Notes under the pieces: model-generated
Seen by the model: only the letters and a program-made list of their open reading frames with translations
Databases searched by the model: none
Told to the model about the DNA's origin: nothing
Translations under genes and position numbers: made by a program
NCBI RefSeq assembly: GCF_013340205.1
Contig: NZ_BJTG01000014.1
Span: 1 to 64,000, forward strand
Direction: 5' to 3'
DNA from: Anaeromyxobacter diazotrophicus
Lineage (GTDB): Bacteria > Myxococcota > Myxococcia > Myxococcales > Anaeromyxobacteraceae
DNA: 64,000 bases
Shown: positions 1 to 64,000 of the stretch, in pieces
Position numbering within the stretch: the first letter of the stretch is position 1
Layout of the letters: each line of letters starts with the position of its first letter

Positions 1-858
1 AAGACCAAGGTGGAGACGGAGCAGCTCGTCGCGTCGCTGCAGCCGCGACCGGCGCCGCGGGAGGGGCTGCGGCGGCTCCCGAGGCCGGAGCAGGCGCCGG
101 CTGCCCTCGCGAAGCCGATTGAGGCGGGCTGCGTCGAGGTCGACGGCGGCGGGGGACGAGCCCCCGCCCTACAGCCCGGGGCGACGTCGGTGGAGGCTCT
201 GACGCTCGAAGCGGCGGCTGCGCAGGAGTTCCGGCCAAGCGACCCGCCGCGACTCCCCGCCCCGCGCCGGGCCACGCTCGAGCCGCTCGGCGCCGACAGC
301 TACTCGATGCGGGTCACCGTGGACGCCGAGCTGAAGAAGGATCTCGACCAGCTGAAGTCGCTCCTCGCCCACAAGGTCCAGAACGGCGACCTCGGCGCGC
401 TCCTCCGCGAGGCGGTGAAGTGCGCGCTCGAGAAGCACGGCAAGCGCCGCGGAGCGGTGGAGCCCTCGCGGAAGCTCAAGAGCCCCGCGCCGGCTGAGAA
501 GGCGCCGCCGCTGGCCCCGGGCCAGCGCGAGCCCATCCCGGCCGCGGTGCGCCGCGAGGTCTGGAAGCGGGACGGCGGGCGCTGCGCCTGGTGCTCGCCG
601 GACGGCCACCGCTGCGGGAGCACCTGGATGCTGGAGCTCGATCACATCCAGCCGGTGGCGCTCGGCGGGCGCAGCACCGCCGACAACCTGAGACTGTGTT
701 GCCGCAGTCACAATTCGCTGCACGCGGAGCACGTCTTCGGGAGGGAGCGCATGAATCAGTTCCGGAAGGGCGCGGACCGGAGCGCTCCACCTACCGCCGC
801 CAGCGGAAGCACTTCTGGGGCGTGCGGCACTCGCGCTGAGGCCGCTGGCTCGACGTGA
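1..858 (+). CDS. HNH endonuclease, 5' end outside window (copy A)
   Basis: The reading frame is open from base 1, so the true start lies upstream; the first internal GTG is at 10. The C-terminal third carries an HNH nuclease domain: EVWKRDGGRCAWC, then CGSTW, LELDHIQPVALGG and CCRSHNSLHAEH, giving the paired Cys and the H-N-H residues. Before it is a helical segment (VTVDAELKKDLDQLKSLLAH) that matches the equivalent region of the complete paralogue at 27456-28562. The N-terminal DUF222-like helical domain seen in that paralogue would lie mostly outside the window. The linker contains a short inverted repeat (148-168) belonging to a dispersed repeat family. The family is probably a mobile or selfish nuclease; the substrate is unknown. 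Confidence 0.8.
   Translation, partial: KTKVETEQLVASLQPRPAPREGLRRLPRPEQAPAALAKPIEAGCVEVDGGGGRAPALQPGATSVEALTLEAAAAQEFRPSDPPRLPAPRRATLEPLGADSYSMRVTVDAELKKDLDQLKSLLAHKVQNGDLGALLREAVKCALEKHGKRRGAVEPSRKLKSPAPAEKAPPLAPGQREPIPAAVRREVWKRDGGRCAWCSPDGHRCGSTWMLELDHIQPVALGGRSTADNLRLCCRSHNSLHAEHVFGRERMNQFRKGADRSAPPTAASGSTSGACGTRAEAAGST
148..173 (+). repeat. Dispersed GC-rich palindrome inside the HNH gene
   Basis: An 8-bp perfect stem, GGCGGGGG (148-155) with CCCCCGCC (161-168), closes the loop ACGAG and is followed by CTACA. The same core recurs at 37131-37155, near 50001-50019 (inverted) and at 57325-57350. Here it is translated in frame as part of the low-complexity linker of the nuclease. Confidence 0.6.
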
Positions 859-865
859 ACGCTGG

Positions 866-1064
866 GGCAGTGCGGCACCGGATCGTGAGCCGATCTTGCG
901 GCCGGCGCCGCGGCCGGGGGGCGGCGCCTCGCCGGTACCGGTCGCCGGATGGTGCCCTGCCTCGACGAGGCAGCGGCCGCGGAACGGCCACGCACCTCTC
1001 TGCTGGCTTTGACGTGCCGGGGAAGACTTGTGGCCAATCATGAGGCCAGGGGAGAGGGGCCGCT
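866..1064 (+). ncRNA. Structured RNA candidate in the HNH 3' flank (copy A)
   Basis: This segment begins 8 nt after the HNH stop codon and is nearly identical to the flank of the second HNH gene (28570-28766). The first domain is closed by GGCAG-(UGC bulge)-GGCACC (866-879) pairing with GGUGCC-CUGCC (951-961). It encloses hairpins GAUCG/CGAUC (881-895), CGGCC/GGCCG (899-916), GCGG/UCGC (921-932) and CCGG/CCGG (938-948). A second domain may be closed by AGCGGCC (972-978) with GGCCGCU (1058-1064), stacked on CCUCUC (995-1000) with GAGAGG (1052-1057). A 5-nt indel between the copies breaks any shared reading frame, so the conservation is not protein coding. Structure is inferred by eye, and the second domain is less certain. 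Confidence 0.55.
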
Positions 1065-1088
1065 CCAGGCCGTCCGGCCGCCGGCGTG

Positions 1089-1116
1089 CGAGGGGCACGA
1101 CGCGTCTTGCCCCTCG
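1089..1116 (-). terminator. Hairpin downstream of the membrane protein gene
   Basis: A perfect 9-bp stem, CGAGGGGCA (1089-1097) with TGCCCCTCG (1108-1116), has GACGCGTC in its loop and lies 12 nt past the stop of the minus-strand gene at 1128-2840. There is no U-run, so it may be a processing or Rho-assisted end rather than a canonical intrinsic terminator. Confidence 0.45.
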
Positions 1117-1127
1117 AGCCTGGAGCC

Positions 1128-2840
1128 TCACCGCGCCGCCTTCGGCCTCCACAGCTCCGCCATCCCGCGCGGCTGCGAGACGTAGACGCGCTCGTAGTCG
1201 CGCGCCAGCTCCGCCAGCACCGCCCCGCCGCACGCGTCCTGCGCGCTCTTCTCCGTCGCACCCCACACCAGCACCGCGTCGATCCGGCCGACGAGCCGGG
1301 TGTAGGCCCACAGCTCGACGCAGGGCGGCTCGTCCTCCAGCCCGAACGGCCGGGTGTTGAGGTACGTGAACGGGTTCGTCTCGTCCTTCCAGCGCAGGGG
1401 CGTGTGGGTGGTCTTGGCCTGGCTGTTGTCGAGGTCCACGCCGCGGCGGTCGGAGGCGATCCAGCCGTTCACGTGCTGGAACACCTGGACGCGGTAGGAG
1501 AGCAGCTTCTTGCCGTCGATGGCCCCGCCCTCGCGCGGCCCGAAGGGCGCGAAGGTGAGCGGCAGGATGGTGCTGCCCTCCGGCACGTGCGTCGCCACCG
1601 ACTCGTACTCGGCCAGGTAGCCGTCGAGCTGCTGGTACTTCGCCAGCCGGAAGCCGGTGGCGGCGAGGAAGAGCACGGCCAGCGCCAGCGCGGCGCGCCG
1701 CACCGTGACGAGCGGGGCGCTCGACCACCCGAGCCAGAGCAGCGCCGCGAAGAACGGGTAGAGCGCGAGGCGGTCGGTGAGCTGGGCGCCGTCGGCCACC
1801 GAGTCGGGGGTGAGGAAGTAGAGGGCGGTGGCGAGCGCGGCGGCGGCGAGCCAGCCGTCCACCGGCCGCAGGGCGCGCCGGGCGCGGGCCCGCAGCGCGA
1901 GCAGCACCGCCGCCGCGACCGCCAGCGCCACCGGGAAGGTGAGGAACAGCTCGCGCCGGTCGAAGGAGACGAGGGCGTAGAGGCTCGCGAGGTGCTTGGC
2001 GTAGTCGAAGAGCGACGGACGGTAGGCGTAGGGCTTCGGCTGGTGGACGAGGAAGAACGCGAGGAGCGCGATGGCGGGCAGCGCCCAGGCGTAGGTCGCG
2101 ATCGCCCGGCTGAGGTAGCCGCGCACCACCACCGACCGCCGCCGGACGTGGCGGCGGGCGCGCCAGAGCGCGAGCCCGCCGCGCCAGGCGAGGACCGCCG
2201 TGATGGCCGCGAAGGCGGCCGCGGTCGAGACCGAGTGCGCGGCGAACAGGGCGACGGTGAGGGCCGAGAAGGCGAGCCCGCTCCGCGCCGTGAACCGCCC
2301 GCGCCGGCGGTACCAGCACCCGACGGCCGCGAAGAAGAGGACCAGGCTGTAGCTGAAGTTCCAGAACCCCATGTGGAAGGGGTAGCTGTGGAGGAAAGGG
2401 AAGATGGCGAGCGCCGCCCAGCGGCCGCGGGCGGTGCGCGGCAGGGCGTAGCGGAAGGCGAGCGGCAGGAGGAGCAGGTAGCCGGAGAGGACCAGCTTCT
2501 CAGCCACCCGCGGCGAGACGAGCTGCACCAGGCCCGCGAAGAGGAGCTGGGTGAGCCAGTTCGGCTGCGGGCCGTAGTTCGGCAGGTAGTGGTGCTGGAG
2601 GAGCGCGGAGTGCGGGAGGCGCAGGAGGCCCAGGACGCTCTCGACGTGGTTCGCGCCGTCCTGCGTCGGGACGTGCGGCACGAGCCAGAGGGGCGCGAGC
2701 CCGAGCGCCAGCAGCCCGACGAAGATCGCCGCCGGCGCGTGGCCGGACGCCGCCGCGCGGGCGCGCGCGGCGGGCGCCTCGCGCGGCCAGACCGGCGCGG
2801 AGAGCCCGGCCGGCGCCGCCGCCTGCTCCACCGGCCTCAC
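1128..2840 (-). CDS. Polytopic membrane protein, GT-C glycosyltransferase-like
   Basis: About 570 residues. After a short cytoplasmic N-terminus there are roughly ten hydrophobic segments (for example IFVGLLALGLAPLWLV and LVLSGYLLLLPLAFRYAL), with early extracytoplasmic loops containing VPTQDGANHVES. A soluble tail of about 150-180 residues follows the last membrane span. The architecture resembles GT-C-fold lipid-linked sugar transferases (Asp in the first loop), but no specific family signature is recognised. The start is taken as the GTG at 2840, which overlaps the stop of the GtrA-like gene (GTGA), so the two are translationally coupled. Pairing with a GtrA flippase supports a role in cell-surface glycan modification; this is inference. 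Confidence 0.65.
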   Translation of the reverse strand: MRPVEQAAAPAGLSAPVWPREAPAARARAAASGHAPAAIFVGLLALGLAPLWLVPHVPTQDGANHVESVLGLLRLPHSALLQHHYLPNYGPQPNWLTQLLFAGLVQLVSPRVAEKLVLSGYLLLLPLAFRYALPRTARGRWAALAIFPFLHSYPFHMGFWNFSYSLVLFFAAVGCWYRRRGRFTARSGLAFSALTVALFAAHSVSTAAAFAAITAVLAWRGGLALWRARRHVRRRSVVVRGYLSRAIATYAWALPAIALLAFFLVHQPKPYAYRPSLFDYAKHLASLYALVSFDRRELFLTFPVALAVAAAVLLALRARARRALRPVDGWLAAAALATALYFLTPDSVADGAQLTDRLALYPFFAALLWLGWSSAPLVTVRRAALALAVLFLAATGFRLAKYQQLDGYLAEYESVATHVPEGSTILPLTFAPFGPREGGAIDGKKLLSYRVQVFQHVNGWIASDRRGVDLDNSQAKTTHTPLRWKDETNPFTYLNTRPFGLEDEPPCVELWAYTRLVGRIDAVLVWGATEKSAQDACGGAVLAELARDYERVYVSQPRGMAELWRPKAAR

Positions 2841-3364
2841 GCCGCCCCCTCCCCGGCCCGCGCCCCTGCCTGGCGCCAGGTGAAGCGCAGGTTCCCGGTG
2901 AAGTTCCACAAGGTGGCGAGGGCGATCCCGGCGAGCTGCGCCAGGTAGCGGAGCGGCCCCAGCGACTCGCGCCCGAGCGCCTTGAGGAGGAGCACCCGCA
3001 GGAGCACGAACGTGCCGAGCTGGAGCGCGAGCCCGACCAGGCTCACGGCGTTGTAGCGGAGCACCCGCCCCGCCCGCCCCGCCGACGCCCCCGCGTTGCG
3101 ATCACGATAGGTGAAGGCGTCGTTGAGCGCGAAGTTCCACAGGATGCTCAGCTCGATCGCCAGGGCCGAGGCGACCACCTCGCGCACGCGCAGCGCCCCG
3201 GCGAGGAGCGCCAGCGCGCCCAGGTTCACGGCCACGCCCGACGCGCCCACCGCGACGAAGCGCGCGAACCGCGCCCGCGTCGAGAGCGTCCCCTGCCCCG
3301 GCGCGGCGGCCGCGACCCACGGCCCTCCGCCACCGCCCCCGCCCCCCGGCACAGTCCCCCGCAT
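2837..3364 (-). CDS. GtrA-like membrane protein
   Basis: About 175 residues with four hydrophobic helices and the family hallmarks [18 protein letters not shown] in the first helix, [14 protein letters not shown] between helices 2 and 3, and [12 protein letters not shown] at the end. GtrA proteins are thought to flip undecaprenyl-linked sugars or otherwise help surface polysaccharide modification. The start is uncertain. The ATG at 3364 has GGGGAGG about 11 nt upstream; an in-frame GTG at 3391 would add nine residues. A glycine run follows the start. The gene overlaps the downstream membrane protein by 4 nt and forms a two-gene operon with it. Confidence 0.8.
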
Positions 3365-3490
3365 TCCGCCATCCGCCTCCCCGGGTTTCACCCCGCAGAG
3401 ACAAAGCTGCGCCGTGTCAGCCCGCGCGGGACGTGCCCCGAGGGGTTCGGGGCGCCGGGGGACTCCGAAGCAAGCCGCGCGGTCCGAGCG

Positions 3491-3724
3491 CTAGCTCGGG
3501 GCCGCGGCGCGGACGAGGACGCGGGCGAGGAGCTCGTCCTCGAGCCAGCGGTGCACCGCCGGGGTCCTCACCCGGTAGCGGTCCACGAGCGACCGCCAGC
3601 AGCGCTGGCACAGCGGGTGATCGGTGCTGGCGTGGCGCCCGCGGCGCGCGCGCACGCGGTAGGTCGCGCGCCGGCTGCAGCTACACCGGTGCTTCGAGGC
3701 TCGAAGCGCTGCGCTCGCGGACAT
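3491..3724 (-). CDS. Small Cys-containing hypothetical protein
   Basis: 77 residues. The start is well supported: GGAGGT lies 5 nt upstream of the ATG at 3724. The sequence has a CSC pair near residue 15 and a CQRC pair near residue 40 ([17 protein letters not shown]), spaced as in a small treble-clef or zinc-ribbon fold, then an amphipathic Leu/Val-rich C-terminal helix ending in AAPS. It is strongly basic in its first half. I do not recognise the family; metal binding is inferred only from the paired cysteines. It lies alone, divergent from the chemoreceptor gene. Confidence 0.55.
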
Positions 3725-4089
3725 GGGCCACCTCCAGGACGACCCCCCTCTCTTCAAGGAGTGGTCAGCTCGACGAGCGGAGGCACGTCGTGGGATCGGG
3801 GGATGTGGGGTCCGCGCTGCCGTCGGACGCCCCTGTCCGTGCGCCCGGCCGAGGGCTCGCCGGTTTTCTCCCGGGGCTCGCGGCCTGCGCCCGTCGAAGC
3901 CGTCGCGCGGTGACTGGCTCGGAGCCATGCCACCGCGCCAGCGCGTGCGCGGGGGGTCCACACCCAGGGTCACGCACACCCGGAGGTCGATGCAGCCATA
4001 CGCCAGAGATCACTGGGCCGCCGGACGTTGCCGGGTGGTGTGGAGCATGCACCTCGCGCCATGCGGCGTCCCACATCCGAGGGCCCACC
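3725..4089. other. Intergenic region between divergent genes
   Basis: 365 bp between the small Cys protein (leftward) and the chemoreceptor (rightward), so promoters for both should lie here. I see no clear promoter pair and no convincing gene. Short open frames here have poor composition and no ribosome binding site. Confidence 0.5.
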
Positions 4090-6162
4090 ATGCACGATAG
4101 GACTACCATCCGCGTCCGGCTCTTCGTGCTGGCGGCGCTCGTGGCTGTCGGCCTGAGTACCGTGGGCGGGATCGCGGTGCTCCAGGGACTCGGGGCGGAG
4201 GCCGCGATGGCCGCGGTCACCGGCCGCGACCTCGACCTGCTGGTCGACCTGCAGACGCTCTATGGAAACGGGCTTCAGAGCGGGCAGGCCACTCGGAACG
4301 TGATGCTCGCCGGCGGAGCCGACGAGAAGGGCAAGTCCAACTTCCGTGATGCGGACGCGGGCTTCGTGGCCGCGCTGGAGCGGGCGCGCCGTACGGCGCC
4401 GGCGGCGATGCAGGACCGGCTCGCCCGCGTGGCCGATCTCTGGGCGCGCGACGACGCCCTCAAGCACGAGGTGATGGATCTCGCCGCGGGCGGGCGCAGG
4501 GACGAGGCGGTCGACCTGCTCCGGAAGAAGGAGACCCCCGTCTGGAGGGACGCGCGCGCCATCATCCTCGAGCTGTGCGGCGACCAGCGGGCGAGCTTCA
4601 CGGCGACGCGCCAGCGCGCGCTCGGCGACCTCCACCGCGGGCGGTGGATGTTGCTGGCCACCTTCGGCGCGGCGCTGCTCGCCTCGCTCCTCCTGGCGAC
4701 CCTGATCATTCGCGGCGTCCAGCGCGTGCTCGACGCGATGATCTCGCAGGCGCGTTTGCTGTGCGATGCCGTCCGGCGGGGAGCGCTCGAAGTCCGAGCC
4801 GATCTGGCGGCGGTGAGCGCCGAGTTCCGCCCCGTGCTCGTCGGGATGAACGCGACGATCGAGGCCTTCACGGCGCCGCTCCAGGTGACCGCGGAGCACG
4901 TCCACCAGATCGCGAACGGGGAGAGCCCGTCCCGCATCACGACCGAGTACCAGGGGGACTTCAACCGCATCAAGCAGAGCCTCAACCAGCTCATCGACGT
5001 GGTGGAGTCGCGGGGCGAAGACCTGCGGCGGCTCCTGGACGCTGCGAAGGTCGGGCGGCTCGACGCACGCGTCGACGAGCGCAAGTACCTCGGCAACAAC
5101 GCCGCGCTGATGAGGAGCTTGAACGAGCTCCTCGACGCCATCGCACAGCCGGTGAGCGAGGTCCGGGGCATGGCGGAGCGGCTCGCCGACCGCGACCTCG
5201 GCGCCAGGATGACCGGCCAGTACGCCGGCGAGTTCGGCCGGATGAAGGATGCGCTCAACGCCACGGGCGAGGGCCTGCAACGGGCGATGAGCCAGGTCTC
5301 GCGCTCGGTCGCCCAGGTCTCGTCGGCCGCTGGCCAGATCGCCTCGTCGAGTCAGGCGGTCGCGAGCGGCGCGTCCGAGCAGGCCAGCTCGCTCGAGGAG
5401 ACGGCGTCGAGCCTGGAGTCTCTGGCAGGCATGACCGGGCACGCTGCGGACAACGCCCAGCAGGCCGCAGCCCTCGCGGCCGCGGCCAAGGGAGCGGCGA
5501 CCGAGGGAAGCACCGCCATGGAGCGGATGACTCAGGACATGGCCAAGATCAAGGCCTCCGCCGAGGGCACATCCCAGATCATCAAGGACATCAACGAGAT
5601 CGCCTTCCAGACCAACCTGCTCGCGCTGAATGCGGCGGTGGAGGCCGCGCGGGCCGGGGAGGCGGGCCGTGGCTTCGCGGTCGTGGCCGAGGAGGTGCGT
5701 TCACTCGCCACGCGCTCGAAGGAGGCGGCCAGCAAGACGGAGGAGCTCATCCGGCAGTCGGTGACCGTCGCCGGCGAGGGCACCGCCACCGCGAGCCAGG
5801 TCGGCGTCAAGCTCTCCCAGATCGTGGTCTCCGTCACGAAGGTGAGCGAGATCGTCGCCGAGATCTCAGCTGCGGCGAAGGAGCAAGCAGCAGGGATCGA
5901 GCAGGTCAACCAGGCCATGGCTCAGGTGAACACGGTCACCCAGCAGAACGCGGCCAGCTCCGAGGAGTCGTCCTCGGCCGCGGTCGAGCTGAACGGCCAG
6001 GCGGAGGACCTCTCGAAGCTGGTCGGCACCTTCCGGCTGGGGGGCGAGGCGCAGCCCGAGGGCGTCGCGCCGGCGGGAGGTGCGCCCGCCGCGGCGCCCT
6101 GGTCGCCCGTCGCGGAGACGACCGCGCGAACGCATGGGCGCCCCAGCGCCACCCGCGGCTGA
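4090..6162 (+). CDS. Methyl-accepting chemotaxis protein
   Basis: 690 residues. Membrane spans are at about residues 10-31 ([19 protein letters not shown]) and 184-205 ([20 protein letters not shown]). The periplasmic region between them of about 150 residues is helical, 4HB-like. After the second span come two or three HAMP-like repeats ([38 protein letters not shown]), then the long coiled coil whose tip carries the signalling signature [20 protein letters not shown] and [16 protein letters not shown] near residues 500-540. It should feed CheA/CheW. Gln/Glu-rich helices supply likely methylation sites. No che genes are adjacent, so it is an orphan receptor. The start ATG follows CCGAGGG. 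Confidence 0.93.
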
Positions 6163-6185
6163 CTCGCCGGCGATGGCTCGTGAAT

Positions 6186-6208
6186 GCCGCCGCACCCGCG
6201 AGGGCGGC
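6186..6208. terminator. Hairpin between the chemoreceptor gene and tRNA-Cys
   Basis: GCCGCC (6186-6191) pairs with GGCGGC (6203-6208). It lies between convergent transcription units and could serve either; no U-run is present on either strand. Confidence 0.35.
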
Positions 6209-6234
6209 GAACTGAGCTAAGCTGGCGGGATTGT

Positions 6235-6309
6235 TGGAGGCACCGGGCGGATTCGAACCGCCGAATACGGGTTTTGCAGACCCGGGCCTTACCACTTGGC
6301 GACGGTGCC
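6235..6309 (-). tRNA. tRNA-Cys (anticodon GCA)
   Basis: On the minus strand the acceptor GGCACC (6304-6309) pairs with GGTGCC (6239-6244), followed by the discriminator T and an encoded CCA (6235-6237). The anticodon stem CGGGT/ACCCG holds CTGCAAA (anticodon GCA), and the T arm has GGCGG-TTCGAAT-CCGCC. The D-arm contains GGTAAGG. It overlaps the 3' end of the upstream same-strand gene by 21 nt. Confidence 0.96.
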
Positions 6310-6993
6310 ATCACGCTGCAAGGGAGCCCTTGTAGCGGACCCCTGCCGCGCCGTCAACGCGCGGGACGGCGCCCGGACCTCCGCCCGCGCGACCGCGACC
6401 CCGCGCTCGCGCAGCGCCGCGACGAGGCGGGGGAGCTCGGCCTCGGCGGCGGGGCGGAGGCCGGCGCGGACGTCGAGGAGCACCTCGACGCCGCGCGCGG
6501 CGCGCACCAGCGTCACCCGCACCTCGCGCCCCATCGACAGCTCGAGGGAGGGGCGTTCGCCTCGCCGGGCGGCGAGCGCCAGCGCCTCGAGCGCGGCCGG
6601 CGGCCAGAGGGGGCCGGCGCGGGCGCCCTCCGGAGCGCGCGGCTCGGCGGCACCGGGCGCGGGCGCCTCGGGCGAGCGCGGCGCCGCGGCGCCTCCGTCG
6701 GGCTCGGCGCTCGACCGCCGCTCGCCGAGCGCCTGGTGGCCCTCCTCGGCGCCGCGCCGCCGCTTGCCGAGCGCCGCCTGGCCCGCGTCGGCGGCGGAGC
6801 GCGCCAGCGCTCCCGCTTCCTCCAGACCCGCGCCTGGGCCCGCCGTCGCCCCCGGCCGCGCGCGCCGCGGCGCCGTGCGGGCGCGCGCCAGCGCCGCCGC
6901 GAACGCGCCCGGCGGAGGGGACCGCGCCGCCGCCCCGCTCCGGGCGGCGCCGGGCGCGACCCCGCCGGCCCTCGCGCCGCTGACGCCGCTCAC
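6289..6993 (-). CDS. FliK/YscP (SctP)-like C-terminal domain protein
   Basis: 234 residues. The first ~150 are Ala/Pro/Arg/Gly-rich and probably disordered. The last ~80 (LELSMGREVRVTLVRA, VEVLLDVRAGLRPAAEAELP, LVAALRERGVAVARAEVR) have the beta-alpha pattern of the C-terminal domain of hook- or needle-length control proteins. The GTG start at 6993 overlaps the stop of the preceding FliJ/YscO-like gene (GTGA). The TAA stop is inside the D-arm of tRNA-Cys, so the end of the gene and the tRNA overlap. No other secretion genes are nearby. Assignment is tentative; it could be an unrelated Ala-rich protein. Confidence 0.5.
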   Translation of the reverse strand: MSGVSGARAGGVAPGAARSGAAARSPPPGAFAAALARARTAPRRARPGATAGPGAGLEEAGALARSAADAGQAALGKRRRGAEEGHQALGERRSSAEPDGGAAAPRSPEAPAPGAAEPRAPEGARAGPLWPPAALEALALAARRGERPSLELSMGREVRVTLVRAARGVEVLLDVRAGLRPAAEAELPRLVAALRERGVAVARAEVRAPSRALTARQGSATRAPLQRDGTVAKW

Positions 6994-7358
6994 GCCAGCT
7001 CCTCCGGCGCGAGCCGCACCGGGCTGGAACCCCGCGCCCCCAGGCGCACACGCCGCGCGTCGGCCTCCCGCCGCAGCGCGCCATGGCGCCGCTCGAGCTC
7101 CACGGCCTCCACCTCGGCGCGGCGGGCGGTGAGCTCATGGGCGTCTGCGGCGTCGAGGAGCCCGACCGCGAACGCCTCCTGCCCCGCGAGGCGCGCCTGC
7201 TCACCTCGCTCCCGCCGATCGGCCGCGCGGGACCGCGCGACCCGCGCCCGCTCGCGGGCGGCGCGCAGGCCGGCGGCCGCGTGCGCAGCCTCGTCCTCCA
7301 GCCGCTGCCACGCCGCCAGCTCGCCGCCCCGCTCCCGCGCGCCCGGTGTCCTCGTCAT
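6990..7358 (-). CDS. FliJ/YscO (SctO)-like coiled-coil protein
   Basis: 122 residues, almost entirely charged helix: AAWQRLEDEAAHAAAGLRAA, then AVEAVELERRHGALRREADA, with Arg/Glu/Ala heptads and no membrane span or cysteine. This is the look of FliJ/YscO stalk proteins that bind the export ATPase. GGGAGG lies upstream of the ATG at 7358. It is followed, with a 4-nt overlap, by the FliK/YscP-like gene, which matches the O-P gene order of type III clusters. The export ATPase that should precede it is absent; the next upstream gene is divergent. Identity rests on shape and order only. Confidence 0.5.
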   Translation of the reverse strand: MTRTPGARERGGELAAWQRLEDEAAHAAAGLRAARERARVARSRAADRRERGEQARLAGQEAFAVGLLDAADAHELTARRAEVEAVELERRHGALRREADARRVRLGARGSSPVRLAPEELA

Positions 7359-7531
7359 GGAGGCCTCCCGCGCGACGCGTTCTGCAGCGGCGGTGCCAGG
7401 CGCAAACCCGCGCCCGCCATCCGCCGCGCCGGCCGGGCCCGCCCGCGCCGTGGACCGCCCGGCCGCCCGGCGACCGGGCGCCGCGCCCAGTGGACCCCCG
7501 CCGTACGCTCCCCGCCCCCGCCGCCATCCCA

Positions 7532-7568
7532 CAGGCAGCCTTGGCGCCCCCTGGGAACGCTCCAACCT
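7532..7568 (+). promoter_or_regulatory. Upstream element shared by the tandem lipoprotein genes (copy 1)
   Basis: The block CAGGC-(n)-TTGGCGCCCCCTGGG then CGCTCCAACC ends about 37 nt before the ATG at 7605. A closely similar block precedes the second lipoprotein gene (9260-9296). It is probably a common control site or the remnant of the duplication. Confidence 0.4.
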
Positions 7569-7604
7569 TGTGTGCGCGCCCCCCGCGGCGCGGGGGAGAG
7601 GCCC

Positions 7605-9230
7605 ATGGTCCTGGCGCGGCGAGCCCTGGCAGGCTTCTGGTGCGCGGCCGTCCTGGCCGCCTGCAGCGGCGGCTCACACCCGTCCTCGCCGGCCTCGACC
7701 GGCGGCGGCGCCCCGGACGACGGCGGCGTCACCGCCACGGGCGCGGACGGCGGCGCCGCGGACGGAGGGACGCCGGACGCAGGGTCCCCCGACGCCGGCG
7801 CGCCGGACGCGGGCACCGACGGCGGGACCGCGCTCACGCCTCCGTTCACGAAGGACGGCTGGACCTTCTACGGTACGGCCCAGGGGCTCTCGCGCGACGT
7901 GAACGACGCCTCCGCCGACGAGGGCGGCAACGTCTACGTGGCGGGCGGCGACGCCCTCTACGCCAAGCGGCGCGGCGACGCCGCGTTCCAGCGCTACGAC
8001 GCGGCCGCCTCCGGGCTCACGCAGAACTGCTACGCCGGCCTCCCGGCCGAGTCGGACCCTGCCTTTCCCGCCGCCATCAACCGCGTCCATCCGGCCCCGC
8101 CCGGCGCGCCCCGGCTCTGCCCGGTGGTCTCGGTGGCGGGCGCCGCGCCCGGGACGGCGGTGGTGGGCCTCAAGGGCATCGGCACCGACGAGGACCTCGA
8201 CGCCGACTGGGCGCAGGACTCGGGCGGCGCCGACCTCGTCCAGTTCGACGGCGCGAAGCTCTCCCGCACCCGGCACCTCTTCCTCGCCTCGCCGCCCCAG
8301 ACCGTCTGCGTCGCGCCGGACGCGAGCGGCCGCCTCGTCGAGAGCCGCGCCACCTCCTGCCCCAACCCGCCCGATCCCTTCTTCTGGCAGGTCGGGCGCC
8401 GCAAGCTGCGCCAGGTCCTCCGCATCGCGGTGAACCACCAGGCGGGCACGCCGCTCTACGGCGACGCTTTCCTGGGCGGCACCCACGCCAGCATCACCGC
8501 CTACCTCCACGACTCCGCGGCGCGCGGCCTCCGCGACCGCACCGCCGGGCAGCCGGCGAAGTGGGCCGACGCGAAGGACGTGTGGGAGCACGACCACCCC
8601 GCGTTCTGGTCGAACACGCGCAACGCCTTCCTCACCGGCTACACGCACGCCGTCGCGGTCGACCCGCGGAGCGGCACGCCCTGGTGCTCGAACGGCTTCC
8701 GCACCGCCTGGCTCAGGGGGTACGGCGCCGACCTGCACGACGACGTGTGGTGGCTCGAGCCGGAGACCGCCGCGAACCCGCTCTGGTACGACTTCTGGCC
8801 CGACAACGCCGTCCCCACGGAGTCGATCGACGACAACGTCGAGTCCCTCGCCTTCTGCGACGACGGGACGCTCTGGATCGGCTCCTCCGCGCACGGCCTC
8901 GCCCGGCGCGATCCCGGCGGCGGCGTGACGTACCTCTCCTTGCCCGACCCCGGCACGCACGGCGACAGCGTGTACGCCGTCGCCTGCGACCCGAGCGACC
9001 AGTCCGTGTGGATCGGGCTCGGCTGGGGCGGCCTCCTGCGCTGGCGCGACGGCCAGTTCACCGCGCTCGATCCGGCGGGCCTGCCCGACTTCGCGCGGCA
9101 GCCGGTGCGCTCGATCCAGATCGACCGCTGGTCGAATCCACGCATCGTGTACGCCGCCTTCATGGCCAGCGCGGACGCGAGCGGCGCCATCTCGGCCGGC
9201 GGCGGCGTGGCGGCCTACGCGGGCCCGTGA
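7605..9230 (+). CDS. Lipoprotein with beta-propeller-like domain (paralogue 1)
   Basis: 541 residues. The lipobox VLAAC ends at about Cys20, followed by a low-complexity linker rich in Pro-Asp-Ala-Gly (about residues 30-80) typical of myxobacterial surface lipoproteins. The remaining ~460 residues show repeated blade-like motifs (DEGGNVYVAGGDALYA, DDGTLWIGSSAHGLARRD, QSVWIGLGWGGLLRW, VAAYAG) as in two-component-regulator-type or WD-like propellers. There are conserved Cys and a WEHDHPAFW segment. GGGGAGAGG precedes the ATG. It lies directly upstream of a paralogue with the same layout. Likely exported and membrane anchored; ligand unknown. Confidence 0.75.
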   Translation: MVLARRALAGFWCAAVLAACSGGSHPSSPASTGGGAPDDGGVTATGADGGAADGGTPDAGSPDAGAPDAGTDGGTALTPPFTKDGWTFYGTAQGLSRDVNDASADEGGNVYVAGGDALYAKRRGDAAFQRYDAAASGLTQNCYAGLPAESDPAFPAAINRVHPAPPGAPRLCPVVSVAGAAPGTAVVGLKGIGTDEDLDADWAQDSGGADLVQFDGAKLSRTRHLFLASPPQTVCVAPDASGRLVESRATSCPNPPDPFFWQVGRRKLRQVLRIAVNHQAGTPLYGDAFLGGTHASITAYLHDSAARGLRDRTAGQPAKWADAKDVWEHDHPAFWSNTRNAFLTGYTHAVAVDPRSGTPWCSNGFRTAWLRGYGADLHDDVWWLEPETAANPLWYDFWPDNAVPTESIDDNVESLAFCDDGTLWIGSSAHGLARRDPGGGVTYLSLPDPGTHGDSVYAVACDPSDQSVWIGLGWGGLLRWRDGQFTALDPAGLPDFARQPVRSIQIDRWSNPRIVYAAFMASADASGAISAGGGVAAYAGP

Positions 9231-9259
9231 GGGCGTCTCGGGCGGGCGGCTCCCGATCG

Positions 9260-9296
9260 CAGGCCTGGCGCCCGCCAGGGCGCGCTCCCACCGTTC
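9260..9296 (+). promoter_or_regulatory. Upstream element shared by the tandem lipoprotein genes (copy 2)
   Basis: It contains the 7-bp perfect inverted repeat CCTGGCG-CC-CGCCAGG (9264-9279) followed by CGCTCCCACC, about 30 nt before the second lipoprotein ATG. It aligns with 7532-7568 apart from a 3-nt gap. Confidence 0.4.
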
Positions 9297-9326
9297 GTCG
9301 AGGTGGTGAGCAGGCGGGAGGCCGGC

Positions 9327-11054
9327 ATGGCGAGGGGTGGGTGGGCGATGAAGGTGGCGCTGGGGCTGTCGCTCGCGGCGTGCGCCGGGAAGCAGGAGCA
9401 GGTGAGCGTGCCGCCGGACGCCGGCCCGCTCGCCGGCTCGGACGCGGGCGCCAGCGACGGCGGCGCCGACCCGGACGGCGGGGGCGGCGCGGTGGCCGCC
9501 GCGGGCAGCGGCGCGGGCGATGGCGGGGCGGACGCCGGCGCTCCCGACGCCGGCACGGGCACCCCGGACGCCGGCACCCCCGACGCCGGCGTGACGCTGG
9601 CGCCGCCGGTCACGCTCGACGGCTGGACCTTCTACGGCGCGCAGCAGGGGCTGCCCGCGGAGACCTACGACGTCTCCGCCGACGAGGGCGGGAACGTCTA
9701 CGTGGCGGGCGGCGACGCCGTGTACGCGAAGGCGCCCGCGGCCGCGCTCGCCCCGGCGAAGGACACCTTCGCGCGCTTCGACGCCGCCGCCGCCGGGCTG
9801 ACGCAGAACTGCTTCCAGGGGCTCGATCCCTTCACCGCGACGGAGGCGGACCTCGACCGCACCGCCCACCCCCAGCCCCCCGGCGCCCCGGCCCTGTGCC
9901 GGATCGTCTCGGTCGGCGGCGCGGCCGCGGGTAAGGCGATCGCCGGGTTCTGGGCGTACGGCACCGACGGCGACCTCAACGCGGAGTGGGCGAAGGACTC
10001 GGGCGGCCTCGACGTGCTGGCGTTCGACGCCGCGGCGGGCAAGCTCACGCGGACCCGCCACGTGTACGTCGCGACCGCGCCCGGGGTCATCTGCGGCGCC
10101 TTCGAGCAGACCTCGACGCCCAGCGCGACCCCGACCTGCCAGCCCTGGGACGAGTTCATGCTGTACGGCCGTCGCAAGCTGCACCGGGTCTACCGGATCG
10201 CCGTGAACCACCACCCGGGCACGCCCCAGTACGGCGACGTGTGGATGGGCGGCACGCACGTCACCCTGTCCGCCTTCTTCAACGACCAGGCCGAGGCGCG
10301 CGGCTGGTACGGGAACGGCTACATCCGGAGCTGCCCCTCCGCGCACGGCGCCGACCCGGCGGTCTGCCCCAAGTTCGCGGACCCGGTGACCGGCGCCTGG
10401 AACGTCTTCGAGCACGAGCACCCGGCCTTCAACGGGACGACCTACCCCGACGGCGTGGTGAAGGGCCCGGCTCAGACCGGCGAGACCTGGGCGATCGCCC
10501 TCGCGCCGTCCGGGCAGCCCTGGGCGCACAACGGGCTGCGGCTCGGCGGGATGCGCGGCGACACCTCGAACCTCGGGATCGGCGTCGCGATGGACTGGAA
10601 CCTCGTCTTCGACCTGTGGCCCGACGACCCGAAGGCGGACCCGACGGTGCTGACGCAGCCGGCGGACGACGACGTGCAGGCGATGGCGTTCTGCCCCGAC
10701 GGCGCGCTGTGGGTGGGCTCCCGGACGCACGGCCTCGCGCGCGTCAGCACCAGCGACGGCAGCCTGGCCGCCTACGGCCTCCCCGGCGGCGGCCAGAACG
10801 TGTGGGCGCTGGCGTGCGACCGCCGCGACCAGCTCTGGATCAGCACCGACTGGGGCGAGATCGTCCGCTACGACACGCACGCCGGGGCGTGGTCCCTGCC
10901 GCTGGCGGCGAAGGCCGGGGTCCCGGAGCTGGCGCACCACGTCGCCTGGAGCATCCAGGTCGACGACTGGTCGCAGCCGAACCCGGTGGTCTACTTCGCC
11001 ATGCGCTCGCTCCACGGCGCGCCGGGCGGCGTGGTGGCCTACGCGGGGCCGTGA
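9327..11054 (+). CDS. Lipoprotein with beta-propeller-like domain (paralogue 2)
   Basis: 575 residues. The ATG at 9327 has GGGAGG 5 nt upstream, which favours it over the GTG at 9303. The signal ends in SLAAC, then an Asp-Ala-Gly/Pro linker to about residue 90. The exported domain is a clear paralogue of the preceding gene: GWTFYGAQQGLPAETYD, DEGGNVYVAGGDAVYA, GRRKLHRVYRIAVNHHPGTP, WVGSRTHGLARV and a C-terminal VVAYAGP. It differs by a ~35-residue insert around ARGWYGNGYIRSCPSAHG, with an added Cys pair. Tandem duplication is evident. Function unknown; surface location is inferred from the lipobox. Confidence 0.75.
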   Translation: MARGGWAMKVALGLSLAACAGKQEQVSVPPDAGPLAGSDAGASDGGADPDGGGGAVAAAGSGAGDGGADAGAPDAGTGTPDAGTPDAGVTLAPPVTLDGWTFYGAQQGLPAETYDVSADEGGNVYVAGGDAVYAKAPAAALAPAKDTFARFDAAAAGLTQNCFQGLDPFTATEADLDRTAHPQPPGAPALCRIVSVGGAAAGKAIAGFWAYGTDGDLNAEWAKDSGGLDVLAFDAAAGKLTRTRHVYVATAPGVICGAFEQTSTPSATPTCQPWDEFMLYGRRKLHRVYRIAVNHHPGTPQYGDVWMGGTHVTLSAFFNDQAEARGWYGNGYIRSCPSAHGADPAVCPKFADPVTGAWNVFEHEHPAFNGTTYPDGVVKGPAQTGETWAIALAPSGQPWAHNGLRLGGMRGDTSNLGIGVAMDWNLVFDLWPDDPKADPTVLTQPADDDVQAMAFCPDGALWVGSRTHGLARVSTSDGSLAAYGLPGGGQNVWALACDRRDQLWISTDWGEIVRYDTHAGAWSLPLAAKAGVPELAHHVAWSIQVDDWSQPNPVVYFAMRSLHGAPGGVVAYAGP

Positions 11055-11069
11055 CGGCCGCCGCGGCGG

Positions 11070-11771
11070 CTAGGTGTACTCGCGCTCGATCACCTCGCCC
11101 GGCCGCGCCGGGCCGGTGAGGAGCGCGAGGGCGTCGGTGAGGATGCGCTTCTGCAGCTCGGGCGCGTTGGGCTTGCCGAGCGAGTGGCCGGCCACGAAGC
11201 CGCGCGGGCAGAGCGCCCGCGGCGGCCGGGCCTGCGCGCTCTCCTCCGGCTCGACGGTGATGACGACGGTGGGGATGCCGATCAGCTCGATCATCCGCTG
11301 CACGGTGACCACCGTGCGGTGGCAGAGGCGTCAACCGCCGGTGAGCAGCACGGCGCTGGGCCGGGTGCGGTCGATCTCGCGCACGAGCTGCGGCAGCGTC
11401 TTCTCGCGCAGGTCGCGCAGCGCCATGCTGAACCCGAGCGAGAAGTGCTGCTCGGTGAGGCCACCGATGCGCTTCTCGTGGGCGAGCTCCCGCATCCGGT
11501 CGATGGGGAAGATGCAGTTGATGTCCTGGTCGGCGCAGGCGTGATCGTAGTGCGCGTCGTCGAAGGTGAGGTCCGCGCCCGCGGCCTCGCCGGAGATCAC
11601 GCGGTAGCTCGCGTCCCCCTCCACCTGGAAGGGGGCGTCCCTCTTCTCGCGGACGCCCGCGGTGGAGACGAGGCAGATGGTCGCCTCCTCCAGCTTCCCC
11701 GCGAAGGGGGTGTACGGGACGCAGTACCGCGACAGCTCGAGGGGCTTCCCTTCGGTCTTCTCGGTCGCCAT
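11070..11771 (-). CDS. GrdB-like selenoprotein (UGA = Sec147)
   Basis: 233 residues when the in-frame UGA at 11331-11333 is read as selenocysteine. The sequence around it is LLTGG-U-RLCHRTVVTVQRM, giving the U-x-x-C redox motif of the glycine/betaine/sarcosine/D-proline reductase selenoprotein B family. Up- and downstream parts are in the same frame and continuous in family character (SRYCVPYTPFAGKLEEATI before it; IGIPTVVITVEP after it). A hairpin with a GGUC loop follows the UGA. The ATG at 11771 has GGAG upstream. The gene lies 27 nt after a peroxiredoxin-like selenoprotein gene on the same strand. Without a PrdA/GrdA partner nearby, the substrate is unknown; an orphan redox role is more likely than amino-acid reduction. 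Confidence 0.85.
11300..11317 (-). promoter_or_regulatory. bSECIS hairpin of the GrdB-like gene
   Basis: Starting 13 nt after the UGA, the minus strand reads GCACGGU-GGUC-ACCGUGC: a perfect 7-bp stem with a GGUC apical loop. That loop matches the GGUC of the Escherichia coli fdhF element, and the loop sits 21-24 nt after the UGA, within the usual range. Confidence 0.85.
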
Positions 11772-11798
11772 CGAGAGCTCCTCGAGCCGCACGGCCCG

Positions 11799-12299
11799 CT
11801 ACTTCAGCTTGTCGAGCGCCGCCATGATCTTGTCGGTGGGCGGCTGCTGCGAGATGTCGTGGATGTCGATGTAGGCAACCTTCCCCTGCTTGTCGACGAC
11901 GAAGATCGCCCGCTCCACCAGCCCGTCGCCCCGGAGCACGCCGTACTGGGCGGCGACGAAGCCGTACGGCCAGTTGTCCGCCAGGAGGGGGTACGACAGC
12001 CCGCCGAGGGACTTGGCCCAGGCTTCCTGCGCGTGGACGAGATCCGTGCTGATGCCCAGAACCTGGGCATTGCGCCGCTCGAACTCGGAGGAATCCTCCT
12101 CGTACGAGGGCATCTGCACGGTTCAGACGGGGGTGAAGCTGGCCGGGAAGAAGGCCAGCATGACGTTCTTCTTGCCGCGGTAGTCCGAGAGGCGGACCTT
12201 CTTCTTCGGGCCTCCCTTGCCAGCCGTGTCGCCGGTGGCCGGGAGCTCGAAATCCGGCGCCTCGTCGCCGATCGCGAGCTTCCAGATCGCTTTCGCCAT
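11799..12299 (-). CDS. Peroxiredoxin-like selenoprotein (UGA = Sec59)
   Basis: 166 residues with readthrough. The N-terminal part (GDEAPDFELPATGD, LSDYRGKKNVMLAFFPASFTPV) is a typical AhpC/TSA thioredoxin fold. The UGA at 12123-12125 falls exactly where the peroxidatic Cys stands in F-T-P-V-C-T, and the frame continues as TVQMPSYEEDSSEF, then LGISTDLVHAQEAWAKSL and AIFVVDKQGKVAYIDIHD. The ATG at 12299 has GGAGGAG upstream. It should reduce hydroperoxides with Sec as the attacking residue. No second resolving Cys is seen, so a 1-Cys type mechanism or an external partner is likely. First gene of a two-gene operon with the GrdB-like gene. Confidence 0.88.
12088..12101 (-). promoter_or_regulatory. 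bSECIS hairpin of the peroxiredoxin-like gene
   Basis: Starting 21 nt after the UGA, the RNA reads GAGGA-GGAU-UCCUC, a 5-bp stem with a GG-starting loop. The stem can be extended by UCG (12105-12107) pairing with CGA (12085-12087) across a 3-nt bulge. The loop lies 27-30 nt from the UGA, within the accepted range. Confidence 0.7.
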
Positions 12300-12332
12300 C
12301 AGGTGCTCCTCCGCATGTGGGTGGGGACTGAC

Positions 12333-12363
12333 CGTGACGGTAAGGAGCGTGACGCACCGTGAC
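12333..12363. promoter_or_regulatory. CGTGAC repeats between the selenoprotein operon and xre gene
   Basis: CGTGAC occurs at 12333-12338, 12349-12354 and 12358-12363. The block is in the 136-bp divergent region upstream of both the selenoprotein operon and the small Xre regulator, a natural place for an operator. Binding is inference. Confidence 0.35.
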
Positions 12364-12435
12364 CATCCGACTTCACACCCGAACCCTAAAAGGTCGATGC
12401 GCACCGCCCGTACGCTCTGCTAAAGCCCGGCCACA

Positions 12436-12645
12436 ATGGATCTGCTGACCCGCTTCGCTGGCAACGTCCGGCGCCTTCGCGCGAAGAAGAAGCTCTCGCA
12501 GAAGTCGCTTGCCGACAAGGTCGGCATCTCGGTGTCCTACGTCTCGATGCTCGAGCGCGGCCAGCGATCGCCGCCGCTCGAGACCGTCGAGAAGATGGCG
12601 AAGGCGCTCGGCGTCACGCCGTCGAACCTGCTCGGCGGCAAGTAG
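12436..12645 (+). CDS. Small Xre-family regulator
   Basis: 69 residues consisting of a single helix-turn-helix: FAGNVRRLRAKKKLSQKSLA, DKVGISVSYVSMLERGQRSP, and LETVEKMAKALGVTPSNLL. This is the Cro/C1-type fold, with the QKSLADKVGISVSYVS recognition unit and the ERGQRSP turn. No ligand or dimerisation domain is present, so it probably acts as a dimer through its last helix. There is no ribosome binding site before the ATG, so translation may be leaderless. It is divergent from the selenoprotein operon, which it could regulate; it resembles free-standing Xre proteins of many genomes, so the role is not certain. Confidence 0.85.
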   Translation: MDLLTRFAGNVRRLRAKKKLSQKSLADKVGISVSYVSMLERGQRSPPLETVEKMAKALGVTPSNLLGGK

Positions 12646-12753
12646 GCGGCGCGGCGCCCGCGCTTGTGCGGGCCGGGCCGTCTCTGCGACACTGGCGGGC
12701 CGCCTCCGCGGCCGGAATGGCGCCGGCGCGCGGAGCGTTTCCCGGCCTGAACG

Positions 12754-13572
12754 ATGGCGCTCACTCGGCGAGACTTCCTGAAGGGCGCGGCGGCGCTGGC
12801 CGTCGCCGGCGGGGCCGCGCCCGCCGCCGCGGCCACCGAGCCGACCCGCAGCGAGGCCCGGGCGTTCGCGGTGGAGGGGCTCGATCCCGCCCACGCCGGC
12901 CTGCGGGTGGTGCAGCTCTCCGACCTCCACGTCGGCGCGCGCACGCCGCGCGAGCGCATCCGCGACGCCATCGACCGCGCCAACGCCTTCGATCCCGACC
13001 TCGTCGTCCTCACCGGCGACTACCTCTGCCGCGAGCGGCGCGGCGTCGGCCTCATGCGCGAGCAGCTGGGCGGGCTCCTCGCGCCCACCGTGGCGGTGCT
13101 CGGCAACCACGACCACTGGGTGGACGCCCGCGGCGCCACGCGCGCGCTGCAGGCGCTCGGCTACGCGGTGCTCCGCAACCAGAACACCACCCTGCAGCTG
13201 CGCGGCGCGCCCTTCACCGTCATCGGCGTGGACGACCGGCTCACCGGCCAGGCGCGGCCCGAGGAGGCGCTGCGGGGGGCCGAGCCCGGCTCGCGCCTCG
13301 TGCTCGCGCATGGGCCTCGCACCGCCGACGACCTCCGGGGCGCCGGGCTGCCGCTCCTCTGCTTGTCCGGACACACCCACGGCGGCCAGTGGCACGTCCC
13401 CGGGCTCACGCCGTTCATGCTGCGCACGCTCGCGCACGAGCCCTACGAGCGCGGGCTCTACCGCCTCGGCGCGGTGCAGCTCTACGTGAACCGCGGGATC
13501 GGCAACTCGGCACTGCGGCTCCGGATCGACTCGGATCCGGAGGTCACGCTCGCCACGCTGCGCCCGGCCTGA
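12754..13572 (+). CDS. Exported metallophosphoesterase (Tat signal)
   Basis: 272 residues. A twin-arginine signal TRRDFLKGAAALAVAGGAA opens the protein. The calcineurin-like metal ligands are present in order: QLSDLHVG (D, H), VLTGDYL (D), VLGNHDHW (N, H), VLAHGP (H) and LSGHTHGGQW (H, H). The family (YaeI/YkuE-like) acts on lipid-linked or nucleotide phosphates at the outer face of the membrane; the exact substrate cannot be read. The Tat signal fits co-factor loading in the cytoplasm before export. It stands as a single gene between the Xre and aldehyde dehydrogenase genes. Confidence 0.9.
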   Translation: MALTRRDFLKGAAALAVAGGAAPAAAATEPTRSEARAFAVEGLDPAHAGLRVVQLSDLHVGARTPRERIRDAIDRANAFDPDLVVLTGDYLCRERRGVGLMREQLGGLLAPTVAVLGNHDHWVDARGATRALQALGYAVLRNQNTTLQLRGAPFTVIGVDDRLTGQARPEEALRGAEPGSRLVLAHGPRTADDLRGAGLPLLCLSGHTHGGQWHVPGLTPFMLRTLAHEPYERGLYRLGAVQLYVNRGIGNSALRLRIDSDPEVTLATLRPA

Positions 13573-13665
13573 CCCGCCGCCGCCCCCGCGCCCCCGCCGC
13601 GGCACCGAAATGTCCCGTGCCGGCGGGCCCCGCGCGCTCTACGCTCTCGGACCGAGAGGTGCGCG

Positions 13666-15378
13666 ATGCCCGCTGCCGTGGAGATCCCGAAGCCCACCGA
13701 GCGCGCCCGGCTCGACGAGGCGCTGCAGCGGCTGCGCGAGGGGGCGTCGCGCTGGGCGAGGCGCCCGCTGGCGGCCCGCATCGCGCTCGCCCGCGACCTC
13801 CACCGCGGCGCCGCCGCCATCGCCGAGCGGGCGGTCGCCGCCGCCTGTGCCGCCAAGGGCCTGCAGCCGGGCACGCCGCAGGAGGGAGAGGAGTGGCTCG
13901 CCTCGCCCTACGCCACGCTGCGCTTCCTGCGCCAGACCGTCCGCTCGCTCGTCATGCTGGAGCGCAACGGCAACACGCCGGTGGGCCAGACCGGCGAGAC
14001 CGCCGACGGCCGCCTCACCGTCCGCGTCTTCCCCGCCAACCGGCTGGACGCGCTCCTCTACGCCGGGATCCGCGGCGACGTGCACCTCGAGGCGGGCGTG
14101 GACGAGGACGAGATGAACCGCTCGCGGGCGCGCTTCCACAAGGCGCCCGACCACGACGGGAAGGTCTGCCTCGTGCTCGGCGCGGGCAACGTGAACTCGA
14201 TCCCGGCCGCCGACGTGGTCACGAAGCTCTTCAACGAGGGCAAGGTCTGCCTGCTCAAGATGAACCCGGTGAACGCGTACCTGGGGCCGCTGCTCGAGGA
14301 GGCGTTCGCGGGCGCCATCGCGGCCGGGTTCCTCGCCGTCGTGTACGGCGGCGCCGAGGAGGGGGCCTACCTCGCCCAGCACCCCGCGGTGGACGAGCTG
14401 CACATCACCGGCTCGAACCGCACCCACGACCTCCTGGTGTGGGGCCCCCCGGGCCCGGAGCGGGCGGAGCGCATGGCGCGCGGCGCCCCGCTGCTCCAGA
14501 AGCCCATCTCCAGCGAGCTCGGGAACGTCACGCCCATCCTGGTGGTGCCCGGCTCCTGGTCCGAGCGCGAGCTGGCCTACCAGGCCGACGGGGTCGCCGG
14601 GATGGTGACGCACAACGCCTCGTTCAACTGCATCGCCGGCAAGATGCTGGTCCTGCCGCGCGGCTGGAAGCTGCGCGACCGCTTCCTCGAGCTCGTGCTG
14701 CAGAAGCTGGCGCTCACCCCGGCGCGCCGCGCCTGGTACCCGGGCGCCGAGGAGCGCTACCAGGCCCTCACCGAGGGCCGCGACGAGCTCCGCCGGCTGG
14801 GCGGCGGCGAGCACACCCTCCCCTGGACCCTGCTCCCGGGGCTCGACCCGGACGACCCGGCCGAGCCGGCCTTCACCACCGAGCCGTTCTGCTCGATCCT
14901 CTCCGAGACGCAGGTGGGGAGCGACGATCCGGTCGAGTACCTCGACCAGGCGGTGCGGTTCTGCAACGAGCGGCTGTGGGGCACGCTCAGCGCCGCGGTG
15001 CTGGTGAGCGCGCGCTCGCAGCTCGACCGGACGGTCTCGGCGGCGGTGGAGCGCGCCGTGCGCGGGCTGCGCTACGGCTCGGTGTGCGTGAACCTGTGGC
15101 CGGGGCTCGCCTACACCACCGGGACCGGCCCCTGGGGCGCGTTCCCCGGCTCGACCCTCACCGGCATCCAGAGCGGGCGCGGGTTCGTCCACAACACCCG
15201 CATGCTCGAGCACGTCGAGAAGCTGGTGCTGCGCGGCCCGGCCTGGAGCCCCGTGAAGCTGCCGTACGTGCCGAGCCACAAGACCGCCCACGCGCTCGGC
15301 CGCCGCCTCGCGGCGCTCGAGGCGGACGGGCACTGGCGGCACGTCCCGGGCATCGTCGCGGCGGCGCTGCGCGGCTGA
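13666..15378 (+). CDS. Aldehyde dehydrogenase family protein
   Basis: 570 residues, longer than the usual ~480-500. The catalytic cysteine is C322 in THNASFNCIAGKMLVLP and the general base is E284 in SSELGNVTPILVVPG. The nucleotide-binding region shows VCLVLGAGNVNSIPAADVVTK and VDELHITGSNRTHD. It belongs to the NAD(P)-dependent aldehyde dehydrogenase superfamily, but the spacing around E284 and the long N-terminal region are atypical and the substrate is unknown. GAGAGG precedes the ATG. Monocistronic; a strong hairpin separates it from the convergent M13 peptidase gene. Confidence 0.85.
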   Translation: MPAAVEIPKPTERARLDEALQRLREGASRWARRPLAARIALARDLHRGAAAIAERAVAAACAAKGLQPGTPQEGEEWLASPYATLRFLRQTVRSLVMLERNGNTPVGQTGETADGRLTVRVFPANRLDALLYAGIRGDVHLEAGVDEDEMNRSRARFHKAPDHDGKVCLVLGAGNVNSIPAADVVTKLFNEGKVCLLKMNPVNAYLGPLLEEAFAGAIAAGFLAVVYGGAEEGAYLAQHPAVDELHITGSNRTHDLLVWGPPGPERAERMARGAPLLQKPISSELGNVTPILVVPGSWSERELAYQADGVAGMVTHNASFNCIAGKMLVLPRGWKLRDRFLELVLQKLALTPARRAWYPGAEERYQALTEGRDELRRLGGGEHTLPWTLLPGLDPDDPAEPAFTTEPFCSILSETQVGSDDPVEYLDQAVRFCNERLWGTLSAAVLVSARSQLDRTVSAAVERAVRGLRYGSVCVNLWPGLAYTTGTGPWGAFPGSTLTGIQSGRGFVHNTRMLEHVEKLVLRGPAWSPVKLPYVPSHKTAHALGRRLAALEADGHWRHVPGIVAAALRG

Positions 15379-15382
15379 GGCG

Positions 15383-15407
15383 CGCCGGCGGCGCACGGCC
15401 GCCGGCG
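15383..15407. terminator. Bidirectional hairpin between convergent genes
   Basis: CGCCGGCGGC (15383-15392) pairs with GCCGCCGGCG (15398-15407) around GCACG. It is 5 nt past the aldehyde dehydrogenase stop and 12 nt past the M13 peptidase stop on the other strand. No U-run. Confidence 0.5.
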
Positions 15408-15418
15408 GCGCCCCGCGG

Positions 15419-17509
15419 CTACCAGACCTCGCAGCGGTCGGCGCCGGCGCGCACCATCGGGCTGCCGGCGGGGCAGGAGAAGGCCTCCTGGAACGCGGAG
15501 AGGTTCGCCAGCGGGCCGTTGACCCGCCAGACCGGCGGGGCGTGCGGGTCGGTGGCGGCGCGCAGCCGGGCCGCCTGCGGGCGCACCGCCGTGCACCAGG
15601 ACTGGGCGTAGCCGACGAAGAACGCCTGCTCGGGGGTGAACCCGGCCACCGGCGCGGCGGGCTTGCCGGCGCGGCTCGCCAGCCAGGCCGCGTAGGCGAG
15701 CTTGAGCCCCCCCAGGTCGGCGATGTTCTCTCCCAGGGTGAGCTTGCCGTTGAGCTTCACGTCGTCCACCGCCACGTAGCCGTCGTACTGCTTCACGACG
15801 CAGGCGGCGCGCCGGTCGAACTCCGCCCCCACCGCCGGCGTCCACCAGTCGCGGAGGTTGCCGAGCGCGTCGTACTGGCGGCCCTGGTCGTCGAAGCCGT
15901 GGGTCAGCTCGTGCCCGACCACCATGCCGATGGCGCCGTAGTTCACCGCGTCGGGCGCGCCGCGGATGAAGAACGGCGGCTGCAGGATGCCGGCCGGGAA
16001 GACCATCTCGTTCATCGACGGGTTGTAGTAGGCGTTCACCGTCGGCGGAGACATCATCCACTCGTTGCGGTCGACCGGCTTGCCGATCTTGGACAGATCG
16101 CGGTTCACCTCGAACGCCTGCGCGGCGAGGAGGCTGTTGAAGTAGGAGGCGCGGTCCACCTGCAGGGTGGCGTAGTCGCGCCAGGAGTCCGGGTAGCCCA
16201 CCTTGTTCACCACCTTGGCGAGCTTCTCGCGCGCCTTGGCGCGGGTCGGGCCGTCCATCCAGGCGAGGCCGTCGAGGTCGCGCCCCATCGCGCCCTCCAC
16301 GTCCGAGACGAGCTGGTGCGTGCGCTCCTTGCCGTCCTCGCCGAAGTGGCGGCGCACGAACGCCTGCCCGAGCGCCTCGCCCAGCGCGCCGTCGGTCGCG
16401 TGCACGCAGTCCTTCCAGCGCACCTCCTGCTTCTCGGCGCCGGTGAAGTTCTTGGAGAGGAACGCGAACCGCTCGTCGTAGAACGCCTTCGGCAGCGCCC
16501 GGTGGCTGGCGGTGGCGGAGAGGACGCGCCACTTGAGGTAGGTGCGCCAGGTGGCGGGCGGGGTGGACCCGAGGAGCTCGTTCATCCGCCCGAGGAAGCG
16601 CGGGGTGGTGGTGCTGAAGGCGGTGAGCCCGCCGTGGCCGAGGGCGTCGAGGTACGTCTTCCACGGGAAGCGGGGCGCGGCCTGCTCGAGGCCGGCGAGG
16701 TCCACCCGGTTGTAGGTGCGCTGCGGGTCGCGCATCTCGACCCGCGTCCAGTGCGCCTCGGCCAGCGCGTGCTCGAGCGCGTAGATCGCCTTCGCGTCCG
16801 CCGCCGCCTGCGCCGGCGCGGCGCCGGCCAGGCCCAGCATGCGGACGAGGTGCTCCCGGTAGGCCTGCTGGATGGCGGCGCTCTTCGGGTCGTCCTTGAG
16901 GTAGTAGTCGCGGTCCGGCAGCGACAGGCCGCCCTGCTCCACCACCCCGATCACCTGGGTCGCGTCCTTCGCGTCCTGGTCGCTCTCGAGCCGGAAGAGC
17001 GGGAAGACCCCCTGCTTGTGCAGGAGCCCCAGCTCCTGGGCCAGGCCCGGGACGTCCTTCGCCTGGTCGATGCGCGCCCAGGCGGCGAGCAGGTCCTTCG
17101 TGCCGCGCGCCTCGATGCCGGCCTCGTCCATGCACGCGGCGTAGAAGTCGCCGACCTTCTGCGGGAAGCGGTCCTTCGCGTCGAGCTGGCCCGCCGCGTC
17201 GGCGTCGGTCACCTGGCGCAGGAGCGCGACGTTGCGCTCCTCCACCTCGGAGAAGCCGCGGCTCCAGATGGACTTCTCCGGCGGGATGGGCGTCCTCGCC
17301 AGCCAGCCGCCGCAGGCGTAGCGGTAGAAGTCGTCGCACGGCTTCACCGCCGGGTCGACGATGGAGGGGTCGATGCCGGGCGTGGCGGGCGCGGGCGCCG
17401 ACACGGCGGCGGCGCCGGCGGCAGAGGCGCCCGGGGCGGTGGCGCCGGTGGACTTGCAGGCGAGCGCGAGCGCGCAGGCGAGCGCCGCGGCGGGGACGGT
17501 TCTGGACAC
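15419..17509 (-). CDS. M13-family (neprilysin-like) metalloendopeptidase lipoprotein
   Basis: 696 residues. The GTG start at 17509 has GGAGG 6 nt upstream. The signal ends in a lipobox (ALALAC, Cys18), so the enzyme is membrane anchored outside the cytoplasm. The zinc site is VVGHELTHGFDDQG (HExxH at about 533-537), with the third ligand Glu in GENIADLGGLKLAY, and the family tail ends in CEVW. The N-terminal M13 domain starts at CDDFYRYACGGWL. NAYYNPSMNEMVFPAGILQP matches the substrate-binding strand. It degrades peptides; the target is unknown. Confidence 0.95.
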   Translation of the reverse strand: MSRTVPAAALACALALACKSTGATAPGASAAGAAAVSAPAPATPGIDPSIVDPAVKPCDDFYRYACGGWLARTPIPPEKSIWSRGFSEVEERNVALLRQVTDADAAGQLDAKDRFPQKVGDFYAACMDEAGIEARGTKDLLAAWARIDQAKDVPGLAQELGLLHKQGVFPLFRLESDQDAKDATQVIGVVEQGGLSLPDRDYYLKDDPKSAAIQQAYREHLVRMLGLAGAAPAQAAADAKAIYALEHALAEAHWTRVEMRDPQRTYNRVDLAGLEQAAPRFPWKTYLDALGHGGLTAFSTTTPRFLGRMNELLGSTPPATWRTYLKWRVLSATASHRALPKAFYDERFAFLSKNFTGAEKQEVRWKDCVHATDGALGEALGQAFVRRHFGEDGKERTHQLVSDVEGAMGRDLDGLAWMDGPTRAKAREKLAKVVNKVGYPDSWRDYATLQVDRASYFNSLLAAQAFEVNRDLSKIGKPVDRNEWMMSPPTVNAYYNPSMNEMVFPAGILQPPFFIRGAPDAVNYGAIGMVVGHELTHGFDDQGRQYDALGNLRDWWTPAVGAEFDRRAACVVKQYDGYVAVDDVKLNGKLTLGENIADLGGLKLAYAAWLASRAGKPAAPVAGFTPEQAFFVGYAQSWCTAVRPQAARLRAATDPHAPPVWRVNGPLANLSAFQEAFSCPAGSPMVRAGADRCEVW

Positions 17510-17529
17510 GGGATTCCTCCTGGGTGGGT

Positions 17530-18012
17530 TCAGGGGCGGGGACGCTTGGCGATGCGCTCGGCGCGGCGGACGGCCGCCTCGGCGGCGCGGCGCGCCTCGT
17601 CCTCGGTCTCGGTGAGGAGCAGCGGCGCCTTGGCCGGCTTGCCGTCCTTCCCGAGCGCGACGAAGGTGACGAAGGCGTCGCAGCACAGCCGCTGCTCGCC
17701 GCTGCGCGGGTCCTCGGACTCGACCGTCACCTCGATCTCCATCGAGCTGCCGAAGACCGCGTTCACCCGCGCCTTCAGGATGGCGATCTGGCCGACGCGG
17801 ATGGGGCCGTGGAAGGCGAGCTGGTCGATGGAGGCGGTCACCACCGGCATGCGGGTGTGGCGCATGGCGGCCATGGCGGCGGCCAGGTCGATCCACTGCA
17901 TGACCCGCCCGCCGAAGGCGTTGCCGAAGCTGTTGGCGTAGCCGGGCAGGACGAACTGCGTCATCTCGACGCGCGAGCTGGAGGCCAGCTTCGCGGAGGT
18001 GAGCTCGGACAT
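17530..18012 (-). CDS. Acyl-CoA thioesterase, hotdog fold (YciA-like)
   Basis: 160 residues. YANSFGNAFGGRVMQWIDLA is the hotdog helix with the GG-x-x-M-x-W-I-D signature including the catalytic Asp. The strand VVTASIDQLAFHGPIRVGQI follows. This is the classical YciA/ACOT-like layout, hydrolysing acyl-CoA in the cytoplasm; chain length preference cannot be told. The C-terminus is a basic helix of about 25 residues (EDEARRAAEAAVRRAERIAK). It precedes the M13 peptidase gene on the same strand with about a 20-nt gap. Confidence 0.9.
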   Translation of the reverse strand: MSELTSAKLASSSRVEMTQFVLPGYANSFGNAFGGRVMQWIDLAAAMAAMRHTRMPVVTASIDQLAFHGPIRVGQIAILKARVNAVFGSSMEIEVTVESEDPRSGEQRLCCDAFVTFVALGKDGKPAKAPLLLTETEDEARRAAEAAVRRAERIAKRPRP

Positions 18013-18060
18013 GGACGCGACGTATAGCGCGGCGTCAGGGCCAGGCGCTACGTTCTACGC

Positions 18061-18882
18061 ATGCCGCTCGAAGTGACGCTCATCGACTACGCCCGGGATC
18101 CCCTCACCAAGCTCTACGGGGCCTACCGCACCTGCTACACCCCGAAGACCCCCGCCGAGGTGTGGGCCGAGATCGGCGACGGTCGCATCGCGCCGGCGAC
18201 CATCCGCGACTTCATCCAGGAGCGGCTCAAGACCGGCCACGCCTCGCCGCTCGAGCAGGTGGTCTTCTGGTTCGGCATCTCCGGCGTCTCGCGCTCGCTC
18301 AGCCACCAGTTCGTCCGCCACCGCATCGGCATCAGCTTCGAGCAGCAGTCGCAGCGGTACGTGAAGTACAAGGAGGAGCGGCTCGACTACGTGACGCCCA
18401 AGACCTGGGAGAAGACCCCGGGGATGCGGGCCGAGTACGACCGGCTCATGGCGGAGATCACGCGGGTCTACCAGCTCGCGCTCGAGCGGGGCATCCCGGC
18501 CGAGGACGCCCGGTTCGTGCTGCCCAACGCGACCCCCACCAACTTCCAGGTGATGGTCAACTTCGCCGAGCTGCTCCACATCGCCGACCTGCGCCTGTGC
18601 TGGCGCGCGCAGTGGGAGATCCGCCACATGGTGGCGCTCATGCGGCGCGAGATCGTGAAGGCCGTCCCCGAGATCGGCGGGTACCTGCAGCCGAAGTGCG
18701 GCGACAAGCGGATGGGGTACTGCGACGAGCCGGTGAAGGACTGGGAGCAGTGCCCCATCGGCAAGGTGCGCCCGCACAAGGAGCAGATCTTCGAGCTGTT
18801 CCGGCAGTACAAGTCGGGCCACCTCGTCCCGCTCGGCGAGGACGATCTCCGAAAGGTCGAGGACGCCGGCAACGAGGAGTGA
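18061..18882 (+). CDS. thyX: FAD-dependent thymidylate synthase ThyX
   Basis: 273 residues. The ThyX motif is present in RHRIGISFEQQSQRY, close to RHRxxSxNExSxRY with Phe-Glu in place of Asn-Glu. SPLEQVVFWFGISGVSRSLS precedes it, and the conserved helix LPNATPTNFQVMVNFAELLH lies downstream. It methylates dUMP with methylene-THF, using FAD and NADPH. Conserved Cys residues at LQPKCGDKRMGYCDEP may bind metal, as seen in some ThyX. No ribosome binding site is obvious before the ATG. Confidence 0.95.
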   Translation: MPLEVTLIDYARDPLTKLYGAYRTCYTPKTPAEVWAEIGDGRIAPATIRDFIQERLKTGHASPLEQVVFWFGISGVSRSLSHQFVRHRIGISFEQQSQRYVKYKEERLDYVTPKTWEKTPGMRAEYDRLMAEITRVYQLALERGIPAEDARFVLPNATPTNFQVMVNFAELLHIADLRLCWRAQWEIRHMVALMRREIVKAVPEIGGYLQPKCGDKRMGYCDEPVKDWEQCPIGKVRPHKEQIFELFRQYKSGHLVPLGEDDLRKVEDAGNEE

Positions 18883-18911
18883 CAAGATGGCGGCCTCCCC
18901 GAGGGGCCTCC

Positions 18912-21461
18912 ATGTCACCTTGCGTCAAGCTCGCCGCCGCGCTCGCCGCCGCCCTCCCGCTCGCCGCGGCCGCCCAGACGGCGAACCTGCAGGGCCGCGC
19001 GCTGGGCGCCCCGGGCGGTCTGGCCGTCCCCGGCCTCTCCCTCGCCGGCGCCGAGGAGCCCACCGCCGTCCAGCTCAACCCGGCCGGCACCGGCTTCGTG
19101 GCCGCCCCCACCCTCCAGTACTTCCACGAGGGGCGCCGCGGGACGGGGCTGGGCGAGGACGGGTTCTGGCTCACCGTGCCGGCGTTCGGGCTCGTGCCCA
19201 CGCTCGCCATGGAGTGGATCCGCCCCCAGGACGGCGGCGGCGCGCGCTTCCGCAAGACCACCTTCGCGCTCGCCCTCCCCGCCGGCCAGCTCGCCTCGCT
19301 GGCGGTGGCGGGCAACTTCTACTCCTCCCCCGATCCGGCGCTGCAGAAGCTGTGGAGCCTCGACGCGGGCCTCACGCTGCGCCCCACCCGCCACCTCTCC
19401 CTCGGCCTCGCGGTGCGCGGGATGAACGCGGAGCTCTCGGGCCGGCGCCTGCCCATCGGCTACGACCTGGGCGCCGCGACGCGGCTGCTCGGCGACGGCC
19501 TCACCCTCTCCGCCGACCTCCTCTCCGACGATCAGGGGCGCGGCGACCTCATCGCGCGGGCGGTCGCGCTCGGGGTCGGGGTCGAGCTCGCCTCCGGGCT
19601 CGGGCTGCGCGGGCAGCTCCAGCTCCCCGCCCACGCCGGCCAGACCGGCCCCTACGGCCAGGTCTACGGCCAGCTGGCCCTCGTCCTCGACGCGCCGCAC
19701 GCCGGCGTGACGCTCGGCGGCGGTGGGGGCCAGGGGATGGACCAGAGCTGGGTCGTCGGCGCCCGCCTCTCCGCCGAGCGGTACCGCGGGCGCGGGTTCA
19801 TCCCGCAGCCGGTGCCGAACCTCGACCTGGCCCGCGCGCTGTCGCGCTCGCGCTCGCTCCTCTTCCCGGTGGACCGCGACCGCTGGGGCGCCCTCTTGGC
19901 GCGGCTCCGGCAGGTGCGGGACGACCCGAGCGTGCCGGGGCTGGTGGTGCGCATCGACGACCTGCCGGTGGGCCACGCGCGGGCCGAGGAGCTCCGGCGC
20001 CTGTTGCTGGAGGTGAAGGCGAGGAAGCCGGTCGTGGCCTACCTCGCCGGCGGCGGGCTGAAGGAGTACCACCTCGCCACCGCCGCCACCGCGGTGCTGG
20101 TGCCCCCCTCCGCCGCGCTCTTCCCCGCCGGCCTCGCCTCGACGACGCCGTTCCTGGCGCGCGGCCTGGGCAAGCTCGGCGTGACCTTCGACGTGGTCGC
20201 CGTCGGCCGGTACAAGAGCGCGCCCGACCCGCTCGTGCGCGAGGACATGAGCGAGGCGCAGCGCGAGGTCACCGAGGCGGTGCAGGCCGACGTCTTCGAC
20301 CGCGAGGTGCGCGCCGTCGCCGAGGCGCGCCACCTCCCCGAGGCGCGCGTGCGCGAGCTGGTCGACACCGGCGTGTTCAGCGCCGACGAGGCGCGGCAGG
20401 CCGGGCTCGTGGACGGGCTCGCCTGGCCCGACGAGCTCGAGCTGGCGGTCGCCGCCCGGGTCGGGCACCGGGTGCGGCTCGCGGCCGGGCTCGACGAGTC
20501 GCCGCCGCGCGCCGCCCAGCGCTGGGGGCCGCGGCACAAGATCGCCGTGGTGCGGGTCGAGGGCGCCATCGCCGCCGGCCGGAGCCGGTCCGCGCCGCTC
20601 GGCGACGACGGCATCGCCGGCGCCGAGACCATCGCTGCCCTGGTGAAGCGGGCGGCGGGCGATCGGGAGGTCGCGGCGATCGTGCTGCGCGTCGACTCGC
20701 CAGGCGGCGACGGCCTCGCCTCCGACCTCATCTGGCGCGAGGTGGTGCAGGCGCGCCGGGCCGGCAAGCCGGTGGTGGCCTCCATGGGCGACCTCGCGGC
20801 CAGCGGCGGCTACCTCGTCTCGGTGGCGGCCGACGCCATCGTGGCCGAGCCCTCCACCCTCACCGGCTCGATCGGCGTCTTCGCGCTCAAGCCGGACCTG
20901 TCCGGCCTGCTCGGCAAGCTCGGGGTCTCCACCGTCACCGTGAAGCGCGGCCGCCACGCCGACCTGCAGTCGTTCACCCGCCGCTGGACCGAGGAGGAGC
21001 GGGCGCTGGTCGAGCGGGAGGTGCGCGCCTTCTACGGCGTGTTCGTCTCGCGCGTGGCCGAGGGGCGGCACCTCGGGCGCGAGGCGGTCGAGCAGGTGGC
21101 CCAGGGCCGGGTGTGGACGGGCGCCCAGGCGCTCGAGCGCGGGCTGGTGGACGCGCTCGGTACGTTCGACGACGCGGTCCGGCTGGCGAAGGAGCGCGCC
21201 GGACTCCCCGCGGACGAGGAGGTCGAGCTCGCCGCGTTCGAGCCGGAGCACGGCTTCCTGGGCGACCTCGCCGGCGGCCTGGAGCTGCAGGCGGACGCGG
21301 GCCCGCTCGACGCCATCGCCCGCCTCCCGGAGCTGCGCGCGGTGTCCCTCCTGCTCGAGGTTGGCCCGCTGGTGGCGCTCCCGCCGGGCTGGTTCGGCGC
21401 CTGGGAAGGAAGCGGCGCCGGGCAGGAGCCCGGCGCGGAGGCGGGGCCCGGGCCGAGGTGA
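18912..21461 (+). CDS. sppA: SppA-type signal peptide peptidase with N-terminal barrel-like domain
   Basis: 849 residues. A signal peptide (LAAALAAALPLAAAAQ) leads into about 300 residues with alternating strand patterns (FALALPAGQLASLAVAGNFY, LSLGLAVRGMNAELSG, GQVYGQLALVLDAPHAGVTL) resembling an outer-membrane barrel. Then come the two SppA repeats. The catalytic Lys is K435 in GRYKSAPDPLV and the Ser is S631 in GDLAASGGYLVSVAADAIVA; their spacing of 196 matches the 67K-type enzyme. VDSPGGDGLASD is also typical. A canonical SppA begins with a single membrane span, so the N-terminal domain is unusual; it may anchor the protease at the outer membrane. The ATG is preceded by GAGGGG. Confidence 0.87.
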   Translation: MSPCVKLAAALAAALPLAAAAQTANLQGRALGAPGGLAVPGLSLAGAEEPTAVQLNPAGTGFVAAPTLQYFHEGRRGTGLGEDGFWLTVPAFGLVPTLAMEWIRPQDGGGARFRKTTFALALPAGQLASLAVAGNFYSSPDPALQKLWSLDAGLTLRPTRHLSLGLAVRGMNAELSGRRLPIGYDLGAATRLLGDGLTLSADLLSDDQGRGDLIARAVALGVGVELASGLGLRGQLQLPAHAGQTGPYGQVYGQLALVLDAPHAGVTLGGGGGQGMDQSWVVGARLSAERYRGRGFIPQPVPNLDLARALSRSRSLLFPVDRDRWGALLARLRQVRDDPSVPGLVVRIDDLPVGHARAEELRRLLLEVKARKPVVAYLAGGGLKEYHLATAATAVLVPPSAALFPAGLASTTPFLARGLGKLGVTFDVVAVGRYKSAPDPLVREDMSEAQREVTEAVQADVFDREVRAVAEARHLPEARVRELVDTGVFSADEARQAGLVDGLAWPDELELAVAARVGHRVRLAAGLDESPPRAAQRWGPRHKIAVVRVEGAIAAGRSRSAPLGDDGIAGAETIAALVKRAAGDREVAAIVLRVDSPGGDGLASDLIWREVVQARRAGKPVVASMGDLAASGGYLVSVAADAIVAEPSTLTGSIGVFALKPDLSGLLGKLGVSTVTVKRGRHADLQSFTRRWTEEERALVEREVRAFYGVFVSRVAEGRHLGREAVEQVAQGRVWTGAQALERGLVDALGTFDDAVRLAKERAGLPADEEVELAAFEPEHGFLGDLAGGLELQADAGPLDAIARLPELRAVSLLLEVGPLVALPPGWFGAWEGSGAGQEPGAEAGPGPR

Positions 21462-21508
21462 CGTCGGGTTGGGCTTTCGCCGGTTGCGCTTTTTTGCTAA
21501 AGATCGAG

Positions 21509-21537
21509 TTGTCTCCCTCCCGCTCGCGATCTAGGTT
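21509..21537 (+). promoter_or_regulatory. Candidate promoter of rho
   Basis: TTGTCT (21509-21514), a 17-nt spacer and TAGGTT (21532-21537). This would give a leader of about 210 nt before rho, consistent with the long leaders through which rho is known to autoregulate in other bacteria. Match to consensus is only moderate. Confidence 0.4.
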
Positions 21538-21752
21538 TGCGGCGAGGGGCAGACCCCCGCCTGCAGGCTCGCTCGACGCATTGAGGCGCCGCGATGCCGC
21601 AGCGGACGCGGCGCCGGACCTACGGCGGCGCGGCAGCGGGGGCGGGCGGAGCAAGCGGACAGTGAAGTCGATCCCGCGCTCCGGCCACGCATGGCCAGCC
21701 CAGGACGCGCCGCGGTGTGCCAACGAGCCCCGCGGCCGGAGCAGAAGACAGC

Positions 21753-23147
21753 ATGACCGAGAACGAGCAGACCCCGCCCGCGGGTGACGCGCCCGCTCCC
21801 GCCGCCCCAGTCTCCGAGCAGCCCGCCGCCGCAGCCGCCGGCGACGGCCAGGGTGGAGGCGCGCCGCAGGGCGCCCCCGGCCAGCCCGGTCAGGGCCGCC
21901 GCCGCCGCCGCCGCCGCGGGCGCCGCGGGCGCGGTGCCCAGCCCGGCCAGCCGGGTCAGCAGGGCGCGCCCAACGGCCAGGCGCAGGCGCCGTCCGCCGC
22001 GGCCGGGCCGGCGACCGCCGGCGGCGCGCCGCAGCCGCAGGGCCAGCCCGAGCAGACCGAGGAGGTCGAGGGCGTCCTCCAGTTCGAGGGCAAGGGGGTG
22101 GGCTGGCTGCGCGACCCGAAGCGCAGCTACCTCCCGCAGTCGCTCGACGTCGAGGTGCCGCGCTGGCTGGTGGAGCGCATGCACCTGCAGCCGGGCGTGC
22201 TCGTGAAGGGCGTGGCGACGGTCCGCAACATGAAGCGGATCCTGTCGCGCGTCGACCAGGTGGAGGGGACCGATCCCCTCGCCGTGGCGCGGCGGACCCA
22301 CTTCCAGAACCTCACCGCCACCGATCCGACCGAGAAGCTCCTCATGGAGACGCGGCCGGACGAGATGGTCGGCCGGGTGCTCGACCTCATCGCGCCCATC
22401 GGCCTCGGCGCCCGCGCGCTCATCACCTCGCCGCCCAAGGCCGGCAAGACCATCATGCTGCAGCGGATCGCCCAGGCGATCACCGGCAACCGGCCGGACG
22501 TGCACCTCATGGTGCTGCTCGTCGACGAGCGCCCCGAGGAGCTCACCGACATGCGGCGCAACGTGCAGGGCGAGGTGATCGGCTCGTCCAACGACCGGCC
22601 CGCCGAGGAGCACATCCACGCCGCCGAGATGGCGATGGAGCGCGCCCGCCGGCTGGTCGAGGGCGGCAAGGACGTCGTCGTCCTGCTCGACTCCATCACC
22701 CGCCTCGCCCGCGCCTACAACCGCGAGATCGAGTCCTCCGGCCGCACCCTGACCGGCGGCGTCGACAGCCGGGCCCTGGAGCGCCCGAAGCGGCTCTTCG
22801 GCTCCGCCCGCAAGGCCGAGGAGGGCGGGTCGCTCACCATCATCGGGACCGCGCTCATCGACACCGGCTCGCGGATGGACGAGGTGATCTTCGAGGAGTT
22901 CAAGGGCACCGGCAACATGGAGGTGGTGCTCTCCCGCCAGCTCGCCGAGCGGCGCATCTTCCCCGCCATCGACATCGCCGCCTCGGGGACGCGCAAGGAG
23001 GAGAAGCTCTTCCTCCCCAAGGAGATCGAGAAGATCCGCAAGCTGCGCGGCGCGCTCGCCTCCCTGAAGCCGGTCGAGGCGATGGAGCGACTCCTCAAGA
23101 AGCTCTCCGAGTTCGACTCGAACGACGAGTTCCTCGCCAGCTTCTAG
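21753..23147 (+). CDS. rho: Transcription termination factor Rho
   Basis: 464 residues. The core is standard: VEGVLQFEGKGVGWLRDPKR starts the RNA-binding domain; SPPKAGKTIMLQ is the P-loop (~residue 227); VDERPEELTDM holds the Walker B/catalytic region; SSGRTLTGGVD is the R-loop, with Arg where Lys is common. The first ~105 residues are odd: instead of the N-terminal helical bundle there is a Gln/Gly/Pro/Ala-rich segment with an unbroken [13 protein letters not shown] block, likely disordered and RNA binding. It is a hexameric RNA-dependent ATPase that ends transcripts. The ATG is at 21753. Confidence 0.96.
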   Translation: MTENEQTPPAGDAPAPAAPVSEQPAAAAAGDGQGGGAPQGAPGQPGQGRRRRRRRGRRGRGAQPGQPGQQGAPNGQAQAPSAAAGPATAGGAPQPQGQPEQTEEVEGVLQFEGKGVGWLRDPKRSYLPQSLDVEVPRWLVERMHLQPGVLVKGVATVRNMKRILSRVDQVEGTDPLAVARRTHFQNLTATDPTEKLLMETRPDEMVGRVLDLIAPIGLGARALITSPPKAGKTIMLQRIAQAITGNRPDVHLMVLLVDERPEELTDMRRNVQGEVIGSSNDRPAEEHIHAAEMAMERARRLVEGGKDVVVLLDSITRLARAYNREIESSGRTLTGGVDSRALERPKRLFGSARKAEEGGSLTIIGTALIDTGSRMDEVIFEEFKGTGNMEVVLSRQLAERRIFPAIDIAASGTRKEEKLFLPKEIEKIRKLRGALASLKPVEAMERLLKKLSEFDSNDEFLASF

Positions 23148-23149
23148 CC

Positions 23150-23240
23150 GCGTGTAGGGCGTAGCCCTACCTCTCCCGCCGTGTGCGAGCGGGGTTGCTC
23201 TCCCCCGCCGTGGGGGCGCATGATGCGCTCCGCCGGCGGG
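23150..23240. repeat. Hairpin and repeat-like sequence after rho
   Basis: GTAGGGC-GTA-GCCCTAC forms a 7-bp stem just after the rho stop, then CTCTCCCCCGCCGTGG resembles the arm of the dispersed palindrome seen near 37093 and 50001. It may act as the rho transcript end. Confidence 0.4.
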
Positions 23241-23256
23241 GGCCGGCGTGGGGTCC

Positions 23257-24408
23257 ATGGGCCAAGACCGCGTCTTCATCGTCGACGACGACGAGCTCAT
23301 CCTTCGCGCGCTGGCCCGGATCCTCGACGGAGCCGGGTTCCGCACCCGCTGCTACGTCTCGCCCGAGGAGGCGCTGGCGGCGCTCGATCGCGACCCGCCG
23401 GCCGTCATCATCTCGGACTACATGATGCCGACGATGGACGGCGTCACGTTCCTCAAGCAGGCGCGCGCGCGCCTGCCGGACGCCGCCCGCATCCTCTGCA
23501 CCGCCGCCGAGGACTTCCGGGTGGCGCTGCAGGCGGTCAACTCCGGCGAGGTCTACCGGATCATCTCGAAGCCGTGGCACCAGCAGGAGCTGCTCGCCAC
23601 GGTCACGCAGGCCATCGACGCCGCCCGGCTGCGCCGCGAGAACGAGCGCCTCACGGGCGAGGTGCAGCGCCAGAACGACCAGCTGCGCGAGATCAACCTG
23701 CGCCTGGAGGAGATGGTGCGGGAGCGCACCCAGGCCCTGCTCGAGGGGCTCATCTCCGCCCTCGACTACCGCGACGCCGAGACGCAGTGGCACTCGCGCC
23801 GCGTCTCGCTCTACGCGCGCCGCCTGGCCCAGCAGCTCGGGATCGGCGAGCCCGAGATCACCACCATCGAACACGGCGCCCTGCTCCACGACATCGGCAA
23901 GATCGGAGTGCGCGACGGCGTGCTCCTCAAGCCCGGCCCGCTGGCCGACGACGAGTGGATCGAGATGAAGCGCCACCCGGAGCTGGGGTGGCACCTCTTG
24001 CAGCGGGTGGACTACCTGCGCACCGCCTCGATCATCGTGCTGCAGCACCAGGAGCGCTGGGACGGCCAGGGCTATCCGGCGCGGCTGCGCGGCGAGGAGA
24101 TCGTCGTCGGGGCGCGCATCTTCCACGTGGTGGACACGCTCGACGCCATGACCAGCGATCGGCCGTACCGCCGCGCCCGCCCGCTCGCCGACGCGCGCGC
24201 CGAGGTGCTGCGCTGCCGGGGCACCCAGTTCGACCCGGCGGTGGTGGACGCGTTCCTGGCGGTGCCGCCGGAGGAGTGGGAGCGCATCCGCCTCGACGTG
24301 GAGACCGTGGCGGTGCTCTCGGCCGACCTGGCCGAGCGCCCGCCGCTCGCCGTGAGAGACGTCCCCCGCAGTCCCCCCGACCTGCTCGCCCGGAGAACGC
24401 AAGCATGA
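23257..24408 (+). CDS. Response regulator with HD-GYP phosphodiesterase domain
   Basis: 383 residues. A receiver domain (FIVDDDELILRALARILDGA; phospho-Asp about D54 in VIISDYMMP; Lys in ISKPW) is joined by a coiled linker (residues ~125-165) to an HD-GYP domain: HSRRVSLYARRLAQ, LLHDIGKIGV, HPELGWHLL, and HQERWDGQGYP, which keeps the GYP tripeptide. It probably hydrolyses cyclic di-GMP on phosphorylation by a kinase not present here. The ATG at 23257 was preferred; an in-frame GTG lies 9 nt upstream. Its last codon overlaps the start of a small lipoprotein gene (ATGA). Confidence 0.93.
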   Translation: MGQDRVFIVDDDELILRALARILDGAGFRTRCYVSPEEALAALDRDPPAVIISDYMMPTMDGVTFLKQARARLPDAARILCTAAEDFRVALQAVNSGEVYRIISKPWHQQELLATVTQAIDAARLRRENERLTGEVQRQNDQLREINLRLEEMVRERTQALLEGLISALDYRDAETQWHSRRVSLYARRLAQQLGIGEPEITTIEHGALLHDIGKIGVRDGVLLKPGPLADDEWIEMKRHPELGWHLLQRVDYLRTASIIVLQHQERWDGQGYPARLRGEEIVVGARIFHVVDTLDAMTSDRPYRRARPLADARAEVLRCRGTQFDPAVVDAFLAVPPEEWERIRLDVETVAVLSADLAERPPLAVRDVPRSPPDLLARRTQA

Positions 24409-24683
24409 CGCGCCTCGCCGCCACCGCCACCCTGCTGCTCCTCGGGAGCGGCGCCTGCCGCGCGCCCACCGCCACCCGCACCGGCGACGCCGCCACCGCG
24501 GCGGCCGCCGCGCGCGCCGAGCCGGGCTCGCGCCTCGTCTGCGAGGACGAGCGCCCGACCGGCAGCAACATCCCCGTGCGCCGCTGCTACCGGGTCATGG
24601 ACGACGTGCAGCGCGACCACGTGCGCGACGCCACCATCGACCAGCTCAACCAGCGCAGCGGACAGATGAAGCAGGGCGGGTAG
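24405..24683 (+). CDS. Small lipoprotein, hypothetical
   Basis: 92 residues. The hydrophobic signal ends in the lipobox LGSGAC (about Cys18). The mature part is Ala/Thr-rich, then SRLVCEDERPTGSNIPVRRC with two cysteines that could form a disulfide, ending in an Asp/Gln-rich helix. Its start overlaps the stop of the RR-HD-GYP gene by 4 nt, so it is coupled to it. No family recognised; similar short C-E-x-E-x-P-T-G-S-x-x-P lipoproteins occur in proteobacteria. Confidence 0.7.
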   Translation: MTRLAATATLLLLGSGACRAPTATRTGDAATAAAAARAEPGSRLVCEDERPTGSNIPVRRCYRVMDDVQRDHVRDATIDQLNQRSGQMKQGG

Positions 24684-24699
24684 CTCCCGCGCCCGGACC

Positions 24700-25647
24700 T
24701 CAGCGCGGCAGGGCGCGCTCGCGCTCGCGCGCGAGGTCGTCCGGGAAGCGCTCCGCCAGCACCGCCGCGAGCCGCGCCGGGCCGTCCGGGTCGGCGTGTG
24801 GCGCGAGTCGCTCGCGCAGCGCCTCGGCGGAGGGCGGGCGGCGCGCGGGATCGCGCGCCAGCGCCTCCAGCACGACCGCGGCCAGCGCCCGCGGGACCTC
24901 CGGCGCGAGCTCGCGCGGCGACGGCACCGGCTCCTCGGCCGCCCGCTCCAGCGCCAGGAGGTCGCCGCCGCCGGAGAAGAGCGGCCGCCCGGTGAGCATC
25001 TCGTGCAGCACCACCCCCAGGGAGAAGAGGTCGGAGCGCGCGTCCACCTCGCCCCCCCGCGCCTGCTCCGGGCTGACGTAGCCGGCCCGGCCGCGCACCA
25101 CGCCCGGCTGCTCCGGCGCGCCGCGCAGGCCCGCCTGGGCCAGCCCGAAGTCGGCCAGCTTCACCTCTCCGGCGAAGGAGAGGAGCACGTTGCGCGGCGA
25201 GACGTCGCGGTGGACGACGCCGAGCGCCCGCCCCGCGCCGTCGCGGCGCGCGTGGGCGTGCGCGAGCGCGGCCGCCACGCGCTCCGCCACGAAGGCCGCC
25301 AGCGCCGGCGACAGCCGCTCCCCCCGCGCGGAGAGGGCCGCCAGGAGCGCCTCGAGGTCTTTCCCCGGGACGTACTCCATGGCGAGGTAGTAGCTCGCGC
25401 CGTGCTGGCCGAGGTCGTCCACCCGCGCCACGCAGGGGTGGTCGAGCTGGACCGCGATCCGCGCCTCGTCGAGGAACATGGTCACGAGCGCCGGGTCCTC
25501 CGCCAGGGTCGACCAGAGCCGCTTCACCGCCACCAGCCGGCCGGCACCCTCCCCCTCGGCCACCCGCGCCACGAACACCTCCGCCATCGCCCCGGCCGCG
25601 ACGCGGTCGAGCAGCAGGTACCGGCCGAAGGGGACGGGGTCGCGCAT
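24700..25647 (-). CDS. Serine/threonine protein kinase
   Basis: 315 residues, only a kinase domain and a short tail. The VAVK lysine, Glu in FLDEARIAVQLDHP, the catalytic loop VVHRDVSPRNVLL, the metal-binding ADFGLA and the APE-equivalent GYVSPEQARGG are all present. The glycine loop is AAGAMAEVF, the Pkn2-like variant common in myxobacteria. No membrane span or sensor domain is seen, so it is cytosolic and probably activated by a partner. The gene is convergent with the small lipoprotein gene and divergent from the zinc-ribbon gene at 25707. Confidence 0.93.
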   Translation of the reverse strand: MRDPVPFGRYLLLDRVAAGAMAEVFVARVAEGEGAGRLVAVKRLWSTLAEDPALVTMFLDEARIAVQLDHPCVARVDDLGQHGASYYLAMEYVPGKDLEALLAALSARGERLSPALAAFVAERVAAALAHAHARRDGAGRALGVVHRDVSPRNVLLSFAGEVKLADFGLAQAGLRGAPEQPGVVRGRAGYVSPEQARGGEVDARSDLFSLGVVLHEMLTGRPLFSGGGDLLALERAAEEPVPSPRELAPEVPRALAAVVLEALARDPARRPPSAEALRERLAPHADPDGPARLAAVLAERFPDDLARERERALPR

Positions 25648-25694
25648 GGAGAGGCGGCGCGGCCGGGCCGCCGGCCCGGTGCCACCCCCGGGAG

Positions 25695-25700
25695 TATAAT
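25695..25700 (+). promoter_or_regulatory. -10 element TATAAT close to the ATG
   Basis: A perfect TATAAT ends 6 nt before the ATG at 25707. Transcription would start at or within a base of the ATG, giving a leaderless mRNA. The -35 region is not clear. Confidence 0.5.
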
Positions 25701-25706
25701 CTCCTC

Positions 25707-26051
25707 ATGCCGACGAGCTGCCACGGCTGCGGCGCGGAGCTGCGCATCGACGGGCCGGTGGGACGGCGCACCACCTGCCCCGAGTGCGACGCCGACCTGC
25801 ACGCCTGCATCAACTGCGCGTTCTACGACGAGGGCGCGGCCCACGCCTGCCGCGAGCCGCACGCGGAGCACGTGCTCGACAAGCAGGCCTCCAACGCCTG
25901 CGACCTCTTCCACCTGGGCGACGGCGCCTCGCGCCGCCGCGTCCGCTCCCGCGCCGCCCGCGACGCGCTCGGCGCCCTCTTCGGCGAGGCGCCCGGGCCG
26001 GCCGAGGAGGACCCGCGCGACGCGCTCGAGGCGCTGTTCCGCAAGCGCTGA
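25707..26051 (+). CDS. Zinc-ribbon protein, hypothetical
   Basis: 114 residues. Near the N-terminus CHGCGAEL and CPECDADLHAC provide two C-x-x-C pairs of a zinc ribbon, with INCAFYDEGAAHACREP following and further Cys/His residues. The second half is charged and helical (SRAARDALGALFGEAPG, then RDALEALFRKR). It may be a nucleic-acid-associated or chaperone-like protein, but no family is recognised. There is no ribosome binding site; the TATAAT 6 nt upstream suggests a leaderless message. It precedes the exonuclease III gene by 15 nt. Confidence 0.75.
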   Translation: MPTSCHGCGAELRIDGPVGRRTTCPECDADLHACINCAFYDEGAAHACREPHAEHVLDKQASNACDLFHLGDGASRRRVRSRAARDALGALFGEAPGPAEEDPRDALEALFRKR

Positions 26052-26066
26052 TAGGCAGGGGCCCGC

Positions 26067-26813
26067 GTGAAGCTCGTCACCTGGAACGTGAACGGGGTGC
26101 GCGCCCGCGAGGCGCAGCTGCGCGAGCTCGCCGAGCGGGAGCGCCCGGACGTGGTCTGCCTGCAGGAGATCAAGGCGACGCCGGCGCAGATCCCGGCGCT
26201 GCTGTTCGACCCCGCCGGCTACTGGGCGTACTGGCACGGCGCGTCCGCCTACTCGGGGGTGGCGCTGCACGTCCGCCGCGAGCTCGCGCCGGCGCGGCCC
26301 GCCTTCGCGCACCCGCCGTTCGACCACGAATGCCGCGTGGTCACGGTCGAGCTGGGCCCGCTCACGGTGGCCTCGATCTACGTGCCGAACGGCGGCAAGG
26401 ACTTCCCCGCCAAGCTGCGCTTCCTCGCCGCGCTCGAGGCCTGGACCGAGGCGGAGCACGCGCGCGGCCGGCAGCTCCTCCTCTGCGGCGACCTCAACGT
26501 GGCGCGCGCCGAGGTGGACGTGCACCCCAAGGAGCGCAAGCCCGGCGCCATCGGCCAGCGGCCCGACGAGCGCGCCCTGTTCGCGGAGCTGCTGGGCCAC
26601 GGCCTCGTCGACACCGCGCGGCGCCTCCACCCCGACGACGACGCGCTCTTCACCTGGTGGGCCCCCTGGCGCAGCCTCCGCCAGCGCAACATCGGCTGGC
26701 GCATCGACTACGTGCTCGCCAGCGAGGCGCTCGCGCCGCGCCTCACCCGCTGCGACAGCCTGCGCGAGTTCGGCACGAGCGACCACGCCCCGGTGGTCGT
26801 CGAGCTCGCCTGA
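26067..26813 (+). CDS. xth: Exonuclease III-type AP endonuclease
   Basis: 248 residues. MKLVTWNVNGVRAREAQL and VVCLQEIKATPAQIP carry the metal-binding Asn and Glu; SIYVPNGGKDFPAK, CGDLNVARAEVDVHP and the terminal FGTSDHAPVVVEL with the catalytic Asp-His are the exonuclease III/APE1 motifs. It incises abasic sites and trims 3' ends in base-excision repair. Start codon GTG (26067). It is probably cotranscribed with the zinc-ribbon gene. Confidence 0.93.
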   Translation: MKLVTWNVNGVRAREAQLRELAERERPDVVCLQEIKATPAQIPALLFDPAGYWAYWHGASAYSGVALHVRRELAPARPAFAHPPFDHECRVVTVELGPLTVASIYVPNGGKDFPAKLRFLAALEAWTEAEHARGRQLLLCGDLNVARAEVDVHPKERKPGAIGQRPDERALFAELLGHGLVDTARRLHPDDDALFTWWAPWRSLRQRNIGWRIDYVLASEALAPRLTRCDSLREFGTSDHAPVVVELA

Positions 26814-26941
26814 GGGCCCACCGGCCCCGCCCCGCAGCGCGCCAGGCGCACCGTCCGTCTCGGTCTCCCTCCCCCGCGAAGCGGCAGACGACTCATCACA
26901 TCTTCGCAAACGCCTCGAGCTGCGGGACCCCCGCGGGCTCA

Positions 26942-26988
26942 CCCCTCTCCCTCGCCCCGCGGAGCGGGGAGAGGGCCGGGGAGAGGGG
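26942..26988. repeat. Long hairpin repeat upstream of the second HNH gene
   Basis: CCCCTCTCC (26942-26950) pairs with GGAGAGGGG (26980-26988), and inside it CCCCGC (26955-26960) pairs with GCGGGG (26964-26969). It resembles a class of intergenic palindromes common in GC-rich proteobacteria. Its last half, and CACGTTCGA just after, recur at the 3' end of the HNH copy B flank. Confidence 0.55.
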
Positions 26989-27455
26989 CCTCGCAACCAC
27001 GTTCGATCTTTGCGGCGGTCCCGCGCGAGCGGGCTGTGTTCGGCAGAGAGGGGCGCAGCAGGTGGGCGGGCGGCGCCGCGCTGGCGGGCGCCGCGGTGTG
27101 GCGGCCGTAGCACGCGAGGCGGCGCCGCGCGTACGAGGCGGCGGGGCGTGGTCCGGCTCGCGACATTCTCTGAGGGTGAACACGCGTGACCGGCGGCGAT
27201 GCATGGCCGGACAGACCGTCATTCACGGCGTGTCACTATCCTGGGTCGTCCCGCAAGGGAGCTTGACGCGTTCCAGCGCGGATCGCGCTTCGGCGGACGC
27301 GAAGGCGCGAGGAGACCTCTCCCGCGGCCGCGCCGGGCCGCTCCGAGGCGCGGCGGCCGGCCGAACCCGTTCTCGCCGGGTGTGGTCGCCGAATGGTCCC
27401 TGCGCGAGCCTCGCGCGTCCCAGGAGCCCGCCACAACGCATGAGACACTCTCCGT
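26989..27455. other. Region upstream of the HNH gene without a supported gene
   Basis: After the hairpin repeat, about 470 bp precede the HNH gene. It contains an 8-bp palindrome CACGCGTG within GAACACGCGTGACC (near 27177-27191) and TTGACGCG near 27262 but no convincing promoter pair or gene. The composition is GC-rich without clear coding bias. Confidence 0.4.
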
Positions 27456-28562
27456 ATGACCGACGCCCGCGCCCTCTCCCGCCGCATCGCCTCGCTCCTC
27501 GCCGAGGAGCGGAACCGACTCGCCGACTTTCTCGTCGCCCTGGCGGACTTCGACCGCCAGCGCGGGTGGGGCACGCTCGGCTACGCCCCGCTCTTCCAGT
27601 ACCTCGAGCGCGAGCTCCGGCTCACGAGCAGCGCCGCCGCTCGTCGGATGACCGCGGCTGCGCTCGTCCAGCGCTTCCCCGCCGTGGTGGAGCCGCTCCG
27701 CGACGGCCGCGTCTGCATGTCGGTCGTCTACGAACTCTCGAAGGCGCTCACTCCGGAGAACGCGGAGGAGGTGCTGCCGCGCTTCTACGGCCTCTCGAAG
27801 CGCGGGGCGGAGGCGCTCGTCGCCGAGCTCAGTCCGGTCGCGAATCCGCCGCGCCGCGAGGTGGTCACGGCCGTCGTGCGGGCCGCTCCGCCGTGTGCGC
27901 CCGCAGCGGCGGAGGCGCTTGTACCCGAACGGACTTCGCCGGCGAAGTCCGAAAGGGTACAGCCAGACGCAGACCTCTTCTCCGCGCCGGCTCGCCCGCG
28001 CGACGAGGTGGTGCCCCTCGACGCCGACCTCCGCCGCTACCACGTCACCCTCTCGAAGGCGTTCCTCGCCAAGCTCGACGCCGCCAAGGACGCGCTCTCC
28101 CACGCCATCCCCGACGGCGACACCGAGGCGGTGCTCACCGCCGCGCTCGACCTCCTCCTCGAGAAGACCGCCCGACGGCGCGGCCTCGTGAAGCGGCCGC
28201 GGCCGGCGCCTCAGAAGCCCTCCGCCGACCCGCGCCACGTCCCGGCGGCGGTGGCGCGGGAAGCGTGGAAGCGGGACGGCGGCCGCTGCAGCTTCCGCCT
28301 GCCGGACGGGAGCGTCTGCGGCTCGACGAAGCGACTCGAGCTCGACCACATCCACCCGGTGGCGCTCGGCGGGCGCAGCACCGCCGACAACCTGAGAGTG
28401 GCTTGCTGGGATCACAACTCCCTGCACGCGGAGCACGTCTTTGGCCGGAAGCACATGGACCAGTACCGGAAGGACGCGGACCGGAGCGCTCCATCCACCG
28501 CCGCTGGCGGAAGCACTTCTGGGGCGTGCGGCGAGGGCGCGCAGACCGCTGGCGCGACGTGA
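27456..28562 (+). CDS. HNH endonuclease with DUF222-like N-terminus (copy B)
   Basis: 368 residues, complete. Residues 1-130 form a DUF222-like helical domain (ERNRLADFLVALADFDRQRG, LFQYLERELRLTSSAAARRM, ELSKALTPENAEEVLPRFYG). Then a helix pair (YHVTLSKAFLAKLDAAKDAL), a Lys/Arg-rich linker and the HNH domain (REAWKRDGGRCSF, CGSTKRLELDHIHPVALGG, CWDHNSLHAEHVFG). It is a multi-copy family in myxobacteria and may be part of a mobile element. No RuvC motifs are present, so it is not IscB-like. A 40-bp palindrome lies within the linker. The ATG has no clear ribosome binding site. Its tail is low complexity (STAAGGSTSGACG) and is shared with copy A. Confidence 0.9.
   Translation: MTDARALSRRIASLLAEERNRLADFLVALADFDRQRGWGTLGYAPLFQYLERELRLTSSAAARRMTAAALVQRFPAVVEPLRDGRVCMSVVYELSKALTPENAEEVLPRFYGLSKRGAEALVAELSPVANPPRREVVTAVVRAAPPCAPAAAEALVPERTSPAKSERVQPDADLFSAPARPRDEVVPLDADLRRYHVTLSKAFLAKLDAAKDALSHAIPDGDTEAVLTAALDLLLEKTARRRGLVKRPRPAPQKPSADPRHVPAAVAREAWKRDGGRCSFRLPDGSVCGSTKRLELDHIHPVALGGRSTADNLRVACWDHNSLHAEHVFGRKHMDQYRKDADRSAPSTAAGGSTSGACGEGAQTAGAT
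27921..27960 (+). repeat. 40-bp palindrome within the HNH coding sequence
   Basis: The arms 27921-27940 and 27941-27960 match at 17 of 20 positions: GTACCC...CGGACTTCGCC meets GGCGAAGTCCG...GGGTAC, with GAA/AAA mismatched. It is translated in frame as LVPERTSPAKSERVQ in the linker before the HNH domain. It has the look of a repetitive palindromic element inserted in an open reading frame without breaking it. Confidence 0.75.
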
Positions 28563-28569
28563 ACGCTGG

Positions 28570-28766
28570 GGCAGTGCGGCACCGGATCGTGAGCCGATCT
28601 TGCGGCCGGCGCGGCGGCCGGGGAGCGACGTCTCGCTGGCGCCGGTCACCGGACGGTGCCCTGCCTCGACGGCGGCCGCGAGACGGCCACGCACCTCTCT
28701 GCTGGCTTGGACGGGCCGAGGGAGACTCGCGTCGAATCATGAATGGACCGGGGAGAGGGGGCCGCT
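28570..28766 (+). ncRNA. Structured RNA candidate in the HNH 3' flank (copy B)
   Basis: This is the second copy of the conserved HNH flank. The closing helix is GGCAG-(UGC)-GGCACC (28570-28583) with GGUGCC-CUGCC (28655-28665). The inner hairpins match copy A: GAUCG/CGAUC, CGGCC/GGCCG (28603-28620), GCGA/UCGC (28625-28636; A-U here where copy A has G-U) and CCGG/CCGG (28642-28652). The second domain is closed by GCGGCC (28672-28677) with GGCCGC (28760-28765) next to CCUCUC/GAGAGG. The octamer AAUCAUGA is shared in the interior. Similarity with copy A ends right after the closing stem. Confidence 0.55.
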
Positions 28767-28804
28767 CAAGCACGTTCGAGCCGCGAAAGCTTCGCCTTCC
28801 CCGC

Positions 28805-29122
28805 TCACCGCCCGCTCTCGGCGAGCCACGCCAGGTACCGCTCGCTCCCCTCCTCCACCCGCAGCGCGATCACCTCCGGCACCTGGTACGGGTGCAGCGC
28901 CAGGATCCGATCGCGCAGCTCCGGGAACCGCCCGGCGGGCGCCTTGAGCACGAGCAGCGCCTCCTGGTCGTCGCAGACCTTGCCCTCCCAGCGGTAGATC
29001 GATCGCACCCCGGGCACGACGTTGCCGCAGGCGGCGAGCTGCTCCTCGACGAGCGTCCTCGCCAGGCGCGCCGCCGCCTCGGCGTCGGGCGCCGTGACCA
29101 GCACCACCAGGGCGTCCGTCAC
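28805..29122 (-). CDS. cutA: CutA-like divalent-cation tolerance protein
   Basis: 105 residues. The fold signature is complete: VVLVTAPDAEAAARLARTLV, EEQLAACGNVVPGVRSIYRW, GKVCDDQEALLVLKA, and LHPYQVPEVIALRVEEGSER. CutA forms trimers, and the family is linked to metal tolerance, though its function is not settled. GTG start at 29122, which overlaps the stop of the upstream acyl-CoA dehydrogenase gene (GTGA). Confidence 0.94.
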   Translation of the reverse strand: MTDALVVLVTAPDAEAAARLARTLVEEQLAACGNVVPGVRSIYRWEGKVCDDQEALLVLKAPAGRFPELRDRILALHPYQVPEVIALRVEEGSERYLAWLAESGR

Positions 29123-30267
29123 AGCCCCTCCGCCTTCGCCACGATCTCCTTCATGATCTCGCTCGCGCCTCCGGCGATGGTGAGCAGCCGGACGTCGCGC
29201 CAGGCGCGCGCGACGTCGGTCTCCACCACGTATCCCATCCCGCCGTGGAGCTGCATGCAATCGTAGGCGACCCGCTGCGCCAGGTCGCAGGCCACCAGCT
29301 TCGCCATCGAGATCTCCTTCACCGCCGGCTCGCCGCGCGCGAACAGGTCGGCGGCCCGGTAGGCGAGCCAGCGCGCGGCCTCGACCGAGGAGCGGTGCTC
29401 GGCGAGCTTGTGGCGCCACACCTGCATCGACACGAGCGGGCGGCCGAAGGCGCGCCGCTCGCGGCCGTAGGCGAGGGTGTCCTCCAGCATGAGGTCCATC
29501 GCCGCCACCGCCATCAGGGCCGCCGCCAGCCGCTCGCCCTGGAAGTTCTGCATGATGTGGACGAAGCCCTGGTTCTCCTCGCCCAGCAGGTACCGCCGCG
29601 GCACGCGGCAGTCGTCGAAGAAGAGGAGCGCGGTGTCGGAGGCGAGGTTCCCCACCTTCTCCAGCTTCTTCGAGACCGCGTAGCCCTTCACGTCCGTCGG
29701 GAAGGTGAGGAGGGACAGCCCGCCGTACCCCGCCTCCCCGGTGCGGACCGCGAGGGTGAGGAAGTCGGCGCGGGTGCCGTTCGTGATCCAGGTCTTGCTG
29801 CCGTTCACCACCAGGTCGTCCCCGTCGCGCCGGGCGGTGGTGCGGAGGGCCGCGACGTCCGACCCCGCGTCCGGCTCCGAGATGGCGAGCGCCGCGATCT
29901 TCTCGCCCCGCAGCGCCGGCGCCAGGAACTCCCGCTTCTGCTCGTCCGTCCCGAGGTCGGCGATGACCGGCGTCGCCATCTCGCCCTGGACCAGCATGGC
30001 CATGTTGAGCCCGGCCGAGCGCGAGCGGGCCAGCTCCTCGACGTACGCCACCACGTACCAGTAGTCGAGGCCGGACCCGCCCCACCGCTCCGGGTGACGG
30101 ATGCCGAAGTACCCCAGCTCCCCGAAGCGCTGGAAGAGCTCGCGCGGGAAGAGGCCCGCCTCGTCCCAGGCGCGCGCGTGCGGGGCGAGCTCGCGCTCGC
30201 ACAGCTCGCGGACCGTCTTGCGGAACGCGCGGTGATCCTCGGTGAAGGGCTCGAAGGCGACGGGCAT
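29119..30267 (-). CDS. Acyl-CoA dehydrogenase
   Basis: 382 residues. The N-terminal helical domain (EDHRAFRKTVRELCERELAP), the FAD/substrate strand AISEPDAGSDVAALRTTA and ITNGTRADFLTLAVRTG, and the C-terminal MQLHGGMGYVVETDVARAWRD are typical. The catalytic Glu is in NFQGERLAAA near residue 244, the isovaleryl/LCAD-type position; the MCAD position is Gly (IAGGASEIM). This suggests branched or long acyl substrates. It transfers electrons to ETF. It overlaps cutA by 4 nt. Confidence 0.92.
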   Translation of the reverse strand: MPVAFEPFTEDHRAFRKTVRELCERELAPHARAWDEAGLFPRELFQRFGELGYFGIRHPERWGGSGLDYWYVVAYVEELARSRSAGLNMAMLVQGEMATPVIADLGTDEQKREFLAPALRGEKIAALAISEPDAGSDVAALRTTARRDGDDLVVNGSKTWITNGTRADFLTLAVRTGEAGYGGLSLLTFPTDVKGYAVSKKLEKVGNLASDTALLFFDDCRVPRRYLLGEENQGFVHIMQNFQGERLAAALMAVAAMDLMLEDTLAYGRERRAFGRPLVSMQVWRHKLAEHRSSVEAARWLAYRAADLFARGEPAVKEISMAKLVACDLAQRVAYDCMQLHGGMGYVVETDVARAWRDVRLLTIAGGASEIMKEIVAKAEGL

Positions 30268-30334
30268 GCGCCTGTCCTAGTCCGCCCGGCCCCCTCGGGC
30301 CGCGCCCGCCCAGGGCGCCGCCTCGGCGGCGTCC

Positions 30335-31735
30335 TCAGCCGCCGCAGCCGCCGCCGCTCCCGGCCGGCCGGGCCGCTCCGGTCCCTCCGCCCGACCCCGG
30401 CCCCGGCGCGACCCGCCAGATCGTCCCGTTGCCGTCCTCGCTGACGAGGAGCGCGCCGTCCCGCGCCACCGCCACGCCCACCGGCCGCCCCCACACGCGA
30501 GCGTCGTCCACGACGAAGCCGGTCAGGAAGTCCTCGTACTCGCCGGTCGGGACCCCGTCCTTCAGGAGGAGGCGCACGACCTTGTAGCCGGTGCGCTCGG
30601 TGCGGTTCCACGAGCCGTGGAAGGCGGCGAAGCCGTCGCCGCGCCACGCCTCCGGGAAGGCGGCGGGCGCGCCCGCCGGCGGGTCGTAGAACGCGAGCTG
30701 CAGCGAGGCGGAGTGCGCCTGGAAGAGCACGTCCGGCAGGGTCGCCTTCCCGGCCAGGTCGGGCCGCTCGCCGCGGCGGCGCGGGTCCTCGTTCGCGCCC
30801 AGGTAGTACCAGGGCCAGCCGTAGAAGGCCCCCTCGCGGACGCGGGTCGCGAAGTCCGGGACGAGATCGTCGCCCAGGCCGTCGCGCTCGTTCACCGCGC
30901 ACCACAGGTCGCCGGTGCGCGGGTGGACCGCCAGACCGACGCAGTTGCGCAGGCCGGTCGCGAAGACCTTGCCGCCGCCGCCGCCCGGCGCGAAGGCGAG
31001 CACGTCGGCGCGCCGCGCCTCGTCGCCCCAGGCCGCGCCGGGCGCGTTCGCGGCGTCCCAGCGCGCCGCCTCCTCGCGGGACTTCGTCCCCATCTCCTCC
31101 CCCGCGTTCGAGGCCGAGCCGACCGACACGAACATGCGCCGGCCGTCGGCCGAGAAGGCCACGTCGCGGGTGGAGTGGCCGCCGGTCGCGGGCGAGAAGC
31201 TCGCCACCACCACCTCCGGCGGCCCGCGCGCGGCCAGGTCGCCGGGCTGGTAGGCGTACCGCACCACCCGGTTCTCCTCGGCCACGTACAGCCAGGCGGG
31301 CGCGGCGCCCGGCGGGTAGAAGGCCATCCCGAACGGTCCGTCGAGGCCCTTCGCGAAGGTCTCGGCGCGCTCGGCCTTCCACGCCCCGGGGCCGGCGCGC
31401 AGCACCCGGATCCGGCCGGCCGCCGTCTCCGCCACGAACAGGTCGCCGTTCGGCGCGACGCGCAGGGCGCGCGGGTTCTCGAGCCCGCTCGCGAAGCGCG
31501 CCACCGCGAAGCCCTCCGGGGCGCGGAGCGCGGCCCCCGGCGGCGCGGGCACGACGTCGGGGCCGTTGCCCGCCGAGCGCGTGGCGTAGGGCGCCGGCAG
31601 GTCGGCCGCGGTCAGGTGGCGTCGCACCCCCGGCGCATCGCCCCGCCAGCTCCCCGAGGCCGCCGCGCCGCGCTTCGCCACGGGCGTGGACAGCGCCAGG
31701 AGCGCCAGCGCGGGCAGGGCGAGGAGGGCGCGCAC
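30335..31735 (-). CDS. Exported PQQ-dependent sugar (sorbosone) dehydrogenase-like protein
   Basis: 466 residues. A signal peptide (ALLALPALALLALSTPVA) leads to a six-bladed propeller: VAPNGDLFVAETAAGRIRVL, LYVAEENRVVRYAY, STRDVAFSADGRRMFVSVGS, GLRNCVGLAVHPRTGDLW, FHGSWNRTERTGYKV, and VGVAVARDGALLVSEDGNGT. This matches the glucose/sorbosone dehydrogenase family, in which PQQ binds at the propeller top. The C-terminus is Gly-rich and ends CGG. It might also be a non-enzymatic propeller. Confidence 0.85.
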   Translation of the reverse strand: MRALLALPALALLALSTPVAKRGAAASGSWRGDAPGVRRHLTAADLPAPYATRSAGNGPDVVPAPPGAALRAPEGFAVARFASGLENPRALRVAPNGDLFVAETAAGRIRVLRAGPGAWKAERAETFAKGLDGPFGMAFYPPGAAPAWLYVAEENRVVRYAYQPGDLAARGPPEVVVASFSPATGGHSTRDVAFSADGRRMFVSVGSASNAGEEMGTKSREEAARWDAANAPGAAWGDEARRADVLAFAPGGGGGKVFATGLRNCVGLAVHPRTGDLWCAVNERDGLGDDLVPDFATRVREGAFYGWPWYYLGANEDPRRRGERPDLAGKATLPDVLFQAHSASLQLAFYDPPAGAPAAFPEAWRGDGFAAFHGSWNRTERTGYKVVRLLLKDGVPTGEYEDFLTGFVVDDARVWGRPVGVAVARDGALLVSEDGNGTIWRVAPGPGSGGGTGAARPAGSGGGCGG

Positions 31736-31786
31736 GGGCCGTGGCCTAACCGCGCGCGGGGGCGGGCGCAGCGCGGGCCCGCGGGG

Positions 31787-32695
31787 TCACGGCGGCGGCG
31801 CCACCGCCACCACCGGCGCCGTGCGCCGGCTTCCCCAGGCAGTCCCGTATGCCACCCCGGCCACCGCCAGCGCCGTCCCGGCCAGCGCGGGGAGCCCGGG
31901 CTTCTCGCCGAGGAGCGGCAGCGCCAGCGCGTACTGGGCGATGGGGGTGAGCTGCAGCCACACCGCCGCCTCGGAGACCGACAGCGCGCCGTAGGCTTCC
32001 GTCATGAGCACCTGCGCCGCGAAGGCGGCGAGCGCCACGGCCAGCGCCACCGCCCAGACCGGCCCGAGCGCCGGCCACGGATCCAGCGCGAACGGGAGCA
32101 CCACCGGCAAGCCGGCCAGGCAGAACCAGAAGAAGATGGTGGGGGCGTTGTCGGTGCCGCGCATGGCGCGGATGACGTTGGCGCTCGTGGCCGCGAAGAC
32201 GGCCGCCGCCACCGCCGCCACCTCGCCCCAGCCCACCCCCACCCGCAGCGCCCCCTCGCCGAGCACGAGCGCCACGCCGCCGGTGGCCACCAGCAGCGCC
32301 ACCACCAGGTGGACGGTGGGGCGCTCGCCGAAGGCGAAGAAGGACATCCCGGTCGCCAGGACGGGGAAGAGGTTGTAGAGGAGCCCCGCCTCGCCGGCCG
32401 GGATGCGGGCCAGCGCCGCGAAGTAGAGCACCACCACCAGTCCCCCGGAGAGGCCCCGCGAGACGAGCAGCCGGTAGTTGCTCGGGCGGTAGAGCGCGGG
32501 CCGGAGCCGGAACACCGCCAGCGAGACCAGCGCCCCCACCGCGAAGCGCACCACCGACAGGTGCCCGGCGGTGAAGCCGCCCGGGCCGCGCGACAGGCGG
32601 CGCGCCAGCACGGCCATGAGCCCGAAGCAGACGGCGGAGCCGGCGAGCTCGAGCCGCGCCAGCGCGCGGCGCCGCGCGTGCGCCCGGTCCGTCAT
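31787..32695 (-). CDS. EamA/DMT-family transporter
   Basis: 302 residues with about ten membrane spans in two EamA repeats: first LELAGSAVCFGLMAVLARRL to LPVVLPFAL, second from about WAVALAVALAAFAAQVLMTE to VAGVAYGTAW. SVVRFAVGALVSLAVFRLRP and FFAFGERPTVHLVVALLVAT are typical of drug/metabolite exporters. Its ATG at 32695 overlaps the preceding paralogue stop (32692) by 4 nt. Substrate unknown. Confidence 0.9.
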   Translation of the reverse strand: MTDRAHARRRALARLELAGSAVCFGLMAVLARRLSRGPGGFTAGHLSVVRFAVGALVSLAVFRLRPALYRPSNYRLLVSRGLSGGLVVVLYFAALARIPAGEAGLLYNLFPVLATGMSFFAFGERPTVHLVVALLVATGGVALVLGEGALRVGVGWGEVAAVAAAVFAATSANVIRAMRGTDNAPTIFFWFCLAGLPVVLPFALDPWPALGPVWAVALAVALAAFAAQVLMTEAYGALSVSEAAVWLQLTPIAQYALALPLLGEKPGLPALAGTALAVAGVAYGTAWGSRRTAPVVAVAPPP

Positions 32696-33606
32696 GCCGG
32701 CTCGACCGGCTCGGCGATGGGCGCCGGCGGGAGCCCCTCGGCCGGGCGGTGGCCGAGGACGCTGCCGTACACCACGCCGCAGGCGCCGAGCACGAGGCCG
32801 CAGGCGCCGACCGGCGAGAGGCGCTCGCCCAGGATGGGGAGCGCCCACAGGAAGCTGGCCGCCGGGGTGAGCTGCTGCCAGAGCGCCGCCTCGGCCACCG
32901 TGAACACGCCGTAGGCGTGGGTCATGAGGATCTGCGCGAAGAAGGAGAGCACGCCCACCGCCACCGCCAGCGCCCACAGCCGCGGGTCGGTGGGCCAGGG
33001 CCCCCCCGAGAACGGGGCCGCCATGACGAGCCCGCCCAGGCAGAACGAGAAGAAGATGGTCGGGGCGTTGTCGGTGGGCCGGAGGGCCCGGATGGCCACC
33101 ACCGCCCCGCCCCCGAGCACCGCCGAGGCGAGGCCGGCCAGGACGCCGGCGTCGGCGACCGCCAGCAGCGCACCGGCGCCCGGCGCGATCACGAGCCCGA
33201 CGCCGACGGTGACGAGCGCCAGCGCCAGCGCGAGGTGGACCGTCGGCCGCTCGCCCAGCGCGAAGACCGAGATCCCCACCGCGAAGACGGGGAAGAGGTT
33301 GTTGAGGAGCGTGGCCTGCCCGGCCGGGATGCGCGCCAGCGCGATGAAGTAGAGCAGCACCGCCAGGCCGCCCTGCAGCCCGCGGCTGACGAGGAGCCAC
33401 CGCCGCACCGGCCGGAAGGTGCCGGGCCGCAGCCGGAACAGCGCGAGGGTCATGGCGGCGCCCACCGCGAAGCGGACGGTGGTCATCTGGGCGGCGGTGA
33501 AGCCCGTCCCGCCGCGCGAGGCGAGCCGCGCCACCGAGGCCATGAGCCCGAAGAGCGCGCCCGAGACGAAGAGCTGTCCGCGCGCGGCGAGCCGTTTCGT
33601 CTTCAT
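32692..33606 (-). CDS. EamA/DMT-family transporter (tandem paralogue)
   Basis: 304 residues. It is a clear paralogue of the downstream gene: MTTVRFAVGAAMTLALFRLR, ALARIPAGQATLLNNLFPVF, VFALGERPTVHLALALALVT, FFAQILMTHAYGVFTVAEAA and LWALPILGERLSPVGACGLV match it block for block, so the pair arose by tandem duplication. Start ATG 33606 overlaps the preceding gene stop (ATGA). The three genes 34094 to 31787 form one operon. Substrate unknown. Confidence 0.9.
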   Translation of the reverse strand: MKTKRLAARGQLFVSGALFGLMASVARLASRGGTGFTAAQMTTVRFAVGAAMTLALFRLRPGTFRPVRRWLLVSRGLQGGLAVLLYFIALARIPAGQATLLNNLFPVFAVGISVFALGERPTVHLALALALVTVGVGLVIAPGAGALLAVADAGVLAGLASAVLGGGAVVAIRALRPTDNAPTIFFSFCLGGLVMAAPFSGGPWPTDPRLWALAVAVGVLSFFAQILMTHAYGVFTVAEAALWQQLTPAASFLWALPILGERLSPVGACGLVLGACGVVYGSVLGHRPAEGLPPAPIAEPVEPA

Positions 33607-34094
33607 GACGCGCGGATCGCCTCGAGCTCGGCGGCGAGCGCGCCGGAGAAGCGCACCAGGTCGGCCTGCGCGGCCCGGAACCGGAACAGCGCCAGCTCGC
33701 CGCCGGGCCCGCCTCCGCCGGCCGCCTCGGCCAGGAAGCCGGAGAGATCGAGGCCGATCTCGACCACCGCGCCGCCCGGGGTCGCGCCGAGCTGGACAGC
33801 GAGGGGCGCCTCGCCGCCGGCGCGCCAGGCGAAGCCCTCGCCCTCGCCGCGCAGGAGCGCCGCCGTGGCGGCCAGGAGCTCGTCGACCTGGGCCGCCGCC
33901 ACCCGCAGCGGCGGCAGGCGCACGAGCGGCCACCACTCGCCGTCGCGCGCGTCGTGGTACTCGACCGCGGCGGTCGCGAGCAGGTCGAGCGCAGGCTCGG
34001 CCGCGCCGCCGCCGGGGGGGCCGGCGGGCGAGGCCCGGCCCGCCAGGGTCAGCGCACAGCGCAGCGCGCCGCGGTCGTTGCGAAGCTCGGCCAT
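33603..34094 (-). CDS. Hypothetical protein, first gene of the transporter operon
   Basis: 163 residues, soluble. It contains MAELRNDRGALRCALTLAG, an EYHDARDGEWWPLVRLPPLR segment, an Ala/Leu-rich helix AAAQVDELLAATAALLRGEG and strands such as VVEIGLDLSGFLAEAAG. No family recognised. The coding case rests on the overlapping 4-nt junction with the transporter gene and on its acidic/Ala composition like neighbouring genes. The ATG at 34094 lacks a strong ribosome binding site. Confidence 0.6.
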   Translation of the reverse strand: MAELRNDRGALRCALTLAGRASPAGPPGGGAAEPALDLLATAAVEYHDARDGEWWPLVRLPPLRVAAAQVDELLAATAALLRGEGEGFAWRAGGEAPLAVQLGATPGGAVVEIGLDLSGFLAEAAGGGGPGGELALFRFRAAQADLVRFSGALAAELEAIRAS

Positions 34095-34190
34095 GTGCCC
34101 CGTGGAATACCGCCTTTCGCCCGGCGGGGGAACGGCGTGAGCGCTCCGTCGCTGGCCCTGCGGGGCAGAGCCGGTTAAGACAGCGAATCC

Positions 34191-37064
<2,874 letters not shown>

Positions 37065-37092
37065 GCCTGGTCATGGACAGCAGCGCCCCCGT

Positions 37093-37156
37093 CCTGTAGG
37101 GCGGGGGTTCGCCGCCCGCCGTGCCGCGGCGGGCGGGACGAGCCCCGCCCCTACAC
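37093..37156. repeat. Large palindromic intergenic repeat
   Basis: TGTAGGGCGGGGGTT...CGCCCGCCG meets CGGCGGGCGGG...CCCCGCCCCTACA, a hairpin of about 60 nt with short mismatches. It sits between the uvrA stop and the rubrerythrin gene. The outer part, GGGACGAGCCCC-GCCCCTACA, is the consensus found at 148-173, 50001-50019 and 57325-57350. It may end the uvrA transcript. Confidence 0.7.
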
Positions 37157-37173
37157 GTCGACAGGAGCCCCAG

Positions 37174-37674
37174 ATGCCCACCACCGTCGAGAACCTCCAG
37201 GTCGCCTTCGCCGGCGAGAGCCAGGCCAACCGCAAGTACCTCGCCTTCGCCCGGAAGGCGGAGAAGGAGGGCTACCCGCAGATCGCGAAGCTGTTCCGCG
37301 CCGCCGCCGAGGCCGAGACGATCCACGCGCTGGCGCACCTCGGCAACATGGGCGGCGTCGGCTCCACGCTCGAGAACCTGCGCGCCGCGGTCTCGGGGGA
37401 GACCTACGAGTTCACCGAGATGTACCCGCCCATGGTGGCGCAGGCGCAGGCGGAGAACCACAAGGCGCGCCACATGCTGGGGTTCGCCAACGCCGCGGAG
37501 AAGGTCCACGCGGGCCTCTTCGGCCAGGCGCTGCAGGCGCTCGAGGCGGGCGCCGACCTCTCCAAGATGGACGTCTACCTCTGCCCGGTCTGCGGCGACG
37601 TCGAGTTCGGCAACCCGCCCGACAAGTGCCCGATCTGCGGCGCGCCTGCGTCGAAGTACCAGAAGATCGGCTGA
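37174..37674 (+). CDS. Rubrerythrin
   Basis: 166 residues. The ferritin-like di-iron ligands are in FAGESQANRKYLAFARKAEK, AEAETIHALAHLG, FTEMYPPMVAQAQAENHKAR and AEKVHAGLF. The C-terminal rubredoxin-type domain has LCPVCGDVEFGNPPDKCPICG, giving both C-x-x-C pairs. It reduces hydrogen peroxide in anaerobes and microaerophiles. GGAG lies 8 nt before the ATG. Confidence 0.96.
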   Translation: MPTTVENLQVAFAGESQANRKYLAFARKAEKEGYPQIAKLFRAAAEAETIHALAHLGNMGGVGSTLENLRAAVSGETYEFTEMYPPMVAQAQAENHKARHMLGFANAAEKVHAGLFGQALQALEAGADLSKMDVYLCPVCGDVEFGNPPDKCPICGAPASKYQKIG

Positions 37675-37677
37675 CCG

Positions 37678-38595
37678 GTGGCGGGCGCGGCGAAGGCGGT
37701 CGCGGCCCCGGCGGCCGGCTCGCCCCGGCCCGCCCGCCGCACCGCCGCCGTCCTCCAGGTGCTGACGGCGGCGGCGCTGTGGGGCGTGAACGGGGTGGTG
37801 GCGCGCGCGCTCTTCCAGCGCGCCGTCGACCCGGGCCACCTGGTGCAGGTCCGCATGCTGGTGGGCGGGCTGGCGCTCGTCCCGCTCGCGCTGGCGCGGG
37901 GCGTGGCCCCCGGCGCGTTCGCGCCGCGGCGGCTGCCCGCGCTGGCGCTCTACGCGCTGTTGCTGGCCGCCGTCCAGCTCACCTACTTCCAGGCGATCGC
38001 CGCCGCCGGCGTGGCGGTCGCCATCTTCCTCCAGTACACGGCGCCGCTCCTGGTGGCCGCCTTCGAGGCGGTCCGGGCGCGGCGCCTCCCCTCCCCGCTG
38101 GTGGCGGCGGCGCTCGCGACCGCCAGCGCCGGCTCGGCGCTCCTGGTGCTGCCGGGCGGCGGGGTCCGGGTCCCGGCGGCCGGCCTGGCCTGGGGGCTCG
38201 GGGCGGCGTTCGCGTTCGCGAGCGCGACGGTCACCGCGGGCGAGCTGCGCCGGGGCGGGCTGGGCGCCATCCCGCTCCTCGCGGTCGGGCTCACGCTCGG
38301 CTCGCTCGTCTTCGTGCCGGTGCGCACCCCGTGGCAGGCGCTCGCCAGCATCCCGCCGGCCGACGTGCCGTACTTCCTGTACGTGGCGCTGCTCGCGAGC
38401 GCCCTGCCGTTCACGCTCTACGCGGCGGCCCTGGCGGTGCTGCCCGGCAGCGTCGCCATGCTGCTCGCGATGCTGGAGCCGGTGCTCGCGGCGGCGCTCG
38501 CCTGGGTCGCGCTCGGCGAGGCGCTCTCGCCGCTGCAGCTCGCCGGCGGCGCGCTCATCCTCGGCGCCATCGCCCTCGCCGCGCGCGTCAAATGA
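37678..38595 (+). CDS. EamA/DMT-family transporter
   Basis: 305 residues with ten predicted spans. Features include LTAAALWGVNGVVARALFQR at the first helix, LTYFQAIAAAGVAVAIFLQYTAPL, and the second-repeat helix AMLLAMLEPVLAAALAWVAL followed by GEALSPLQLAGGALILGAIA, which is the classic EamA end. It is only distantly similar to the transporter pair at 31787-33606. GTG start at 37678, just 3 nt after the rubrerythrin stop. Substrate unknown. Confidence 0.9.
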   Translation: MAGAAKAVAAPAAGSPRPARRTAAVLQVLTAAALWGVNGVVARALFQRAVDPGHLVQVRMLVGGLALVPLALARGVAPGAFAPRRLPALALYALLLAAVQLTYFQAIAAAGVAVAIFLQYTAPLLVAAFEAVRARRLPSPLVAAALATASAGSALLVLPGGGVRVPAAGLAWGLGAAFAFASATVTAGELRRGGLGAIPLLAVGLTLGSLVFVPVRTPWQALASIPPADVPYFLYVALLASALPFTLYAAALAVLPGSVAMLLAMLEPVLAAALAWVALGEALSPLQLAGGALILGAIALAARVK

Positions 38596-38596
38596 A

Positions 38597-38620
38597 GAGG
38601 GCCGGCGCGAGCCGGCCCTC
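38597..38620. terminator. Perfect 10-bp hairpin between convergent genes
   Basis: GAGGGCCGGC (38597-38606), loop GCGA, GCCGGCCCTC (38611-38620). It begins just after the transporter stop and lies 25 nt from the stop of the Cys-rich protein gene on the other strand. Likely a bidirectional terminator. Confidence 0.65.
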
Positions 38621-38644
38621 CGCGCTGCGTCGAGGTGGCGCCCC

Positions 38645-39049
38645 TCAGGCGGCCTTGGCCGCCTTCTGGTGGCACTTGCACTCGCCCTTCGGGCAGGCGC
38701 AGTCCTTCCCCTTCGCGCACTCGCAGCCCTTCTTCTCGGGCTCGGCAGCCGAGTACTTGGGGGCGCCACAGTTCGCGCACTTGCACTGGCCCTTGGGGCA
38801 GGTGCAGCCCTTGCCGCCCTTCGTGCACTCGCACTTGACGGTCCCCTCGGCCTTCTTCTCCGGGGCCGCCGCGGCGGGCTTCGGCGCAGGCGCCGCGTCG
38901 GGGGTCGCCTGGGGCTTCGCGCCCTTCTCGGCGGCGGCCTTCTTGGCGCAGTCGCAGTCCTTGCCGCAGGCGTAGGCGGGGGTGCCGGCGGTCAGCGCGA
39001 ACGCGCTCGCGGCGGCCAGCGCGGCGCTCAGCAGGAATCGCTTCGTCAT
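38645..39049 (-). CDS. Secreted Cys-rich, metallothionein-like protein
   Basis: 134 residues. A signal peptide (FLLSAALAAASAFALTAGTPAYA) ends in the Ala-X-Ala form, so the protein is likely periplasmic. The mature protein has 16 cysteines in C-x-C pairs: CGKDCDC, then CECTKGGKGCTCPKGQCKCA, and CECAKGKDCACPKGECKC, an imperfect repeat of C-x-C-x-K-G-x-x-C-x-C-P-K-G-x-C-K-C. Ala/Pro/Lys linkers separate the clusters. This composition suggests multi-metal binding, as in metallothioneins, but in an exported protein. No known family recognised. Confidence 0.85.
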   Translation of the reverse strand: MTKRFLLSAALAAASAFALTAGTPAYACGKDCDCAKKAAAEKGAKPQATPDAAPAPKPAAAAPEKKAEGTVKCECTKGGKGCTCPKGQCKCANCGAPKYSAAEPEKKGCECAKGKDCACPKGECKCHQKAAKAA

Positions 39050-39193
39050 GGCGTGCTCCTTCGGCAGAGGGTCTCGATCAGGTGGACGAGCCTAGGAGGA
39101 GCTCCCGGACCCGTCAAGCGTCTGCCAGCCCGCCCGGGGTCACGCCCGGGCGCGCCGGGGGCGCCGGGGGCGCCGCGCGCGGCGCCCATTCCG

Positions 39194-39222
39194 TTGAGGC
39201 ACCGAAGGTTGGCGTGTAGATT
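39194..39222 (+). promoter_or_regulatory. Promoter of the 39232 gene
   Basis: TTGAGG (39194-39199), a 17-nt spacer and TAGATT (39217-39222). Transcription should begin within a few bases of the ATG at 39232, so the message is nearly leaderless; there is no ribosome binding site. Confidence 0.5.
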
Positions 39223-39231
39223 CCGCGCTGA

Positions 39232-40434
39232 ATGCAAAACCTCGATCCGGACGCCCTGCTCGCGATGCTCCGCGACCCGAACCGGGAGACGCAGGAGATC
39301 GCGGCCAGCGCGGGCGTCCCCCGGGACGAGGCGGGCCGCGCCGCGCGCCTCGCCCTCGGCCTCGGCAAGGCCAAGCCGGAGGAGATCCTGAGCCTCCCCC
39401 CGCCGCTCGCGCTGGCGCTCCTCCGCGCCGCCGCGACCGCCGGGCGCGCCGACGTGCTGGCCGCGGCCGCCGCCCACCCTCACAAGGACCTCGCCAAGGA
39501 GGGCAAGCGCGCCCTCTACGTCCTCAAGATGCGCGGCGTCGCCGTCCCGGAGGCGCCGCGCCCCGCGGCCCCGCCGCCCGCGCCGGCGGTCGAGCCGCCG
39601 GTGCCGTGCTTCGCCTCCACCGTCGACGGCCACGGCGAGCGCGCGGTCTGGATCGGCCGCGCGGTGCCGGGCAAGGGCATCGAGGTGGGGCAGGCCGTCC
39701 TCTCCGACGAGAAGGGGCTGGTCGAGCTCCACCTCGCGCTCCTCGGCCGCAAGGAGTACCGGCAGTTCGCGAAGGACATCGTCGAGCGCGGGCGCAGCAT
39801 GGGCGTGGCGGAGACCGAGCGGGAGCAGGCGAAGGGCCTCGTCGCCGCGGCCCGCCGGCTCAACGACCCGGTCGCGCACCCGCCGCCCCCGGGGGCGGAC
39901 GCGTGGCTGGCGCGGCTCGGGCCGGCGGAGCTCCCGCCCGACCCGGCCGAGCGGTTCCCCGCGCTGCCCGAGGAGGAGGAGCGGGCCGCGGTCGAGGCCT
40001 CGGGCCGGCTCCACGAGCTCCCGCTCCTGCGCGGCTGGCTCGCCGACGAGGAGGCGCTGCGCAGCCTCGCGCGCAAGCTCGACGAGATCGCCGTCTCGGC
40101 GCTCTACCTCGACGAGCGGCAGCGCGCCGACGCCGCGGCGAGCGCGCTGGCCGAGGCGGTGGCCGCGCTCTTCGACCCGCCCCGGCGCGCGCGCTGGTCC
40201 TCGCGCCTCTTCGCGGTGGCCGACCACCTGCAGCGCGCCGGCGACCCGGTGCACGCCGGCCTGGCGGCGGCCGCCGCCCGCGCGCTGCGCGGCGGCGCCC
40301 CGCCCGACCGCATCCCGTTCGCGCGGCTGCTCGTCGAGAAGGCCTTCCCGCCCGGCAGCGCCGCCCCGCGGCCGCCCCAGCCCACGCCCGCGCCCGGCGC
40401 CGCCGGCCCCGGCTCGCTCATCGTCCCGCCCTGA
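39232..40434 (+). CDS. Conserved-looking hypothetical protein, helical repeats
   Basis: 400 residues. The first ~100 look like HEAT- or alpha-solenoid-type helices ([40 protein letters not shown]). After a Pro/Ala linker the central domain has [20 protein letters not shown] and [20 protein letters not shown], with strands and helices rich in Leu/Glu ([10 protein letters not shown] near the end). No family recognised. The next gene (Nudix) begins 1 nt after its stop codon, so the two are coupled. It may be a scaffold protein; this is a guess. Confidence 0.65.
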
Positions 40435-40435
40435 C

Positions 40436-40858
40436 ATGCCCGACCACCGGAACCCCAAGCCCACCGTCGACGTCGTCATCCTCCTCCCCGACGGGCGCGT
40501 CGTGCTCGTGGAGCGCAGGAACCCGCCCGCCGGATGGGCGCTGCCCGGGGGCTTCGTCGACGAGGGCGAGGCGCTGGCGGCGGCCGCGGTGCGGGAGGCG
40601 CGCGAGGAGACCGGGCTCGAGGTCACCCTGGTCGAGCAGCTCCACACCTACTCCGACCCGCGCCGCGATCCGCGCCACCACACCATCAGCACCGTCTTCC
40701 TGGGGCGCGCGGCCGGCGCGCCGAAGGGCGGCGACGACGCGCTCCGCGCCGAGGCGTTCGCCTGGAGCGCGCTCCCGGCGCCGCTCGCCTTCGACCACGC
40801 CGAGATCCTGGCGGACGCCCGGCGCTACCTGCTCACCGGCGCGCGGAGGCGGCTGTGA
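40436..40858 (+). CDS. Nudix hydrolase
   Basis: 140 residues. The Nudix box is complete: [20 protein letters not shown] followed by ETGLEV (G-x5-E-x7-REUXEEXGU). The substrate strand [20 protein letters not shown] and WALPGG lie before it. Such small Nudix proteins act on nucleoside diphosphate derivatives; this one cannot be assigned further. It begins right after the helical hypothetical gene and overlaps the AMMECR1 gene by 4 nt (GTGA). Confidence 0.93.
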
Positions 40859-41445
40859 GCGCGCCCGCGGCCGCGGCGCCGCTGGGGCCGGTCGAGCGCG
40901 CCGCGCTGCTCGGGGTGGCGCGCGCCGCCGTGCGGGCGCGCCTCGGGCTGGGCGGAGCGCCGGCGCTCCCCGCCGAGGGTCCCCTGGCGGCGCCCGGCGG
41001 CGCCTTCGTGACGCTGCGGGTGCGCGGCGAGCTGCGCGGCTGCCTCGGCTCGTTCGCCCCGCGGGGCTCGCTGGCCGCGACGGTCGCGGCCCTGGCGGCC
41101 GGCGCCGCCACCGAGGACCCGCGCTTCCCGCCGCTCCGGCCCGAGGAGCTCGACGACCTCGACCTGCACGTGTCGATCGTGGCGCCGCGCCGGCCGATGC
41201 GCGATCCGTCCGAGCTGGCGCTCGGGCGCGACGGCGTGGTGGTCGAGCTCGGCTGGCACCGCGGCGCGCTCCTGCCGCAGGTGGCGGTGGAGGAGGGCTG
41301 GGACGCGAAGACCTTCCTCGAGCGGACCTGCCTCAAGGCGGGCCTCCCGCCGGGCGCCTGGCGCGATCCGCAGGCCAAGGTCGAGCTCTTCGCGGCCGAG
41401 GAGGTCGGGCCCGAGCGGCTTGACCCCGCCCGGCCGGGCATGTGA
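40855..41445 (+). CDS. AMMECR1-domain protein
   Basis: 196 residues. [20 protein letters not shown] is the family signature (xGxLRGCIG), followed by [20 protein letters not shown], and [20 protein letters not shown] with [18 protein letters not shown] start (40855) overlaps the Nudix gene stop. In archaea and many bacteria this domain is the AmmeMemoRadiSam protein A. The partner Memo and radical-SAM genes are not seen here. Confidence 0.9.
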
Positions 41446-41455
41446 AGGGGTTCGG

Positions 41456-42520
41456 ATGGCTCACGTCTTCGGTGCGTCCGCGAGCTTCGCGGTGGTGGCG
41501 CTGCTGGTCGTCGTCGCCTTCGGCGCGCTCGTCATCATCCACGAGCTGGGGCACTTCGCCGCCGCGCGGCTCTGCCGCATGCGCGTCGAGCGCTTCAGCG
41601 TCGGCTTCGGGCCGGTGCTCCTCAGGCGGCGCCAGGGCGAGACCGAGTGGGCGCTCTCGGCGGTGCCGTTCGGCGGCTACGTCAAGATCGCGGGGATGGG
41701 CCCGGGCGAGGAGATCGCGCCGGACGACCGAGCCGCGTACGCGAACCAGCCCGCCTGGCGGCGGTTCCTCGTCATCCTGGCCGGGCCGGCCATGAACTAC
41801 CTGTTCGCGGTGCTCCTGGCGGCCGCGATGCTCGCCAGCCTCGGCTTCCGCGAGCCGGACCCGGCCCCGGTGATCGGCGAGATCGTGGCCGGCGGCGCCG
41901 CCGCGCGCGCGGGGCTCCAGGCCGGCGACCGCGTGCGCTCGGTGGACGGCCGATCGATCGAGACCTGGAAGGCGCTGGTGGAGGAGGTGGTGGCGCACCC
42001 CGGCCGCGAGGCGCGGCTCTCCGTGGAGCGCGGCGGCGCGACGGTGGAGCTCGTCGCGACCCCGGAGGACAAGGGCGGCGCCGGGCGGCTCGGCATCGGC
42101 CAGGCGGCCCGGGTCACGCGGGCCTCTCCGGCCGAGGCCGTCGCGGGCGGCCTGCGGGTCACCAACGAGCGGGCGGGCGAGATCCTGGCCGGCCTGGGTC
42201 AGATGGTGACCGGCCGCCAGCGCGCCGAGCTGCGCGGGCCGGTGGGCATCGCCCAGGAGATGGCGAAGAGCGCCCGCGCCGGCGCCGCCCCCTTCATCAG
42301 CATCGTCTGGTTCATCTCCATCGCGCTCGGGCTCTTCAACCTGCTCCCCTTGCCAGCGCTCGACGGGGGCCGGCTGGTGTTCCTGGTCTACGAGATCGTC
42401 ACGCGGCGGCGCGTGAACCAGCGCGTCGAGAACGTGGTCCACCTCGCCGGCTTCGTGGCGTTGTTCGGGCTCCTGCTGGCGGTGACGGTGTTCGGCGACC
42501 TGGCGCGGATCTTCCGGTAA
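41456..42520 (+). CDS. rseP: RseP-type site-2 metalloprotease
   Basis: 354 residues. VIIHELGHFAAARL holds the HExxH zinc site in the first membrane span. The PDZ domain follows (GEIVAGGAAARAGLQAGDRV). LGLFNLLPLPALDGGRLVF carries the conserved Asp of the LDG motif in a later span. It cleaves membrane-embedded anti-sigma factors and signal peptides. The ATG follows GAAGGGG. It is near, but not in, the usual dxr/bamA context, so regulon targets are unknown. Confidence 0.95.
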   Translation: MAHVFGASASFAVVALLVVVAFGALVIIHELGHFAAARLCRMRVERFSVGFGPVLLRRRQGETEWALSAVPFGGYVKIAGMGPGEEIAPDDRAAYANQPAWRRFLVILAGPAMNYLFAVLLAAAMLASLGFREPDPAPVIGEIVAGGAAARAGLQAGDRVRSVDGRSIETWKALVEEVVAHPGREARLSVERGGATVELVATPEDKGGAGRLGIGQAARVTRASPAEAVAGGLRVTNERAGEILAGLGQMVTGRQRAELRGPVGIAQEMAKSARAGAAPFISIVWFISIALGLFNLLPLPALDGGRLVFLVYEIVTRRRVNQRVENVVHLAGFVALFGLLLAVTVFGDLARIFR

Positions 42521-42620
42521 TTGACTTACAGTAACCCACCCTCGATCGCACCAGGGGTGATCCCTCCGCGCGGCCGCGTGGTATCCTTCCGGGGTCGTCT
42601 CCTCGCGGGGGGATCCGCCG

Positions 42621-43037
42621 ATGGGCATCTACCGCTGCGCCGCCTGCGGCGCGGTGAACCGGAGCGCCGCCGGCGCCGGGGCGCGGTGCGAGCGCTGCCG
42701 CGCGGCCCTCGACACGAGCGGCGCGCCCCAGCACGTCGACGCGGCGGCCCTGGTGACGCTCATCGCCTCCTCTCCGGCCCCGGTCCTGGTCGACTTCGCG
42801 GCGCCGGGCGCGCGCGCCTCCTGCCTGGCCGAGGTGGCGAGCGCGCGCGCGGGCGAGCTGGTGTGCCTGCGCGTGGACACGGCGGGCGAGCCGGCGGCCA
42901 CGGCGGCGTACCGCGTCCGCCAGGCGCCGACGGTGGTGCTCTTCGCGCGGGGGGCCGAGGTGGCCCGGTTCGCGCCGACGGCGCCGGAGGCGGCCGGCCA
43001 GGTGTCGCGCTGGGTGGCGCAGGCCACCCGGGCGTGA
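42621..43037 (+). CDS. Zinc-ribbon/thioredoxin-fold protein without CxxC
   Basis: 138 residues. An N-terminal ribbon (YRCAACGAVN, CERCRAAL) precedes a thioredoxin-like domain: APVLVDFAAPGARASCLAEV, LVCLRVDTAGEPAATAAYRV, APTVVLFARGAEVARF. This resembles the N-terminal ribbon of thioredoxin 2, but the CGPC active site is replaced by GARASC, so only one cysteine remains. It cannot act as a standard dithiol thioredoxin; a monothiol or non-redox binding role is likely. The ATG is at 42621 after GGGGGGATCC. Confidence 0.75.
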   Translation: MGIYRCAACGAVNRSAAGAGARCERCRAALDTSGAPQHVDAAALVTLIASSPAPVLVDFAAPGARASCLAEVASARAGELVCLRVDTAGEPAATAAYRVRQAPTVVLFARGAEVARFAPTAPEAAGQVSRWVAQATRA

Positions 43038-43109
43038 GGCGCCGCGAGGTGGCCTCGCCGCGCCCCCGACCCGGGGCGGCGGCGCCGAAGGCGTGTTAAG
43101 GAGTGCGGC

Positions 43110-43763
43110 GTGCCCCTGACCGTCCTCTACTTCGCCGGCGCGCGTGAGGCCGCCGGGCTGGCTCGCGAGGCGCTGGACCTCCCCGCGGGCACCGTCGCCG
43201 ACCTGCGCCGGGCGCTCACGGCGCGCCATCCGGCGCTCGCGCGCGTCCTGCCGCGCTGCCGGCTGGCCGTCAATCAGGAGATGGCGTCCGATGCCGAGCC
43301 GGTGCCGGACGGCGCCGAGGTCGCGGTCATCCCGCCGGTGTCGGGCGGAGCGCCGCGCTGCCGGGTGGTGGAGCGTCCGCTCGCGCTCGACGAGGCGGTG
43401 GAGGCGGTCCGCGGCCCCGGCCGCGGCGCGGTGGTGACCTTCGAGGGCGACGTGCGGGGCGAGACGCAGGGCCGCCCGGTGGTGCGGCTCGAGTACGAGG
43501 CCTACCTGCCCATGGCGGAGCGGACGCTGCAGCGGGTGGCGGACGAGGTCGAGCGGGAGCACGGCGCCGCGGTCGCCATCGTCCACCGGGTCGGCCACCT
43601 CGGGCCGGGCGAGGCGGCGGTGGTCATCGCCTGCGCCGCGCCGCACCGCACCCCGGCGTTCCGGGCCTGCGAGGCCGCCATCGAGCGGCTCAAGCACGAG
43701 GTGCCGATCTGGAAGCGCGAGGTGTTCTCGGACGGCAGCGTGTGGGTGGGCCTCGGACCTTGA
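43110..43763 (+). CDS. MoaD-MoaE fusion (molybdopterin synthase)
   Basis: 217 residues. Residues 1-80 are MoaD-like (VLYFAGAREAAGLAREALDL) ending VAVIPPVSGG, the Gly-Gly that is normally the free C-terminus carrying the thiocarboxylate. MoaE follows directly: LDEAVEAVRGPGRGAVVTFE, RLEYEAYLPMAERTLQRVAD, and AFRACEAAIERLKHEVPIWK. AAGGAGTGCGGC precedes the GTG start. As in mycobacterial MoaX, cleavage after Gly-Gly would be needed for thiolation; inference. It makes molybdopterin from precursor Z. Confidence 0.94.
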   Translation: MPLTVLYFAGAREAAGLAREALDLPAGTVADLRRALTARHPALARVLPRCRLAVNQEMASDAEPVPDGAEVAVIPPVSGGAPRCRVVERPLALDEAVEAVRGPGRGAVVTFEGDVRGETQGRPVVRLEYEAYLPMAERTLQRVADEVEREHGAAVAIVHRVGHLGPGEAAVVIACAAPHRTPAFRACEAAIERLKHEVPIWKREVFSDGSVWVGLGP

Positions 43764-43839
43764 GCGAATGGGCCGCACCCACGCCCGGGCTTCGCGGGGC
43801 GGGGGTGCTATCCTCCGGGCGCACCGCGGGGAGCGTGGG

Positions 43840-44196
43840 ATGAAGGTCCTCATCGCCGACGACGATCAGACCATCCGGGCGCTCCTGGGCGACATGCTGG
43901 TCGACCTCGGCCACGCGGTGGTGGCCGCGGCCAACGGCGCCGAGGCCGTCGAGCTGGCCGTGCGCGAGCAGCCGGACGCGGCCATCCTCGACTTCCTCAT
44001 GCCGAAGCTGTCGGGCCTCGACGCGCTCAAGGCGATGCGCGAGCGGGGGCTCGCGATGCCGGTGGTGCTGCTGACGGCCATCAGCGACAGCTCGATCCGC
44101 GAGCTGGAGGACGTCCAGTCGCCCGCGATCATCCTGGAGAAGCCCTTCCGGCGGCGCGACATCGCCAGGGCCCTCGAGCGGGCGACCCGCCCCTGA
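43840..44196 (+). CDS. Single-domain response regulator
   Basis: 118 residues, a receiver only. MKVLIADDDQTIRALLGDML has the acidic pair; AILDFLMPKLSG carries the phospho-Asp (D51); VVLLTAISDSS has the Thr; and LEKPFRRRDI the Lys. No output domain, so it acts as a CheY- or DivK-like relay. GGGAG precedes the ATG at 43840. The next gene, an HD-GYP membrane protein, starts 5 nt later; together they may form a pathway. Confidence 0.93.
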   Translation: MKVLIADDDQTIRALLGDMLVDLGHAVVAAANGAEAVELAVREQPDAAILDFLMPKLSGLDALKAMRERGLAMPVVLLTAISDSSIRELEDVQSPAIILEKPFRRRDIARALERATRP

Positions 44197-44201
44197 CCCG
44201 G

Positions 44202-45164
44202 ATGCGGCTCTTCCGCTCGACCCTCCTGCTCATGCTGGCGGCCGCGGTGGTGCCGTCGGTCGTGCTGGGCTTCGTCCTGCTGCGCGAGGCGCACGCGACG
44301 GTCACCCTCCGGGCGGCGGCGCTCGGGCTCGCGGCCGCGCTGGCGGTGGCGCTCCCGCTCTCCGCCTGGTTCGCGCGGCGGCTGGCGCGCCCGGTCTCGG
44401 AGTGCGTGCGCGGCGCCCTCGACATCGCGCGCGGGCGCTTCGGCCGCCAGGTGACGGTCACCGTCCGCAACGAGATCGGCGAGCTCGCGTACACCTTCAA
44501 CCACATGTCGCGCGAGCTCGCGAGCTACGACCGCGAGAACCGGGCGCTCATCGCCGCGCTGGAGGCGGGGTACCTCGCCACGCTGCGCAGCCTCGCCTCC
44601 GCCATCGACGCCAAGGACCCCTCGACGCGCGGCCACAGCGACCGGGTGGCGGAGCTGGCGGTCGAGGTGGGCCGGGAGCTCCGTCTCGACGAGCCCGCGC
44701 TGAAGGCGCTCGCCTACGGCGGGCTCCTCCACGACGTGGGGAAGATCGGGATCCCGGAGGCCATCCTCCACAAGGCCGGCCAGCTGGCGCCCGCGGAGCA
44801 GGAGCTGATGCGCGCGCACCCGGCCATCGGCGCGGAGATCCTGCGCGGCGTGGCGTTCCTCGAGGCGGCGGCGCCGGCGGTGCGCAACCACCACGAGCGG
44901 TGGGACGGCGGCGGCTACCCCGACCGCCTGGCCGGCGAGGCCATCCCGCTCGTCGCGCGCATCGTGAACGCGGTGGACACCTTCGACGCCTGCACCTCCG
45001 TCCGCCCCTACCAGCAGGCGCTGCCCGGCGCGGCGGCGGTGGCGGTGCTGGAGCGGCTGCGCGGCAGCCAGATCGACCCGGCGGTGTGCGACGCGCTCGT
45101 ACGCGTCGTGCAAAGGCGGGCGGGGGCGGCGCGCGACGCGGCGCTTGCCACCGCCCACGTGTGA
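44202..45164 (+). CDS. Membrane HAMP-HD-GYP protein
   Basis: 320 residues. Two membrane spans (STLLLMLAAAVVPSVVLGFV and AAALGLAAALAVALPLSAWF) flank a minimal periplasmic loop. A HAMP domain (RRLARPVSECVRGALDIARG, NEIGELAYTFNHMSREL) follows, then HD-GYP: GHSDRVAELAVEVGRELRLD, LHDVGKIGIPEAIL, HHERWDGGGYPDRLAGEAIP. Cyclic di-GMP hydrolysis is expected from the complete HD and GYP residues. It has almost no sensor of its own and may act with the receiver protein encoded just before. Confidence 0.93.
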   Translation: MRLFRSTLLLMLAAAVVPSVVLGFVLLREAHATVTLRAAALGLAAALAVALPLSAWFARRLARPVSECVRGALDIARGRFGRQVTVTVRNEIGELAYTFNHMSRELASYDRENRALIAALEAGYLATLRSLASAIDAKDPSTRGHSDRVAELAVEVGRELRLDEPALKALAYGGLLHDVGKIGIPEAILHKAGQLAPAEQELMRAHPAIGAEILRGVAFLEAAAPAVRNHHERWDGGGYPDRLAGEAIPLVARIVNAVDTFDACTSVRPYQQALPGAAAVAVLERLRGSQIDPAVCDALVRVVQRRAGAARDAALATAHV

Positions 45165-45179
45165 TCTACAGTCGCGCTC

Positions 45180-46736
45180 ATGCGCCGACTGGCCCTGCTC
45201 GCCGCCCTCGCCGCCGCCGCCAGCGCGCGCGCCGACGACCCCACGCGCCGCGGCTTCGACGCGGACCCCTCCCGCCCGGCCGCGCTGGCCGACGGCGCCT
45301 TCGCCGTCGAGACCGCCGCCCCCGCGCCGGCCGGCGCCGCGCACGCCGAGCTGCTCGTGGACTGGGTCCACGGCCTGCTCGCCGCCAAGCAGGGCGACGC
45401 GCGGCTCGGGGATCTGCTCGCCGATCGCGTCGCGCTGCACGCGCTCGGGAGCTGGTCGCTGGGCGCCGTCGAGCTCGGGGCCGACCTGCCCTTCGCCGCC
45501 TGGCAGCGCTCCCACCTCGACCTGCTCACCTCCCGCGGCGTGACCGGGCCACTCGTCGATCCGATCGCGGCCACCGCCTTCGGCGACCTGCGGCTGCTCG
45601 CCAAGGCGCCGCTGCCCCGCGTCCTGCCGCTCGACCTGGCGGCGCTGGTCGACCTCCGGCTCCCGACCGGCGACGGCCGCGCCTTCCTCTCCGACGGCCT
45701 CGCGGTGAACCCGCAGCTCCTGGCGGGCCGCGCCCTGGGCCCGGTCAGGCTCGACGCCTCGGTGGGCTACCTGTTCCGCAAGAGCGGGCAGTACCTGCAG
45801 CTCGTGGCGAGCGACGGGATCACCTACGGGCTCGGCGCCTCCACGGCGCTGCCGCCGCTCGGGCGGCTCACCTCGTGGCGCGCGGTGGCGGACCTCTCCG
45901 GCCAGCTCCCGCGCGCGCTCGACCTGTCGAGCGACCGCGCCCGGGCGCCGCTCTCGGTCCGCGCCGGCGTGCGCGCCCGGGTCTGGCGCGACTTCGCGGT
46001 CGACGTCGGCGCCGGCACCGGCCTCGCCTGGTTCGGCGACGCCGGCTACGGGCGCGAGTCGTTCCGGGTCTTCGCCGGGCTGCGCTGGGAGCGCCTCGCC
46101 GCCGCGGAGCGCGAAGGCGCCGGCCGCCCGGGCGACCGGGACGGCGACGGCGTGCCCGACGCGGAGGATCGCTGCCCCGACCAGCCCGGCCCGGCCGAGC
46201 TGGAGGGCTGCCCGGACCGCGACGGCGACGGCGTGCCCGACCTCGACGATCGCTGCCCCGACCAGCCGGGCCCGGCCCAGAGCGACGGCTGCCCGCCGGC
46301 CGCCGGCGCCCCGCTGGTCGAGGTCGAGGTCGAGCGCAGCCGGATCGCGCTCCGCGACGCCATCACCTTCGAGACCGGCCGGGACACGCTCCGGCGCGAG
46401 TCCTTCCCCATCCTCGACGAGGTGGCCCGCGCGCTGCTGGCGCACCCCGAGCTGCGCCGCGTGCGTGTGGACGGCCACACCGACAACGTGGGCGGCCGCG
46501 CCTACAACCAGGACCTCTCGGCCCGCCGGGCGCGCGCGGTCGTGCGCGCGCTCGTCGAGCGGGGCGTCGCCGCGGGCCGCCTCGGCTCCCAGGGGTTCGG
46601 GTTCGAGCGGCCGCTCGCCTCCAACGCGACCGCGCTGGGCCGAGCCAAGAACCGCCGCGTCGAGTTCACCATCCTCGAGGCGGGCGCGCCCGGCGCGGCC
46701 CAGCCCGACGGCGAGCGCGAGAGGCGGGGCCCGTGA
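45180..46736 (+). CDS. OmpA-family outer-membrane protein with calcium-binding repeats
   Basis: 518 residues. A signal peptide (RRLALLAALAAAASARA) leads to a ~290-residue beta-rich domain with Leu/Gly alternation that looks like an outer-membrane barrel. Then thrombospondin-3-like repeats DRDGDGVPDAEDRCPDQPG and DRDGDGVPDLDDRCPDQPG bind Ca. The OmpA C-terminal domain ends it: FETGRDTLRRESFPILDEVA, VDGHTDNVGGRAYNQDLSAR and GFERPLASNATALGRAKNRR, which bind peptidoglycan. It probably ties the outer membrane to the wall. The last bases overlap the downstream phosphatase gene. Confidence 0.92.
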   Translation: MRRLALLAALAAAASARADDPTRRGFDADPSRPAALADGAFAVETAAPAPAGAAHAELLVDWVHGLLAAKQGDARLGDLLADRVALHALGSWSLGAVELGADLPFAAWQRSHLDLLTSRGVTGPLVDPIAATAFGDLRLLAKAPLPRVLPLDLAALVDLRLPTGDGRAFLSDGLAVNPQLLAGRALGPVRLDASVGYLFRKSGQYLQLVASDGITYGLGASTALPPLGRLTSWRAVADLSGQLPRALDLSSDRARAPLSVRAGVRARVWRDFAVDVGAGTGLAWFGDAGYGRESFRVFAGLRWERLAAAEREGAGRPGDRDGDGVPDAEDRCPDQPGPAELEGCPDRDGDGVPDLDDRCPDQPGPAQSDGCPPAAGAPLVEVEVERSRIALRDAITFETGRDTLRRESFPILDEVARALLAHPELRRVRVDGHTDNVGGRAYNQDLSARRARAVVRALVERGVAAGRLGSQGFGFERPLASNATALGRAKNRRVEFTILEAGAPGAAQPDGERERRGP

Positions 46737-47368
46737 TCCGCCTCGCGGTCTTCGACCTCGACGGCACCCTGGTCGACTCCCGGCTCGACCTCTGCCTGGC
46801 GGTGAACCACGCGCTGCGGGCGCTCGGGCTCCCCGAGCGCTCGCTGGAGGAGGTGTCGAGCTTCGTCGGCGAGGGCGCGGCGCTGCTGGTGGAGCGCGCG
46901 GTGGCGCCCCGGGTCGAGCTGCGCGAGGCGGCGCTCGCCGCCTGGTGGGAGCACTACCAGGTGCACCTCCTCGACCACACGGTGCTCTACCCCGGGCTGC
47001 GCGAGCTCCTGGCCGCGCTCCCCTTCCCGCTGGCCGTGCACACCAACAAGCCCGGGCGGCTCGCGCGCCGGATCCTGGAGGGGCTCGGGGTGGCGGAGCG
47101 GTTCGTCGAGGTGCTGGGCGGCGACGAGGCGCCGCGCAAGCCGTCGCCCGAGGGGACGCGCGCCCTGCTCGCGCGCCGGGGCGTCGCGCCGGCGGAGGCG
47201 GTGCTGGTGGGGGACAGCCTGGTCGACCTCGCCCTGGCCCGCGCCGTCCCGCTGCGCTTCGTGGCGGTGGGCTGGGGGCTCGTGGCGCCGGAGCGCCTCG
47301 CGGCCGCCGGGGCGCCCTCGCCGGCCCGCAGCGCGGCGGAGCTGGCGGCGGCGCTCGGAGCCGCGTGA
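46733..47368 (+). CDS. HAD-family phosphatase, Gph-like
   Basis: 211 residues. HAD motif I is FDLDGTLVDSR, with the nucleophile Asp; motif II is VHTNKPGR (Thr); motif III Lys is in PRKPSPEGTR; and motif IV is VLVGDSLVDLALARAV with Asp. The cap is the small helical type of phosphoglycolate phosphatase. It likely removes 2-phosphoglycolate, though substrate assignment in HAD proteins is weak. GTG start overlaps the OmpA stop (GTGA). Confidence 0.92.
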   Translation: MIRLAVFDLDGTLVDSRLDLCLAVNHALRALGLPERSLEEVSSFVGEGAALLVERAVAPRVELREAALAAWWEHYQVHLLDHTVLYPGLRELLAALPFPLAVHTNKPGRLARRILEGLGVAERFVEVLGGDEAPRKPSPEGTRALLARRGVAPAEAVLVGDSLVDLALARAVPLRFVAVGWGLVAPERLAAAGAPSPARSAAELAAALGAA

Positions 47369-47415
47369 AAGCCGCTCGCGCCGGCCCGGCCGCCCTCGCT
47401 ACCATGCCCCCCGCC

Positions 47416-47985
47416 ATGACCCTCGAGGCGCGCGTGCAGGCGCTGGTGGCCGAAGGCCGGGCCCGGGACGCGACCGCGCTCGCCCTCCGCGAGCTCGGCC
47501 CGCAGGTGCTCGCCTACCTCGTCTCCCTGCTCCGGAACGACGGGGACGCGCGGGAGGTGTTCGCGCAGTTCGCCGAGGACCTGTGGAAGGGGCTGCCCGG
47601 GTTCCGCGGCGACGCCTCCCTGCGCGGCTGGGCCTACCGCATCGCCTGGCACGCCAGCGCCCGCTGGGCGCGCGACCCCTACCGGCAGCGCGGGCGCCGC
47701 CTGGAGACGCGCGAGGCGTCGGCGCTCGCGGCCGAGGTCCTCACCACCCTCGGCGACGAGGCGCGGCGCGCCGACCGCATGTCCGCGCTGCGCGCGCGGC
47801 TCGCCCCCGAGGAGCAGACGCTGCTCATCCTGCGGGTCGACCGCGACCTGCCGTGGCGCGAGGTGGCGCTGGTGCTGGCCGAGGACGGGCGCCCCGCGCC
47901 GAGCGAGGCCGCCCTGCGCAAGCGGTTCGAGCGGCTCAAGGAGAAGCTGGGGAGGGCCGCGCGCGACGAGGGGCTGATGGACTGA
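47416..47985 (+). CDS. ECF-like sigma factor
   Basis: About 189 residues. The sigma2 region is VLAYLVSLLRNDGDAREVFA, FAEDLWKGLPGFRGDASLRG, WAYRIAWHASARWARDPYRQ; sigma4 is LAPEEQTLLILRVDRDLPWR then EVALVLAEDGR and AALRKRFERLKEKLGRAARD. It lacks the typical WP residues of standard ECF factors. The ATG at 47416 was chosen; another in-frame ATG is at 47404. No anti-sigma gene with a DUF or membrane domain is obvious, although the next gene encodes a small protein with one N-terminal hydrophobic segment. Confidence 0.82.
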   Translation: MTLEARVQALVAEGRARDATALALRELGPQVLAYLVSLLRNDGDAREVFAQFAEDLWKGLPGFRGDASLRGWAYRIAWHASARWARDPYRQRGRRLETREASALAAEVLTTLGDEARRADRMSALRARLAPEEQTLLILRVDRDLPWREVALVLAEDGRPAPSEAALRKRFERLKEKLGRAARDEGLMD

Positions 47986-48051
47986 CCGCGCCCGGGCGGC
48001 CGCGCTTTCCGAAAACTGGCCGGCGCCCGCGGGCGGTGGCACGCTCGCGGC

Positions 48052-48372
48052 ATGCTGAGGGTGCTCTTCGGGCTCTTCCTGTGCGCCGCGCTCGCGGCGG
48101 CCGCCGCCTTCGTCCCGGTGCGCGGGCGCACGGTCCTCGATCGCTGGCGCGCCGCGCCGGACGCCTCGACCTTCGCCGACCGCTCCCTGGCGGAGGCGAA
48201 GGTGGCGATGGGGCTCGCGCCGGAGCCGCCGCGCCCGGCGGCGCGGCCGAGGCCCCCCCGGGCCTCCCGGCCGGTGGCGCGCGCGGCGCGGCCCGCGGTG
48301 CCCACCGAGCACCACACCGAGGCGGACCGCGCCGCCCTCGACCGCGTCGTCGCCGAGCGGGCGGCGCGGTAG
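48052..48372 (+). CDS. Small membrane-anchored Pro/Arg-rich protein
   Basis: 106 residues. The first 20 residues form a hydrophobic segment (VLFGLFLCAALAAAAAFVPV) that could anchor the protein. The rest is Pro/Arg/Ala-rich (PRPAARPRPPRASRPVARA) with a short helix at the end (EADRAALDRVVAERAAR). No family recognised. It lies 66 nt after the sigma gene and could be a partner of it, but no ZAS motif is seen. Confidence 0.5.
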   Translation: MLRVLFGLFLCAALAAAAAFVPVRGRTVLDRWRAAPDASTFADRSLAEAKVAMGLAPEPPRPAARPRPPRASRPVARAARPAVPTEHHTEADRAALDRVVAERAAR

Positions 48373-48432
48373 CGCCAGCCAGGTCCCGCGCCTTGTGGAC
48401 GCCCGCGGCCGCGCTCACCTTGAGCGGCGGGG

Positions 48433-49566
48433 GTGCGGGAGATGCGGCGTCCGGGCGGCATCGGGTTCACGGCGGCTGCGGCGGCTCTCCTCCTCGCCGG
48501 GCGCACGGCCGCCGCCCCGCCCGCTCCTCCGCCGGAGGTCGCGGGCCGCGCGCTGCCCGAGCTGACGCGGCTGGCCCAGGCGGCGCTGCCGGCGGTGGTC
48601 GGCATCGTGACGGTCCAGGGCGAGCGCGACCCCGCGCCCGGCGATCCGCTCAAGGACGTCTTCGACCACTTCCGCGGCGACGCCCCGCGCCGGGGGCTCG
48701 CCAGCGGCTTCGTCATCGACCCCTCGGGCCTCATCCTCACCAACGCCCACGTGGTCGAGGGCGCCGCGCGCGTCGAGGTCGAGGTGGGCGAGGACGGGGA
48801 GCGGCTCCCCGGGCGCGTGGTGGGGAAGGACCCCGCCAGCGACGTGGCGCTCGTCGAGGTGTCGGCCGGGCGGGCGCTCCCCGCGCTGCCCCTGGGCGAC
48901 TCGGATCGGCTCCAGATCGCGGAGTGGCTGATGGTGGTGGGCAACCCCTTCGGCCTGGCCCACACCGTCACCGTCGGGATCGTGAGCCACACCGGCCGCT
49001 CCGACGTCGTCCCCTCGGGACGTGACGGCTACTACGACTTCATCCAGACCGACGCGTCGATCAACCCGGGCAACTCGGGCGGGCCGCTGCTCAACCTGCG
49101 GGGCGAGGTGGTCGGCATCGCGACCGCCATCAACGCGAGCGGCCAGGGCATCGGGTTCGCCGTCCCCATCAACATGGCGAAGGAGATCCTGGCGCAGCTC
49201 CGCGACCACGGCCGGGTGGTGCGGAGCTGGCTCGGGGTCTCGGTGCGCGAGCTCCGGCCGGCGGCGGGCCGCGCCGCGCGCCCGCGCGAGGTGGTGGTGA
49301 CCGGGGTCGTGACCGGCGGGCCGGCGGCCGCGAGCGGCCTGAAGGTCGGGGACGTCATCACCGGGTTCGAGGGGCGCAGCGTGGCCACCGCTGCCCGCCT
49401 GCGCTGGTACGTCGCCACCGCCGGCGTGGGGCGCAGCGTGGCGCTGCAGGTCCGCCGGGGCCCCGACGAGCGCTCGCTGCACGTCGAGCTGGGGCCGCTG
49501 CCGGACGCCGCCGAGGACGGCGCGGTCACCGGGACGGGGTCGGCCTCGGGCGCGCTCGACGAGTAG
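48433..49566 (+). CDS. HtrA/DegP-family serine protease
   Basis: 377 residues. A signal sequence (FTAAAAALLLAGRTAAA) is followed by a trypsin-like domain with the triad His in LILTNAHVVEG, Asp in DPASDVALVEV and Ser in SINPGNSGGPLLNL. A single PDZ domain starts at about VVVTGVVTGGPAAASGLKVG. One PDZ makes it DegS-like in layout. The GTG at 48433 was taken as the start; ATG at 48442 is equally possible. It should degrade damaged periplasmic proteins or take part in a stress cascade. Confidence 0.93.
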   Translation: MREMRRPGGIGFTAAAAALLLAGRTAAAPPAPPPEVAGRALPELTRLAQAALPAVVGIVTVQGERDPAPGDPLKDVFDHFRGDAPRRGLASGFVIDPSGLILTNAHVVEGAARVEVEVGEDGERLPGRVVGKDPASDVALVEVSAGRALPALPLGDSDRLQIAEWLMVVGNPFGLAHTVTVGIVSHTGRSDVVPSGRDGYYDFIQTDASINPGNSGGPLLNLRGEVVGIATAINASGQGIGFAVPINMAKEILAQLRDHGRVVRSWLGVSVRELRPAAGRAARPREVVVTGVVTGGPAAASGLKVGDVITGFEGRSVATAARLRWYVATAGVGRSVALQVRRGPDERSLHVELGPLPDAAEDGAVTGTGSASGALDE

Positions 49567-49669
49567 CCGGCCCCCCGGCGCACGCACGGCTTGCGCTCCT
49601 CGCCGAGGTCGGGTTATCTAGCGACCCCCGCGCCCGTTCTCCGGGCGCGGTCGCCTTTTCGAGAGAGCC

Positions 49670-49990
49670 ATGGCCGAGACTGCGAAGACCAAGAAGACGG
49701 CGCCGGCGCCCAAGGGTGGCGGCAAGAAGAGCTGCCAGATCGAGGGCTGCAAGCGCGGCTACCGCGCGAAGGGGCTCTGCTTCTTCCACTACAAGAAGTG
49801 GCGCCGCGGGGAGCTCGAGAAGAAGCCCGGCCTCGGCGCGCCGCGCTACGAGACCTGCGGCAAGGAAGCCTGCAAGAAGAAGGTCGCCGCCCACGGCCTG
49901 TGCCAGGAGCACTTCGACGCCTGGAAGGCGAGCCGGAAGAGCGCCAAGCTCTCCGCCGCCCCCGCGGCCGAAGCCCCGGCCGCGAGCTGA
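49670..49990 (+). CDS. Small basic zinc-finger-like protein, hypothetical
   Basis: 106 residues. After a Lys-rich N-terminus (TKKTAPAPKGGGKKSC) are two imperfect repeats: C-x4-C-x11-C-x2-H in CQIEGCKRGYRAKGLCFFHY, and C-x4-C-x9-C-x2-H in CGKEACKKKVAAHGLCQEHF, each followed by an aromatic/Lys helix (KKWRRGE; DAWKAS). This suggests two zinc-binding modules with nucleic-acid affinity. The C-terminus is Ala/Pro-rich. I cannot name the family; similar proteins appear in other myxobacteria by memory only. GAGAGAG lies before the ATG. Confidence 0.75.
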   Translation: MAETAKTKKTAPAPKGGGKKSCQIEGCKRGYRAKGLCFFHYKKWRRGELEKKPGLGAPRYETCGKEACKKKVAAHGLCQEHFDAWKASRKSAKLSAAPAAEAPAAS

Positions 49991-50000
49991 GCGAGCGCGG

Positions 50001-50019
50001 GGCTCGTCCCCCGCCGTGC
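50001..50019 (-). repeat. Dispersed GC-rich repeat fragment
   Basis: On the minus strand it reads GGCGGGGGACGAGCCCC, the core of the palindrome at 148-168 and near 37131. It lies between the zinc-finger gene and trmJ. Confidence 0.45.
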
Positions 50020-50022
50020 CGC

Positions 50023-50802
50023 TCACCCCAGCTTCAGCTTTCGCTCGAGCGCCCTCGCCGCCGCGAGGAGCAGCTCGATCTCGCGCTGCGTCGGCTCCGC
50101 GCGCGCGAGCAGGCGGCGCCACTCGGCCAGGATGTGCTCGGGGTTCTGCGGGTTCAGGTACCCCGCCGCCCCGAGCACGCTCCCGAGGCGCGCCCAGAGC
50201 GCCTCCACCGTCGCGTGCTGGGCCGGGCGCCGCTCGACCGGCTCCGCCGCGTCCTCCCCCGCCGCGCCTAGCCCGGGCGAGGCGAGCCTGAGCTCGTACG
50301 CGAGCACCGCCGCGGCCATGGCCAGGTTCATCGAGTCGTAGGCCGCGAGCGTCGGGATGGTGCAGGCCGCCTGGCAGAGCTCCAGCTCGGCGTCGGACAG
50401 CCCGCGCCGCTCCTCCCCGAACAGGATCGCGACCGGACCGCGCGCGCTGCGGGCGGCCACCTCCGCCGCCAGGGCGCGGGGCGAGATGGGCGCCCGCCCC
50501 TCCACCGTCCGCGAGGTGGTGCCGCAGGTCCACGTGGCGCCCGCGAGCGCGGCCCGCGCGTCGGCGTGGATGGCGGCGCCCTCCAGCACGTCGGCGGCCC
50601 GCCGCGCGGTCTTGCGCGCCCGCAGGAGCACCTCCTCCCGGGCGCCGAGGGGGCCCCCGCCCCGGGGCAGGCCGGTCCAGGAGGGCGGCGCCACGATGGC
50701 GAGCCGGGAGAGCCCGAAGTTCTTCATGGCGCGGGCCACGGCGCCGATGTTCTCGGCCGAGGACGGGCGGTGCAGCACGAACGAAACGTTGTCGAGATTC
50801 AA
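50023..50802 (-). CDS. trmJ: SPOUT RNA 2'-O-methyltransferase, TrmJ-like
   Basis: 259 residues. SPOUT motifs: SSAENIGAVARAMKNFGLSR (motif 1), GPVAILFGEERRGLSDAELE (motif 2) and IPTLAAYDSMNLAMAAAVLA (motif 3). It belongs to TrmH/TrmJ, which methylate the ribose at position 32 of tRNA; the C-terminal helical part matches that of TrmJ. The start is a TTG at 50802, with GAGGGA 6 nt before it; this is a good, unusual start. The gene is divergent from purC. Confidence 0.9.
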   Translation of the reverse strand: MNLDNVSFVLHRPSSAENIGAVARAMKNFGLSRLAIVAPPSWTGLPRGGGPLGAREEVLLRARKTARRAADVLEGAAIHADARAALAGATWTCGTTSRTVEGRAPISPRALAAEVAARSARGPVAILFGEERRGLSDAELELCQAACTIPTLAAYDSMNLAMAAAVLAYELRLASPGLGAAGEDAAEPVERRPAQHATVEALWARLGSVLGAAGYLNPQNPEHILAEWRRLLARAEPTQREIELLLAAARALERKLKLG

Positions 50803-50816
50803 ATCGCGTCCCTCGC

Positions 50817-50822
50817 TACAAT
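50817..50822 (+). promoter_or_regulatory. -10 element of purC
   Basis: TACAAT, five of six matches to TATAAT, placed 43 nt before the purC ATG. A matching -35 is not obvious: GAGATT lies 17 nt upstream. Confidence 0.4.
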
Positions 50823-50865
50823 CGGCCCGCTCCCCGCCGGCGCGGGGATGCTACACGAGGCGCCC

Positions 50866-51825
50866 ATGATCCCCGAGTCCTCCATCCGCGCGCAGCTCCC
50901 GTCCACCCTGCGGCAGCTCGACCTCCCCGGGCTGGGCGAGCTCTACCGCGGGAAGGTGCGCGACAACTACTCCCGCGGCGACCGCATCGTCATGATCACG
51001 ACCGATCGCGTGTCCGCCTTCGACCACGTGCTCGGCACCATCCCGTTCAAGGGGGAGGTGCTGTCGCGGCTCACCCTGTTCTGGTTCGACAAGGTGAAGG
51101 ACCTCGCGCCCACCCACCTCATCGACGCGCCGGATCCGAGCGTGATGGTGGTGAAGCGGGCCAAGGCGCTGCCGGTCGAGATCGTCATCCGGGGCTACAT
51201 CACCGGCTCGCTCTGGCGCGACTACCAGGCGGGCAAGGCGGGCGCCTACGGCATCGCCTGGCCGAAGGGGCTCAAGAAGGACCAGCGCTTCGACCAGCCC
51301 ATCATCACCCCCTCCACCAAGGCCGAGTACGGCAAGCACGACGAGCCCATCAGCGAGGCGGAGATCCTGAAGCAGGGCCTGGTGGCGCCCGAGGTCTGGC
51401 GCGAGGCGACCGCCATCGCGCACCGCCTCTTCCAGCGCGGCCAGGAGTGGGCCGCCAGCCGCGGCCTCATCCTCGTCGACACGAAGTACGAGATGGGGCT
51501 CGCCGACGGCAAGCTCGTCGTCATCGACGAGATCCACACGCCGGACAGCTCGCGCTACTGGGTGGCGGAGGGGTACGAGGAGCGGTTCGCGCGCGGCGCC
51601 GAGCAGGAGATGCTCGACAAGGAGAACATCCGCCAGTGGCTCATCAAGGAGCACGGCTTCTCCGGCCACGGCCAGCCGCCGCCGCTCAGCGACGACGTGC
51701 GGGTCATGCTCGCCCAGAAGTACATCGAGGCCTTCGAGCGCCTCACCGGGACCGCGTTCGAGTCGCAGGTGGGCAGCGTCGCGGCGCGGATCGAGAAGAA
51801 CCTGAAGGCGAAGGGCTACCTGTAG
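50866..51825 (+). CDS. purC: SAICAR synthetase
   Basis: 319 residues. LYRGKVRDNYSRGDRIVMIT, TDRVSAFDHVLGTIPFKGEV, VEIVIRGYITGSLWRDYQAG, ILVDTKYEMGLADGKLVVID and EIHTPDSSRYW are hallmarks of the longer bacterial/yeast-type SAICAR synthetase (kinase-like ATP-grasp fold). It makes SAICAR from CAIR and aspartate in purine synthesis. GAGG lies before the ATG at 50866. It is convergent with purB, which acts in the next steps of the same pathway. Confidence 0.97.
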   Translation: MIPESSIRAQLPSTLRQLDLPGLGELYRGKVRDNYSRGDRIVMITTDRVSAFDHVLGTIPFKGEVLSRLTLFWFDKVKDLAPTHLIDAPDPSVMVVKRAKALPVEIVIRGYITGSLWRDYQAGKAGAYGIAWPKGLKKDQRFDQPIITPSTKAEYGKHDEPISEAEILKQGLVAPEVWREATAIAHRLFQRGQEWAASRGLILVDTKYEMGLADGKLVVIDEIHTPDSSRYWVAEGYEERFARGAEQEMLDKENIRQWLIKEHGFSGHGQPPPLSDDVRVMLAQKYIEAFERLTGTAFESQVGSVAARIEKNLKAKGYL

Positions 51826-51835
51826 CGCCGCCCGG

Positions 51836-53152
51836 CTACGCGCCGAACACGCGGGCGAAGATCGTGTCCACGTGCTTCAGGTGGTAGTCGAGCGCGAAGC
51901 AGGCCCCGATCTCGCCGCCGGTCAGGATCCGCGACACGTCCGGATCGCGCTCCAGCGCGGTCCGGAAGTCGACCTTCTCCTCCCAGACCTTCATCGCGTT
52001 CCGCTGGACGTAGACGTACGCCTCCTGGCGCGGGACGCCCTTGCCCACCAGCGCCAGCAGCACCCGCTGCGCCTCCTGGAGGCCGCCGGTGAGCTCGAGG
52101 TTCTGCAGCATGCGCTCCGGGTAGACGCGCAGCCCCTCCATCATGCCGGCGAAGCGGTTCAGCCCGAAGTCGAGGGCCAGGGTGGCGTCGGGGCCGATGA
52201 CGCGCTCCACCGAGGAGTGGCTGATGTCGCGCTCGTGCCAGAGCGCCACGTCCTCCAGCGAGGCCAGCGCGTAGGAGCGGATGAGGCGGGCCAGGCCGGT
52301 CAGGTTCTCGGAGAGGATGGGGTTGCGCTTGTGCGGCATGGCCGAGGACCCCTTCTGCCCGGCCGTGAAGGGCTCCTCCGCCTCGCGCACCTCGGTGCGC
52401 TGCAGGTGCCGGACCTCGGTGGCCTGCTGCTCGAGCGTGCCGGCCGCCACCGCGAAGGCGCAGAACAGCTCGGCGTGGCGGTCCCGGTTCACGATCTGGG
52501 TCGCCGCGCCCTCCGCGCCGGCGAGGCCCAGCTTCTCCATCACGAACGCCTCGACGCGGGGATCGACGTTCGCGAACGTGCCGACCGCCCCCGAGATCTT
52601 GCCCACCGCCACCGTGCGGCCAGCGCGCTCGATGGCCTCGCGGCGGCGGCCCCACGCGTCCCACCAGCCGGCCAGCTTGAGCCCGAAGGTGATGGGCTCG
52701 GCGTGGATGCCGTGGCTGCGGCCCATCATGGCGGTGGTCTTGTGCTCGAAGGCGCGCTTCTTGAGCGCCGCCCGGACGCGATCGACGCCGGCCAGCACCA
52801 GCACCGTCGCCTCGGAGAGCTGCACCGCCAGGGTGGTGTCGAGCACGTCCGAGGAGGTCATCCCCTTGTGCAGGTGCCGCGCCGGCAGACCGCCCCGCTC
52901 CTCCAGGAAGGTGAGGAAGGCGATGACGTCGTGCTTGGTGGTGCGCTCGATCTCGTCGATGCGCGCCACGTCGGCCGGGGTGAGCTCGTAGCGGGCGAAG
53001 GTCCGCTCGAGCTGGCCGTAGTCCTCGGCCGGGACCTGCCCCAGGCGCACCATCGCCTCGCAGGCCGCCAGCTCGACGTCGAGCCAGATGCGGTAGCGCC
53101 GCTCGGGGGACCAGATGCGCGCCATCTCGGGGCGCGTGTAGCGAGGAATCAT
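51836..53152 (-). CDS. purB: Adenylosuccinate lyase
   Basis: 438 residues. The superfamily signature is present in [20 protein letters not shown], and THD-like catalysis residues in [40 protein letters not shown] at the N-terminus is standard. It cleaves both SAICAR and adenylosuccinate. It lies 16 nt after dut in the same direction and may be part of the pnp-dut-purB segment of the long operon. purC on the other strand ends 10 nt away. Confidence 0.97.
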
Positions 53153-53168
53153 GGCGACAGCCCCTCTG

Positions 53169-53612
53169 CTATCGGCCGGTGGAGCCGAACCCGCCGGCGC
53201 CGCGGCCCGTGTCGGACAGCTCCTCGGCGAGCTCCACCTGCACCTGGACCACGGGCGCCACCACCAGCTGGGCGATGCGCTCGCCGCGCTTCACCTCGAA
53301 CGGCAGCTGGCCCAGGTTGACGAGGAGGACCCCCACCTCGCCCCGGTAGTCCTGGTCCACGGTGCCGGGCGCGTTCACCATCCCGATGCCGTGCTTGAGC
53401 GCGAGCCCCGAGCGCGGCCGCACCTGGCCCTCGTGGCCCGGCGGCAGCTCGAGCGCCAGGCCGGTGGGGACCAGCCGGCGCTCGCCGGGCGCGAGCGTGC
53501 ACGCCTCGTCGGCGCGCAGGTCGAGCCCGGCCGCGCCGGCGCTGTGGTACCCCGGCAGCTCGAGCGGCGGGCCGCGGTGCGCGACCCGCCGCAGCTTGAG
53601 CACCGGCGCCAC
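53169..53612 (-). CDS. dut: dUTP diphosphatase
   Basis: 147 residues. The five dUTPase motifs are all present: AGLDLRADE (I), [11 protein letters not shown] (II), [18 protein letters not shown] (III), [12 protein letters not shown] (IV) and [11 protein letters not shown] (V). It hydrolyses dUTP to dUMP, feeding ThyX. The GTG start at 53612 lies 2 nt after the pnp stop codon; translation is coupled. Confidence 0.96.
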
Positions 53613-53614
53613 GC

Positions 53615-55774
53615 TCAGGCCTGGGTCGACCCGCCGCCCGCGCCCTCGGCCTTCTTGGCCGCGTCGGCCAGGGCCTCCTTGCGCGAGAGCCGGATCTTGC
53701 CCGCCCGGTCGACGGAGATGACCTTCACCAGCACCTCCTCGCCCTCGGAGAGGACGTCGGAGACGCTCTTCACCCGCTTGTCGGAGAGCTCCGAGATGTG
53801 GATGAGGCCGTCGGTGCCGGGGAAGATCTCCACGAACGCGCCGAACTCGGCGATCTTCCGCACGGTGCCGAGGTAGGTCTTCCCCACCTCCGCCTCCTGC
53901 GTCAGGTCGCGGATGCGCTTGATGGCGGCGGCCACCCGCTCCTGGTCGGAGCTGGCGATGGAGATGGAGCCGTCGTCCTCGATGTTGATGGCGCAGCCGG
54001 TCTGGGCGGTGATCTCCTTGATCACCTTGCCGCCGGGCCCGATGACGTCCTTGATGCGCTCGGGGCGGATCTTGATGGTGGTGATGCGCGGCGCGTAGGC
54101 GCTGACGTCGGCGCGCGGCGCCTGGATCGACTTCAGCATCTCGCCCAGGATGTGCTTGCGCCCCTCGGCCGCCTGCGACAGGGCCCGCTCGAGGATCTCC
54201 CGGGTCACGCCGCCGATCTTGATGTCCATCTGGATCGAGGTGATGCCGGCCTCGGTGCCGCACACCTTGAAGTCCATGTCGCCGAGGTGGTCCTCGTCCC
54301 CGAGGATGTCGGAGAGGATGGCGATCTTCTCGCCCTCCTTGATGAGGCCCATCGCGATGCCGGCCACCGGCGCCTTGATGGGCACGCCGGCGTCCATGAG
54401 CGAGAGGCAGCCGCCGCAGACGGAGGCCATCGAGGAGGAGCCGTTCGACTCCATGATGTCGGAGACGATGCGGACCGTGTACGGGAACTTGTCCTCGGCC
54501 GGCATGACGTGCCGCAGCGCGCGCTCGGCGAGCGCCCCGTGGCCGATCTCGCGGCGGCCCGGGCTGCGGAGGAACTTCACCTCGCCCACGCTGAAGGGCG
54601 GGAAGTTGTAGTGCAGCATGAACTTCTTGAAGATCATGCCGGTGAGCTGCTCGACCCGCTGCTCGTCCTCGGCGGTGCCGAGGGTGGTCGCCACCAGCGC
54701 CTGCGTCTCGCCGCGGGTGAAGAGGGCGGAGCCGTGGACGCGGGGCAGCAGCCCCACCTCGCAGGTGATCTTGCGGATGTCACGCTCGCCGCGGCCGCCG
54801 ATGCGGCGCCGCTCGTCGGTGATCATCTTCCGCATGTACTCGTACTTGACGTCCTCGTAGTAGCCCTTGATCTCCTTCTCGCGGAGCGCGAGGGTCGCGA
54901 GCTTCGCCGCGTCGCCGCTGGCCTCCGCCTTGAGGGCCTCGAGGAGCTCCTTCTTGATCTCCGAGAGCCGGCCGTAGCGATCGTGCTTCTCGTTGCGGCC
55001 GTAAGCCTCGCGGACCTTCTCCCAGGTGAGCGAGCGCACCTTCGCGCGCAGCTCGACGTCGTTCTTGGGCGGCTCGAAGGCGCGCTTCGCCTTCGCGCCC
55101 TTGGCCTCGGCCAGCCGCTGCTGGGCCTTCAGGAGGTCCTGCACCGCCGCCTGCCCGAAGAGCAGGGCGTCGATCATGACCGCCTCGGAGACCTCCTGCG
55201 CGCCGCCCTCCACCATCACGATGGCGTCCGCCGAGGCGGCCATCACGATGTCGAGGTCCGCCGAGGCCCGCTGCGCGAGCGTCGGGTTCGCGACCAGCTG
55301 CCCGCCCACGCGCGCCACGCGCACGCCGGCGATGGGGCCGTTGAACGGGACGTCCGAGATCTGCAGCGCGGTCGAGGCGCCGGTCAGCGCCAGGACGTCG
55401 GTGTCGTTCTCCTGGTCGAAGGAGACGACGCTGGCGATGATCTGCGTCTCGTTCGAGTAGCCCTCGGGGAAGAGCGGGCGGCAGGAGCGGTCGACGATGC
55501 GGGAGACGAGCGTCTCCTTCTCGGTCGGCCGGCCCTCGCGGCGGAAGAAGCTGCCGGGCACCTTGCCGGCCGCGAAGAGCTTCTCCTGGTAGTCGACGGT
55601 GAGGGGGAAGAAGTCGATCCCCTCCTTCTTCTCCTTGGCCGAGACGACCGTCACGAGGACGATCGAGTCGCCCATGCGGACCCACACCGCGCCGTCCGCC
55701 TGCTTCGCGATCTTGCCCGTCTCGAGCAAGATCTCCTTGCCGCCGCACTGCACTCGCTGCTGGATGGGAGTCAT
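53615..55774 (-). CDS. pnp: Polyribonucleotide nucleotidyltransferase
   Basis: 719 residues, with the usual two RNase PH domains ([20 protein letters not shown] in the first; [20 protein letters not shown] and [20 protein letters not shown] in the second), then KH ([20 protein letters not shown]) and S1 ([20 protein letters not shown]) domains. It degrades RNA phosphorolytically. It follows rpsO with a 248-nt gap containing hairpins that could be the rpsO terminator and the pnp leader. Confidence 0.98.
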
Positions 55775-56022
55775 TCTGGAGCTCCTCCTGAGAGCCGCGC
55801 GGCCGCCCCGAGGGCGACCGCGGCGTTCGTGGCCCGCGCCGGCGCTGACTTCAGCTTGCGGGCCGAGGAGCTTCGGTTCCTGACGGGGCCGCTCCTGCTC
55901 GAAGCAGGAGCCGTCCAGTCGGAAACGGAAGCACCCCGGGACCCGCCGTCGCGGGTGCTGCGTTCACTGCCGCCGAAGCGCGAGCGCCCCGGCCCCGAGG
56001 GGCCGAGGCGCCGTGGCTCCGG
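55775..56022 (-). promoter_or_regulatory. pnp leader with hairpins
   Basis: Between rpsO and pnp. On the minus strand there is GGCCCC-UC-GGGGCC near the rpsO end (about 55994-56007) and CTCCTGCT-TCG-AGCAGGAG (55890-55908), an 8-bp stem nearer pnp. In other bacteria the pnp leader is cut by RNase III and autoregulated; here only the hairpins are seen. Confidence 0.5.
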
Positions 56023-56292
56023 TTACTTCCGGATGCCGAGCTGGTCGATGAGCGTCTTGTACCGGTTCTGGTCGACCGTCCTGAGGTAGTCGAGCAGCCG
56101 GCGGCGCTGGCCGACGAGCTTGAGGAGCCCGCGGCGCGAGTGGTGGTCCTTCTTGTGCGTCTTGAAGTGCTCGGTGAGGTAGGTGATGCGCTCGCTGAGG
56201 ATCGCCACCTGGACCTCGGGCGAGCCCGTGTCCTTGTCGTGCCGCCGGTACTTGGAGACGAGCTCGGTCTTCTTGTCCTGCAACAGCGCCAT
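56023..56292 (-). CDS. rpsO: 30S ribosomal protein S15
   Basis: 89 residues: [60 protein letters not shown]. This is the entire S15 with standard length. It binds 16S rRNA in the central domain. The start is ATG at 56292, with GGAGCAGCAACT upstream. A promoter lies at 56377-56405, so it need not depend on truB transcription. Confidence 0.98.
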
Positions 56293-56376
56293 AGTTGCTG
56301 CTCCTGTCGTCGATTCCGTCACCGCCGCGGGGGCGAAGGCGTGCGCCACGGGCGACCGTAGACGGGTGGAGGGGGT

Positions 56377-56405
56377 GTGATAGTGGATTCCCGAGGAGCC
56401 GTCAA
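56377..56405 (-). promoter_or_regulatory. Promoter upstream of rpsO-pnp
   Basis: On the minus strand, TTGACG (56400-56405), a 17-nt spacer and TATCAC (56377-56382). The -35 overlaps the truB stop codon. It would start transcription about 80 nt before rpsO. Confidence 0.6.
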
Positions 56406-57310
56406 CGGATGGCGGCGAGCACGCGGACCGGCCGGAGCACCCCCCCCTGGCCCACGCACACCGCCAGGAGGGCGCCCGCCGGGGTGAGCGCGCCGCACAA
56501 CCCGGCGGGCGCCGCCGGCAGGGCGAGCTGCTTGCCGTGGCCGAGGTCACGCGCCTCCCCCGCCGAGAGCTGGACGGTGGGCCAGCCCCGGAGCGCCGCC
56601 TCGAGCGGCAGGACCCGGGCGGCGGCCGCCGCCGGGTCGGCCGCGTGGAGCCGCTCCAGCTCCGCCAGCGGGATCGCGTCGTCGAGGGTGAAGGGGCCCG
56701 CCGCGACGCGGCGCAGCGCGGCCAGGTGGGCCGGCACGCCGAGCGCCACCCCCAGGTCGGCGGCCAGGGTGCGCACGTAGGTCCCCTTCCCGCACCGGAC
56801 GGCGAGGCGCGCCCGGCGCAGCCCGCCCTCGACCGGCCCGAGCGCGAGGAGGTCGAACGCGTCGACGCGCACCCGGCGCGGGGCGCGCTCCACCGCCTCC
56901 CCGGCCCGCGCCGCCTCGTGGAGCCGGCGCCCGCCCACGCGCACCGCGGAGTACATGGGCGGCACCTGGTCGATCTCGCCCAGGAAGCGCGGCAGGGCGG
57001 CGCGGATCGCGCCCTCGTCCAGCGCCGCCGGGTCGCCGCGCGCGACGACCTCGCCCTCCGCGTCCTCGGTGGAGGTGGCCGCGCCGAAGGCGACCAGCGC
57101 CTCGTACCCCTTGTCGCCGTCGGTGAGCCACTGCTGCAGCTTCACCGCCTCGCCCAGGCACACCGCCAGGACGCCGGTGGCGAGCGGGTCGAGCGTGCCG
57201 GTGTGCCCGGCCTTCTCGGCGCGGAGGAGCCGCCGCACCCGCGCCACCACGTCGAAGGAGGTGGGGCCGGCGGGCTTGTCGACGACGAGGAGGCCGGAGG
57301 GAGCGGGCAT
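56402..57310 (-). CDS. truB: tRNA pseudouridine-55 synthase
   Basis: 302 residues. [20 protein letters not shown] begins it and the catalytic Asp is in [50 protein letters not shown] and the PUA-like C-terminus are as in TruB. It isomerises U55 in the T loop. It is located between rbfA and rpsO, as in many bacteria. A dispersed palindrome separates it from rbfA. Confidence 0.97.
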
Positions 57311-57324
57311 GCGCAGGCGGTCGC

Positions 57325-57350
57325 GGCGGGGGACGCGCCCCCGGCCTACG
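57325..57350. repeat. Dispersed palindrome at the rbfA-truB junction
   Basis: GGCGGGGGACGCGCCCCCGG then CCTACGA: same plan as the element at 148-173. The rbfA stop codon (57346-57348) lies in its CCTAC portion. Confidence 0.5.
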
Positions 57351-57708
57351 ACGACTTCTCCCCGTCGTGGATGGACTTGAGCAGCCGCTCGATCTTGTCG
57401 CCCTCGGCCACGCTGCCGTCGTAGGCGAAGCGCAGGTGCGGCGTGTAGCGGAGGCGGAGCTGGCGCCCCACCTCGCGCTGCAGGTACCCGGCCGCCGCGC
57501 GCAGGCCCTCCAGCGTCTGCTCGCGCGTCGCGTCGTCCCCATGGATGGAGACGTAGACGGTGATGTCCTTCAGGTCCGGCGGCATCTTGGCGCCGGTGAC
57601 GGTGATGAAGCCGGTGATGCGCGGGTCCTTGAGGCCGCGCGCCAGCAGCGCCCCCAGCTCGCGCTGGAACTCGTGCGCCACCCGGGCGGCGCGATCGTGC
57701 GTGCTCAT
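57346..57708 (-). CDS. rbfA: Ribosome-binding factor A
   Basis: 120 residues. RAARVAHEFQRELGALLARG, LKDPRITGFITVTGAKMPPD, DLKDITVYVSIHGDDATREQ, and GRQLRLRYTPHLRFAYDGSV form the KH-like RbfA fold. It assists 30S maturation. The start at 57708 has GGAGGA upstream and overlaps ylxP's stop (ATGA). Its C-terminus EGDKIERLLKSIHDGEKSS is short. Confidence 0.96.
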   Translation of the reverse strand: MSTHDRAARVAHEFQRELGALLARGLKDPRITGFITVTGAKMPPDLKDITVYVSIHGDDATREQTLEGLRAAAGYLQREVGRQLRLRYTPHLRFAYDGSVAEGDKIERLLKSIHDGEKSS

Positions 57709-58088
57709 GGGTCCTCCTCCTTCTGAGCGTCGTCTTCCCAACCCTGGACGTCCGCCAGCGTCCGCCCGCTCTCGCCGCCCTCGCCCAGGCCGTCGGGGAA
57801 GGTCTCGATGGCGATGACGCGGTCGAGCACCTGCAGCTGGCCGCCGTGCATCGAGCCCACGAAGTCGGCCACCTTGTCGAGCGCCTCGTTCACGAACGCG
57901 TGGTCGTTGCCGACGGCGCAGACGCCGACCACGCTGCGCTGCCAGAGATCGTTCTCCGCCACCTCGGCGATCGAGACGTTGAACTTCGCCTTCACCCGGT
58001 CGAGGGCGGAGCGGAGCAGGTGCCGCTTCGACTTGAGCGACCCCGGCTCGGGCAGGTGGAGGGTGAGTCTGAGGACGCCGACGAACAT
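57705..58088 (-). CDS. ylxP: YlxP-like DUF503 protein
   Basis: 127 residues: MFVGVLRLTLHLPEPGSLKS, KRHLLRSALDRVKAKFNVSI, AEVAENDLWQRSVVGVCAVG. This is the DUF503 domain, found between infB and rbfA in many genomes. The role may be in ribosome assembly. The C-terminal extension is acidic (DVQGWEDDAQKEEDP). ATG 58088, preceded by the hairpin at 58094-58125. Confidence 0.92.
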   Translation of the reverse strand: MFVGVLRLTLHLPEPGSLKSKRHLLRSALDRVKAKFNVSIAEVAENDLWQRSVVGVCAVGNDHAFVNEALDKVADFVGSMHGGQLQVLDRVIAIETFPDGLGEGGESGRTLADVQGWEDDAQKEEDP

Positions 58089-58093
58089 GAGGA

Positions 58094-58125
58094 GAGGGGC
58101 GGCCGGTGCGTGCCAGCCGCCCCTC
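58094..58125 (-). promoter_or_regulatory. Hairpin between infB and ylxP
   Basis: GAGGGGCGGC (58094-58103) pairs with GCCGCCCCTC (58116-58125) around a 12-nt loop. It sits right before the ylxP start and could attenuate transcription or mask translation initiation in the middle of the operon. Confidence 0.5.
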
Positions 58126-58148
58126 GAAAGCTAACCGCCCGCGCCGCG

Positions 58149-60929
58149 CTAATCCAGCGAGGGGCGGATCGACTCCTGCTCGTAGGCCTCGACGACGTCG
58201 CCCGGCTTGAAGGCCTCGAAGCCGTCCACGCCGATGCCGCACTCGAGCCCCTGCGCCACCTCGCGGACGTCGTCCTTGAGGCGCTTCAGCGAGCCGATCT
58301 TGCCGGTGTGGACGACCTTGCGGTCGCGCACCACGCGGCACATGGCGTTGCGGCGGATGACGCCCTCGGTCACGGCCGAGCCGGCGATGACGCCGACGCG
58401 GGTGATGTTGAAGACCTGGCGCACCTCGGCCTTGCCGAGCGGCTTCTCCTTGATGATGGGCTCGAGCAGCCCGACCATGTCCTCGCGGACGGCGTCGACC
58501 GCCTCGTAGATGATGGAGAAGAGCTTGATGGTGACGCCCTGCTGGCTCGCGATCTGATCGACCTTCGTCTCGGGCTTCGTGTTGAAGCCGACGATGATGG
58601 CCTTGCCGGCGGCGGCGGTGAGCACGTCGGACTCGGTGATGACGCCCACGCCCGAGGTGAGGACCTTCACCCCCACCTTCTTGGTGGCGAGCCGCTGCAG
58701 CGCCGTCGAGACCGCCTCGGCCGAGCCCTGCACGTCCGCCTTGACGACGACGTTGAGCTCCTTCTGCCCGCCGGTCTTGGCCTTGGCGAAGAGGTCCTCG
58801 AGGGTCGCCTTCTTGACCGACCCGAGCTCCTTCTGGCGCGCCTTCTCGGCGCGGTGCTCGGCGACCTCCTTGGCGGCCTTCTCGTCCTCCACCACGTCGA
58901 ACTCGTCGCCGGCGGTGGGGACGCCCGAGAGGCCGAGCACCTCGACCGGATAGCCCGGGGAGACCGCCTTCACCTGCTCGCCGCGCTCGTTCATCATGGC
59001 GCGGACGCGGCCGTACTCGGCGCCGGTGACCAGGGCGTCGCCGGTGCGGAGCGTGCCCTCCTGCACCAGCACGGTGGCGACCGGGCCGCGGCCCTTCTCC
59101 AGCTTGGCCTCGATGACGACGCCCTTGGCGAGCTTCTCCGGGTTCGCCTTGAGCTCCAGCACCTCGGCCTGCAGCGCGATGTACTCGAGCAGCTCCGGGA
59201 TGCCCTGCTTGGTGCGGGCCGAGACGGGCAGCATGATGGTCGTGCCGCCCCACTGCTCGGGCACGAGCTCGTACTCGTTGAGCTGCTGCATGACGCGCTC
59301 GGGCGTCGCGCCCGGCTTGTCGATCTTGTTGATGGCGACGAGGATCGTGACCTTCGCGGCCTTCGCCTGCTTGATCGACTCGATCGTCTGCGGCATGACG
59401 CCGTCGTCGGCGGCCACCACCAGCACGACCAGGTCCGTCACCTGCGCGCCGCGCTGGCGCATGGCGGTGAAGGCCTCGTGGCCCGGCGTGTCGAGGAAGG
59501 TGATGGGACCCTTCGACGTCTGCACCGAGTAGGCGCCGATGTGCTGGGTGATGCCGCCCGCCTCGCCGGCGGCCACGTCGGCCTGGCGGATAGCGTCGAG
59601 CAGCGAGGTCTTGCCGTGGTCGACGTGGCCCATGACGGTGACCACGGGCGGCCGGGTGACGAGCTTCGCCTCGTCCTCCTCCACCTCCGGGATGTACTCC
59701 TCGACCTCGAAGCCCTTCTTCTCGACGGTGTAGCCGAACTCGCTCGCCAGGAAGGCGGCGGTGTCCGCGTCGATGAGCTGGTTGATGGTCGCCATCTTGC
59801 CGGCCTGCATCAGCTTCCTGATGAGGTCCGACGCCTTGACGCCCATGAGCTGGGAGAGGTTCGAGACCGAGATGGACTCCTCGACCCGGATGATCTTCTT
59901 GTGCTCGGCCTTCTCGGTGATCTGCGTCTTCGCCCCCTTCTTGGTGGCTCGCTTCTTCTTGCCGCGGATCGGGATGTACGACCGGTCGTTGATGGCGGCC
60001 GCCAGCAGCTCCTTGCCGGTGAGCGACTTCGCCGCCTCGTCGGCCGGGCGGCCGGTCCCGCGCCCGCGCTTGTTCTTGTCCTTCGAGACGTCGATGAACT
60101 CGCGCTCGCGCCCGAGCATCCCGGGGACGACCTTGAGCTCGCGGACCTCGCCCAGCGCGCGCGGGCCCGGCGCCGCCGGGAAGCTCTGGCGGGAGGACGA
60201 AGGAGGCGTCACGCGGCGGACCGGGACGGTCGGCCGCGAGATGACCACCGCCTGGGTGGAGGTCGGGCGGAGCGTGCGCGGGTCGATCGCCGGCCGCGCC
60301 GGCGCCTGGGGCGCGGCCGCCATCGGCATCGGCGCCGACGCGGGAGGGCCGGACGGCCGGGACGCGGGCGCGGCGGCGGGTGGAGCGGAGGGCGACGGCG
60401 CGGGCGAGGCCGCAGGCGCGCCCGCGGCGGGGGCCGGCGGGGCGCCGGCGGCCGGGCTGGCGGCGAGTGGGGGCGCGGCGGGCGGCGCGGCCGGGGACGG
60501 CTCGGCGGCCTGGGCGGCGGCGGCCGGCTGCGACTCGGCCGAGGCGGCGAGCGGCGCCTCGCTCGGCGCGGGCGCGGCCACCGGCTCCGCCTGCTGGGCC
60601 TCCAGCGGCTCGGCGGCAGGCTCGACGGGCGCCGGCTCGGGCGGCGGCGGCGCCGCCTGCACGGGGGGCGGAGGAGGCGGCTCGACGTGGGCCCGCTTGC
60701 GGACGACGAACCCCGGGCCTGTCGGCTTCACGGGGGCCGGCTTCGGCTTCCTCTCGCCCAAGATCTTCTCCAGCGCAGTGGCCGCCTGGTCGTCCTCGAG
60801 CGACGAGCTGTGGCTCTTCACGTCGGTGTAGCCCAGCGCGTGGAGCTTATCGACGAGCTCGGTGTTCGAGAGCTCGATCCCATGCTCTCTGAGCTCTTTG
60901 CCGAGCTCGTGGACCCGCTTCTTCGACAT
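58149..60929 (-). CDS. infB: Translation initiation factor IF-2
   Basis: 926 residues. The ~300-residue N-terminus starts with a helical IF2_N module ([20 protein letters not shown]) and is then Pro/Ala-rich. GTPase motifs: [14 protein letters not shown] (G1), [13 protein letters not shown] (G3), [10 protein letters not shown] (G4), [10 protein letters not shown] (G5). Domains II-IV follow with an [20 protein letters not shown] region. It places fMet-tRNA on the 30S subunit. The ATG at 60929 follows AGGAG; the GTG at 60938 is less likely. Confidence 0.98.
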
Positions 60930-60940
60930 TGCTGGCACTC

Positions 60941-61204
60941 CTAATCCTTACGGGCACTTCCCGTCAACACATCACGGAGCAGCTCGGCCGCCGGGGTCGC
61001 CCCGGCGCGCCTGAAGACCCGGGCGAAGGCCCTGCGCTTCTCCGCCCGCTCCAGGCACCCGCGGTCGGCGTGCAGCCAGGCGCCCCGCCCTCCGGACCGC
61101 CGCCGGTCGACCTCCACCCGCCCCTCCACCAGCCGGAGCCTCACCAGCTCGCGCTGCGGCGCCCGGACGCCGCAGCCGACGCAGGTGCGAATCGGCTCCG
61201 GCAT
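60941..61204 (-). CDS. ylxR: YlxR-family (DUF448) protein
   Basis: 87 residues. IRTCVGCGVRAPQRELVRLR and SGGRGAWLHADRGCLERAEK contain the GRGAW/Y motif and Cys residues of the YlxR domain. It binds nucleic acids and is always between nusA and infB; a nucleoid or RNase P role has been proposed. It follows nusA by 4 nt. Confidence 0.94.
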   Translation of the reverse strand: MPEPIRTCVGCGVRAPQRELVRLRLVEGRVEVDRRRSGGRGAWLHADRGCLERAEKRRAFARVFRRAGATPAAELLRDVLTGSARKD

Positions 61205-61208
61205 CCTG

Positions 61209-62879
<1,671 letters not shown>

Positions 62880-62884
62880 GGCTA

Positions 62885-63391
62885 CTACTCCTTCCTCTTC
62901 AGGTCGGCCTCGAAGTCGTACTCGAGGTGCGCCTTGGCGATGCGGTCGTGCGGGATGCGGTGCACCGTCCCGTCCACGTCGAGCTCGACGGCGCCGTCCT
63001 TGAATCCCTTGAGCGTGCCGGACCAGTTCTTGCGGGGCCCCGCCGGCGTGTCGATGGGGCCGTACGTCTTCACCTGCACCCGCTGCCCGGCGAAGCGCTC
63101 GAAGTCGGCGGGCTTCCGGAGCGGCCGGTCGAGGCCGGGCGAGCTCACCTCGAGCGCGTAGGCCGGCTCGATGAAGTCCTCGACGTCGAGGATGGGCTCG
63201 ATGGTGCGCGACAGCTCCTGGCAGTGGTCGATGGTGACGCCGCCCGGCCGGTCCACGAACAGCCGCAGCACCCAGCTCGACCCCTCGCGCCCCCACTCCA
63301 CCTCGACGAGCTCGAAGCCCTCGCGCGCGATGACGGGCTCGAGCAGGCGGCGGGCCTGGTCGGCGACGGACTCTGAGCCAATGGCGGTCAT
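62885..63391 (-). CDS. rimP: Ribosome maturation factor RimP
   Basis: 168 residues. [60 protein letters not shown] are the family motifs. It matures the 30S subunit. First gene of the nusA-infB operon. ATG 63391; the terminator-like hairpin ends 17 nt before it. Confidence 0.96.
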
Positions 63392-63407
63392 GTTCCAGAA
63401 AAACGAA

Positions 63408-63434
63408 AAAGTGGGCGCTCACGCTGCCCACTTT
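63408..63434 (-). terminator. Attenuator/terminator hairpin in the rimP leader
   Basis: On the minus strand AAAGTGGGC (63426-63434 complement) pairs with GCCCACTTT (63408-63416 complement) across a 9-nt loop, then TTTCGTTTTT follows. It is a typical intrinsic terminator placed between the promoter and the rimP ATG, so it must be read through for operon expression. Confidence 0.75.
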
Positions 63435-63474
63435 CGGGTCCCGGCGGGGCCGGGGTCGAAAATGTCGAGCGGTG

Positions 63475-63503
63475 TAGGTAGCAGAACGCCTGGGTTGGGT
63501 CAA
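63475..63503 (-). promoter_or_regulatory. Promoter of the rimP-nusA-infB operon
   Basis: On the minus strand TTGACC (63498-63503), a 17-nt spacer, TACCTA (63475-63480), with TG one base upstream of the -10 (extended -10). It would give a leader of about 75 nt containing the terminator hairpin. Confidence 0.65.
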
Positions 63504-63544
63504 GGTCGGCGGGGCGGGCGCGGGGGCGCCTGGCGAGGGGCGGC

Positions 63545-64000
63545 CTACCCTCCCCCGAGCGCGAGCCCGAGCAGCCACTCGCGGTTCCCGGCCGGCCCTT
63601 CGATGGGCGACTCGGCCTCGCCGGTGACCTCGAACCCGAGCGCGCGGGCCGCCGCCTTCACCTGCTCGAGCGCCTCCCGGCGCTGGGCGTCGTCGCGCAC
63701 CACGCCCCCCTTCCCCACCTCGCCCTTGCCCACCTCGAACTGCGGCTTCACGAGCAGCACCGCGGCGCCGCCCGGCCGGAGCAGCGCCCGCACGGCCGGC
63801 AGCACCAGCCGGAGCGAGATGAACGACAGGTCGCCGGTGACGAGGTCCACCGGCCCGCCGAGGGAGCTGGCGTCGAGGTGGCGCGCGTTCTCGCGCTCGC
63901 GGACGACCACCCGGGGATCGCCGCGCAGGCGCGGGTGGAGCTGCCCGTACCCCACGTCCACCGCGAACACCTTGGCCGCGCCGCGCTGCAGGAGGAGATC
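63545..64000 (-). CDS. tlyA: TlyA-family rRNA methyltransferase, N-terminus outside window
   Basis: The C-terminal ~151 residues are present; the frame is open to the right edge, so the gene starts outside. [20 protein letters not shown] and [20 protein letters not shown] with [20 protein letters not shown] are the SAM-binding and catalytic motifs of the TlyA/FtsJ-like methyltransferases, which methylate 16S/23S ribose (also named hemolysin A). The N-terminal S4 domain must lie outside. Confidence 0.92.

Follow-up and report, generated by a model that had tools for sequence, protein, structure and literature searches.

The two adjacent genes described here almost certainly form a bicistronic selenoprotein operon, in which a gene encoding a selenocysteine (Sec) peroxiredoxin (Prx) precedes one encoding an orphan PrdB-like selenoprotein. 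They are located on the minus strand of a 64,000-nucleotide stretch of the soil bacterium Anaeromyxobacter diazotrophicus (contig NZ_BJTG01000014.1), hereafter the window. The best explanation of their association, to which we would give nearly an even chance, is that the PrdB-like protein serves as the dedicated reductase of this one-Sec Prx. The Prx gene (11799..12299) encodes a protein of 166 aa with Sec59, of the one-Sec type of the AhpC/TSA family. The longest open frame of the second gene (11792-11070) begins at GTG 11792, an alternative start; ATG 11771 is the better candidate because homologues start there and a GAGGAG is found just 5', so that the gene most likely spans 11070..11771. 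With this start, the gap between the two genes is 27 nt (11772..11798) and contains the GAGGAG ribosome-binding site. The pair is flanked by a divergent Xre-type gene (at 12436) on one side and by a convergent gene (9303-11054) on the other, so that the Prx and PrdB-like genes constitute a two-gene unit, as a sequence-only reading of the window had proposed when it placed two adjacent selenoprotein genes in one operon.

In the Prx gene, the in-frame TGA (12125-12123) corresponds to residue 59, within the context FTPVUTVQM that includes the TxxU motif. In the PrdB-like gene, the in-frame TGA (11333-11331) lies within the context LTGGURLCH, whose GGURLC part provides a UxxC motif; this Sec is residue 154 when counted from GTG 11792. 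Each TGA aligns with the catalytic column that is invariably Cys or Sec in its own family, with 21 Sec and 2 Cys among 23 orthologues. Neither another stop codon nor another residue occurs at either Sec position in the 23 orthologues of each gene, the Cys homologues carrying TGC instead of TGA. This confirms the earlier assignment of both UGA codons to the expected redox residues, FTPVUT in the Prx and UxxC in the second gene. The genome also encodes the complete selA/selB/selC/selD set, i.e., selA (523 bits), selB (337 bits), selD (395 bits) and a tRNA-Sec (76 bits) that ARAGORN also detects, with a UCA anticodon. The selD gene of this genome (L019 1501-2427; G000:C2:35154-36080) has an in-frame TGA of its own and thus probably encodes a selenoprotein too.

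A SECIS-like hairpin had been proposed past each UGA, one of them with a GGUC loop; both hairpins are borne out, and the GGUC loop belongs to the PrdB-like hairpin, not to that of the Prx. The PrdB-like hairpin (11300..11317, minus strand) is formed by the stem GCACGGU/ACCGUGC closed by the loop GGUC, which starts 20 nt past the UGA. Among 18 distinct Sec sequences, 96% of the pair cells are standard, and two pairs covary by double changes (G-C to C-G and U-A to C-G). None of 500 shuffles equalled the observed percentage or the covariation score, and standard pairing reached only 13-60% when the stem was slid out of register. Two sequences (L041 and L043) have a shifted stem. The Prx hairpin (12078..12108, minus strand; outer stem CUCG...CGAG, inner stem GGAG/CUCC) is almost invariant, and synonymous codon identity over the 14 codons past the UGA is 0.90 versus 0.705 gene-wide, the peak for the gene (0.96) being found a few codons further on. 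In an unpaired Prx orthologue (L096), GGAG/CUCC is changed to GGGG/CCCC and CUCG/CGAG to UUCG/CGAA; read by eye, these changes are compensatory. Both hairpins are lost in the two Cys homologues, while the proteins are still similar. For the window sequence, the fold energy z-scores are -2.8 (Prx) and -1.4 (PrdB-like), which are unconvincing alone, and the z-scores obtained under mono-nucleotide shuffling are weak; the case for the hairpins therefore rests on covariation and synonymous constraint. The Rfam SECIS family gives no match in the window at gathering thresholds.

The first gene encodes a one-Sec peroxiredoxin, a predicted peroxidase according to its domain (PF00578 AhpC/TSA, 116.8 bits) and to the location of Sec at the peroxidatic TxxU position. 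Two-Cys peroxiredoxins as well as the one-Cys AhpE are among its closest relatives of solved structure. With PrxU of Eubacterium acidaminophilum (NF040737; PxxxTxxU Sec-Prx), it shares the AhpC/TSA fold family and the peroxidatic Sec, but it scores only 58 bits against this model (cut-off 270). Unlike PrxU and the Sec-peroxiredoxins, it has no conserved resolving Cys and has a fixed PrdB-like partner. AhpE (Rv2238c) from Mycobacterium tuberculosis is among its best solved relatives (78 bits); however, AhpE has a Cys where the window Prx has Sec, and its known reductants differ. According to the one-Cys logic of AhpE, an external reductant is needed.

The second protein is an orphan PrdB-like protein and not a subunit of D-proline reductase, since PrdA is missing. 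PrdA was not found in the genome of the window nor in six paired relatives, whereas the two PrdB-bearing control records were both detected (976 and 1024 bits). The protein exceeds the gathering cut-off of PF07355 (GRDB; 28.6 bits, cut-off 22) and reaches no NCBIfam cut-off. The best NCBIfam model, TIGR04483 (PrdB), matches over the full length with 142.1 bits (cut-off 300), whereas GrdB-type models give 34-43 bits, e.g., 36.5 bits for TIGR01917 (glycine reductase GrdB; cut-off 602). GrdB was rejected as a close label on these scores, and the name "GrdB-like" given by the sequence-only reading has to be replaced, as the protein is nearer to PrdB. A tblastn search against plasmid records retrieves annotated PrdB at 35-39% identity, in the order prdA-orf-prdB.

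The homology to PrdB extends over the full length (39% identity to PrdB of Acetoanaerobium noterae and 36% to that of Ligilactobacillus salivarius), and both share the Sec/Cys-x-x-Cys motif and the DINC cysteine. However, the second gene remains below the family cut-off, lacks PrdA, is paired with a peroxiredoxin and encodes three added cysteines (C24, C40 and C86). With the GrdB of glycine, sarcosine and betaine reductases (PF07355, TIGR01917/TIGR01918), it has PF07355 and UxxC in common, but it matches only partially, under all NCBIfam cut-offs, and is shorter (about 240 aa versus about 435). The PF09338 (GrdE-type) partner of GrdB was not found for it: this domain gave no match in 193 Myxococcota genomes, the control genomes being silent as well. 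An AF2 model of the PrdB-like protein (13 sequences, mean pLDDT 82) places Sec154 immediately before helix 155-170, which follows strand 147-151. A fold search of the PDB with this model gave no match at E < 0.001, so no function could be proposed from the fold. Searching PDB sequences with a profile yielded a single match (E 0.31), and no relatives were found in viral_contigs.

The conservation of the pair was surveyed in 195 Myxococcota genomes. Close homologues of the PrdB-like protein are 23 in number, that of the window included, and in 23 of these 23 genomes the same Prx gene lies directly upstream, with order and strand kept. This pairing spans five families of the order. Conversely, the Prx is paired in 23 of the 24 genomes that have a close Prx, the exception being G157. 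The Sec/Cys states of the partners always match: 21 pairs are U/U, two are C/C and none is mixed. In both gene trees, the two C/C pairs group as a single clade whose sister, with 100% support, is a U/U pair from their own genus, and both C/C genomes retain a tRNA-Sec. As this clade is nested among U/U pairs and the tRNA-Sec has been kept, the C/C state is most simply explained by a single replacement of Sec by Cys that affected the two genes jointly, at a time when the cell still had Sec at its disposal. The state match amounts to a single evolutionary event; it therefore suggests, and does not prove, that the Prx and the PrdB-like protein have a matched redox demand. The earlier proposal that the two proteins act together is thus supported both by the pairing and by the matched states.

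Other relatives occur outside such pairs. A second, more distant UxxC group of the GrdB/PrdB superfamily (L047-L053, matches near 1501-2175 each, L098 and L100) is also present in Anaeromyxobacter soli (L053). Its members have an in-frame TGA, with the motif L[VIF]P[AV]UxxC in Myxococcota, and never adjoin a Prx of the pair type. Two genomes (L097 and L099) from a small unnamed phylum, represented here by four genomes, encode a Sec PrdB-like protein that has no Prx next to it, which implies that the protein can work without the Prx partner or with one encoded elsewhere. In L071 (5007-5675), which belongs with L097 and L099 to this solo form (52% identical), the gene lies between a PHP-domain gene and a lipoyl synthase gene, after a pyruvate dehydrogenase E2 gene. 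Several Anaeromyxobacter genomes (L026, L033, L034, L035 and L036, about 30-525 in gene orientation) have a second, more distant Prx gene that lies upstream of the Sec pair at a distance of a few hundred bases; the window lacks it.

The distribution of cysteines distinguishes the paired proteins from their relatives. The window Prx has no Cys apart from its Sec; among the Prx orthologues, the Sec column is the sole invariant one and the next Cys column is occupied in at most 7 of 23. No conserved resolving Cys, the mark of two-Cys peroxiredoxins, was found in these 23 orthologues, so an outside reductant is needed. In the PrdB-like protein, C24, C40, C86, C93 and C157 are invariant (23/23), besides Sec154. 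True PrdB has only Sec154, C157 and C93 of these residues, and the solo relative L097 has C24 in addition. C40 and C86 belong to the paired form only, as they are missing from true PrdB and from all the unpaired relatives aligned. The unpaired Prx orthologue L096 carries three extra cysteines, but it is a single example and two of these cysteines are already present in L043, a paired relative.

These features led us to a mechanism in which Sec59 of the Prx would attack the peroxide and be converted to selenenic acid. The Sec-x-x-Cys motif of the PrdB-like protein (Sec154-Cys157) would form a mixed Se-Se or Se-S bond with the oxidised Sec59 and thereby resolve it, leaving the PrdB-like protein as an internal selenenylsulfide, which C24, C40, C86 and C93 or a cellular dithiol could then reset. 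Although adjacency is no proof of contact and the extra cysteines of the PrdB-like protein could have a different function, e.g., in metal binding, a dedicated reductase best explains the pair. Electrons would then have to pass from the PrdB-like protein to the Prx, a step that the sequence-only reading had already raised and that is plausible, at a likelihood that stops short of even. We further propose, tentatively, that a PrdB-type scaffold became the dedicated reductase of a one-Sec Prx, giving a two-selenoprotein peroxidase whose partners switch together between Sec and Cys.

It is also conceivable, though rather unlikely, that the PrdB-like protein works as a Sec-reductase in its own right, with a small molecule as substrate; as in D-proline reductase, its selenol would cleave a C-X bond, but with another activating partner, while the Prx would protect the selenol or remove a peroxide by-product. 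The full-length homology to PrdB would fit such a role, as would the solo Sec PrdB-like gene beside lipoyl synthase and pyruvate dehydrogenase genes, which points to a function of its own elsewhere. However, no gene elsewhere in the operon provides a partner that would activate the substrate, only the paired form has the extra cysteines, and the known partners were not found, neither PrdA in the seven paired genomes searched (the positive controls being detected) nor GrdE/PF09338 in the Myxococcota searched, though in that case the control was silent.

Selenoprotein genes often cluster and other Prx-containing pairs have no proven link (PMC2398784, PMC13188914), so that the two genes could merely be co-transcribed through a common selenium or oxidative-stress response, their products not interacting. 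The exclusiveness of the pairing, its fixed order and the matched Sec/Cys states make this unlikely, all the more so as the other UxxC relatives of the same phylum never adjoin a Prx of this type. The same gene anatomy would fit a Prx acting as a peroxide sensor, with the PrdB-like protein as the signalling target that it oxidises. One-Cys peroxiredoxins can indeed hand oxidation to partner proteins; nevertheless, the PrdB-like protein has no regulator domain and such a redox relay appears improbable. An ordinary subunit of D-proline reductase is highly improbable: TIGR04483 is the best NCBIfam match and UxxC is conserved, but the score is less than half of the cut-off, PrdA is missing whereas both control records were detected, and the neighbours are unlike those of prd loci. 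Lastly, nothing beyond the stop codons themselves would favour broken or mis-sequenced genes ending at real UGA stops, a negligible prospect given that 21 species share the TGA at an identical position and two have TGC there, that the Sec machinery is complete and that the downstream hairpins are conserved.

Zhang and co-workers described 11 selenoproteins in Anaeromyxobacter dehalogenans in 2006, including three peroxiredoxins, a proline reductase, two thioredoxins and a DsbA-like protein (PMC1794560). From lineage and family, we infer that these entries include the same genes as the pair described here. The Prx and PrdB families are abundant in marine metagenomes, and many "PrdB" selenoproteins were counted in metagenomes from the ocean as well as in organisms that are not noted Stickland fermenters; these surveys state no function of "PrdB" beyond D-proline reduction (PMC1088965, PMC2398784). 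The Prx/SelW-like and Prx-like/AhpD-like pairs (PMC2398784) are likewise adjacent selenoprotein genes that include one Prx, but the family of the partner differs. The Prx/PrdB pair is not among the selenoprotein pairs named in PMC2398784 or in a 2026 review (PMC13188914). We found no report of a Prx/PrdB-like pair in a literature whose coverage here is incomplete, so that an earlier report may exist, and the gene families were already known in this lineage.

The operon provides a tractable case, in which an orphan PrdB-like protein without PrdA is tied to one Prx, together with a natural Sec-to-Cys double switch within one genus. The function of orphan PrdB proteins thus becomes directly testable with two small proteins. 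Recognition of the pair would also put right annotations in which each gene is broken into two or the second is called a proline reductase. If the PrdB-like protein does reduce the Prx, the PrdB/GrdB superfamily would have a function outside amino-acid reduction, with a Sec-Cys pair passing electrons on to a peroxidatic Sec.

Other genes surround the operon in the window. On the plus strand, divergent metallophosphoesterase-like and aldehyde/acyl-CoA-dehydrogenase-like genes (12754-13572 and 13666-15378) accompany the pair at about 8-11 of 20 related loci according to an all-against-all neighbour clustering, which is confounded by spurious frames due to high GC. On the other side, two tandem paralogues (7083-9230 and 9303-11054, plus strand) adjoin the selenoprotein operon; they carry Ala/Asp/Gly-rich N-terminal repeats and have the common motif DGWTFYG...EGGNVYVAGGDA.
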